Source: Orenia metallireducens (GTDB taxonomy: Bacteria; Bacillota; Halanaerobiia; Halobacteroidales; Halobacteroidaceae). Taken from it: DNA of 38,931 nucleotides. The stretch spans positions 1 to 38,931 of the forward strand of contig NZ_PVNB01000035.1 in assembly GCF_003001995.1 (NCBI RefSeq). Reading direction: 5' to 3'. The notes beneath the pieces are model-generated. The model worked only from the letters and a program-made list of their open reading frames with translations, made no database searches and was not told the origin of the DNA. Shown here piece by piece: positions 1 to 38,931 of the stretch. Made by a program: the position numbers and the translations under genes. Every line of letters begins with the position of its first letter. Position 1 is the stretch's first letter.

Positions 1-347
1 TAGTTTTTATTGACTATGATTATTATCTCTAGGATTTAGGTGTCTGACTTTGTTATTTTTAGGTAAATGTTTTATCTGATTTTTGTAAAGTGGTGTTCCA
101 TAATAAATGTACTATTAATTTATAAATTAATATAATATACTTTAAATTTCTTGTTTTAAGTCATTAAATAAGTATTTATCTTGTTCTGCTTCTCTTTATT
201 TATGTGTTATTAGTCTTAAGTTGTGGCTAATAGTTCTTTTTTACTATCTATATATAATTTTTATTATTATTTTGTTTTTTAGATAAAAATTGCTAGTATA
301 TCATCAAAACAAAGAACACACAATAAGAGTACAAAGTTAAAAAGGAG
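1..347. other. AT-rich region with no recognised gene
   Basis: No open frame with a convincing ribosome binding site is seen on either strand. The stretch is very AT-rich. It must contain the promoter of the first spore protein gene, probably read by the forespore sigma factor SigG, but I could not pick out a clear -35/-10 pair. Confidence 0.5.
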
Positions 348-356
348 GTGACAAAG

Positions 357-572
357 ATGAGCATTCGAAATAACAGTAACAGAGTTTTAAATCCAATGGC
401 TGTTCAAGCTTTGGACAAGTTCAAATTAGAAGCTGCTCAAGAATTAAATGTTTCTAACGAGTATAAATCTGGATACTGGGGTAACATCACTTCTCGCGAA
501 TGTGGTAGTGTTGGTGGACAGATGGTTAAAAAGATGATCCAAGCTTATGAAGATCAATTAGCTGGTCAATAA
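357..572 (+). CDS. Alpha/beta-type small acid-soluble spore protein, copy 1
   Basis: 71-aa DNA-binding protein that would coat and protect spore DNA and be degraded at germination by the GPR protease. The family signature is visible: the segment around FKLEAAQEL corresponds to the GPR cleavage region, and the second half carries GNITSRECGSVGGQMVKKMI, matching the conserved TSR-GSVGG-MVKKM core. The length is normal for the family. The start is ATG 357, six bases after AAAGGAGGTG (341-350); an in-frame GTG at 348 lies inside that ribosome binding site and is rejected. It is the first of three tandem paralogues. A Cys stands where many family members have Asn before GSVGG, in all three copies. 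Confidence 0.95.
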   Translation: MSIRNNSNRVLNPMAVQALDKFKLEAAQELNVSNEYKSGYWGNITSRECGSVGGQMVKKMIQAYEDQLAGQ

Positions 573-646
573 TCACCAATTTTATACTCCAATAGATTTA
601 CCAAAATCAAAATTACAACAAACTAATTAAAAGGAGCTGATAAGTT

Positions 647-964
647 ATGAGTATTCGTAATAACAGTAATAGAGTTTTAAATCCAATGGCTATGCAAGCT
701 TTAGATAAATTCAAATTAGAAGCTGCTACTGAGTTGAATATTTCCAATGAGTATAAATCTGGATATTGGGGTAACATCACTTCTCGTGAATGTGGTAGTG
801 TTGGTGGTCAAATGGTTAAAAAGATGATCCAAGCTTATGAAGACCAATTGGCTAATGGTGCTGGAGCTACTAATACTTCTGCTATCCAAAATGCTACTAC
901 TAATGATAACAACAATAATTACAATCTAGCTGCTAAAGCTGGTAACTTCGTTCCTCAAGGATAA
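647..964 (+). CDS. Alpha/beta-type small acid-soluble spore protein, copy 2, with C-terminal tail
   Basis: 105-aa paralogue of the preceding protein. The first ~70 residues are nearly identical to copies 1 and 3. After the usual end (YEDQLAN) it continues for about 35 residues rich in Asn, Thr and Ala, including a run of four Asn, and ends in FVPQG. Alpha/beta SASPs normally end near residue 60-75, so the tail is unusual. The ribosome binding site is AAAGGAGCTG ahead of ATG 647. About 85 bases from the ribosome binding site into the gene are the same as at copy 3, which indicates a recent tandem duplication. Role: spore DNA protection; the tail has no role I can assign. Confidence 0.93.
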   Translation: MSIRNNSNRVLNPMAMQALDKFKLEAATELNISNEYKSGYWGNITSRECGSVGGQMVKKMIQAYEDQLANGAGATNTSAIQNATTNDNNNNYNLAAKAGNFVPQG

Positions 965-1017
965 TCACACTACTAAATCACATCAATAACTATACTATTA
1001 AAAGGAGCTGATAAGTT

Positions 1018-1233
1018 ATGAGTATTCGTAATAACAGTAATAGAGTTTTAAATCCAATGGCTATGCAAGCTTTAGATAAATTTAAACAAGAAGCTGCTAC
1101 TGAGTTAAATATCTCCAATGAGTATAAATCTGGATACTGGGGTAACATCACTTCTCGTGAATGTGGTAGTGTTGGTGGTCAAATGGTTAAAAAGATGATT
1201 CAAGCTTATGAAGACCAATTAGCTGGTCAATAA
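1018..1233 (+). CDS. Alpha/beta-type small acid-soluble spore protein, copy 3
   Basis: 71-aa spore DNA-binding protein. It is almost identical to copy 2 without the tail and carries the same TSRECGSVGG core and GPR-site region (FKQEAATEL). It starts at ATG 1018 with AAAGGAGCTG upstream. It is the last gene of the cluster and is followed by a strong hairpin terminator, so the three genes may form one forespore transcript; spacings of 74 and 53 bases also allow separate promoters. Confidence 0.95.
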   Translation: MSIRNNSNRVLNPMAMQALDKFKQEAATELNISNEYKSGYWGNITSRECGSVGGQMVKKMIQAYEDQLAGQ

Positions 1234-1269
1234 TTGATGACTCTTTAAACTCATACAACTAAATATAGC

Positions 1270-1305
1270 AAATGAGCGATGCTATCATCGCTCATTTAAT
1301 TTTAT
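1270..1305 (+). terminator. Rho-independent terminator of the spore protein cluster
   Basis: Perfect 12-bp stem (1270-1281 with 1286-1297) and a 4-base loop, followed by a T-rich stretch. It sits 37 bases after the third spore protein gene. Confidence 0.85.
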
Positions 1306-1336
1306 AAAAAATAAAATTGAAAGGAAGAAATCTCTA

Positions 1337-2146
1337 ATGAAAAGAATAAAATATATTATTTTGATGGGTATTCTAGTCAGTGGATTATTTTTAAATACTA
1401 ATCCTGTAACTGCTCAAAATAGAAATGTATATACCGTACAAAAAGGTGATACTATCTGGTCAATATCTCAAAAATATCAAGCTAACTTTATGGATACTCT
1501 CAATATGAATAAACATTTTGAAGATCCTGATATGATTTATCCTGGAGATAAGGTTTATATACCTAATCCTAACAGAGCTAGATTACAAGATTTAAGAGAA
1601 AGACTGACTAGATATAGAAGACCAGAAGCTCAAGAACCTGAAATGGACAATAACAATATGGAACAACCACAAACACCTCAGGAAGATATGGATATGCCTG
1701 AAGATACACCACAACAAGAGACTCCTCAACAAGATCAAGCTCCAGTAGCAGATGCAAGTATCAGTGCTCTTGAACAAGAAGTAGTTAAATTAGTAAATGT
1801 AGAGAGACAAAAACAGGGATTACAGCCCTATAAACATAATTCCCAAGTCTCTAGTATTGCAAGGCGTAAATCAGAAGATATGCGTGATAAAAACTACTTC
1901 AGCCATCAATCTCCAACTTATGGTTCTCCTTTTGAGATGTTAGATCAGTTTGGAGTACAATTTACTGCTGCTGGTGAGAATATTGCCAAAGGACAAAAGA
2001 CAGCTCAAGCAGTAATGAATAGCTGGATGAACTCTCCTGGACACCGCAAAAACATTCTAAGTGAAAAGTTCACTGAAATTGGTGTTGGTTTAGCTAAAGA
2101 TGCAAATGGAACAACTTATTGGACACAAATGTTTATTAGACCTTAA
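1337..2146 (+). CDS. Secreted LysM and CAP (SCP/YkwD-like) domain protein
   Basis: 269-aa exported protein. Residues 1-26 are a signal peptide (hydrophobic core, likely cut after VTA). A LysM peptidoglycan-binding domain follows at about 31-76 (YTVQKGDTIWSISQKY ... YPGDKVYIP). A Pro/Gln/Asp/Glu-rich linker spans about 95-140, and a CAP domain about 145-269. The CAP domain shows the usual marks: FSHQSPTYGSPFEM, GENIA, SWMNSPGHRKNIL and a C-terminal YWTQMF. In Firmicutes this domain order is typical of YkwD/SafA-like proteins, often linked to spore coat or cell wall; its place after spore protein genes fits but does not prove a spore role. The ribosome binding site is AAGGAAG at 1321. Confidence 0.9.
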   Translation: MKRIKYIILMGILVSGLFLNTNPVTAQNRNVYTVQKGDTIWSISQKYQANFMDTLNMNKHFEDPDMIYPGDKVYIPNPNRARLQDLRERLTRYRRPEAQEPEMDNNNMEQPQTPQEDMDMPEDTPQQETPQQDQAPVADASISALEQEVVKLVNVERQKQGLQPYKHNSQVSSIARRKSEDMRDKNYFSHQSPTYGSPFEMLDQFGVQFTAAGENIAKGQKTAQAVMNSWMNSPGHRKNILSEKFTEIGVGLAKDANGTTYWTQMFIRP

Positions 2147-2149
2147 AGG

Positions 2150-2212
2150 CAGTAATTAGTAATGAGTGACGAGTAAAGAGATAAGATTATTACTCGTCAT
2201 TCTTCACTAAAA
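2150..2212. repeat. Dispersed hairpin repeat, GAGTGACGAG-type arms (copy R1)
   Basis: Imperfect inverted repeat between the convergent LysM-CAP and comEC genes. The left arm contains AATGAGTGACGAGTAA and the right arm TTACTCGTCATTC. The same arm vocabulary appears near 11783, 12825, 14979, 22482 and 26026. It may act as a bidirectional terminator. Confidence 0.6.
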
Positions 2213-2244
2213 ACTTCAATTTGATCTACATAGCAATCTACCTT

Positions 2245-4587
2245 CTATTGATTTAACAAAAATTCCTCATATCTATAGCTATGCCCATCTGTCCAAAGGG
2301 TAACTGCTCCAGAATAATCTGTTCTTAACACCTTTATCCCTCTTGCCTTAAACCTATTGACTACCTCTCTGCTCGGATGTCCATAATTATTCTTTCCAAC
2401 TGAAATAACAGCTAAAGCTGGATTGATTTTATCAATAAAGCCTATAGAGCTTGAAGTATTACTCCCATGGTGTCCCACCTTTAAAATTGTACTACTAAGA
2501 TTAGCACTACTAGCTAGTAATCTCTCTTCTCCTTCTATTTCCAAATCACCAGTGAATAGCACTTTAAAGTTTTTATAAATTAATCTTAACACTAAAGAGT
2601 TATTATTGGCTGGACTCTCACTAACTAGTGGCAAACTAGGAGCCAAAACTTTAAAGTTAACTTGGGAAACTCTGATATTATCTCCTCTACATAATTTAGT
2701 GACCTTTATTTCCTTATCTTCTGCTAACTTGAAGAACTCTCTTGATAATTCATCTTCTTCTAGAATTGGCGGATAGAATATTCTATCCACCTTAAATTCC
2801 TTAATCAATTCGATGATTCCACCTACATGATCAGCATGAAAATGGGAGATAAAGGCCATATCTAGCCTCCTAATACCTCTAGACCTCAAATATTCTCTAA
2901 TCTCTTTCCCATCTTTTCCACCATCTATTAAAATTTTCTGATGGGATGGAGTCTCTAGATAGATTCCATCAGCACTTCCAACAGATAAGAAGATTATATT
3001 CAGACCATTAAGATCACCAAAGCCTAATTGTATAATCAATAACAAAATCGTAGTCAAAATAATAACTTTACTATGTAATTTATAATTCTTACTGTAAGGG
3101 ATTAGTCTAGGCTTTAAAACTTTAACTAAAGAATAAATAATAAGGTAGTAAAGAACTATAGTAAGTATAGTTGGCTTTCCTACTAATAAAGTAGTAATAA
3201 AGGTATCTGCTATCAAGTTAACTATCTTTAAAACCAGACATAATATCACTTTAATTATAATAGCCAATAATTTGGCAATAATAACTACCCTCATTAGAGC
3301 AGCTAAAACAAAAAAGACACCTATCCATAAAACTAAGCTAATTAAAGGCATAATCAGTAGATTGCTCAATACACTCAATAAAGAAATTTCATAAAAATAA
3401 TAGCTCAATAACGGCAATAGTCCTAGTTGTGCTGCTAAAGAGCCTGAAATCAAATTATTCAATTTATCATTCTTGATTGGCAGATAACTAGAGATAACAG
3501 GAGTCAAAAAGCTAATCGCCACCACTGCCCCAAAGGAAAGCTGAAAACTGACTGTGAAGAGGCTAAAGGGGTTGATCAAGAGAATAATAATTCCCACACC
3601 AGCTAATAGATTATACATATCTATTCTTCTCTCCAGATAATTTCCTAATAATACTAAAAAGATAAGTAGTACAGCCCGCAAGCTAGGTAATTGACAACCT
3701 GTAATAATTAAGTAAGAGCTTAAAAAAATAAGGTTAAATATTAGATTCAACCTTTTAGAAAAATTTAGCCTTTTTCCAATTAGATAGAGTAGATAACTTA
3801 GCAGACCAATATGAAATCCCGAGATAACTAATAAGTGACTTAAACCAAGTCTTCTGAAATTATCCTCTATTCTATCAGGTAATAGTGACTTATCACCTAA
3901 GAGTAATGCTTCTAAGATATAATTATATGGTTGATAAAAATACCTCTGAATTAAAGATTTAATCTCCTCTCTTAACTTGAATAGACTCCTCATGATAAAG
4001 TTAGCCCTATTAGCTACCACTCTAAGCTCTTCATAACTATTAACCTTTGCAACTCCATAAATACCTTGTTGCTTTAAATAATTGCGATAAGAGAATCCCC
4101 CTGGGTTATGTTGAGCATCAGCCAGCTCTAGTCTAGTATCTAGCTCGATGATATCCCCATATCCTAACTTAGGGTCTATCTTATAAGCCGACAATAGTAT
4201 CTCTTTATCGCTATAAATACCCCTATCAGTAATCCTAATATCAGTAAGGAGATACTCCTTGCTATAGCCTTTATCACTTGCTTTTAGAACCTTAGCTACT
4301 AATTTAACCTTATCGCCTATTACTGCTCCTAATTTATCATTCTCCCAGTTTAATTCTACAGACTGTAGATAAACAAATCCCAATAAGAAGATTATAAAAT
4401 AAACTATAGCCCTAACCTTTGATGATTTTTGTTTCCAAAGATAACTCGCTATTAATACTAAAATAATAACTACTCCCTCTAATAGATTTAGATAAGTAAA
4501 ATCTATTGGGAGATAACTTGCTACAATCAACCCCAGTACCAATAAAATAAAAATCTCTACTAAAGGACGACGGACTTTAATAAGCAA
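2245..4587 (-). CDS. comEC: ComEC/Rec2 DNA uptake channel protein
   Basis: 780-aa inner-membrane protein that would form the channel carrying single-stranded DNA into the cell during transformation. Order: N-terminal membrane helices and an OB-like soluble part (about 1-190), the competence domain with many helices (about 215-510; the LLLGDKSLLP and LVISGFHIGLL segments are typical), then a metallo-beta-lactamase-like domain (about 525-780) with SHFHADHVGG, TGDLE and GHHGS motifs. Full length for the family. The likely start is TTG 4587, inside the 3' end of comEA (11-base overlap), so the two are probably translationally coupled. ComEC is usual directly after comEA in Firmicutes. Confidence 0.95.
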   Translation of the reverse strand: MLIKVRRPLVEIFILLVLGLIVASYLPIDFTYLNLLEGVVIILVLIASYLWKQKSSKVRAIVYFIIFLLGFVYLQSVELNWENDKLGAVIGDKVKLVAKVLKASDKGYSKEYLLTDIRITDRGIYSDKEILLSAYKIDPKLGYGDIIELDTRLELADAQHNPGGFSYRNYLKQQGIYGVAKVNSYEELRVVANRANFIMRSLFKLREEIKSLIQRYFYQPYNYILEALLLGDKSLLPDRIEDNFRRLGLSHLLVISGFHIGLLSYLLYLIGKRLNFSKRLNLIFNLIFLSSYLIITGCQLPSLRAVLLIFLVLLGNYLERRIDMYNLLAGVGIIILLINPFSLFTVSFQLSFGAVVAISFLTPVISSYLPIKNDKLNNLISGSLAAQLGLLPLLSYYFYEISLLSVLSNLLIMPLISLVLWIGVFFVLAALMRVVIIAKLLAIIIKVILCLVLKIVNLIADTFITTLLVGKPTILTIVLYYLIIYSLVKVLKPRLIPYSKNYKLHSKVIILTTILLLIIQLGFGDLNGLNIIFLSVGSADGIYLETPSHQKILIDGGKDGKEIREYLRSRGIRRLDMAFISHFHADHVGGIIELIKEFKVDRIFYPPILEEDELSREFFKLAEDKEIKVTKLCRGDNIRVSQVNFKVLAPSLPLVSESPANNNSLVLRLIYKNFKVLFTGDLEIEGEERLLASSANLSSTILKVGHHGSNTSSSIGFIDKINPALAVISVGKNNYGHPSREVVNRFKARGIKVLRTDYSGAVTLWTDGHSYRYEEFLLNQ

Positions 4588-5209
4588 TCTGACTTTTGAG
4601 CTTTTCCAAAGTCTTAGGCCCTATTCCAGGAACATTAGTTAATTCTTCTACACTACTAAAGCCCCCCTGCTGTTTTCTATATTCAATAATCTTTTCAGCT
4701 GTCGAAGGTCCTACCCCTTTTAGTTGTTCTAATCTCTCTTTACTAGCAGTATTGATATTTACCTTATTAGTAGCCTGAGGAGATAGCAAGTGAGAAGTTT
4801 CTTCAATGGCTTTATTAGCTGGTATGATAACCTTCTGACCATCCTTGACCTCATCAACTAAATTGACACTATCTAAGTTAGCCTCTGCACTAACTCCTCC
4901 TGCCTTTTTTAATAATTGATAGATTCTCTCTCCTACTTGGCATTTATAGACACCTGGATTTTGTACAGCTCCACCTAGCTGTACTATCAAAATATCAGCT
5001 CTTTTAGATTCCTCTTTCTGATAGTTAACTTTACCCTCTATCCTTTCTACCTGACTAAGCACTTCTTCTTTGGCAGAACTTCTTTCAATTTGAATAGCAT
5101 CTTCAGTGTTAAAATCATTATTTTTGAAGAATAATAACAGAGTAGCCAGAATAATCGCAACAATCAGCAGCAATAAGATATAATCTTCTCTCTTACGAAT
5201 CCTGAGCAT
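4577..5209 (-). CDS. comEA: ComEA competence DNA receptor
   Basis: 210-aa membrane-anchored DNA-binding protein. One N-terminal transmembrane segment (about 9-29) is followed by an SLBB domain (about 72-135, with VQLGGAVQNPGVY) and a C-terminal helix-hairpin-helix region (about 147-208) with VNINTASKERLEQLKGVG and NVPGIGPKTLEKL. It binds incoming double-stranded DNA and passes it to ComEC. AGGAGGTG sits six bases before ATG 5209. The downstream gene comEC overlaps its end. No comEB lies between them. Confidence 0.95.
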   Translation of the reverse strand: MLRIRKREDYILLLLIVAIILATLLLFFKNNDFNTEDAIQIERSSAKEEVLSQVERIEGKVNYQKEESKRADILIVQLGGAVQNPGVYKCQVGERIYQLLKKAGGVSAEANLDSVNLVDEVKDGQKVIIPANKAIEETSHLLSPQATNKVNINTASKERLEQLKGVGPSTAEKIIEYRKQQGGFSSVEELTNVPGIGPKTLEKLKSQIAY

Positions 5210-5360
5210 CTCTTCACCTCCTGATTGCTTATTGTTAACTTTTAATATATTTTTATACCAGTTATACTATAAAAAAAGAGCAACCCTTTGATGGCTGCCC
5301 TTAAAAATATAAATGTATGAATTTAAAGTGAGAATTTAAAGTGAGAATTAAAATAAAAAA

Positions 5361-5455
5361 TAGACCTTTAGGAGGTAGGCGGGTAGGGGTTAGGAAAATC
5401 CAACTACCTAACCACCCAATCCCTAATTGTCTAATAAAAAAGTGTCACAATATAA
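5361..5455. repeat. Dispersed hairpin repeat, GGTAGG-type arms (copy R2)
   Basis: The left arm (about 5371-5394) is built of GGTAGG/GGGTAGG/GGTTAGG units and pairs with 5403-5425 (CTACCTAACCACCC...). The right edge AAGTGTCACAATATA (5440-5454) matches the conserved end found at other copies. It lies in the 275-base gap between comEA and the 518-aa gene, where no gene is seen. Confidence 0.6.
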
Positions 5456-5484
5456 ATATAAAACATCATATTTATAATTAAATC

Positions 5485-7041
5485 CTATAACTCAAACAAC
5501 CGTAAAGTATCAGCTATCTCTCGATACTTTTTAGAGATAGTAACACTACTAACATCATACTTTTGAGCAACCTCCTCTTGAGTAAAATCATATCCTCTAA
5601 GGTCACTGATAATATACTCAACAGCACCTGCCCAACTCTTATCTCTACCCCTTATCATCTCTACAGACTTCTTATAATCTCTCCATAACAACAGAGCTTC
5701 ATTAACTTCATTTATATCATAAAAATCATCCATAGTCTCTACTAATAATCTCTCTACACCATCTTGAGCCTCAAAATCCTCCTCTTGCTTATATAGGTCT
5801 ATTAAATTTTGTAGTCTCAAAATCGCTTCTAGTTCCTGAGAATCCTCGCCAAGCCCCTCAACATGAATCTGTAACAACTCTAAAAATAAGTTAAGCTGTT
5901 GCCTTCCTTTAAAACTACTTAAAAGCTCAAAAATATTATCACCTTCTAAGCTATCATCAAAGTCTATTGGTAAACTCTCCAAAATATTCTCTAACATCTC
6001 AAAAGGAATATCATTATCTTTATCTATATTCAAAATTCGTTCTTTATCATAAATAACCGAAAAGCTCAACATATTCTTAATTATCTCTTTACCTTCTTCA
6101 AATTTTTCTAAAATATCTGAATGGAATAACATCTTCTTATCATCAATTATGAATCTACCATAAATCCTATAATCATAACCTTCACCATCAATTGGCTCTT
6201 CTGAAATCCAAACTAAAAAGTCAAGTCCACCTTCTGAAGAGTCATATTCTATATTGGGGTGGGATGATAACTTATTTATCACCAAATTCTTAGACTGTAC
6301 CTTGTAGGTTGCTTCATATAATTTATTAGGATAGTATTCCTCCTCTGGGAAGTTCAATAAGTCCTCCTCTATTGAGTTCTCTATATCATTTAGCAGATAA
6401 AAGATCTCCAAACCATTACTTTTGAAGAACTTCTTTAGTAACTCCTCTTCGCTAAATTCTCCTTCTAAAGACTCTCGATAGTTACTAATTCTATTATTAA
6501 CCTCTTCTATAATTAATTCTCTAGCATCACCAGGCAAGATATTAAAAGGACCTACTGGCTGACATTCCTCTCCTATCTTAGCCAATCTAGCAATCATAAT
6601 ATTGCCCACCTGAATAATATCATCATAGTCTTTATCTAAGGTTTCTAAAGATAATACTAATCTTTTTTTAGTATAAAAATCATAAAGTAAATAAGCATAA
6701 TTATCATCAATATCTACTACTTGATAAATACCCAAGGATAAATTCAATAACTCCTCTAAAATCTCTTCCTCCTCTATAGATAGAGTAGACTTCTCCTGCT
6801 TGAAAAGTTGGATAACCGTCTTATTATCTCTTATAGGATAATCAAATAAAGCCGTAGTCAGAAAGAAATCATGCTCTGCTCTAGATAGCTCTTCTAAAAA
6901 GACATAACCAAGCCTTTTAATAAAATTATTAAGCACTGGTCGTATCTTCTCAGCATAGCCCTTTGAACTAAAAAACTCCAATAACTCATCAATTAAAACC
7001 ATATTAGCATATTCATAACTTCCTTGTGATTGATTCCTCAT
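5485..7041 (-). CDS. Unknown 518-aa acidic protein with C-terminal helix-turn-helix
   Basis: I do not recognise the full-length family. The protein is soluble, strongly acidic and alpha-helical in composition, with no signal peptide or membrane segment. The last ~55 residues (SWAGAVEYIISDLRGYDFTQ, then EEVAQKYDVSSVTISKKYRE) look like a cyclin-fold/TFIIB-type or sigma-4-like helix-turn-helix, so it may bind nucleic acid. The start ATG 7041 has AAGGAGAG seven bases upstream. It lies just downstream of leuS on the same strand, beyond a leuS terminator. Proteins of this general shape occur as uncharacterised neighbours in clostridia; no function is proposed. Confidence 0.7.
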   Translation of the reverse strand: MRNQSQGSYEYANMVLIDELLEFFSSKGYAEKIRPVLNNFIKRLGYVFLEELSRAEHDFFLTTALFDYPIRDNKTVIQLFKQEKSTLSIEEEEILEELLNLSLGIYQVVDIDDNYAYLLYDFYTKKRLVLSLETLDKDYDDIIQVGNIMIARLAKIGEECQPVGPFNILPGDARELIIEEVNNRISNYRESLEGEFSEEELLKKFFKSNGLEIFYLLNDIENSIEEDLLNFPEEEYYPNKLYEATYKVQSKNLVINKLSSHPNIEYDSSEGGLDFLVWISEEPIDGEGYDYRIYGRFIIDDKKMLFHSDILEKFEEGKEIIKNMLSFSVIYDKERILNIDKDNDIPFEMLENILESLPIDFDDSLEGDNIFELLSSFKGRQQLNLFLELLQIHVEGLGEDSQELEAILRLQNLIDLYKQEEDFEAQDGVERLLVETMDDFYDINEVNEALLLWRDYKKSVEMIRGRDKSWAGAVEYIISDLRGYDFTQEEVAQKYDVSSVTISKKYREIADTLRLFEL

Positions 7042-7074
7042 CTTATTCTCTCCTTATACACTTTCATAAAAATA

Positions 7075-7107
7075 CTAAAAAGCTTACACCTAGCAGGTGC
7101 AAGCTTT
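7075..7107 (-). terminator. Terminator downstream of leuS
   Basis: 13-bp stem (7079-7091 with 7095-7107, one G-T pair) and a 3-base loop. On the minus strand the stem is followed by a short T-run. It starts 11 bases after the leuS stop. Confidence 0.8.
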
Positions 7108-7117
7108 AATAATCATT

Positions 7118-9592
7118 CTACTTGACAACAATATTGACCAATCTCTTAGGAACAACAATCTCCTTGATAATAGTCTTGCCTTCAAGATACTCTTGTACCT
7201 TATCTTGTTCCTTAACAATTCTCTTTAACTCTTCAGGGTCAATATCAGCTGCAACTTCTACCTTATCCCTTACCTTACCATTAACCTGGACAACTATTGT
7301 AATTTCATCCTTCTTAGTAGCCTCTTCATCATACTCTGGCCAACTTTGTAGATGAACACTCTCCTGATATCCTAGCTCTGACCATAACTCCTCAGTCATA
7401 TGTGGTGCAAAAGGAGCTAATAATAGGATAACAGTCTCTACAACCTCTCTATATAATGAATAATTTACCTCTTCACTATCAATTTCATTTAAATACTTAT
7501 AAGCAGCATTAACCAATTCCATAATTGAACTGATAGCAGTATTGAACTGTTGACGCTCTGCAACATCTACAGTTACACTCCTAATCGCTACATGTAACTG
7601 ACGGTGTAGCTCTTTTTCCAGCTTATTATTTAATGAATAGTCACCAGTAGCTACTTTTAAGTCATTAATATGCTCAGATACCAATCTCCAGACACGATTT
7701 AAGAATCGTTCAGCACCTTCTACTCCCTCGTCACTCCAATCTAAATCTCTCTCTGGTGGAGCAGCAAATAGAATAAATAACCTAGCTACATCAGCACCAT
7801 GATTCTCCAAGATCTCCATAGGATCAACGATATTCCCCTTAGACTTTGACATCTTAGCACCATCTAATAAGACCATCCCTTGAGTCAATAGGTTGTCAAA
7901 AGGCTCTTTATAATCAACCAATCCTTGGTCACTCATAAATTTCATAAAGAATCTTGCATAAAGTAAATGTAAGATTGCATGTTCAATTCCACCAATATAC
8001 TGGTCAACATTCATCCAGTAATTAGCTCTATCCTTATCAACAATCTTATCAGCTAACTCTGGACAAGTATATCTCATATAGTACCAAGAAGAGTCAACAA
8101 AGGTATCCATTGTATCTACTTCACGTTTAGCAGCTTTACCACACTTAGGACAAGTAGTATTAACAAATTCCTCTACATTGGCTAGTGGTGATTGACCTTG
8201 CCCTGTAAACTTTACATTAGTAGGTAATTCAACTGGTAAATCCTTCTCTGGTACTGGTACAACCCCACAATCATCACAATAAATCATTGGAATTGGAGTA
8301 CCCCAATATCTTTGGCGAGAGATTAACCAATCTCTTAAACGATAATTAACCTCTTTTTTACCAATACCCTCTGCTTCTAAGTGAGCAACAATCTTAGTAA
8401 AAGCCTCTTTAAAGCTCAATCCATTTAAGAAATCAGAGTTAACAACCTTTCCTTTCTCTGTATAGGCTTCAGTCAAGTCTGCTCCCTTTAACTCTTTTTC
8501 CCCTTGCACTACAACCTTAATTTCTAAATCATACTTCTTAGCAAATTCAAAGTCACGTTGGTCATGGGCAGGTACTGCCATAATAGCACCAGTTCCATAT
8601 CCCATTAGTACATAATTGGCAATCATAACTGGAATCTCTTCATCAGTTAGCGGATTGATAGCTTTAATTCCTGTATCTACACCTAACTTTTCTGCATCAG
8701 AACCAGTTCTCTCTTCTTCATCTTGCTCCTTCATTTTAGCAATAAAACTCATAACTTCCTCTTCTTTATCAGTACCAACTACTAGCTTCTTAACCAATGG
8801 ATGCTCAGGAGCCAATACCATATATGTAGCACCAAAGATAGTATCAGGGCGAGTAGTAAAGACCTCTATCTGTTCATCACTATCCTTTATCTTGAATTTA
8901 ATTTGAGCCCCTTCACTGCGACCAATCCAGTTATTCTGCATCGTCTTAACTCGGTCTGGCCAATTTTTTAATAATTTATGATCATTTAATAGCTCCTCTG
9001 CATAATCAGTAATCTTGAAGAACCATTGCTCTAAATCCTTATCTATTACCTCGCTATCACAACGCTCACACTCTCCATTAACTACCTGCTCATTAGCAAG
9101 GACTGTTTGACAGCTTGGGCACCAGTTAACATTAGCCTTCTGCTTATAAGCCAGACCTTTCTTATATAATTCTAAGAATAACCATTGAGTCCATTTATAA
9201 TAATCAGGATGGCAAGTAGCTACCTCTCTATCCCAATCATAGCTTAAGCCTAGCATCTTAAACTGCTTTCTCATATTAGCGATATTATCCCAAGTCCAAC
9301 TATTAGGATGAATACCATGCTTGATTGCTGCATTCTCAGCAGGCAACCCAAAGGAATCCCAGCCCATTGGATGTAAGACATTATACCCTTCCATTCTTTT
9401 ATAGCGGGCAAAGACATCACCTAAAGAGTAATTTCTGACATGCCCCATATGTAAATTCCCAGATGGATAAGGAAACATCTCTAAAACATAATATTTAGGC
9501 GCATTAATAACTTCACTCTTATATAGTTGAGTATCTTCCCAACTCTGTTGCCATTTTGGCTCAACATTTTTGTAATCATATCTTCCTTTCAT
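7118..9592 (-). CDS. leuS: Leucyl-tRNA synthetase
   Basis: About 824 aa, a normal bacterial length. Charges tRNA-Leu with leucine. Class I marks are present: the HIGH-type motif in [20 protein letters not shown] near residue 45, the KMSKS loop in [10 protein letters not shown] near 580, the CP1 editing domain with [11 protein letters not shown] near 250, Cys pairs of zinc-finger type (CPSC/CERC; CDDC/CPKC) and a C-terminal anticodon-binding and tail region. The ATG at 9592 lies eight bases from AGGAGG; a TTG one codon upstream (9595) is also possible. Expression is controlled by a T-box leader immediately upstream. Confidence 0.97.
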
Positions 9593-9702
9593 CAACTTAA
9601 CCTCCTGTTTTTAGTTAATAATGATTAATACCTGATAGTTAAAAAATTTATATTATGTACTTGATAATATCAGCTATACAATGTGATTTTATATTAATAC
9701 AC

Positions 9703-9751
9703 AAAAAACCCTCACCCCTAATAAAGATAAGCTCTTTAGTAGGGACGAGAG
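9703..9751 (-). terminator. T-box regulated intrinsic terminator of leuS
   Basis: On the minus strand an 18-bp stem (17 pairs including G-U) with a 5-base loop is followed by six T. Its 5' arm overlaps the 3' part of the antiterminator, as required for the T-box switch. Confidence 0.9.
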
Positions 9752-9788
9752 TTTCTCGCGGTACCACCCTATTTGGTATATTAAAGAT

Positions 9789-9864
9789 TGGTGGAGATAA
9801 CCGGGCTCGAACCGGTGACCTCTACACTGCCAGTGTAGCGCTCTCCCAACTGAGCTATATCCCC
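9789..9864 (-). tRNA. tRNA-Ala (anticodon GGC)
   Basis: 76 bases including an encoded CCA end. The full cloverleaf folds: acceptor GGGGATA/TATCTCC with a G3-U70 pair (the alanine identity element), D arm GCTC/GAGC, anticodon stem CTACA/TGTAG with loop CTGGCAG, and T arm ACCGG/CCGGT with loop TTCGAGC. The anticodon is at 9829-9831 (plus-strand numbering), tRNA position 34-36. It lies inside the leuS T-box leader, between stem I and the antiterminator, so it must be transcribed from the leuS promoter or from an unseen internal one. Confidence 0.97.
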
Positions 9865-10012
9865 AAAACCATATACATACCCACTTTATAGAACAAGATA
9901 ACGGTTGTCAACCGTATAGACTACTACTACTTCACCTATATAGCTCCGAGGCGAGTTCAGTTTACACCTACTACTCCTCTTCTATGCCATAAAGCAATAT
10001 TTAACTACAATT

Positions 10013-10041
10013 ATTATAGATTAATCAATAATTTTTGTCAA
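10013..10041 (-). promoter_or_regulatory. Consensus promoter for the leuS leader and tRNA-Ala
   Basis: Minus strand: -35 TTGACA (10036-10041), 17-base spacer, -10 TATAAT (10013-10018). Both boxes are perfect sigma-A consensus. Transcription should start near 10006 and read through stem I, the tRNA and the T-box switch. Confidence 0.9.
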
Positions 10042-10059
10042 GGGAAAATATTGTTAGAA

Positions 10060-10133
10060 CTGAGTCTAAAATCAAGTATGAGTCTAAGCTTAAGTCTAAG
10101 TAGACATTAAACTTAGACTTAGATTTAAACTTA
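10060..10133. repeat. Dispersed hairpin repeat, TAAGTCTAAG-type arms (copy R3)
   Basis: The left side has repeated GAGTCTAA/TAAGTCTAAG units (about 10061-10100) and the right arm AACTTAGACTTAGATTTAAA follows (about 10109-10128). It lies between the rsfS stop and the leuS promoter and may terminate the nadD-type operon. Its right arm abuts the rsfS stop codon. Confidence 0.6.
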
Positions 10134-10484
10134 ATTCTGCCAATTAACCTCAGTAGCATCTCCCCATAACTTCTCTAATTGATAATGTTCTCTTTCATTT
10201 TTATGGAAGACATGAACAATCACATCGGCATAATCTAAAACAGCCCATCTTCCTTCATCGATACCTTCTTTATTTTTAACATAGATGCCTTCCTCTTCAA
10301 GGACATCTTCAACGGAATTGATAATAGCTCTAACTTGGGTATCGGCTGCTCCACTACAGATAATAAAGTAATCTGCTAAGATAGAGACTCCTCTCATATC
10401 TAAAACCTTAATATCTTCTGCCTTCTTATCATCTGCAGCTTCAGCAACCTTTTTTGCTAACTCTTCTGTGTTGATTTCCTTCAC
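10131..10484 (-). CDS. rsfS: Ribosome silencing factor RsfS (Iojap/YbeB family)
   Basis: 117 aa from GTG 10484, a normal family length. Binds uL14 on the large ribosomal subunit and blocks subunit joining in poor growth conditions. The family pattern is clear: DIKVLDMRGVSILADYFIIC, then the DTQVRAIINSVED helix, then GRWAVLDYADVIVHVFH. GTG 10484 is chosen because AGGAGGT (10491-10497) sits six bases upstream and the protein then begins at the usual place; a longer frame reaching back to 10553 would run through this site. Gene order after yqeK matches the Bacillus nadD-yqeK-rsfS cluster. Confidence 0.95.
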   Translation of the reverse strand: MKEINTEELAKKVAEAADDKKAEDIKVLDMRGVSILADYFIICSGAADTQVRAIINSVEDVLEEEGIYVKNKEGIDEGRWAVLDYADVIVHVFHKNEREHYQLEKLWGDATEVNWQN

Positions 10485-10542
10485 TATATGACCTCCTAAT
10501 AAATCTATATAATATCCTTTTATTAAAGTATTTATTCTATAT

Positions 10543-11754
10543 TTAACTAACAATTCCTTGTTTTGCTCTAATATGGTCTATATCCTGACCGATAATTATC
10601 TTAATCTCTGATTCTTCTCCTACAACTAATTGACTCTTGAGATAATTAGATAAATCCTCTAGATTAGCTAATTGATTTTGAGGAGCAACAATTGTAGTCT
10701 GAGAATAATCAAAACGATCAGCATTTCCTATTCTCTTAATAGAATAACCCTGCTGCTCTAGTAAATCAGCAAAATCATTGGCTACACCTTGCTGACCATT
10801 ACCATTTAGAATAACCAATTGTAACTCTTTATGATTCAAATAAGATTTATCTCTGATTAAAGTATTGACTAATACTCTAGTCTCCTCTTTATGGGGTAGC
10901 CAATAGCTAACTCCATCAATATATTTAGGCTCTCCTGGCAACATTGCCATCTCAATCTCTTCTAAACTGAAATTAGGGATAAAAGATGCTAACTTTAACA
11001 TCTTACTCAAACCCAAGTTGGTCTTAACATTCTGGCTAAAATCTTTAACCAACTCTGGAACTTTAAATAGAGTCTTAACATCTAAAATTTTATCTAATGC
11101 TGCCTTTAAGAACTTCTGTTGCCTTTGAATTCTACCTAAATCACCTAAAGCATCATGTCTAAAGCGTACATAAGATAGGGCATCTTCACCAGATAACTTA
11201 GTCTTCCCAGCTTTCAAATCAATATAGAGATTATCAGCCTGATCTACATAATGAAGATCCTTCTCTATCTCTAATTCAATACCTCCTAAAGTATTGACCA
11301 TATCGATAAAGCCCTGATAATCCACCTCTAAATAATGGTCAATCTCAATCTGTAATAAATTTTCTATACTCCTTTGAGTCAACTCTACCCCATCATAAGA
11401 GTAAGCAGCATTGATCTTATTATAACTATTACGATCAGCCAACTTTACCCTTGTATCTCTAGGAATAGAGATAATTCCTACCTTCTGCTCTGTTAAATCG
11501 ATACTAGCAACCATGATAGTATCTGCCCGAGTATGACCTTTATATTTTGAGTCAGAACCTAAAAGGAGAATATTAAGCTTATCATCTAATTGACTCTCCT
11601 TTGCTATAGGAATTGAATTATTCTCATTAGACTCTTCTATATTAGTAGATTTACTTAACATAAAACTAAAAGTTAATAGACCTGCCCCTACAACTACCAA
11701 ACAGATGACTACAGCCAACAGAACAAATTTTGTCACCTTATTTTTTAGGGACAT
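10543..11754 (-). CDS. LytR-CpsA-Psr (LCP) family cell-wall glycopolymer ligase
   Basis: 403-aa membrane-anchored protein. An N-terminal transmembrane helix (about 10-33) is followed by an LCP domain (about 60-215) with LLLGSDSKYKGHTRADTIMV and IISIPRDTRV, the Arg/Asp pattern of phosphotransferases that move polyprenyl-linked glycopolymers to peptidoglycan. A C-terminal LytR_C domain (about 315-395; LVILNGNGQQGVANDFADLL) follows. Its start has AGGAAGTGGGA upstream. It sits between yqeK and rsfS, a frequent arrangement in clostridia. Confidence 0.9.
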   Translation of the reverse strand: MSLKNKVTKFVLLAVVICLVVVGAGLLTFSFMLSKSTNIEESNENNSIPIAKESQLDDKLNILLLGSDSKYKGHTRADTIMVASIDLTEQKVGIISIPRDTRVKLADRNSYNKINAAYSYDGVELTQRSIENLLQIEIDHYLEVDYQGFIDMVNTLGGIELEIEKDLHYVDQADNLYIDLKAGKTKLSGEDALSYVRFRHDALGDLGRIQRQQKFLKAALDKILDVKTLFKVPELVKDFSQNVKTNLGLSKMLKLASFIPNFSLEEIEMAMLPGEPKYIDGVSYWLPHKEETRVLVNTLIRDKSYLNHKELQLVILNGNGQQGVANDFADLLEQQGYSIKRIGNADRFDYSQTTIVAPQNQLANLEDLSNYLKSQLVVGEESEIKIIIGQDIDHIRAKQGIVS

Positions 11755-11782
11755 AATCCCACTTCCTCTCTAATTTTGAGGG

Positions 11783-11877
11783 CAGTAATCAGTGATGCAT
11801 AACGAGCAATGAGGAGAAGTTCAATAGAATAATCAATTTTAGATTACTTAGCACTCACTAGCTATCAATTACTAATC
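11783..11877. repeat. Dispersed hairpin repeat, degenerate GAGTRAC-type arms (copy R4)
   Basis: The left side CAGTAATCAGTGATGCATAA and the right side, whose complement reads AGTAATTGATAGCTAGTGAG, form an imperfect inverted repeat. Its right arm runs into the last codons and stop of yqeK. It is more decayed than the other copies. Confidence 0.45.
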
Positions 11878-12428
11878 AATGAATTCCTCAACTCAACACT
11901 CTGAGGATGAATAACTCTACCCTCTTCTAAATTATATTTAAGTGTATTCTCACAAGCCAATCTTACAGCTTCATCTAATGACTTATCTTTTATAGACTCT
12001 CTTAACTGATTAATTGCTTCACAGTCCCTATTGGGCTCAATATAATCTGCTAAGAATATAATCTTATCTAAAGTAGTCATATCTTTATGGCCTAAAGTAT
12101 GCAAAGAGATTGCATTTAAAATATCTACATCATCAATCCCAAACTCCCTTTTGGCAATCTCAGCACCTATAGGAGCATGCAATAAAGTAGGAACTCTTTT
12201 ATAAATATCATCTATCACTATACCAAACTCCTCTGCTCTTTGCAATAGGAGATTATTGGATATTCTCTTAGCACAATCATGTAATAACCCTGCCCACCTT
12301 GCTTTCTCAACATCAACATCATACTTTTTAGCAAGGTCAATAGCAGTGTCCCGTACTCCTAGGGTATGCTTTAATCGCTTCTCACCAATCATTGTTGATA
12401 GCTTTTCTATTGCTTGATTTTCAGTCAA
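11865..12428 (-). CDS. yqeK: YqeK-type HD-domain Ap4A hydrolase
   Basis: 187-aa HD-superfamily metal-dependent phosphohydrolase. Members cut diadenosine tetraphosphate symmetrically to ADP. Motifs: H near residue 20 (KHTLGVRDTA), the HD pair in GLLHDCAK, HAPIGA, LHTLG, and the D of LADYIEPNRD. The start is TTG 12428, behind AGGAGGGAAG. It normally sits directly after nadD; here a DEAD-box helicase gene and a palindromic terminator lie between the two. Confidence 0.93.
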   Translation of the reverse strand: MTENQAIEKLSTMIGEKRLKHTLGVRDTAIDLAKKYDVDVEKARWAGLLHDCAKRISNNLLLQRAEEFGIVIDDIYKRVPTLLHAPIGAEIAKREFGIDDVDILNAISLHTLGHKDMTTLDKIIFLADYIEPNRDCEAINQLRESIKDKSLDEAVRLACENTLKYNLEEGRVIHPQSVELRNSLISN

Positions 12429-12529
12429 TTGTTCTTCCCTCCTTACAAAGATAACACTTTTTAATTTTGCCTTCTTGGATATTTAAAATCTAATACTCAT
12501 ATTTATATCCTTAACCATAAATTTTTAAA

Positions 12530-12745
12530 TCAGGTTTCGCCTAATGGCGACCTACCTTTTTTCCATAGATAAAAAAGTAGGCAAAAAATCATTACAAGCA
12601 GGAAAAACGCTAATACTACTTATTAATTTTTTCTGCTATCATCTAAATTTTATAATTTATAATAAATTTCTATTTGATACCATATACCGCTTACTTTTCC
12701 AAAAAAACCAAAACAAACTCAATAATTATTCAATAACCTAAATTT
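12530..12745. other. Non-coding stretch with repeat remnant upstream of yqeK
   Basis: CGCCTAATGGCGACCTACC followed by a T-run, then an A-run and GTAGG, forms an inverted repeat (about 12551-12583). I remember similar ATGGCGACCTAC-type sequences as repeats in several bacterial genomes. The open frame through it (12544-12741) has no ribosome binding site and reads as low-complexity Ile/Leu/Asn/Phe, so I do not call a gene. The yqeK promoter probably lies here. Confidence 0.4.
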
Positions 12746-12760
12746 ATATAATTGATATTA

Positions 12761-12794
12761 TAATAAGAAGTTGCCAATTGGCAACTTCTTATTA
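12761..12794. terminator. Perfect 34-bp palindrome, probable bidirectional terminator
   Basis: All 34 bases pair (arms 12761-12777 and 12778-12794, centre CCAATTGG). It lies about 60 bases after the helicase stop on the minus strand and ahead of yqeK. There is no long T-run, so termination strength is uncertain. Confidence 0.6.
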
Positions 12795-12824
12795 GGTATT
12801 TATATAATATTTTAAAATCTCTAC

Positions 12825-12847
12825 TCGTCACTAGTTACTCATTACTG
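12825..12847. repeat. Half copy of the GAGTGACGAG-type repeat (R5)
   Basis: ACTCGTCACTAGTTACTC followed by ATTACTGAA is the right arm seen in R1 and R9, without its partner. It abuts the 3' end of the helicase gene. Confidence 0.5.
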
Positions 12848-12851
12848 AACT

Positions 12852-14435
12852 TTATCTTGGATTAGCTGGTTCTATATCTATCGTCTTACCTTTGATAGTA
12901 TTGTTCTTCATAACATTGATAACTTCACCAGCATATTCTCTTGGCACCTCTACAAAGGTAAATCCATCAAAGATATCAATCAATCCAACCAAATCTCCAG
13001 AGATACTAGTCTCTCCAGCAATTGCTCCTAGAATGTCAGCAGGGCTAATCTTCTGCTTCTTACCGATATTGATAAATAACCTAACCATTCCAGGCTCAGC
13101 ACCAGTATCACCAAAGTCTTCAACTTCTGCTTCTTCTTTATTATTATCATTTTCAATTAATAACTTTAATAAAGCTGCTGCTACATCAATTGAAGTATAC
13201 TCTTCCTCAATTAAATTTTCAATCATCTTAATCTCTTTAGATAGCTTTTCGCCCTCTAAAATACCAAAAACATCCTCTAAAAGTAACTTCATCTTAATCT
13301 CTTCTACATCACTAGCTGATGGTACATGCATTCTCTCGATTCTAGTCTTTGTATACTTTTCAATTCTCTTTAACTTATAAATCTCTTTACCTGACACGAA
13401 AGTAAAGGCACGACCTGTTCTACCAGCACGACCTGTTCTACCGATTCTATGAACATAGTACTCCTCATCTTGAGGAAGATCATAATTGAATACCAACTCT
13501 ATATCATCGATATCAATACCTCTTGCTGCTACGTCAGTGGCTACTAAGATTTCTACAGTACCACCTTTAAATTTGCTCATAACTCTATCTCTCTGTGGTT
13601 GATTAAGTCCACCATGTAATCCGTCTACAAAGTAACCACGAGCTTGTAACTGGATTACAAGTTCATCAACTTGTCTTCTAGTATTACAAAAGATTATAGA
13701 GAGTTTAGGACTATAAATATCAATTAAACGTGTTGTAATTTCTAACTTATTTCTCTTCTTAACTTCAAAGTATCCTTGTTCTATATTTGGCACAGTTAAT
13801 TTCTTATGTACCACCTTAACTAGTTGAGGATTCTTTTGATACTTCTTTCTTAAATCTAAGATAGGTTTAGGCATAGTAGCAGAGAAGAAGATTGTCTGTC
13901 TCTCCCCTTCGATACCTTCTAGAATTGTCTCGATGTCATCTCTAAATCCCATATTTAACATTTCATCGGCTTCATCTAAGATAATCATCTTTAAATTATC
14001 TAATTTTAAAGTACGGCGTCTCATATGATCCATCACTCGTCCAGGTGTTCCAATTACAATCTGCACACCTTTTTTCAGAGCTTTAATCTGACGATTAATA
14101 GACTGTCCACCATATATCGGTACAATCTTGACCTGCCTTTTATACTTTGCAAGCCTCTTTAACTCTTCAGCTACTTGAATAGCTAATTCTCTTGTAGGAC
14201 ATAAAATAAGTGATTGGACACTCTTATCATTCTCATCAACATTCTCTAAAGCAGGAATTCCAAAAGCAGCAGTCTTACCTGTACCAGTTTGAGCTTGCCC
14301 AATTACATCTCTTCCAGATAATATATGAGGAATAGACTGTGTCTGAATTGGAGTAGCCTCTTCAAACCCCATATCCTCAACTGCTTTTCTTATCTCCTCA
14401 GATAAGTTTAATTCATCAAATCTCTTTGTTTCCAT
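12852..14435 (-). CDS. DEAD-box RNA helicase with DbpA-type RNA-binding domain
   Basis: 527-aa ATP-dependent RNA helicase (CshA/DeaD group). Seen in order: the Q motif with PIQTQSIP near 30, AQTGTGKT, PTRELA, GTPGRVMDHM, LDEADEMLNMG, SAT, then the second RecA domain with ATDVAARGIDIDDI and HRIGRTGRAG. After a charged linker, a DbpA/CsdA-type RRM-like domain occupies about 450-525 (MVRLFINIGKKQKISPADIL). Likely roles are ribosome assembly and mRNA decay, often cold-induced. AAGGAAGTG precedes ATG 14435. It separates nadD from yqeK, which are usually adjacent, so it has probably been inserted or the cluster rearranged. Confidence 0.94.
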   Translation of the reverse strand: METKRFDELNLSEEIRKAVEDMGFEEATPIQTQSIPHILSGRDVIGQAQTGTGKTAAFGIPALENVDENDKSVQSLILCPTRELAIQVAEELKRLAKYKRQVKIVPIYGGQSINRQIKALKKGVQIVIGTPGRVMDHMRRRTLKLDNLKMIILDEADEMLNMGFRDDIETILEGIEGERQTIFFSATMPKPILDLRKKYQKNPQLVKVVHKKLTVPNIEQGYFEVKKRNKLEITTRLIDIYSPKLSIIFCNTRRQVDELVIQLQARGYFVDGLHGGLNQPQRDRVMSKFKGGTVEILVATDVAARGIDIDDIELVFNYDLPQDEEYYVHRIGRTGRAGRTGRAFTFVSGKEIYKLKRIEKYTKTRIERMHVPSASDVEEIKMKLLLEDVFGILEGEKLSKEIKMIENLIEEEYTSIDVAAALLKLLIENDNNKEEAEVEDFGDTGAEPGMVRLFINIGKKQKISPADILGAIAGETSISGDLVGLIDIFDGFTFVEVPREYAGEVINVMKNNTIKGKTIDIEPANPR

Positions 14436-14824
14436 ATAATTATTACACTTCCTTTTCTGTTAGTCAGCTTCCTTATGATATATATATAATATGTGCATCT
14501 GATAATAAATAGTTGCATAAATAATAATTTTTCAGTAACTATCTTAATCATCATTAAGCCCAATTATCTCAGCTAAATTCATTAAGGAAAACTAAATAGC
14601 CAACTACACTATACACTTATACTGCTAACACACTGAATTTATGTATTAGCATTCAATCTCATAGAGTTCTTATAAGAATACCCCTCTATATGTAGCTTTA
14701 TTATAAAGACATATAAAATCTCAAACCTATCTTTATTATGAAATTACCTGAAATAAATAGTGTTCATGAAGTCTACTAAGCTATATATCAACTTAAAAAC
14801 CAACTGTTATTATTTTTAGCGTTC
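14436..14824 (-). promoter_or_regulatory. Long 5' leader of the helicase gene
   Basis: If the promoter at 14831-14858 is used, the helicase mRNA has an untranslated leader of about 390 bases. No open frame with a good ribosome binding site and no known riboswitch core was found in it. Long leaders are known for deaD/csdA-like genes, where they serve cold or autoregulation; that is only an analogy here. Confidence 0.4.
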
Positions 14825-14830
14825 TCCTTT

Positions 14831-14858
14831 ATCATAACATAAATATAATTTTTTTCAA
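14831..14858 (-). promoter_or_regulatory. Probable promoter of the DEAD-box helicase gene
   Basis: Minus strand: TTGAAA (14853-14858), 16-base spacer, TATGAT (14831-14836). Confidence 0.55.
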
Positions 14859-14978
14859 TTAATTTATAGATTCACCAGTAAAATTAATAGCTATTCCACA
14901 ATTTTTGCGATTATAAGTGGCATCAAACCCAAATTATGACTAAGCAAGTTTGGATAGTACTAAAAAATTTAAATATTT

Positions 14979-15060
14979 TACTCATTGCTCGTCACTCTTA
15001 CCACGAATCCTGTAGACTGTTCGTGAAGGAAAAATCCCCAATCGAATTTTTCCTATCCAC
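14979..15060. repeat. Dispersed repeat with composite hairpin module (copy R6)
   Basis: ACTCATTGCTCGTCACTC is followed by a module of two hairpins. Its complement, TGGATAGGAAAAATTC ... GGGGATTTTTCC ... CACGAA, closely matches 26045-26084 in R10. It ends at the nadD stop codon. The rest of the 14860-14978 gap holds nothing I can name. Confidence 0.55.
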
Positions 15061-15665
15061 TATTTATATAAATTATGCTTTTTAATATACATCTCTACTG
15101 TCTCTGGCAATTGATATTTAATTGGTCTCCCTTGAATTATTCTCTCTCTAATATCTGTTGAAGAGATTGCTAAACCAGGAATCTCTAATGGATGTATACT
15201 GTTAAGATGAGAATCATAAATACCCTGCCCCAACTCTGACAAACAATAGCCAGGTCTTGTGGCAGCAATAAACTCAGCCTCTTGCAACAACTCTTCAGGA
15301 TCCTTCCAAGTAAATATCTCTAAAATTGCATCAGAACCAGTAATAAAGTAAATTTTAGCTTCTGGATATAGACTTTTAAACTCCCTAACTGTATCTATTG
15401 TATAAGACAAGCCGACCCTATCAATCTCCATTCTAGAGACTCTAAACTTAGGATTACTCATAATCGCTAACATACACATCAAATACCTATCTTCAGCATC
15501 GGTAATTCTCTTCTCTACCTTATGTGGTGGATTACCTGATGGCACAAAGATCACCTCATCTAGATTATATTGATAGGCTGCACACTCTGCTGTCAATAAA
15601 TGTCCATTATGAATTGGGTCGAAGGTACCACCCATAATTCCAATTATCTTCTCCTTCTTCTCCAT
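15060..15665 (-). CDS. nadD: Nicotinate-nucleotide adenylyltransferase
   Basis: 201 aa. Joins nicotinate mononucleotide and ATP to give deamido-NAD, a step of NAD synthesis. The nucleotidyltransferase marks are present: GGTFDPIHNGHL near residue 12 (the T/HxGH ATP-binding motif), PSGNPPHK, and the C-terminal ISSTDIRERI (the ISSTxIR motif). GGGAGTG precedes ATG 15665. It is the first gene of the conserved nadD-yqeK-rsfS neighbourhood, here split by the helicase. Confidence 0.96.
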   Translation of the reverse strand: MEKKEKIIGIMGGTFDPIHNGHLLTAECAAYQYNLDEVIFVPSGNPPHKVEKRITDAEDRYLMCMLAIMSNPKFRVSRMEIDRVGLSYTIDTVREFKSLYPEAKIYFITGSDAILEIFTWKDPEELLQEAEFIAATRPGYCLSELGQGIYDSHLNSIHPLEIPGLAISSTDIRERIIQGRPIKYQLPETVEMYIKKHNLYK

Positions 15666-15823
15666 TACTTCACTCCCAATCTATATCTAAGAATTAACAA
15701 AGATCCGTTAAATAAACTTAAAGCAGCATAATACAACTATTATCTTATACTAAGATTCAAATATCCTCAAGGGGATAACTTAAATATTTAGCTCTAAAAT
15801 CTGAATATAGTGTTATAGATAGA

Positions 15824-15934
15824 TAATACGACACTTTTTAATAGCCACTAGCTACTGGCTACTAGCCTCTAGCTTTATAAGTTCTTAGCTAATAGCCAAA
15901 GGCTAGAAACTAGTAGCTAAAGTGTCGCAATATA
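15824..15934. repeat. Dispersed hairpin repeat, TAGCTACTAG-type arms (copy R7)
   Basis: The ends are conserved: left AATACGACACTTTTTAA, right (complement) ATATTGCGACACTTTAG. The arms between are made of TAGCTACTRGCTACTAG-like units on the left and their complement on the right, giving a long imperfect hairpin. The right end is followed by ACCCATTAA, as in R9 and R10. The 15666-15823 stretch before it shows no gene. Confidence 0.75.
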
Positions 15935-16026
15935 CCCATTAACTATCACTTCAAAATCAAACTCACCTTCTCTTTAAATATTTTCACTTGATTTTGGATA
16001 AAATTTTAATTAAGGGAGGAAGTAAA

Positions 16027-16554
16027 ATGCTTAAAATCAAAAAAAGACCTTTATCACTCATAGAACAGGAAGAGAAGCTTTTAGAGTTTGAAAGTCTATA
16101 TTATCAGTTGCCAAAGCCAGAATATATTCCCGATAGATTATACCACTTTATTAATGAGGATAATCCAGTAGCAATCACAGAGGCTATAGAGACAATCAAA
16201 CAAGAGGGGTTAAAGAATGCTAAAAACCCCAGAGATATCACTAATTTTATCGATGATAAAGTTCAAAGACCTCTAGGAATCTACTTCTGGGGTGAACCAG
16301 TTAACCAAGATATCCATATAGAAATAAATATCAATAAACTAAACTTAAATAAATTATATGCTTTTCCACACCTTATTGCTGATAGCATCTTGCAATTAAA
16401 TGAAGATTACTCTGTACCAGAAGAATTTTGGGATAAGGTCAGAGAGATTGCAGTTGCTATCCCCTTTGAAGACTATCAAGGACAATTCCAAGCTGAATAT
16501 ATCTATACTGCTAATATACCCAAAAAACTGATAGAGATAAGAAAGAGCAACTGA
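16027..16554 (+). CDS. Unknown 175-aa protein
   Basis: I do not recognise the family. ATG 16027 is chosen because GGGAGGA sits just upstream at about 16014-16020; the frame is open to 15988 but lacks a site there. Soluble, mixed charge, no signal peptide. The pattern LYHFINEDNP ... IKQEGLKNAKNP ... PLGIYFWGEPV is reminiscent of the YHFT...GL segments in ADP-ribosyltransferase-fold proteins such as DarT, but I see no complete catalytic set and hold this only as a hint. Its stop codon lies within a terminator hairpin shared with the convergent lipoprotein gene. Confidence 0.7.
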   Translation: MLKIKKRPLSLIEQEEKLLEFESLYYQLPKPEYIPDRLYHFINEDNPVAITEAIETIKQEGLKNAKNPRDITNFIDDKVQRPLGIYFWGEPVNQDIHIEININKLNLNKLYAFPHLIADSILQLNEDYSVPEEFWDKVREIAVAIPFEDYQGQFQAEYIYTANIPKKLIEIRKSN

Positions 16555-16572
16555 TTTAAATCAGTTGCTCTT
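16543..16572. terminator. Bidirectional terminator overlapping two stop codons
   Basis: Perfect 30-bp palindrome (arms 16543-16557 and 16558-16572). It contains the stop of the plus-strand 175-aa gene (16552-16554) and two bases of the minus-strand lipoprotein stop (16571-16573). Short T-runs flank it. Confidence 0.8.
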
Positions 16573-18277
16573 AAAATTCTTCCTCGATAGATAGATTATT
16601 AAGCCTTACTTTAGTTCCTTTTATTCCCAAGATAGATAAATACTTACCTGTCTCTGTACTAAAGTCAACCTTAGCTATCCCCTTATTATTTAGATATATA
16701 TTCAGTTTATTATCTTTAGCTATAAGTTTAATGCTCTTCATTGGTATTAAATCACCAATCCCTTTATGGTATAACTCTTCACCACCATCACCAAAGATAG
16801 TAATTAATCTCTGTTGACTATCAATCATTAGAGTATATTTTTGCTCTCCAGAGAATACTAAAGCAAAGGGAGCATCACTTAGTAACTCTAATTTACTTTC
16901 AAAGTTAAAACTACTGAATTGATAGTGGCTAAGCTTAACAAAGCTACTATCTTTAAAAGTAATTTGATAACTTCCATCACCTTGCTCAGTTACTATACTT
17001 TCATTATTTTCTATTTCAAAATAATTGGGATATTGCCCAGCAAAGTCCTCCTTAATTGCCAAGCTATCAACCCCATTAGCAGAGTGTTTATCAGATAAGA
17101 TGTATTCTAAACCTTGAGCAATATTCTCCCTCCAATTGCCCCAATCATTACCATCTAAATTGATTTCAGCTTTATATTGATAACCAGCTTCCTTCAACCT
17201 TTTAATCATTTTAAAGTTATTAATCTGCTGCTGTTCATTAGCAAATTTACCCCAATGTAGATAAAAACGGATATTCTCTTGTGGATTATCTGTTAATAGT
17301 TTAATACTCTGTTCAGATAATAAAGGGGATTGACCAAGATAACTAGTAACTATCCCATTATCATCTAAGATAGTATCCAGGGCTAATTCTGCAAAGATAT
17401 CATATCCTATCAATACCCTCTTATTTGCATCAGCTAGAGTAGAATATTCTCCATCAACATAAGCAATTATTCTTTTAATAAGATGACTAGTTATTTCATC
17501 TTCAGAGGATAAATCTTTAGAATCGATAAAAACTCCAATGACTTGATCGATCTTATTTTTAGCAGTCATCTTATCAAGGGTATTAGTAATATCTCCATAT
17601 TTTAAATACTTATCGCCACCTAGAAAATATAGTACTGGGTATCCCTTGCTAGGGTTTTCTTCATAATCTGCTGGTAAGTAGATAGATACCTCTATCTCTC
17701 CAATTATTTTTTTATTGAGATGACCCTTCTTTATCTCTAAATCACCTTTCCAATATCCCTGACTATGATATTTGGGCATAATCACTTGACTATTAAGTCC
17801 AAAAACACCATTTATTATAGTATTATTATTAAGTGGGTCATTTTTTAGCTCTCTATCTACCATAAATTTATAATCAAAGCGTGAACCTGCTGGAGCCTTA
17901 AGGTGAAGATAATACAAACTCGTATCAGCTAATTGCTCCAATTTTATCTTTTTCCAGTTGCTTAAATCACTTATAAAGGCTATATCCTTCTCTTTAGACT
18001 CTGCCCTATAGAGAAAGATAATATTATTATCTTGAATTAGAGGAAAATTCCCTACTCCAATTCTCTTTATCAGCTTATCAATCTCCTTTTCTTTCTTGCT
18101 AATACTTGATATATTATCTATCTTATTTTTAAATTTATCAAACTCTTGGAGTAAATCAAGATTACTAAGGCTAGGATTATTACTTACTGTGGCTTTTGAA
18201 GTACTACTTTCAGATTTACAAGCCACTAACGAAAATGCCAATAACAATGATAAAAAGAATATTAAAACTCTTTTCAT
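16571..18277 (-). CDS. Lipoprotein with early-set domain and catalytically degenerate esterase fold
   Basis: 568-aa predicted lipoprotein: hydrophobic signal with lipobox LVAC at about 17-20. An Ig/CBM48-like segment follows (about 80-175; FISDLSNWKKIKL ... PAGSRFDYKFMVD), then an esterase-D/enterochelin-esterase-like alpha/beta domain (about 190-395; VSIYLPADYEEN, YPVLYFLGG, and a C-terminal NDWGNWRENIAQGLEYIL), then a beta-rich C-terminal domain (about 420-568). In active relatives the nucleophile elbow is G-[FY]-S-x-G-G and the His lies in GGHDW; here these read IGYDIFAE and DGNDWG, so Ser and His are both replaced. It probably binds a ligand rather than cutting one. AGC-poor upstream region; weak ribosome binding site. 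Confidence 0.8.
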   Translation of the reverse strand: MKRVLIFFLSLLLAFSLVACKSESSTSKATVSNNPSLSNLDLLQEFDKFKNKIDNISSISKKEKEIDKLIKRIGVGNFPLIQDNNIIFLYRAESKEKDIAFISDLSNWKKIKLEQLADTSLYYLHLKAPAGSRFDYKFMVDRELKNDPLNNNTIINGVFGLNSQVIMPKYHSQGYWKGDLEIKKGHLNKKIIGEIEVSIYLPADYEENPSKGYPVLYFLGGDKYLKYGDITNTLDKMTAKNKIDQVIGVFIDSKDLSSEDEITSHLIKRIIAYVDGEYSTLADANKRVLIGYDIFAELALDTILDDNGIVTSYLGQSPLLSEQSIKLLTDNPQENIRFYLHWGKFANEQQQINNFKMIKRLKEAGYQYKAEINLDGNDWGNWRENIAQGLEYILSDKHSANGVDSLAIKEDFAGQYPNYFEIENNESIVTEQGDGSYQITFKDSSFVKLSHYQFSSFNFESKLELLSDAPFALVFSGEQKYTLMIDSQQRLITIFGDGGEELYHKGIGDLIPMKSIKLIAKDNKLNIYLNNKGIAKVDFSTETGKYLSILGIKGTKVRLNNLSIEEEF

Positions 18278-18478
18278 TTGCTTTAGTCAACTTATATTTA
18301 AATCTAGCTATCACTAAATAATTCCAATCAACATCTGCTTTTATAGCTATTCTTCTCTTTTATAAGTTGACCTTTGTCACCTGCCTCTCTTTTATAATTA
18401 GATTTAATGTTATAAATCTAATAAGATCTTTACTCTTCCCTAACTTCTAAAAAACGATTTCATATTATTACTAAACCC

Positions 18479-19078
18479 TTAAAACAGCTCTAAGTTCTTC
18501 AACTCTTCTTCCAATTTCAGAGTATCTTTAAACTTTATGACTTTAATACCTAATTCTTTTGCAGATTCTAAACTCCTATCATTATTATCTATATAAAGGC
18601 ACTCTTTACCTTCAACTTTAAACTTCTTTAGTGCATATTTATAGATTTCTATATCAGGCTTACAAAATCCTACTTGATAGGAGTTAATAACTTCATCAAA
18701 TAATCCCAGTAAATCCAATTCTACTAATTTATAATACAATCGCCCAATATCATTGGTAATCAAAGCCACCTTGAGATTCCCTTTTAATTTCAAGATTATC
18801 TCTCTAACTTCTTCTCTAACAAGCTCAGCATGATAATATTCATCGACAAATCTTCTTAAATCTTCAATCATTACATTATCTACAGACTTAGCAAGATAAA
18901 CAATAAACTCATCTAGCGTCAACTGTCCCTTTAATAATAAGAAATACTCCTCTCCAAATATCTTATCACGCAGTTGAGCTAAATTCCAGCCATACTCACT
19001 ACCATATTTAATCAGTACATCATCAAATTTGGTCTCTGTAACCACTCCACCTAAATCAAATAATATTACTTTAATCAT
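18479..19078 (-). CDS. HAD-superfamily hydrolase (subfamily IA)
   Basis: 199-aa phosphatase-like protein. Motif I ILFDLGGVVTET has the nucleophile Asp and the D-x-G form common in YihX-type phosphatases. Motif II is ALITND, and motif III/IV are seen in GFCKPDIEIYKYAL and CLYIDNND, with the helical cap between about 15 and 90. The substrate cannot be read from sequence. It is a single-gene unit; GGAGTG lies upstream of ATG 19078. Confidence 0.88.
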   Translation of the reverse strand: MIKVILFDLGGVVTETKFDDVLIKYGSEYGWNLAQLRDKIFGEEYFLLLKGQLTLDEFIVYLAKSVDNVMIEDLRRFVDEYYHAELVREEVREIILKLKGNLKVALITNDIGRLYYKLVELDLLGLFDEVINSYQVGFCKPDIEIYKYALKKFKVEGKECLYIDNNDRSLESAKELGIKVIKFKDTLKLEEELKNLELF

Positions 19079-19167
19079 TCTCTATATCACTCCAAAATAA
19101 TTTATTCATAAACCGACTAGAATCAATATAATATTATATTGATTCTAGATAATTATCCTCTATCCTT

Positions 19168-19217
19168 TAAATAAAAAATAAGACTATAGAATCTTCTATA
19201 GTCTTATTTTTTATTTA
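19168..19217. terminator. 24-bp perfect inverted repeat, probable terminator
   Basis: Arms 19168-19191 and 19194-19217 pair fully around two bases. The arms begin and end in A/T-runs, so it can work in both directions. It lies between the flavodoxin and HAD genes. Confidence 0.7.
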
Positions 19218-19371
19218 CCATATTTTTAGTTTATTCAACAATTTAGATTTTAACAATAGAATCATTTTACAAGCAAATCTAATAATAATTAATAATATAT
19301 CAAAAATTGCTATATAACGATGAAGATTTCATATTTTAAATTTTAAAAGCAAAAGAACAAAAAAGAATAAT

Positions 19372-19460
19372 TTTTTGCCACAAATCACACGAATTCACAC
19401 AAATAATTTCAAAAGTTATTCATTAAATTAATTTTTAATCTCTGATTGGTGTTAATTCCT
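19372..19460. repeat. Possible remnant of a widespread CACA-rich repeat
   Basis: TTTTGCCACAAATCACACGA with a following AATTCACACAAAT, and later CTGATTGGTGTTAATTCC, resemble a dispersed repeat that I remember from other genomes (GCCACAGATTACACAGATT-type). No gene is visible in 19079-19472. Confidence 0.35.
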
Positions 19461-19472
19461 CTCTAAATTAAT

Positions 19473-19931
19473 TTAAAGCTGACTACATAACTGGTCTAAA
19501 TAAACATTACAGGTAGTAATATCATTAGCTTTAATAGCAGTTCTACCAATAATCTTAGTACCTGATTTAGCTAACATCCTTTCTAAGACTTCAAAGACCT
19601 GCCCTTCACTTCCTCCCATTGTGGCTAATAAGTATACCTCTTTTCCATTAAAGTTAAACTGATTAACAAAACGGCGTACTGCTGGAGGTATCTTGCCTGC
19701 CCATACAGGGGTGATTAGACAGATAATCTCACTATCACCTTGGTGAAAGTTGATATCAGATTCTTTATCCCTAAAGGCATAATATCCACCTTTAAACCAA
19801 CCAACTAATCCTTTAAAACCTTCTCCTTTATCAGCAATACGATATAAGTTTGAATCTATCCTATCAGATAGCCTTTCAGCTACCTGTTCACAATTTCCCG
19901 TTCTAGAATAATAATAGATATCTACCTTCAT
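19473..19931 (-). CDS. Flavodoxin family protein
   Basis: 152 aa from ATG 19931, which lies behind AAGGGGG; a frame extending to 19955 crosses this site and is rejected. The FMN phosphate-binding loop is YYSRTGNCEQVAE at the N-terminus. TPVWAGKIPPAVRRFV (flavin-facing loop) and LLATMGGSEG follow, as in flavodoxin-like NAD(P)H-dependent or electron-transfer proteins. Likely a redox carrier or flavoprotein of stress response; the partner is not known from context. It is a single gene. A TATAAT at 19958-19963 could be its -10. Confidence 0.88.
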   Translation of the reverse strand: MKVDIYYYSRTGNCEQVAERLSDRIDSNLYRIADKGEGFKGLVGWFKGGYYAFRDKESDINFHQGDSEIICLITPVWAGKIPPAVRRFVNQFNFNGKEVYLLATMGGSEGQVFEVLERMLAKSGTKIIGRTAIKANDITTCNVYLDQLCSQL

Positions 19932-20120
19932 AGTTATAAGCCCCCTTTTTAGCAAAGATTATATCGGCAATAAGCTACTTTAATGTTACGTTAAATAAGT
20001 AAACTTTATTCAACAATTATGTTAACTTTTTGTTAAATATAGTGATTATCCTTTAATCCCCTACTAAATGTTAGAAATAAGAGGCTAATTAAGGCTTAAG
20101 ATATATTATCTGCTAAAGCT

Positions 20121-20214
20121 ATATTGCAACACTTTGAGATTAAGTCTAATTAAATCATTAAAACAGTGTTTTATATTTGACTCAATCTTAATCTTAGACT
20201 TAAAATGTTGCAAT
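20121..20214. repeat. Dispersed hairpin repeat, conserved ends, TAAGTCTAAG-type arms (copy R8)
   Basis: Left end ATATTGCAACACTTTGAG, right end (complement) ATTGCAACATTTTAAG. The arms carry GATTAAGTCTAA-like units paired with CTTAATCTTAGACTTAA. It lies 37 bases after the trkA stop and may serve as its terminator. The rest of 19964-20250 shows nothing nameable. Confidence 0.7.
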
Positions 20215-20250
20215 AACTCTCTACTCTATCACTATTTACACTAGAACCTA

Positions 20251-20919
20251 TTATTTAAGCAAGACTTTAGCAGCTTGGGTGATGTTCTCTGATGTTCCTA
20301 CTAAGAATAACTGGCTTAATTCCTTGACCTTGGTATTTCCATGGGGAATAATCAGTCTATCCTCCTGTTGATCAAAAATCCCCGAAATTAGGATATGCTC
20401 TGGAAACCCCTTAGCTTTAACAATTTCAGAGATACTCCTACCATCACACCAAGAGCCCTTTGGTATTGTTAAAACAGATATCTCAGCTTTACCACCACTT
20501 AGAGAATAGACCTTTCTAATATCTGGCTGTTCAATATCAAGAACAAACTCTTCTACCAATAAGTCCATAACACCAGCAATGCTAGTGGCTCCTGCCAATT
20601 TGTACGCGCTCTTATACTCAGGGTCTCTCATTCTAACCATTATCTGCTTTGCATTATAATTCTTAGCTAGTAGTGCAAAAGCCAAATTATCAGCATCATT
20701 TCTCATAACCCCAACGGCAATATCACAGCGTTTAATCCCAGCCTCCTTAAGGACATTGATATTTGTAGCATTCCCACAGATACTGACAGCACCATACTGG
20801 GAGTAAACCCGCTCACACATCTCTCTATCTAAATCGATTACCACTACATCATGGTTCTCAGTTAATCTTCTAGTCAAATTTCTACCAACTACACCTGCAC
20901 CAGCAATCACAATATACAT
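20251..20919 (-). CDS. trkA: TrkA-family potassium uptake regulatory subunit
   Basis: 222 aa from ATG 20919, five bases after GGAGGGAT. The cytoplasmic gating partner of TrkH: an N-terminal RCK/Rossmann domain (MYIVIAGAGVVGRNLTRRL, with the acidic end of beta-2 at VVVIDLD) binds nucleotide, and a TrkA_C domain occupies about 145-220. Single-domain length, as in KtrA rather than the double TrkA of E. coli. The start lies two bases after the trkH stop, so the two are coupled. Confidence 0.92.
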   Translation of the reverse strand: MYIVIAGAGVVGRNLTRRLTENHDVVVIDLDREMCERVYSQYGAVSICGNATNINVLKEAGIKRCDIAVGVMRNDADNLAFALLAKNYNAKQIMVRMRDPEYKSAYKLAGATSIAGVMDLLVEEFVLDIEQPDIRKVYSLSGGKAEISVLTIPKGSWCDGRSISEIVKAKGFPEHILISGIFDQQEDRLIIPHGNTKVKELSQLFLVGTSENITQAAKVLLK

Positions 20920-20921
20920 AT

Positions 20922-22400
20922 CTAATCCCTCCAAGCTCCTTTATTAAATATCACAAAAATTGGTAATATCTCTAATCTTCCTGCTAACATAGCAATAATA
21001 TATGTAATCTTTATCCCATCTGATAAACCCTGCATCTTAGCTACACTGAAATAAAAAGGTCCAATATTACCTAAGGCTGAGAAAATACCAGAAAAAGCAT
21101 TCCAAGGCTCTAAATCTGAAAAGATGGCTGTAATTGCTCCACCAATTAAAATCAATAGCAGCCACCCAAAAACAAGTGCTACAATTCTAAAGATTTCACT
21201 ATCTGGTATTACATTCTTATCTACTACAACTGGCAAAACAGCACGTTCAGGATAATAGACCTTCTTTATCTCCCGCTTAAATAGCTTATTTAAAATTGCT
21301 ACTCTAATTAATTTAATACCACCAGAGGTTGAACCAACACAACCTCCAAGCAACATTAAAATCAATAACAGCTGCTTTGCCAAAGCAGGAAAGAAGACTG
21401 AATTGATATCTTCAGTAGCATAGCCTGTTGTGGTTATAACTGATACTACTTGGAATAAGGTCTTACGAATTACCTCTTCCAACTTCACAAAAGCAAAAGG
21501 AAATTGGATATAGTGATCTAAGATAATTAAAGAGCTTATTCCAGCAATTATCCCCCAGAAATACTTCATCTCAATCCCTTCCCAGAGCTCACTTATCTTT
21601 CCAGTCAATACCTTATAATGTACCAAGAAATTAATTCCACCCAGTGTCATAAATAAAATGATAATATACTCTATAGCCTGATAATAAGTATAACCAGCCT
21701 GCTTAAAATAAGCTATACTCTGATCATAATTGGAGAAACCTCCAGTTGACAAAGTAGTAAAGGAATGGGTTAGAGCATCAAAAAAGTTTAAGCCTAATAC
21801 CTTCAAGATAAGTACCTCTATTACAGTAAAACCTATATAAATCCCCCATAAAATTTTAATTGTCTTAAAGATATTTGGTACTGGGCGAGACATATTTATC
21901 TTATGGCTTTCAGCTGTAAATAACTGGAACAAGCCAGATTGTCCACGGAAAGTAACTACAAGAAAGAAGGTCAAGAAACCAAGACCACCAAACCATTGAA
22001 TTAAGCAGCGCCAAAATAGAATAGACTTAGGCATTTGGCTTAGTCCTGAAAAGACTGTAATTCCAGTAGTAGTAAAGCCACTTACCGTCTCAAATAGGGT
22101 ATCTATATAAGAGTAATCTAAAGCTAAATAAAAAGGAATTGCTCCTATCATAGAGATTACAATCCACCCTAAAGCACAGACCAACATCCCTGTAGAAGGA
22201 GAGATATCATCTTCACGGGCTTTAAACCTAGTTGCTAATCCCATCAGCAAAGAGAATATAGCCGGAATCAGATAAGCTTTAAGCAGACCATCTCGATAAA
22301 TTGTGCTCACAATAATTGGAATAAACAATACCACTCCTAAGAGCACCAACAAAGAGCCTAAGAGACTTATTATCGTCTTTAGCTTTGAATTTTTCAACAT
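20922..22400 (-). CDS. trkH: TrkH-family potassium transporter membrane subunit
   Basis: 492-aa multi-helix membrane protein of the SKT superfamily. The four selectivity-filter repeats can be seen: TTGITVFSG, TTLSTGGFSN, TTTGYATED and the last pore loop near GNIGPFYFS; GGCVGSTSGGIK is the conserved segment of the third repeat region. Imports K+ with TrkA, relevant to osmotic balance in a presumed halophile. AAAGGAGG precedes ATG 22400. First gene of a trkH-trkA operon. Confidence 0.94.
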   Translation of the reverse strand: MLKNSKLKTIISLLGSLLVLLGVVLFIPIIVSTIYRDGLLKAYLIPAIFSLLMGLATRFKAREDDISPSTGMLVCALGWIVISMIGAIPFYLALDYSYIDTLFETVSGFTTTGITVFSGLSQMPKSILFWRCLIQWFGGLGFLTFFLVVTFRGQSGLFQLFTAESHKINMSRPVPNIFKTIKILWGIYIGFTVIEVLILKVLGLNFFDALTHSFTTLSTGGFSNYDQSIAYFKQAGYTYYQAIEYIIILFMTLGGINFLVHYKVLTGKISELWEGIEMKYFWGIIAGISSLIILDHYIQFPFAFVKLEEVIRKTLFQVVSVITTTGYATEDINSVFFPALAKQLLLILMLLGGCVGSTSGGIKLIRVAILNKLFKREIKKVYYPERAVLPVVVDKNVIPDSEIFRIVALVFGWLLLILIGGAITAIFSDLEPWNAFSGIFSALGNIGPFYFSVAKMQGLSDGIKITYIIAMLAGRLEILPIFVIFNKGAWRD

Positions 22401-22481
22401 ATTTTTCCTCCTTTCTTAACATAATTATAAATGATTATATTGAATATACTGTTCTAATATATAAATTAAGATAGTAGAGTG

Positions 22482-22585
22482 ATATTACGACAGTAACGAG
22501 TGATAAGAAGAGCTTCTTACTCGTTATCCGTTACCCATCATTCGTCACTAATTACTAAAGTGTCGCAATATCCCCATTAATAGGC
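22482..22585. repeat. Dispersed hairpin repeat, GAGTRACGAG-type arms (copy R9)
   Basis: Left end ATATTACGACAGTAACGAG, right end (complement) ATATTGCGACACTTTAGTAA. The arms AACGAGTGATAAGAAG and CTTCTTACTCGTT pair, and further GTTACCC/CGTCACT units follow. The right end is followed by CCCCATTAATAGGCAC, similar to R7 and R10. Confidence 0.75.
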
Positions 22586-22591
22586 ACTCCA

Positions 22592-22626
22592 TATAAAAAT
22601 AGAGAGGAATAATACCCCTCCCCTCT
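22592..22626 (-). terminator. Terminator of the PHP-hslO operon
   Basis: Minus strand: 9-bp stem AGAGGGGAGG/CCTCTCT region (two G-U pairs) with an 8-base loop, followed by ATTTTTAT. About 38 bases after the hslO stop. Confidence 0.7.
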
Positions 22627-22663
22627 ACAATTAACTTTCTTAATATTAATTTCAAGAAAAGTC

Positions 22664-23551
22664 TTAATTATCCTCTTTAGATTTGGCTAAGATTTCCTCT
22701 ATATTCTCTTCATCAAACTGATAAGACTGATTACAGAAGTGACAACGTATTTCAACCTTCCCTTGCTCTTCTAAAATATCTCTAATCTCATCCTCACCTA
22801 AGCTAGTTGCTAAAGCAGCAATTCGATCTCGATTACATTTACACTTGAACTTAACATCAGCTTGCTCCAAAACTCTAAATTCAAAACCATCTAATAGCTT
22901 CTCTAAGATCTCCTCTGGTGTTAAGCCTTTCTCTATTAAAGCACTGATTGACTTTATCTCTGCTAAGTTCTCTTCTAACCTACTTATAGTCTCTTCACTG
23001 GCATCAGGTAGTAGCTGAACTAAGAATCCACCTGCTGCTTTAACCGATAAATCGGTGTCGACTAGAACGCCTAAGCCTACTGCTGAAGGTGTCTGTTCAG
23101 ATTTAGTGAAATAATAGGTCAAATCTTCAGCAATCTCACCAGAGATCAATGGTACACTCCCTGTATAAGGTTCTTTTATCCCTAAATCCTTCTTAATAGT
23201 CAAATATCCTTTACCTACAGCCTGAGCTACATCTAGCTTTCCTGCTTCATTCTTGATAAAATCAATATTAGGGTTACTTACATATCCCCTAACCTCACCC
23301 TTATAATTGGCATTAACAATAATTCTCTTTAAAGGTCCATCCCCCATAATATCTAAACTGATCTCCATCCCTGATTTAACTAGATTTCCAACTATCAATC
23401 CTCCAGTTAAAGCTCTTCCTAGGGCTGCTGTTGCCACAGGTGTAGTCTGATGTGCCTGCTGAGCATGATTAACTGCATCAGTAGATCTAACTGCTACAGC
23501 TCTAAGCTCCTTATTTGTTGTCATTGCTCTGATAATATAATCTTGTGTCAT
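22664..23551 (-). CDS. hslO: Hsp33 redox-regulated chaperone
   Basis: 295-aa holdase activated by oxidation. The N-terminal domain contains the typical ALGRALTGGLIVGNLVK and EVRGYVSNP segments. The C-terminal zinc redox switch has C-x-C (FKCKCNRDR, about residue 236-240) and C-x2-C (IRCHFCNQSY, about 270). All four Cys are kept. ATG 23551 overlaps the stop of the PHP gene by the ATGA arrangement, so the two are one operon. Confidence 0.96.
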   Translation of the reverse strand: MTQDYIIRAMTTNKELRAVAVRSTDAVNHAQQAHQTTPVATAALGRALTGGLIVGNLVKSGMEISLDIMGDGPLKRIIVNANYKGEVRGYVSNPNIDFIKNEAGKLDVAQAVGKGYLTIKKDLGIKEPYTGSVPLISGEIAEDLTYYFTKSEQTPSAVGLGVLVDTDLSVKAAGGFLVQLLPDASEETISRLEENLAEIKSISALIEKGLTPEEILEKLLDGFEFRVLEQADVKFKCKCNRDRIAALATSLGEDEIRDILEEQGKVEIRCHFCNQSYQFDEENIEEILAKSKEDN

Positions 23552-24435
23552 CTATTACTCCCCCTTAACTCTCTTAATTGCTCTATAATATTATAATCAT
23601 TTCCTGCTACTTCTCCAAGCTCTATTTTAGGCTTTAAATGACCATGGAAGTCACTTCCAGCAGTTATTAGTAGACCTTTCTTCTTAGCTAAAGCTACCCA
23701 CTTCTTTATCTCTTCTTCATTATGATAAGTACTATAGGATTCAATCCCCTGTAAGCCTGCTTTAATTAAATCATCTATCACCTCTTCATCTTTAGGACTC
23801 AATGTAGCTCCTGGATGGGCCAAGACAGCTACACCACCTATATCCTTAATTAACTTGATAGTCTCCTTTGCTGAAGGCTTCCAACAAGGAATATCAGCAG
23901 GCTGTCCTGCTCTAAAGAAGTCTAAATAAAAGTTGAAGTAAGGTTGGTCACTCTTTTCACCAGTATAATAAGTCTCTAAATCTGGATTTTTTCTACTTTC
24001 ATCCTTTGCTAATAGAACTTCAGCAATAAATCCTCCCAAAGGTCTATCATTATCTGATGCTTCTAATACCTCTTGCTCAGTAATATTAAAACCCAACTCC
24101 TGTAATCGCTCAATTCTCCCATAGAATTGTTCTTTTTTAGCCTCTTCTAGCCCTCCTAATAACTCTTCTATCTTAGGAGAGTTGTAATCTATATAGTATC
24201 CTAAAATATGTAAAATATTATCACCATAATTTGTATCAAACTCAATTCCAGGAATGATCTCTAAATTATTATCTTTAGTTAGCTCTAATGCCTCTGCAAT
24301 TGCATCAGTTAAATTATGATCAGTAATAGAGATAGCTGCTAAGTCTTTATCTATAGCCATAGCTATCAACTCCTGAGGAGTAAAATCTGCATCATCACTA
24401 TAATTGCTATGCATATGTAAATCTATCTTCTTCAT
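23548..24435 (-). CDS. PHP-domain metal-dependent phosphoesterase
   Basis: 295 aa from ATG 24435, five bases after AAAGGAGG. The PHP motifs are present: KIDLHMHSNYSD (HxH), ISITDHN, PGIEFD, AVLAHPGA and the final GSDFHGH. This matches the YciV/TrpH-like group, which includes nucleoside 3',5'-bisphosphate phosphatase and 5'-3' RNase AM; the exact substrate is not readable. Four-base overlap with hslO. Confidence 0.9.
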   Translation of the reverse strand: MKKIDLHMHSNYSDDADFTPQELIAMAIDKDLAAISITDHNLTDAIAEALELTKDNNLEIIPGIEFDTNYGDNILHILGYYIDYNSPKIEELLGGLEEAKKEQFYGRIERLQELGFNITEQEVLEASDNDRPLGGFIAEVLLAKDESRKNPDLETYYTGEKSDQPYFNFYLDFFRAGQPADIPCWKPSAKETIKLIKDIGGVAVLAHPGATLSPKDEEVIDDLIKAGLQGIESYSTYHNEEEIKKWVALAKKKGLLITAGSDFHGHLKPKIELGEVAGNDYNIIEQLRELRGSNR

Positions 24436-24689
24436 TATATCCTCCTTTATTATAATTCCAGCCACTTTACTAGATTATAGTTTAAACCATATACATAAAT
24501 ATATCAAATTATTATAGAAAAAATCAATATTATTAAATAATTATATTATAAAAATAAGTCTCATTAGATTTAGATCCTAGTTTCTCTACAAAAATTTACT
24601 TATCTAAAAAGCACAGTTAAACAACTATCTTCCAACTGATAATAAATATTAAAGATTAGATATATTTTAATATAATAATCAATAAATCT

Positions 24690-24722
24690 TTTGATAAACC
24701 CTGATAATTATCGGGATTTATT
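24690..24722. other. Inverted repeat upstream of the HD-GYP promoter
   Basis: ATAAACCCTGATAATTATCG followed by GGATTTAT forms a nearly perfect palindrome (one G-T or mismatch) about 25 bases ahead of the -35 box. It may be an operator or a terminator; I cannot decide. The remaining 24466-24689 stretch shows nothing nameable. Confidence 0.4.
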
Positions 24723-24744
24723 GAAAAATTTATAAAAATATCAT

Positions 24745-24773
24745 TTGACATAAATTGGTGAGTTAATTATAAT
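24745..24773 (+). promoter_or_regulatory. Consensus promoter of the HD-GYP gene
   Basis: TTGACA (24745-24750), 17-base spacer, TATAAT (24768-24773), both perfect sigma-A consensus. The leader would be about 115 bases; it does not contain the GEMM c-di-GMP riboswitch core. Confidence 0.88.
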
Positions 24774-24893
24774 CAATTTATTGCATAGGTTAATTATATA
24801 ATAAAGTACCTATCCACTAGTTAATAATGTCAAACTAATAAAAGTAATTATACTATAACTATAAATAACTTAATTTTTATAAGGAGCGGAAAA

Positions 24894-25961
24894 ATGAGAC
24901 TAGTTAGAACCAAAGATATAAATTCTAAGATGAAATTAGCTAAACCTATCTATCATCAAAAAAACATACTATTAAATACTAATTGCAAAAATTTATATAA
25001 ATATAAAAAAAGATTATTAGAACTTGGTATAAATAGTGTCTACATAGAAGATAAGATATCAGAAGATATAACAATCAGTACTTTAATCACTGAAGAAACT
25101 AAATTAAAAGGTAAGAATATGATTAGAAAAGTCTTTAGAGACATCTCCACAGATCAGCATATTAATATCAATCAAATTAATAAATTTATTGAAGAGCTAA
25201 CTTGGGAAATATTAAATAATCAGGAGGTATTAACAAGCCTAATAGATATAAAGAGTTATGATTCATATACCTTTGACCATTCTGTAAATGTTGCAGCCTT
25301 ATCATTACTGATTGGAAAATTACTCAATTACAATAAAGCCCAATTGATTAAATTAGGAGTTGGAGCTATCTTACATGATATAGGCAAAATAACCATTCCC
25401 AAAGATATCTTAAATAAAACAACTAAGCTCAATAACTCTGAATTTAAGGCTATCAAAGAACATCCTAATTTAGGATATAATAGCATGAAAAATCATTATA
25501 AGATTAGCCCTCTGTCAAGAATTGTAATCTTATCCCATCACGAGAAGGTTGATGGATCTGGATATCCAAAAGGATTGGTTGGAGATGAGATTCATGAGTT
25601 TGCTAAAATAGTAGCACTAACTGATGTCTTTGATGCTCTTACTAGTGACAGATGCTATAGAAAAAAATGGTCTACAAATAAAACTATTGATTTCTTAATC
25701 GCCAATGCCAATAGCCATTTCGATATCAATATTCTCAATACATTTATTCAAAAGGTTCCTCTTTATCCCAATGGAACCTCAGTCAGATTGAGTACTGGAG
25801 CAATAGCTGTTGTAAAAGAGCAAAATAACAGCTTTCCTCTAAGACCAATTGTTAGAGTCTTTAAAGATGAGCTAGGAAATAATTTAGAAAAATCATATAC
25901 AGTCAATTTACTAGAAGTTAAAAATATTACTATAATAGATGAGATAGATGAGATTGAATAA
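24894..25961 (+). CDS. HD-GYP domain protein, probable cyclic-di-GMP phosphodiesterase
   Basis: 355 aa. The N-terminal ~120 residues resemble the DUF3391-type region of many HD-GYP proteins. The HD-GYP domain spans about 115-290, with HSVNVAALS, the HDIGK pair, EHPNLGYN, HHEKVDGSGYPKGL and ALTDVFDALTSDR. All metal ligands and the GYP triad are kept, so activity is likely. A short C-terminal part (RLSTGAIAVVKEQNN) completes it. AAGGAGCGG precedes ATG 24894. Single gene with a strong constitutive-looking promoter. Confidence 0.93.
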   Translation: MRLVRTKDINSKMKLAKPIYHQKNILLNTNCKNLYKYKKRLLELGINSVYIEDKISEDITISTLITEETKLKGKNMIRKVFRDISTDQHININQINKFIEELTWEILNNQEVLTSLIDIKSYDSYTFDHSVNVAALSLLIGKLLNYNKAQLIKLGVGAILHDIGKITIPKDILNKTTKLNNSEFKAIKEHPNLGYNSMKNHYKISPLSRIVILSHHEKVDGSGYPKGLVGDEIHEFAKIVALTDVFDALTSDRCYRKKWSTNKTIDFLIANANSHFDINILNTFIQKVPLYPNGTSVRLSTGAIAVVKEQNNSFPLRPIVRVFKDELGNNLEKSYTVNLLEVKNITIIDEIDEIE

Positions 25962-26025
25962 GTTATATTAGTTATGTTGACCTTAACTTATTATTAATGA
26001 AATTTAAATAGGATCTTGTATAGAG

Positions 26026-26195
26026 ATATTACAACAATAACGAGTGGATAGGAAAAATCCAATCAGGGATTTTTCCATTACGAAGGGTTCAAAGAACCCG
26101 AAGGATGAGTAACAAGTGACGAGAGGAGATTTTTGCTCGTTTCTCGTCACTCGTCACTGATTACTAAACTGTCGCAATATACCCATTAATTTTCA
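26026..26195. repeat. Largest dispersed hairpin repeat, composite (copy R10)
   Basis: Left end ATATTACAACAATAACGAG, right end (complement) ATATTGCGACAGTTTAGTAA. Outer arms use GAGTAACAAGTGACGAG-type units. Nested inside are two smaller hairpins, GGAAAAATCC/GGGATTTTTCC (about 26051-26076) and GGGTTC/GAACCC (about 26085-26099), shared in part with R6. It lies between the convergent HD-GYP and glycosylase genes. Confidence 0.75.
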
Positions 26196-26286
26196 CCTCA
26201 TGATCGGAAACCTATTAACTACTCATGAAATAGAAACTTTATTATACCCTATCTCTTTTCTTTTTAGAGATAATAGTTAAAATAGC

Positions 26287-26874
26287 TTATCTTGATACAA
26301 AAGAATTTCCCTTGATATAAAAACGCCATAGCTTGTCCTTATATTCTTCTGCATAATCTATATTGATTCGCTTACCCTTTACTACCTCTACCCTCTCATC
26401 AGAGTCTAAAATATAAAGCTTATCACCATCAACCAAATCATATCCATTCAACCTTCTATCTATATCCAAGGCTTGACATAGCTTCCCTGGACCATTAGTC
26501 AAATCCTCTATCTTCCTACTCTTAATTTCTCTATACTCTCTAACAATATCTAGACCATCAATCGGCTCTACAGCTCTAATTAAGACTGCTTCTGGCTTCC
26601 CTTCACTAGCAGTAACTATATTCAAACAATTATGGATTCCATAAATCAGATAAACATAGGCACAACCTGCTCTTCCAAACATTACCTCTGTCCTTTTGGT
26701 TCTCTTGTTCTGATAGGCATGGCACCCTTTATCTTCAGGACCTATATAGGCTTCTGTCTCTACTATCTTAGCAATTATCTGCTGACCATCTATCTCTCTT
26801 ACCAAGAGCTTACCAAGCAAATCACAAGCTACACTTACTCCATTTCTTTGATAGAAATCTAGACCTAACTTCAA
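26287..26874 (-). CDS. 3-methyladenine DNA glycosylase (AAG/MPG family)
   Basis: 195 aa, full family length. Removes alkylated purines from DNA. Conserved segments: VETEAYIGPEDKGCHAYQNK (catalytic Glu and Tyr region), RTEVMFGRAGCAYVYLIYG, HNCLNIVT, AVLIRAVEP and NGPGKLCQALDID. TTG 26874 is the likely start, next to GAGGGGGGAT. Single gene. Confidence 0.94.
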   Translation of the reverse strand: MKLGLDFYQRNGVSVACDLLGKLLVREIDGQQIIAKIVETEAYIGPEDKGCHAYQNKRTKRTEVMFGRAGCAYVYLIYGIHNCLNIVTASEGKPEAVLIRAVEPIDGLDIVREYREIKSRKIEDLTNGPGKLCQALDIDRRLNGYDLVDGDKLYILDSDERVEVVKGKRINIDYAEEYKDKLWRFYIKGNSFVSR

Positions 26875-27020
26875 AATATCCCCCCTCTATTTACAATCAC
26901 CCAACTTTAGACTCAAATTTAGTTAATATCTAATATCAATATTCTTAACTACTAAACACCTAATTTAAATTCTGTTAAATATTATTCTCTTTTAACAAAA
27001 AATAATAAACTTTAAACTAT

Positions 27021-27797
27021 CTATTTAGTAACAATTAATTCAACCTTATATTCTTCTTCATTACCTGTAATTATAATTGGGTATATTCCTTTACTTGTTT
27101 TGCAGCCAACTTTCCACTCCCAACTAACTTGACCACTATCATCTGCTATTTTTTCCTTTAAACCTACTGCCCTACTCATTCCTGATTTATAATAAACTGC
27201 AATATTGTATTTGACCTCTGGTATAGCTTTTATAGTTATTTTAGCATAATCCCCACATTTTACAACCTCAGTTAACTCAATTAACTCTATCTCTTTATTT
27301 TCTCTCCATAAACCCTTATTATTCTCCTTAGCCTCTTTTTCAAATTTCCTAAAATATTCAGAATACTTTATATCAGGGGGATATATATCTACTTGGGCAT
27401 ATCCTTCTAATAACAAAATAGCATTGAACATATTAGCTCTGATCTCTTTCTCAGTTACTTCCTTAATAGGATTGAGCCAGATATACCGTAATAGCCTACT
27501 ATATCTATCCCTTTGGCTGACATCCTTTTCTAAATAAACTTTTTTATTTAATAATTGAGTTTCAGTATACTCAGAAGCCTCTTTCCCATAAGGCTGATCT
27601 AGTTCTGGAGCATTGACACCAATAAATCTTACTGCTTCCTTTCTACCATTGAGCAATCGAACATAGCATGTATCTCCATCAACATGTTCAACTACCTTAG
27701 CCTCTTCTACTTTATTGTTAGTTTTTTTATCTTCTTTTTCTAGTAAAAAATATGACAAGATTAAGATTAAAACCTTTACTACTTGATTATTAAGCAT
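27021..27797 (-). CDS. Thermonuclease (SNase)-like protein with C-terminal beta domain
   Basis: 258 aa. An N-terminal hydrophobic segment (about 4-19) anchors or exports it. The staphylococcal-nuclease domain occupies about 33-165: VVEHVDGDTCYVRLLNGRKE, VRFIGVNAPELDQPYGKEAS, and DRYSRLLRYIWL. The catalytic Arg-Glu-Arg set is recognisable (VRFIGV, PELD, RYSRLL). A C-terminal ~80-residue beta-rich domain of unknown role follows (ITIKAIPEVKYNIAVYYKSG). AGGAGGATAAG lies 12 bases upstream of the ATG. Likely an outward-facing nuclease; with comEA/comEC elsewhere in the window, DNA scavenging is conceivable but not shown. Confidence 0.87.
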   Translation of the reverse strand: MLNNQVVKVLILILSYFLLEKEDKKTNNKVEEAKVVEHVDGDTCYVRLLNGRKEAVRFIGVNAPELDQPYGKEASEYTETQLLNKKVYLEKDVSQRDRYSRLLRYIWLNPIKEVTEKEIRANMFNAILLLEGYAQVDIYPPDIKYSEYFRKFEKEAKENNKGLWRENKEIELIELTEVVKCGDYAKITIKAIPEVKYNIAVYYKSGMSRAVGLKEKIADDSGQVSWEWKVGCKTSKGIYPIIITGNEEEYKVELIVTK

Positions 27798-27994
27798 TTA
27801 AAAACTTATCCTCCTAAACACTAGTTAATAATATATTTTATTATACTTTAGTTTAGATAATTATTATTTGCTCAATTTCCACAGAAAAACTTGCTAATAT
27901 TAAAGTGAGATAAGTCTAAAAAAGTTATAAAAAAAAGAGCTAATTAAATTATTAACCCTTAATAAATATATATTTAAAATTGTCTGAAGATAAC

Positions 27995-28270
27995 CTATTT
28001 ATTTTTTGACAAATACAACAAAATAAGCCCAACTACAAAAGCAACTATTACTGGTATACTAATAAAAAACTTACTTAAATCTCTTCCCACTAAGCCTGCT
28101 GTCCCCCAGACTTCTCCTATTATCTGCTTGGCAGCAATATTTAAAATCGCTCCTAATAGACCAACAACTACAGCAATAACTATTCTAGCTCCCCAATTAT
28201 CAGCCTTCAAAGTAAAGACAACTGCTAAACTAGCTATTATGGTGGTTATAATAATATTGATAATCCCCAT
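27995..28270 (-). CDS. Small membrane protein, 91 aa, three predicted helices
   Basis: Helices at about 2-20, 28-50 and 68-88, with Gly-rich packing (VVVGLLGAILNIAAK). GGGAGGGAG stands six bases before the ATG, so it is very likely translated. I do not recognise the family; the size and layout resemble GlsB/YeaQ-type or holin-like proteins. No partner in the neighbourhood. Confidence 0.65.
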   Translation of the reverse strand: MGIINIIITTIIASLAVVFTLKADNWGARIVIAVVVGLLGAILNIAAKQIIGEVWGTAGLVGRDLSKFFISIPVIVAFVVGLILLYLSKNK

Positions 28271-28593
28271 TTAGCTCCCTCCCTTTAGAATGGATTTATT
28301 AAGCTCACCTATAATTAAATCTTATTAAACTCTGTTTATAATTTGAATTTAAAGTTAAATATCCTACTCTAAAGTAATTTAACAATAATACATAAATCAT
28401 CTTCTCTGCCTATATTAAAACTCCTTCAATCAGCTTGATAATTATATCTCAGTTCAATAAATCATAATTATAAATAGAACATCTTCTCATAATAAAAGCC
28501 CATTTATGTTAAGTCCCAATAATAAAAAAATTAAAAGAACTTAAACACAAACAGGCTATAAATATATCTTTAATAATACTAAAAAATTATCCT
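28271..28593. other. Gene-free AT-rich gap
   Basis: Nothing beyond AT-rich sequence is seen here; the promoter of the 91-aa gene presumably lies at its left end. Confidence 0.4.
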
Positions 28594-29283
28594 TTAAAAC
28601 TTATGGCTGATTCCTAAACCTATAGAAGATGCAGTAAGATTCTTTAAAGGCCCCTTAACCTTGCCACCACCATAATGCCAATCATCACCAAAGAGATCAT
28701 AAGTACAAAAATAACTGGCTGATAAACTTAACACCCAATCTTTCTTTATCTTTCTCTTAATAGTAATTCCTGGCTCAGCAAAAACAAAATATTTGCTCAT
28801 AGTAGTACTTTGGGGATTCTCAACAATATCTTCAAAATTATCTACGTTATTTTTATGGTCTAATCTTAAATAAGCTCTTCCTCCACCGAAGCCTAAATCA
28901 AAAAATACACCAGTCTTATCACCTATATAAATTCCCTGTTCTCTAATTCCACCCAATCCAAATAGATTAAAAAAAGCCTCTTGGCCATTACTAGCCTTAG
29001 AATCAGTAATTCCACAAAAAGCAAATCCTGCATATCTAACATTAGCAGGGTTAGTATCTTCATATCTGTCTATAAGAGAACTCCCTCTAAAAATGACCAT
29101 ATCACCTAATGATTTAAAATCATTATCACGTAAATAATTATTCAGTTTATTAAAATTAATATTATATTGACTGATATTATATTGCCTAAACACCGAATCA
29201 TCAGTTGAATTTAAATTATCACTTGCAAATACTAGACTACTATTGAATAAAACTATTAATAGTATAATAAATACTCTCTTCAT
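28594..29283 (-). CDS. Probable outer-membrane beta-barrel protein
   Basis: 229 aa. Clear signal peptide (about 1-20, ending VFA). The mature part alternates polar and hydrophobic residues and is rich in Gly and aromatics (GVFFDLGFGGGRAYLRLDHK, GLGISHKF) and ends in Phe, the usual C-terminal residue of barrel proteins recognised by BamA. It suggests a small barrel of about 8 strands. It neighbours the peptide secretion locus on the same strand but is separated from it by a hairpin repeat. No specific function is claimed. Confidence 0.65.
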   Translation of the reverse strand: MKRVFIILLIVLFNSSLVFASDNLNSTDDSVFRQYNISQYNINFNKLNNYLRDNDFKSLGDMVIFRGSSLIDRYEDTNPANVRYAGFAFCGITDSKASNGQEAFFNLFGLGGIREQGIYIGDKTGVFFDLGFGGGRAYLRLDHKNNVDNFEDIVENPQSTTMSKYFVFAEPGITIKRKIKKDWVLSLSASYFCTYDLFGDDWHYGGGKVKGPLKNLTASSIGLGISHKF

Positions 29284-29315
29284 AAATACACTACCTTTCT
29301 TAAATAACTAGACTA

Positions 29316-29333
29316 AGTGAAATTAATTTCACT
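29316..29333. promoter_or_regulatory. 18-bp perfect palindrome upstream of the barrel gene
   Basis: AGTGAAATTAATTTCACT, 33 bases ahead of the ATG of the beta-barrel gene. Position and symmetry fit an operator; the binding protein is unknown. Confidence 0.45.
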
Positions 29334-29357
29334 ATCTAATTTTATCTAGTGAAAAAA

Positions 29358-29423
29358 TTGTTAGCCACAGGTTTTAACCTGTGGCGTTTTATAGAACCTA
29401 TAGGTTAAAACCCGTGACTAACA
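29358..29423. repeat. Inverted repeat element with TTGTTAGYCAC ends
   Basis: The left half TTGTTAGCCACAGGTTTTAA and the right half (complement TGTTAGTCACGGGTTTTAA) face each other; the left half is itself a CCACAGG/CCTGTGG hairpin. It lies 40 bases after precursor peptide 1 on the minus strand and is well placed to be its terminator. Confidence 0.6.
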
Positions 29424-29462
29424 AAAATATTAAATCTTTAATACCGTATATAGTTAAAATAT

Positions 29463-29615
29463 TTATGGTATTGGTACACCTGCAGCATTTAATATTATTT
29501 TACCTGCATAAATTGCAGCTCCATCACTCACAGTATCTTCCACTTTATCCCTAAAGTGCGTCCACCAGCTTCCTCCATCAATCATCATTAACTCTTGCTC
29601 ATTCAATTCTTTCAT
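29463..29615 (-). CDS. Double-glycine leader peptide precursor 1 (bacteriocin-like)
   Basis: 50-aa peptide. The leader MKELNEQELMMIDGG is a textbook double-glycine leader (LxxxELxxIxGG type) for cleavage by a C39 peptidase exporter. The predicted 35-aa product begins SWWTHF, is amphipathic, has GAAIYAGKIILNAAG in its second half and ends PIP; it has no Cys. GGAAGGTG lies upstream of ATG 29615. The upstream promoter and triple operator match those of precursor 2. Likely a class II bacteriocin/microcin or a signalling peptide. Confidence 0.88.
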   Translation of the reverse strand: MKELNEQELMMIDGGSWWTHFRDKVEDTVSDGAAIYAGKIILNAAGVPIP

Positions 29616-29672
29616 CAAATATTCACCTTCCTCAATAAATTATTTTTTACCTCCTGAGAAGTATTTAACCAT

Positions 29673-29701
29673 ATTTTAACATGTTTTTTCTTATTTGTAA
29701 A
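29673..29701 (-). promoter_or_regulatory. Promoter of precursor peptide 1
   Basis: Minus strand: TTTACA (29696-29701), 17-base spacer, TAAAAT (29673-29678). Layout and spacing equal those at precursor 2. Confidence 0.75.
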
Positions 29702-29704
29702 CTG

Positions 29705-29796
29705 TACAATAGTATAATTTTTTACCTGATTTCCACTTCTGACTATACTATAGTACAAAATTTTTGGGGTCTTATATGAACTTTTATACTATAGTA
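29705..29796. promoter_or_regulatory. Triple dyad operator of precursor peptide 1
   Basis: Three copies of the palindrome TACTATAGTA: 29705-29714 (TACAATAGTA), 29746-29755 (perfect) and 29787-29796 (perfect). Centres are 41 bp apart both times. The nearest copy is centred about 43 bases before the expected transcription start, the usual place for a LuxR-type activator. Confidence 0.8.
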
Positions 29797-29892
29797 TAGT
29801 TTTAAGTGAACATTTAAAACTAATAATCTTTTCTAATTATATAGTATTATCTACTCATCTCAAGGAGTAACTTATCAAAAAGTAATTTAAAG

Positions 29893-30687
29893 CTATAATT
29901 GAAATTCTTCTACAGAAATAATCCCTGTCTTAATCGCTTTAATAATTGCCTTAAATATATTATCAGTATTTAGCGAATTTTTAATCTTCTTTTTATGATA
30001 TTTAACTGCACTATTGCTACAACACAATTTCTCTGCTATATCTTGTTCGGTATAACCATTAATAGTCATTTTTAAAATTTCTTTCTGTACTTTAGTCACT
30101 CTTAATACTCCATCTAATAATTTAAACTCTTTATTAAGTTTATATTTCTGAATTATATTTTCTCTTAATAACAAACCAAAAGCTATTAAACCTTTTTGTA
30201 AATCTTTCATTTGAGAATCTATTACTGATATATCTATATATCCTACTATATCACCTTCTATCCAAATAGGTAGAGCAAAACAATTCCATTCTTTAAAGAA
30301 ATTACAATAATGCTCCTCTGATATTAAATAAATCTCCTCTTTTAAATTCATAGCCAATGAAATAGCATTAGTTCCAATACTATCTTCAGCAAATGATATA
30401 CCTGCTTTTAAAAAACAATTATCTTCTAATTTCTTACTTATTACATCTAATAGAAACCCTTGCGAATTAATTAATAAGAAAATATGATTTTGATCAACAC
30501 AATCATTTATCTCATTAATACTTTCTCTAAAAATACTAATAAGCAACTTTTTTTTATTTAATTCTTCTCTAAGCTTATTTTCTTCTAACCTAATCCTAGG
30601 AGAAGACAAATCTTTTTTTAAACCTAATTTCAAACATTTACCAAGCGATTCTAAAGTTTTATTATTTATTTCTTTTTTTTCTCTCAT
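29893..30687 (-). CDS. GAF-like sensor and LuxR-type DNA-binding regulator
   Basis: 264 aa from ATG 30687, just after GGTGGAGGATT; an ATG at 30702 overlaps that site and is rejected. The sensor part (about 60-185) carries SFAEDSIGTNAISLAMNLKE and EEHYCNFFKEWNCFALPI, as in the GAF domains of AcoR/NtrC-type activators, but instead of an AAA+ domain it ends in a LuxR/GerE helix-turn-helix (about 200-264; VTKVQKEILKMTINGYTEQD). It lies directly upstream of precursor 1 and is the obvious candidate to bind the TACTATAGTA arrays. Confidence 0.85.
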   Translation of the reverse strand: MREKKEINNKTLESLGKCLKLGLKKDLSSPRIRLEENKLREELNKKKLLISIFRESINEINDCVDQNHIFLLINSQGFLLDVISKKLEDNCFLKAGISFAEDSIGTNAISLAMNLKEEIYLISEEHYCNFFKEWNCFALPIWIEGDIVGYIDISVIDSQMKDLQKGLIAFGLLLRENIIQKYKLNKEFKLLDGVLRVTKVQKEILKMTINGYTEQDIAEKLCCSNSAVKYHKKKIKNSLNTDNIFKAIIKAIKTGIISVEEFQL

Positions 30688-30892
30688 AATCCTCCACCTC
30701 ATATAATTAAATTCTATTTTTTAACAAAAAACCCTTTATTATTTAAGTGCTATTTATATACATTTATCTAGCTTTATTTTAAAAGAAAATTGGTATTATC
30801 ACTCTTTTTTTAGACTAAGATCAGGTTGTGTATAAACTTCTTAATTTATATATCAGATTTTATCCTTAAAAGGCATAATTCCTATAATGAGC

Positions 30893-30934
30893 AAAAAAAT
30901 AATAATTCCTATATTAATGTGGGAATTATTATTT
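30893..30934 (-). terminator. Terminator at the end of the secretion operon
   Basis: Minus strand: 13-bp perfect stem (30922-30934 with 30897-30909), 12-base loop, then a run of seven T. About 220 bases after the last TolC-like gene. Confidence 0.8.
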
Positions 30935-30969
30935 AAAATAGTTTCTATTATAAGTGTGAGAATTTAAAA

Positions 30970-31050
30970 CTAAAATTAATGGGTATATTGTGATATCTTG
31001 GGGATTAGATGGATAAGCGGCTCGATGGTTAGGTTAGATCAAACCTAACT
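30970..31050. repeat. Dispersed repeat with one conserved end (copy R11)
   Basis: ATTAATGGGTATATTGTGAT is the same end, read in the other direction, as in R7, R9 and R10. It is followed by GGTTAGGTTAGATCAAACCT, a small hairpin of GGTTAG units. The remaining 31051-31155 stretch shows no gene. Confidence 0.6.
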
Positions 31051-31155
31051 TCCTGCAAGTCTGAAAAGATGACTCTACGTGTGAACCATAATCAAAGTAT
31101 CTAAGTACTATTCTATTTCTTCATTCTACAGTTGGATAGATATATTTATAATAAT

Positions 31156-32595
31156 TTATAGCTTAATCATCCCCACAAAATAAAATAATCTTAGCTTACT
31201 AATAATAATCTGGTCTTTAGCTGATTTGAAATCTACTAAGGCCTCTTCTAATTCTATATTCTTTTGTTTAAATTCCCTTGCTGTAATTACCCCATCTTGC
31301 AATTGCTTTTGTAATAATCTCTTTTCTAATTTAGCTTTATCTAAAGTTAGTTTTTTCTCCTGAAAATTAACTCTAGCTTCCTCTAATTTATTAATAAATT
31401 TATCAAGTTTTAAGGTTAAACTCTTCATTAGATTTTGAAAATCATTCTCTAATTTATCTAAATCATCTTTATAATCTAAATTAATTAATTCTTCCTTCCC
31501 TCCATCGAATAAATTTTGAGTTAAATTAACTCCTATACTCCATTCTTCTTCTAAACGATTATAATTAGCAACTAAATTTAACTTAGCTCTATTCTTATTC
31601 TTTTCCCATTTAAATTCTTTTTTAGTTAAATCTAATTCTAATTTATTAGAATTCACTTTAGGATTGCAATTTTTAATTCTTTCAATAAGATTACCTTTAC
31701 TATATTGATCTACTTTTAATAAATATATTTTTTCTTTATTATTATTCAGATACTTTGCATCTTCTGATAAAACTATTTGGGAGTCCCTAGATAATCCCAA
31801 TTCTTCTAACCATTCCTGTTGCTCCTCTATAAATTTATTGTTATTTTGAGCAAGATTAAATTCTGCTTTCTTCAAATCAATTTTAGCAATTAAAACTTGT
31901 TGCTCACCTGCTTCTTTTATAGATTGTTTCTTTAGAATTTTATTTAAGTAATCTTTACTAAAGTCATAATTCTCCTTAGCTATGTCCAAACTTTCTTTAA
32001 GCCTTAATATATTTAAGTACCCTTCAAGCCAATCAATCTTTTTGATTCCCTGTTGCCATTCAAGATTATTCTTTATTTTAAGGAATTCATTATAAGATTT
32101 TTTATACTCTTGTTCCAACTCTACAGGATTAATAGGATAGATAGGTTGAGTAACTTTCAAATTATAATCGACTTTATCCTCCAAATTTTCAGATTTAATA
32201 GAACTTAGTTTATCATTTAAAATTATATTATTTTCTAAGGTCAGTCCCGAAGAAAAGAGTTTAGTACCTTGTAATCCTATTTTTAAGTTTTTACCTTTCT
32301 CTTTCGTTTCTTCTGTAAACCCAAATTGATTCAAAACAAGATCAGTATCTTGTTGATATAATGTGCTTCCCGAAAAATCAACTTGCCAGGCAAATCCTGC
32401 CTTAATTTTAGCAAGTTCTCGCTCTGTTTTAGTTAGATTATACTCCAATTCTTGAAGAGATGGATTATTTTTTAATCCCCAATTTACTGCTTCCTGTAGG
32501 GTTATTTCTTTAGAGAATACTCTGGGGCTAATCATTAAAATTAATAATATTGTTATGTAGTAGAGTTTAATAGACTTATTTGTGAATAATATCAT
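31156..32595 (-). CDS. TolC-family outer-membrane efflux protein
   Basis: About 479 aa from ATG 32595. Signal peptide ending near VFSKE, then the repeat opening ITLQEAVNWGLKNNPSLQEL typical of TolC, long coiled-coil helices, and a second repeat beginning near NLIERIKNCNPKVNSNKLEL. Barrel-like strands such as KLNLVANYN and WSIGVNLTQNLFDGG are seen. Full TolC length, so it could form the outer-membrane channel for the peptide exporter. The 5' end overlaps the upstream TolC-like gene by 20 bases; the operon ends after it. Confidence 0.9.
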   Translation of the reverse strand: MILFTNKSIKLYYITILLILMISPRVFSKEITLQEAVNWGLKNNPSLQELEYNLTKTERELAKIKAGFAWQVDFSGSTLYQQDTDLVLNQFGFTEETKEKGKNLKIGLQGTKLFSSGLTLENNIILNDKLSSIKSENLEDKVDYNLKVTQPIYPINPVELEQEYKKSYNEFLKIKNNLEWQQGIKKIDWLEGYLNILRLKESLDIAKENYDFSKDYLNKILKKQSIKEAGEQQVLIAKIDLKKAEFNLAQNNNKFIEEQQEWLEELGLSRDSQIVLSEDAKYLNNNKEKIYLLKVDQYSKGNLIERIKNCNPKVNSNKLELDLTKKEFKWEKNKNRAKLNLVANYNRLEEEWSIGVNLTQNLFDGGKEELINLDYKDDLDKLENDFQNLMKSLTLKLDKFINKLEEARVNFQEKKLTLDKAKLEKRLLQKQLQDGVITAREFKQKNIELEEALVDFKSAKDQIIISKLRLFYFVGMIKL

Positions 32596-33661
32596 CAAGT
32601 GACACCCCAATCTCTAACCCCATATCTTTCTTTAAGTTTAATAATTTTAAATAATACTTAGTTATAGCAGCTTGATTATTATACTTAGCTTCTAATAATT
32701 TAACTTCAGCCGATAAGAGCTCATTTGGACTTTTTAAGCCTACTTGCTGTTGCTCTTTAATGATATTGTAGTTCTGTTTAATCTGCTTAAGATATAATTT
32801 AGTTAATTCTATAGTTTCAATAGTTTGTTGAAAGAGAGTATATTCTTTTTTTATTAAAGTTTCAAGCTCTCTCTTTTCTTTCTTATAATTTAGCTCAGTT
32901 AAATATTTACTGTTTTTTATTTTTTTTAAGTCTAACTTAGCAGTTTCAGCAACTTTTGCTTTCCTTAATGATTTTTCAGCTAACTCTATTTCTTCTTTCT
33001 TTAATTTTAAAGATAAACTATTCTCAAATGCAATATTCAATGCTTCTTTTTTAGTTATATTATATATGTCAGTTACATTTATTTGCTGTAATCGAATCTT
33101 TTTTTGATCATCTAATAACAACTTCTCTTTAAATTCTTGTAAAAGCAATTGATACTCGTCTTTAACTTTCTTTAGATCAAATACTGCATCATTATATTCC
33201 GTTTGCTGTTTTAACAAATCTAGATATCCTTTATAACCTCTTTTAACTTGTAATCTCATATCATCTAATACTCTTTTTTCAAATTCAACATCTTTCTCTT
33301 TAGCTATTATGTCCGACTTATTCTCAAGCAACTTCAAATAATCATTAACAACCTCAATAATTAATTGATTCTTATTCTGTCTATAATCATTTTTAGCTTT
33401 TGATAAATTAAATTTATTTTCTAATTTTTTATAATATGATTGAACTATTAAGTTATTACTTTTATTTTTAGTATAATCTAATTTAGAGTTATCTAAGTTT
33501 ACTTTAGATATTTCTAAATCTAAATTATTTTCCAAAGCCAATTCAATACTCTCAGCTAAGGTAAGTTTATCTATCTCTTTTGCAAATAATGGACATGATA
33601 TAAATAAACATAAGATAAGTATCATTCCTAAAATATTAATTTTATTAATAAATAATCTCAT
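32576..33661 (-). CDS. Short TolC-like protein
   Basis: About 361 aa from ATG 33661 (GGGGATGG upstream). Signal peptide ending near LFAKE, then KLTLAESIELALENNLDLEI and long Lys/Glu-rich coiled coils, with a second TolC repeat near ITKKEALNIAFENSLSLKLK. It is some 100 residues shorter than TolC and the usual barrel strands are not evident. It may be a periplasmic coiled-coil partner or a hetero-subunit of the neighbouring TolC. It lies between the adaptor gene and the full TolC gene and overlaps the latter. Confidence 0.82.
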   Translation of the reverse strand: MRLFINKINILGMILILCLFISCPLFAKEIDKLTLAESIELALENNLDLEISKVNLDNSKLDYTKNKSNNLIVQSYYKKLENKFNLSKAKNDYRQNKNQLIIEVVNDYLKLLENKSDIIAKEKDVEFEKRVLDDMRLQVKRGYKGYLDLLKQQTEYNDAVFDLKKVKDEYQLLLQEFKEKLLLDDQKKIRLQQINVTDIYNITKKEALNIAFENSLSLKLKKEEIELAEKSLRKAKVAETAKLDLKKIKNSKYLTELNYKKEKRELETLIKKEYTLFQQTIETIELTKLYLKQIKQNYNIIKEQQQVGLKSPNELLSAEVKLLEAKYNNQAAITKYYLKLLNLKKDMGLEIGVSLDDIIHK

Positions 33662-33704
33662 TAAAAACCATCCCCTATACGAACTAATCATTATGTAATA
33701 AATC

Positions 33705-33734
33705 TCAAAGGGCTTGAAGACTCAAGCCCTTTGA
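33705..33734 (-). terminator. Intra-operon hairpin between adaptor and TolC-like genes
   Basis: 13-bp perfect stem with a 4-base loop (33705-33717, 33722-33734), right after the adaptor stop. No strong T-run follows on the minus strand, so it is more likely an attenuator or mRNA processing/stability site than a full terminator. Confidence 0.6.
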
Positions 33735-33740
33735 AGTTAA

Positions 33741-34895
33741 TTAGGAAATAAAATCTAGTTTTTCTAGTACAATATAAAGTATTTTCTTGCGACGTACTAC
33801 AACCCTTACTTCACTTAACATTCCTGTCTTAATAAATTCTGCTTGTCCTTTTTTATCATAAAGTTTAGTTCCTCCAATTGTTGCTTCAACATTATAAGGC
33901 AAAGAAGCATTATTTTGCTGACCAATAGTAGCATCACTAGATATCTTGGTCAGTTTTCCAGTTAAAGTACCATACTCTTTATATGGTAACGATAAAAATC
34001 GATATTTTACCTTTTGTCCAGCTTCTAACTGACTTATATCTTTATTTCTAACTGTAATCTCCATCTTTAAATTAGTACCTTCACCTGGAATAATACGTAA
34101 TACTTCCGTTCCTGCTGGTATATAATCATTCTTATTAAATTTTTCTAAAACTTGCACCTTTCCAGTAATTGGTGCTCTTACTTGACTTAATTCAATACTT
34201 TCCTTAACATTCTCTAATTGCTGTTTTAGTTGAATCAGCTTATCTTCTGTAGATTCAATACCATCTTTTAAATCAACTAGTATCTCACTTCTATAGCTTT
34301 TCATACTTAGCTCAGCATAGTCATACTCTGACTTTAATTCCTCTAATGTACTTTTAGTAGTTGAATGATCACTTAAACTCTTCTCTCTTATATACCTATT
34401 TTTAGCTTTTTGATAATTTAATTTCAACTGTTGCAATTTAGATTTATAGACTAAATAACGATTATAATACTTTAAATTATCTTTATCCATAAAAGCTTTA
34501 TTCTCTTTAATACTTTTTTCTAATTTGAGCAAAGATGATTTTTCGCCTTCTAATTTTATAATTTCTTTTGTGTCAGTCTCTTTTTGTAAATCAAGAGATG
34601 CTGTATCTATAACGTACAATAGTTCACCCTTGTTAACCTTCTCCCCTTCTTGAAAATTAATCTCTTTAATCTTACCACCATTAACATTTCGTATCAAACT
34701 CACATTCTGAATTGGTCTAACTACACCTGTTGCCTTTACTACTATATCAATCTCACCAAACCACATCCATACCAAAGCTACTACTACAATAGCCAGAACT
34801 AAATAAATAAAAGTCACTATAAAATTAGGCTCTTTAGCTTCTAACATCTCTCTACTATCTGACAAATCCTCAAAATTAATTATCTCAGCTCTCAT
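33741..34895 (-). CDS. HlyD-family membrane fusion protein of the peptide exporter
   Basis: 384 aa. One transmembrane helix at about 28-48, a biotinyl-lipoyl half (about 60-95; VIRNVNGG-like SLIRNVNGGKIKEINFQEGE), a long coiled coil (about 100-235), the second lipoyl half (VRAPITGKVQVLEKFNKND) and a beta-barrel domain near 265-340. Such adaptors link an inner-membrane ABC exporter to a TolC channel (HlyD/CvaA type). Its ATG overlaps the stop of the ABC gene (ATGA), showing coupling. Confidence 0.93.
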   Translation of the reverse strand: MRAEIINFEDLSDSREMLEAKEPNFIVTFIYLVLAIVVVALVWMWFGEIDIVVKATGVVRPIQNVSLIRNVNGGKIKEINFQEGEKVNKGELLYVIDTASLDLQKETDTKEIIKLEGEKSSLLKLEKSIKENKAFMDKDNLKYYNRYLVYKSKLQQLKLNYQKAKNRYIREKSLSDHSTTKSTLEELKSEYDYAELSMKSYRSEILVDLKDGIESTEDKLIQLKQQLENVKESIELSQVRAPITGKVQVLEKFNKNDYIPAGTEVLRIIPGEGTNLKMEITVRNKDISQLEAGQKVKYRFLSLPYKEYGTLTGKLTKISSDATIGQQNNASLPYNVEATIGGTKLYDKKGQAEFIKTGMLSEVRVVVRRKKILYIVLEKLDFIS

Positions 34896-37105
34896 GATAC
34901 TGCCTCACCTACTTTAATCTTCCCTAGAGTTTGTCCTGCCCACAATTGATAATACTTTCCTTCTGCTTTGATTAGCTCATCATGACTACCTTGTTCTAAT
35001 ATCTTCCCTTTCTCTAAAACTACTATTTTATCACACTGCATAATTGTACTTAAACGATGGGCAATAATAACAGTAGTAATTCCTTTACTTAACTCTTCAA
35101 TAGTATGATGAATCGCTTTCTCAGTAGCCGTATCAAGATTACTAGTGGCTTCATCTAAAACTAGGATATCAGGTTGCTTTAATATCGCCCTAGCAATTGC
35201 AATTCTTTGGCGTTGCCCCCCTGATAAGTTTGTTCCTCGCTCACCCACTAATGTCTCATACCTTAAAGGAAGTTCATTGATAAAATTATGAGCCTGAGCT
35301 TTCTTGGCTGCATCTACTATCTCATCCATAGTAATATTTTTTAAGCCAAAAGCAATATTCTCTCTTAAAGTACCACTAAATAAGAAGACATCCTGAGGAA
35401 CATAACCAATATTTCTTCTTAAACTCTCTAGATTAATATCTTTAAGATTATAATTATCAATTAAAATTTCACCTTCTTGTGGAATATAATACTTTAATAA
35501 CAGTTTAGCCAAAGTAGTCTTTCCAGAACCACTCTCACCAACAAGAGCTATCTTTTCACCTGGCTTAACATCTATATTAATCTCCTCTAATACCTTTTTT
35601 CTAGTACCATAACGAAAATCCATATCCTTAATTTCAATCTTTCCTATTAACTTCTCGGGACTTATCTTCTTGAGTTCATTCTCTTTTTCAATATCTAAAT
35701 CTAAAATTTCACCTAAACGGTCAGAAGCTACAAAAGCTTCTTGAAGTTGGGGTTGTAGATTAATTAACCGTTGAATCGGGTCGTAAAAATACGCCAATAA
35801 AGCATTAAAGGTAATCAATTGCCCTACACTAATATTACCTTTGATTACCTGTAAACCCCCAACCCAGAGAATTACCAACTCACTAACAGAAGTAAGTGCC
35901 ATCTGTAAAGAAGATTGGAGATTTCTCATCCAAGTAACCTTAAAGATTGATCTGACAAATTTGATAAATCGACTTTCTGTCTCTAAATTGGCTTCATCTT
36001 CACCATTAAAAGCCTTGATTGTAGCTATTCCAGAGACTGATTCTACTAGATATGATTGTAGGTCTGCTGCCTGTTCCATCTCTTTACGATGAATTTTTTG
36101 AAAGGGACTATTAAAACTCCAAACTACAACTATATAAAAGGGAATAATTACTGCTGATACCCAAAAGAGTGTAGAACTTTGTATATAGAGTATAATTCCA
36201 CCTACAATTACCATCAAAGTATCCAACATTACTGAAATTGCAGCACCTGAGATGGCACTTCTAATCTTTGAAGCATCATTCAAACGGGATAATATCTCCC
36301 CAACTTTACGAGTATCAAAAAAAGACATAGGTAACTCTAATACATGCTGGTAATAATTTAATATCAAAGCTAAATCTATCTTCTGACTTAAATATAAAAG
36401 TAAATGACTACGAAATGCACTCATCCCAATCTTAAATAGAGTTAAAATTACTACTCCCGTTGAAACAATATGTAGGGTCTTAGTCAATCCATCAGATAAT
36501 ACAGTATCAATCAAATATTTAAAATAAAATGCACCTATAAGTCCCATTAAAGTATATAAGATTGAAGATATGAAAATTTCCACTAGTAACCGCTTGTGGG
36601 GAGTTATCAACCCAAAAAATCTGGCAAATAAACCGGTAGTTTCATCACCTTTCTCAAATTTTTCTGTTGGTGTCAATAAGATTAAGACTCCAGTCCAAAT
36701 CTCATAAAATTCCTCACGTTTATAAGTGACCAATCCTCTACCAGGATCAGCTATTATTATCTCATTCTCACCAACTTCATGAATCACTACATAATGCATC
36801 AACGTACCATCAATAATTACATGAGCTATAGCTGGCAAAGGAAAATCTTCATCTAAATGCTCAGGCTCTGCTTTGACCCCTTTAGCTGAAAAACCCAATT
36901 CTTTAGCTGCTTTAATCATCCCTAAAGCATTAGTTCCTTTCTTATCTGTACCTGCCACTTCTCTAATCTGGGTAATTGGTATCTTCAATCCATATTGCTT
37001 GGAGATTGTTGCTAAACAAGCTGCACCGCAATCAGTTAAATCATGCTGTTTGATACAATAGTACTTTTTAAATTTTCTCTTGAGTTTGTTTAGTGTTTTT
37101 TTCAT
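34892..37105 (-). CDS. C39-peptidase ABC exporter (peptide bacteriocin/microcin type)
   Basis: 737 aa. The N-terminal C39 protease domain (about 15-150) has the catalytic Cys in QHDLTDCGAACLA, His in MHYVVIHE and Asp in ADPGRG. A six-helix membrane domain follows (about 165-450), then the ATPase (about 485-730) with Walker A GESGSGKTT, signature LSGGQRQRIAIARA, Walker B ILVLDEATSNLD and the H-loop in IIAHRLST. It should cut precursor peptides after GG and export the product (CvaB/LcnC type). All catalytic residues are intact. AAGGTGGT precedes the ATG. Confidence 0.96.
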   Translation of the reverse strand: MKKTLNKLKRKFKKYYCIKQHDLTDCGAACLATISKQYGLKIPITQIREVAGTDKKGTNALGMIKAAKELGFSAKGVKAEPEHLDEDFPLPAIAHVIIDGTLMHYVVIHEVGENEIIIADPGRGLVTYKREEFYEIWTGVLILLTPTEKFEKGDETTGLFARFFGLITPHKRLLVEIFISSILYTLMGLIGAFYFKYLIDTVLSDGLTKTLHIVSTGVVILTLFKIGMSAFRSHLLLYLSQKIDLALILNYYQHVLELPMSFFDTRKVGEILSRLNDASKIRSAISGAAISVMLDTLMVIVGGIILYIQSSTLFWVSAVIIPFYIVVVWSFNSPFQKIHRKEMEQAADLQSYLVESVSGIATIKAFNGEDEANLETESRFIKFVRSIFKVTWMRNLQSSLQMALTSVSELVILWVGGLQVIKGNISVGQLITFNALLAYFYDPIQRLINLQPQLQEAFVASDRLGEILDLDIEKENELKKISPEKLIGKIEIKDMDFRYGTRKKVLEEINIDVKPGEKIALVGESGSGKTTLAKLLLKYYIPQEGEILIDNYNLKDINLESLRRNIGYVPQDVFLFSGTLRENIAFGLKNITMDEIVDAAKKAQAHNFINELPLRYETLVGERGTNLSGGQRQRIAIARAILKQPDILVLDEATSNLDTATEKAIHHTIEELSKGITTVIIAHRLSTIMQCDKIVVLEKGKILEQGSHDELIKAEGKYYQLWAGQTLGKIKVGEAVS

Positions 37106-37141
37106 TTATACCACCTTGTCAGTCACCTAGTTTTCAAATGA

Positions 37142-37336
37142 TTATAATGCTAGATTATATAATTTTTTCTTTAATAAAAAATTATATATTATTTTCCAAA
37201 AACACATATAACTAAAAATTCCTATTCTTCCTATCAAACTAAAAACAAATATAATTTTTTGATTTTCAAGCTTCCCTTTATTGATAATAAGTTGAATTAT
37301 TAATTTGTTCAAATTTTTTATCCAAGATATTAACAT
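37142..37336 (-). CDS. Small Ile-rich basic protein, possible immunity protein
   Basis: 64 aa with two hydrophobic stretches (LNKLIIQLII and IIFVFSLIGRIGIFSYMCFW) and many Lys. It begins seven bases after the stop of the 43-aa gene and ends 36 bases before the exporter gene. The ribosome binding site is weak, so translation may depend on coupling. Small basic membrane proteins next to a precursor gene are often immunity proteins; this is inference only. Confidence 0.45.
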   Translation of the reverse strand: MLISWIKNLNKLIIQLIINKGKLENQKIIFVFSLIGRIGIFSYMCFWKIIYNFLLKKKLYNLAL

Positions 37337-37343
37337 AAGTCCA

Positions 37344-37475
37344 TTATTTAAAAATGTTTTTTAAATAATTTTTGAATCTTCTAAAATATTTCTTATACGA
37401 GTGTGGATAAAAATACATAAAAATAATATCAACTAAAATCATCAATATTATTATAATTATCAAATTCAACTTCAT
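37344..37475 (-). CDS. 43-aa single-helix membrane peptide, possible immunity protein
   Basis: Very short gene with a strong ribosome binding site (AAGGAAGGGG, five bases before ATG 37475). Residues 4-20 form one Ile-rich transmembrane helix; the remainder is strongly basic (YKKYFRRFKNYLKNIFK), giving an N-out or N-in helix with a cationic tail. It is placed between precursor 2 and the exporter. An immunity protein or an accessory factor of the exporter is plausible; no homology is claimed. Confidence 0.6.
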   Translation of the reverse strand: MKLNLIIIIILMILVDIIFMYFYPHSYKKYFRRFKNYLKNIFK

Positions 37476-37512
37476 ATTTACCCCTTCCTTTATATCAGTT
37501 ATTTAAAAAATA

Positions 37513-37565
37513 AATATAATAACTAAAAGAAACACAATTATTGTGTTTCTTTTAGTTATTATATT
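37513..37565 (-). terminator. Attenuator hairpin after precursor peptide 2
   Basis: Perfect inverted repeat with 26-base arms (37513-37538, 37540-37565). It stands 12 bases after the precursor stop and before the membrane and exporter genes. Partial read-through would give much precursor and little exporter. Confidence 0.75.
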
Positions 37566-37576
37566 AAGCCAAATTT

Positions 37577-37708
37577 TTAGCAAGATACATCTTTATATCT
37601 GTCACGATGAACTTTTAAAATTAAGCCAGAAAATCTCATCTGCATTCCTGCAAAAGGAATCCACCCTCCATCAACCATCATTAACTCTTGTTCATTCAAT
37701 TCTCTCAT
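37577..37708 (-). CDS. Double-glycine leader peptide precursor 2 (bacteriocin-like)
   Basis: 43-aa peptide with leader MRELNEQELMMVDGG, differing from precursor 1 at only two of 15 positions. The predicted 28-aa product begins WIPFAG, is basic in the second half (LKVHRDRYKD) and ends in a single Cys. The leader identity and the different product are typical of a multi-peptide system served by one exporter. GGAAAGGGTG lies upstream of ATG 37708. First gene of the exporter operon. Confidence 0.87.
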   Translation of the reverse strand: MRELNEQELMMVDGGWIPFAGMQMRFSGLILKVHRDRYKDVSC

Positions 37709-37772
37709 CAATTCTTCACCCTTTCCTCAATTATGTAGTTATTTTTTACCTCTTGAGAAGCACTGTATCTAT

Positions 37773-37801
37773 ATATTACCATAGATGTTTTAATTTGTAC
37801 A
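37773..37801 (-). promoter_or_regulatory. Promoter of precursor peptide 2 and the exporter operon
   Basis: Minus strand: TGTACA (37796-37801), 17-base spacer, TAATAT (37773-37778). Confidence 0.72.
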
Positions 37802-37804
37802 CTG

Positions 37805-37896
37805 TACTATAGTACAAATTTTTGCACTATTTCCACTTCTGACTATACTATAGTACAAACTTTTCAACGTTTTATCTTCAAATTTATACGATAGTA
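37805..37896. promoter_or_regulatory. Triple dyad operator of precursor peptide 2
   Basis: TACTATAGTA at 37805-37814 and 37846-37855 (both perfect) and TACGATAGTA at 37887-37896, centres 41 bp apart. Flanking bases such as ACTTCTGACTATACTA are also kept from the precursor 1 region. Confidence 0.8.
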
Positions 37897-37999
37897 TAGT
37901 TTTAAGTGACTATTACTTTAAATAAAAAATTTAATTAGTCTCTCTTTAGTAAACGTATAATACTCTTCTCAAATACTAAATATGTCATAAAACTATTCT

Positions 38000-38371
38000 T
38001 TAATCTAAAGTTGAATTCTTCTTTAAGAATATCCCGTATATTAATAACACCAAAGTAATTCCACCTTGAGTTAAAAGTAAATTTTCTGGAATATCTTTAA
38101 TACATAATAGGGTTAATAATAAGCAGATTAAATATAGTCCACCAATTATAAGAATAATAGTTCCTCCATTACTCTTCCAGTTCTTAATACCTATAAATTT
38201 CATACTATATATTATAAGTGGAATCCCTAAAATTAAAGTATTTATTAAAACAGATATATATTCTATAGTTATCTTGTATTTATCAATATTCTGAATCATA
38301 AATATAAAACCTGACAATATAGAAAAAATACCTGATATTAATAAAAAAAGACCCAAATATTTCTTTAACAT
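38000..38371 (-). CDS. Four-helix membrane protein, 123 aa, unknown
   Basis: From ATG 38371 with GGAGGT eleven bases upstream. Four hydrophobic segments (about 8-26, 36-56, 70-90, 98-114). It lies upstream of the precursor 2 control region, reads the same way, and has its own unit. I do not recognise it; a self-protection role for the peptide locus is possible but unsupported by homology. Confidence 0.6.
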   Translation of the reverse strand: MLKKYLGLFLLISGIFSILSGFIFMIQNIDKYKITIEYISVLINTLILGIPLIIYSMKFIGIKNWKSNGGTIILIIGGLYLICLLLTLLCIKDIPENLLLTQGGITLVLLIYGIFLKKNSTLD

Positions 38372-38489
38372 TGTTCCATAAACCTCCAATTTATTCAACT
38401 TATTTCTATTAAATTGTAATTTTTAAAATCATTCTAAAAACTACTTTTAATATGATATTTATTCAATAATTGATCTCTATAGAATAAAC

Positions 38490-38931
38490 TATTTGACCTT
38501 CCCACTGTTTGTGAGACAGTAAGTTAAGGTATATAATATAATCATTCAAGGGGGAATAAAAATGACTGAATCTAGAAGAACATATTGTGCAAAGTTTTAG
38601 AAGTATCTCGGTCAGGATATTATAAATGGTTAAAAAGAAAACCAAACAAAAGAAAAGAGGAAAATGATAAATTAAAGCTTAAAATAGCTGAAATATACTG
38701 GCAAAGTAAGGTACCTATGGTAGCCCTAGGGTTTATAGAAAACTTAGAAACGAAGGCATTTAGATGTAATAAAAAACGAGTAGAAAGACTAATGAAAGAA
38801 CTTGGTTTAAAAGCAATCCAAAAACGTAAATTTAAAGCTACAACTAACTCTAATCATAATTTGCCTGTAAATGAGAATATCCTGAATCGAGAATTTGATG
38901 TAAAAGAAAGAAATAAGGTCTGGGTTTCAGA
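38490..38931 (+). mobile_element. Left part of a decayed IS3-family insertion sequence, cut by the window end
   Basis: The region starts near CCCACTGTTTGTGAGACAG, a plausible terminal repeat, then a GGGGAATAAAA start region and the first codons of an orfA-like gene, followed directly by orfB sequence. It runs past the window end. Confidence 0.65.
38562..38931 (+). pseudogene. Deleted and frameshifted IS3-family transposase (orfA-orfB remnant)
   Basis: ATG 38562 opens [12 protein letters not shown], like an IS3-family orfA start, and stops after 12 codons. Overlapping it in another frame, from about 38579, is orfB sequence: [16 protein letters not shown] (the HTH_21 region). Near 38706-38765 the conserved [16 protein letters not shown] is read only in a second frame; after that the first frame resumes with [20 protein letters not shown] and reaches NKVWVS, the start of the rve catalytic domain. 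So there is one large deletion joining orfA to orfB and two opposite frameshifts. It cannot make an active transposase. Confidence 0.85.

Follow-up and report, generated by a model that had tools for sequence, protein, structure and literature searches.

Helically phased dyad arrays before bacteriocin-like peptide genes of Orenia metallireducens as candidate operators of a GAF-LuxR regulator

The window, meaning the whole 38,931-nt stretch of Orenia metallireducens DNA analyzed here (contig NZ_PVNB01000035.1), carries two genes for short peptides with double-glycine leaders. All genes, dyads and promoter boxes located in the window below lie on the minus strand. Precursor peptide 1 (29463–29618, 51 aa, leader MMKELNEQELMMIDGG) scored 21.6 bits against Pfam Bacteriocin_IIc, under the cut-off of 27.1, and 20.3 bits against TIGR03949, just under the cut-off of 21.5; its leader is resembled in 18 other peptides encoded behind dyad promoters of the kind described below. 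Precursor peptide 2 (37577–37711, 44 aa, leader MMRELNEQELMMVDGG) passed the TIGR03949 class IIb bacteriocin model with 27.4 bits (cut-off 21.5). It is followed on the same strand by genes for a peptidase C39 ABC exporter (34892–37105; TIGR01193, 703.7 bits, cut-off 523.85; Peptidase_C39, 141.7 bits), an HlyD-type periplasmic adaptor (33741–34895; HlyD_3, 65.9 bits) and two tandem TolC-type outer membrane channels (31156–33691, made up of 32576–33691 and 31156–32610; OEP, 78.2 and 76.5 bits). C39-containing ABC exporters are the kind that cleave double-glycine leaders, and by leader and exporter the bacteriocin-like peptides of the window are predicted to belong to class II. Elsewhere in the window, an Rfam T-box leader match (9738–9993, 94.1 bits, cut-off 93) spans a predicted tRNA-Ala(GGC) at 9789–9864 on the same minus strand, an overlap that is possibly an artefact.

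The proposed activator is a 269-aa GAF-LuxR regulator encoded at 29893–30702, directly upstream of the first dyad array and on the same strand. Its C-terminus (residues 203–255) matched GerE with 41.3 bits against a Pfam cut-off of 23.5, which identifies a LuxR/GerE helix-turn-helix, and its N-terminal region (residues 6–160) matched DhaR with 46 bits. In an AlphaFold2 model (mean pLDDT 72, seven sequences), DhaR(N) was the best structural relative, followed by the LuxR-type proteins SdiA and RhlR. The window regulator had no Pfam GAF match; a GAF domain is nevertheless likely, because the Thermoanaerobacterium homologue passes Pfam GAF (25.6 bits, cut-off 22.4) and the fold predicted for the window regulator agrees with that of DhaR(N). 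Identity as an acyl-homoserine-lactone LuxR protein was rejected, as the Pfam autoinducer-binding domain was absent and both N-terminus and model match DhaR; the SdiA family match reached 34.5 bits against a cut-off of 350 and fell mainly in the C-terminal half. A NarL/FixJ response regulator was likewise rejected, as the Pfam scan of the regulator detected no receiver domain. A second GAF-LuxR gene of the genome, 44% identical, lies on contig C63 (L008, 2921–4056) beside a degenerate two-dyad array. That array stands near the contig end and looks cut by a transposase-like sequence.

Array 1, before precursor 1, consists of a distal dyad D1 (29783–29800, core 29787–29796, TACTATAGTA), a middle dyad D2 (29742–29759, core 29746–29755) and a proximal dyad D3 (29701–29718, core 29705–29714, TACTATTGTA in gene orientation), with centers at 29791.5, 29750.5 and 29709.5 and both intervals exactly 41 bp. 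D1 and D2 were delimited from sequence, register and conservation relative to other arrays, and D3 from sequence and promoter geometry. In the window scan, TACTATAGTA occurred at D1 and D2 with 0 mismatches, and D3 is an imperfect dyad with one mismatch that reads TACAATAGTA. The preliminary description had reported three dyads at these positions with this spacing, and the sequence scan and simulations bore it out for array 1, one dyad being imperfect; it had, however, overlooked a second array in the window and had seen only the 10-bp core of a dyad of about 18 bp, of the type ACTA-N10-TAGT. Array 2 (37805–37896, cores starting at 37805, 37846 and 37887) lies before the second precursor gene with the same 41-bp spacing. 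Its dyads, found by sequence scan with promoter geometry added for D3, are D1 at 37883–37900 (core 37887–37896, TACGATAGTA on the plus strand), D2 at 37842–37859 (core 37846–37855) and D3 at 37801–37818 (core 37805–37814). Sites with at most one mismatch numbered 11 in the window, against 5.1 ± 2.1 expected, and the 41-bp spacing occurred in four pairs and two triples, compared with 0 pairs in 300 first-order Markov simulations. The real signal in the window is the 41-bp periodicity rather than the site count.

Just outside D1 of array 1, at 29800–29812, stands a GTCACTT element that recurs at the corresponding position of other arrays. The outer flanks read CACTT at D1 and AAGTG at D2 in most of the genome's arrays. 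AAGTG, the inverse of the element, is conserved outside D2; the D1 element alone is also shared by G007, another genus of the family. This element may be part of the binding site or a separate site.

In gene direction, the order D1-D2-D3, with centers 41 bp apart, is followed 22 nt after the D3 18-mer by a TANNNT -10 box. For array 1 the predicted -10 is TAAAAT (29673–29678), exactly 31 bp from the D3 center, and at the D3 edge, 17 bp before it, is a -35-like hexamer TTTACA (29696–29701), assigned by consensus match only. For array 2 an extended -10 (TGG-TAATAT, 37773–37778) is predicted, again 31 bp from the D3 center. A TANNNT placed exactly 31 bp past the proximal dyad center was present in 30 of the 31 promoters compiled, and none of the other offsets tested exceeded 39%; the set covers the window's genome, G007, G008, G002, G262, Thermoanaerobacterium, a Halanaerobiales MAG and a Clostridia MAG, and since its members were picked for carrying the dyad and many are related within one genome, they are not independent events. 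Three further loci fit the offset, and the second copy in G243 does not. Taking the predicted -10 to start at -12, the predicted centers fall at about -43.5 (D3), -84.5 (D2) and -125.5 (D1), relative to a start site that is itself predicted. D3 would thus occupy a class II activator position overlapping the -35, as in a Lux-box-like operator. The proximal dyad had been placed at about -43, adjoining the -35 box, a placement that is correct provided that the predicted -10 is. The -35 boxes, TTTACA, TGTACA and TATACA, are poor, and the -10 is often extended. An overlap of D3 with the -35 would suit repression too, and the GAF-LuxR protein might bind the array as a repressor, or activate at D3 only with the upstream dyads as remnants of tandem duplication. 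Against this, poor -35 hexamers are what is seen at activator-dependent promoters.

Nine arrays, all at 41 bp, were found in the window's genome (4.1 Mb, 95 contigs): two on C35, the window, three on C45, one on C9, two on C11 and one on C63. A genome motif scan at 41-bp periodicity, suggested in the preliminary description, yielded 23 loose pairs of the form TACNNNNGTA-N16..46-TACNNNNGTA. Sixteen of them have a spacing of exactly 41 bp, and every one of these lies in an array; the remaining seven had scattered spacings, comparable to the five of a reversed-pattern control. Scanning the genome for the dyad core plus -10 with two mismatches was uninformative (386 and 455 matches versus 406 and 424 in the control); six exact matches were obtained, five of which are array promoters. 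Across six arrays, with one duplicate omitted, dyad columns were 0.90–0.95 conserved within the genome versus 0.72 for the D1-D2 spacer and 0.83 for the D2-D3 spacer, and between two genera the dyads were 74–81% identical, the spacers 35–46%.

Near-identical copies of the C11 arrays, transposase genes around many such loci and the palindromic nature of every dyad are features that a structural or mobile DNA repeat, such as copied promoter cassettes or hairpin DNA or RNA, would have without any dedicated activator. Such a repeat would hardly keep its dyads while the spacers diverge, hold the -10 geometry fixed across several genera, or preserve its architecture when the dyad sequence is swapped (CCCAT in place of TACTA), and we consider this origin extremely improbable. 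An IMG/VR scan for the 41-bp pair returned five stretches, all unrelated repeats without a precursor context, and a phage link was rejected.

Dyad promoters were counted in three genera belonging to one family: 19 of the 20 lie before short genes with double-glycine leaders, and the twentieth precedes a gene for a DUF3857/transglutaminase-like protein. Array-linked DUF3857/transglutaminase-like proteins and long ankyrin-repeat proteins were observed beside peptide genes at L005 (1995–6283) and L006 (1416–3773). On contig C45 (L005, 6525–12794), an operon-like stretch behind an array encodes two radical SAM/SPASM-TPR proteins together with about nine small peptides that have leaders ending in ITGG; this is probably a modified-peptide (RiPP) cluster that shares the dyad-array control.

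In the window and at three places in G007, the regulator gene lies immediately upstream of dyads and precursor and on their strand; in G262 the three are likewise adjacent and codirectional. G007 has nine dyad promoters of the type TACTTTAGTA/TACTAAAGTA, several with a 41-bp series and a few with the proximal dyad only. In G008, a third genus of the family, three array copies with dyads like ACTACCCATTTGGGTAGT were found, with the regulator beside arrays in copies broken by insertion sequences; at L040 (6350–8395 and 13367–14415) of this genome, insertion sequences interrupt both the GAF-LuxR gene and a copy of the exporter, and three array-precursor copies persist. G002 has what looks like a decayed version of the array. 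Within the order, genomes that bear arrays also have close regulator homologues.

Array, regulator and close exporter share the same three genomes of the family, and co-inheritance alone could explain their co-occurrence there. A different transcription factor might activate at the dyads, with the GAF-LuxR protein a passenger of a mobile peptide module or a regulator of something else. That the three travel together in the family would fit such a factor, as would their joint absence in a search of two other genomes of the window's genus. Likewise, no GAF-LuxR gene was present in the stretches read around the arrays on C9, C11 and C45, which would therefore need control in trans. The GAF-LuxR genes of Thermoanaerobacterium, of contig C5 of G262 and of a Clostridia MAG speak against such a factor: behind them stand dyads that keep the outer bases (ACTA...TAGT type) and the 31-bp geometry but have other genes downstream, and at the Thermoanaerobacterium locus the peptide/exporter module is absent. 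This links the dyads with the regulator and not with the peptide exporter. The inner half-sites, moreover, change with the lineage of the regulator, and a different factor appears unlikely, with a modest residual chance. The suggestion that the adjacent GAF-LuxR gene is the best candidate for the activator gained from these homologues, some of them beside dyads where peptide and exporter genes are missing.

Beyond the family, A+T-rich noise overwhelmed a generic palindrome-pair detector, and dyads were sought there by their outer bases and their geometry relative to the -10. In the phylum scan, ACTA-N10-TAGT pairs were found in three of 299 genomes, and only that in G096, of the genus Thermoanaerobacterium, was a true regulator-adjacent pair. 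Among more distant GAF-LuxR paralogues, most lacked such a dyad in the scanned regions, the exceptions being two weak candidates from the automatic scan and two found by eye in G238 and G096. The Thermoanaerobacterium genomes (L131–L142; G238 and G096) have about seven GAF-LuxR paralogues each, most without such a dyad nearby and many with genes for secreted proteins directly downstream. Some dyad pairs in this genus are mutual inverted copies, and hairpin folding is also possible there.

Center-to-center distances elsewhere were 40 and 41 bp in G008, 39 bp in G096, 41 bp in G238, 62 bp in G262 and 64 bp at L078. At 10.5 bp per turn these correspond to 3.7–3.9 turns (39–41 bp), 5.9 turns (62 bp) and 6.1 turns (64 bp), so that the spacings lie mostly near whole turns, about as sites on the same face of the helix would require, with 39 bp 0.3 turn off; in one G096 locus the second dyad lies closer. 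Same-face placement had been proposed from the 41-bp spacing alone, and the recurrence of near-integral spacing at 39, 40, 41, 62 and 64 bp agrees with that prediction. Near-whole-turn spacing at different lengths would not be expected if the upstream dyads were duplication remnants, nor would upstream dyads conserved like D3 beside drifting spacers. Retention of the proximal dyad alone at some G007 promoters and of two dyads only in one C45 array would sit well with activation at D3 only. Overall, repression or activation at D3 only seems improbable, less credible than a different factor.

The inner half-site differs by lineage (TACTA, TACTT, CCCAT and CCTGA), and the outer bases stay ACTA or ACTG. 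Non-TAC half-sites go with seven of eight regulators that carry Asn close to the beginning of the recognition helix versus none of five regulators without it (Fisher P 0.005, unadjusted for kinship and with the residue chosen after seeing the data), and one G007 regulator type is an exception to the trend. The inner half-site may thus loosely track recognition-helix residues, a relation that is suggestive only. Tentatively, and with slightly less than an even chance of being right, a portable one-component unit of GAF-LuxR gene and phased dyads could have spread among anaerobic Firmicutes and co-diversified, the helix and inner half-site changing together while outer bases, helical phase and -10 distance stayed fixed, which would yield orthogonal regulator-operator pairs controlling sets of exported peptides.

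Taken together, the dyads probably serve as operators for a GAF-LuxR activator that drives a bacteriocin-like regulon, the likeliest candidate being the protein encoded beside array 1. Their earlier designation as activator sites is supported by the comparison, in which the proximal center is fixed 31 bp before the -10. The acting paralogue could be the window or the C63 GAF-LuxR protein, most likely the former. From the observed sites, spacing, recurrence, promoter geometry and gene association we infer binding, dimer occupancy, cooperativity, activation and a signal, as follows. Each dyad would be bound by a GAF-LuxR dimer, most likely of the 29893–30702 product. The dimer at D3, centered at about -43.5 over a poor -35, would touch RNA polymerase for class II activation of a promoter whose -10 is often extended. 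Further dimers at D2 and D1, 41 and 82 bp farther upstream on nearly the same helix face, would help by cooperative contact or bending. A signal reaching the GAF domain would then turn on a genome-wide regulon comprising the exported peptides with double-glycine leaders and their partners.

Read this way, what began as an oddity of sequence defines a predicted regulon, in which genes behind arrays can be called as targets, including unannotated peptides and the peptide cluster with radical SAM proteins. It points to a way in which halophilic and thermophilic anaerobes could induce bacteriocin-like peptides, and the naturally occurring pairs of regulator and site lend themselves to work on the DNA specificity of LuxR-type proteins; phased activator sites as such are a familiar kind of mechanism. 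A literature search, limited to the library consulted, found no paper on a GAF-LuxR bacteriocin regulator or such an operator.

Among known systems, DhaR/AcoR-type GAF regulators are alike in the N-terminal region, DhaR(N) being the best solved relative of the model. DhaR continues into an AAA+ activator domain, whereas the window regulator ends in a LuxR-type helix-turn-helix. The lux box is an element of about 20 nt located 42.5 nt upstream of the start (PMC7585371). The arrays share with this class II LuxR promoter a dyad of about 18–20 bp near -43 over the -35 and the binding of a LuxR-type dimer proposed here, but differ in sequence, in a GAF instead of an acyl-homoserine-lactone-binding domain, in having three phased dyads and not one, and in targets, which here are exported double-glycine peptides. 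The plantaricin operators consist of 9-bp tandem (direct) repeats with a 12-bp spacer, phased with the helix and bound cooperatively by the LytTR response regulators PlnC and PlnD in a system with a peptide pheromone and a kinase (PMC2714321). Common to both are helix-phased repeats and a promoter element shared by several bacteriocin operons of one regulon, but here 18-bp dyads at 41 bp would be read by a one-component GAF-LuxR protein. Identity as Pln-type LytTR operators was rejected, the repeats being dyads at 41 bp and not two 9-bp repeats with a 12-bp spacer. By analogy, the arrays most likely resemble a lux-box promoter with extra phased sites, in a role like that of the PlnC/PlnD repeats, and match neither by sequence or regulator family.
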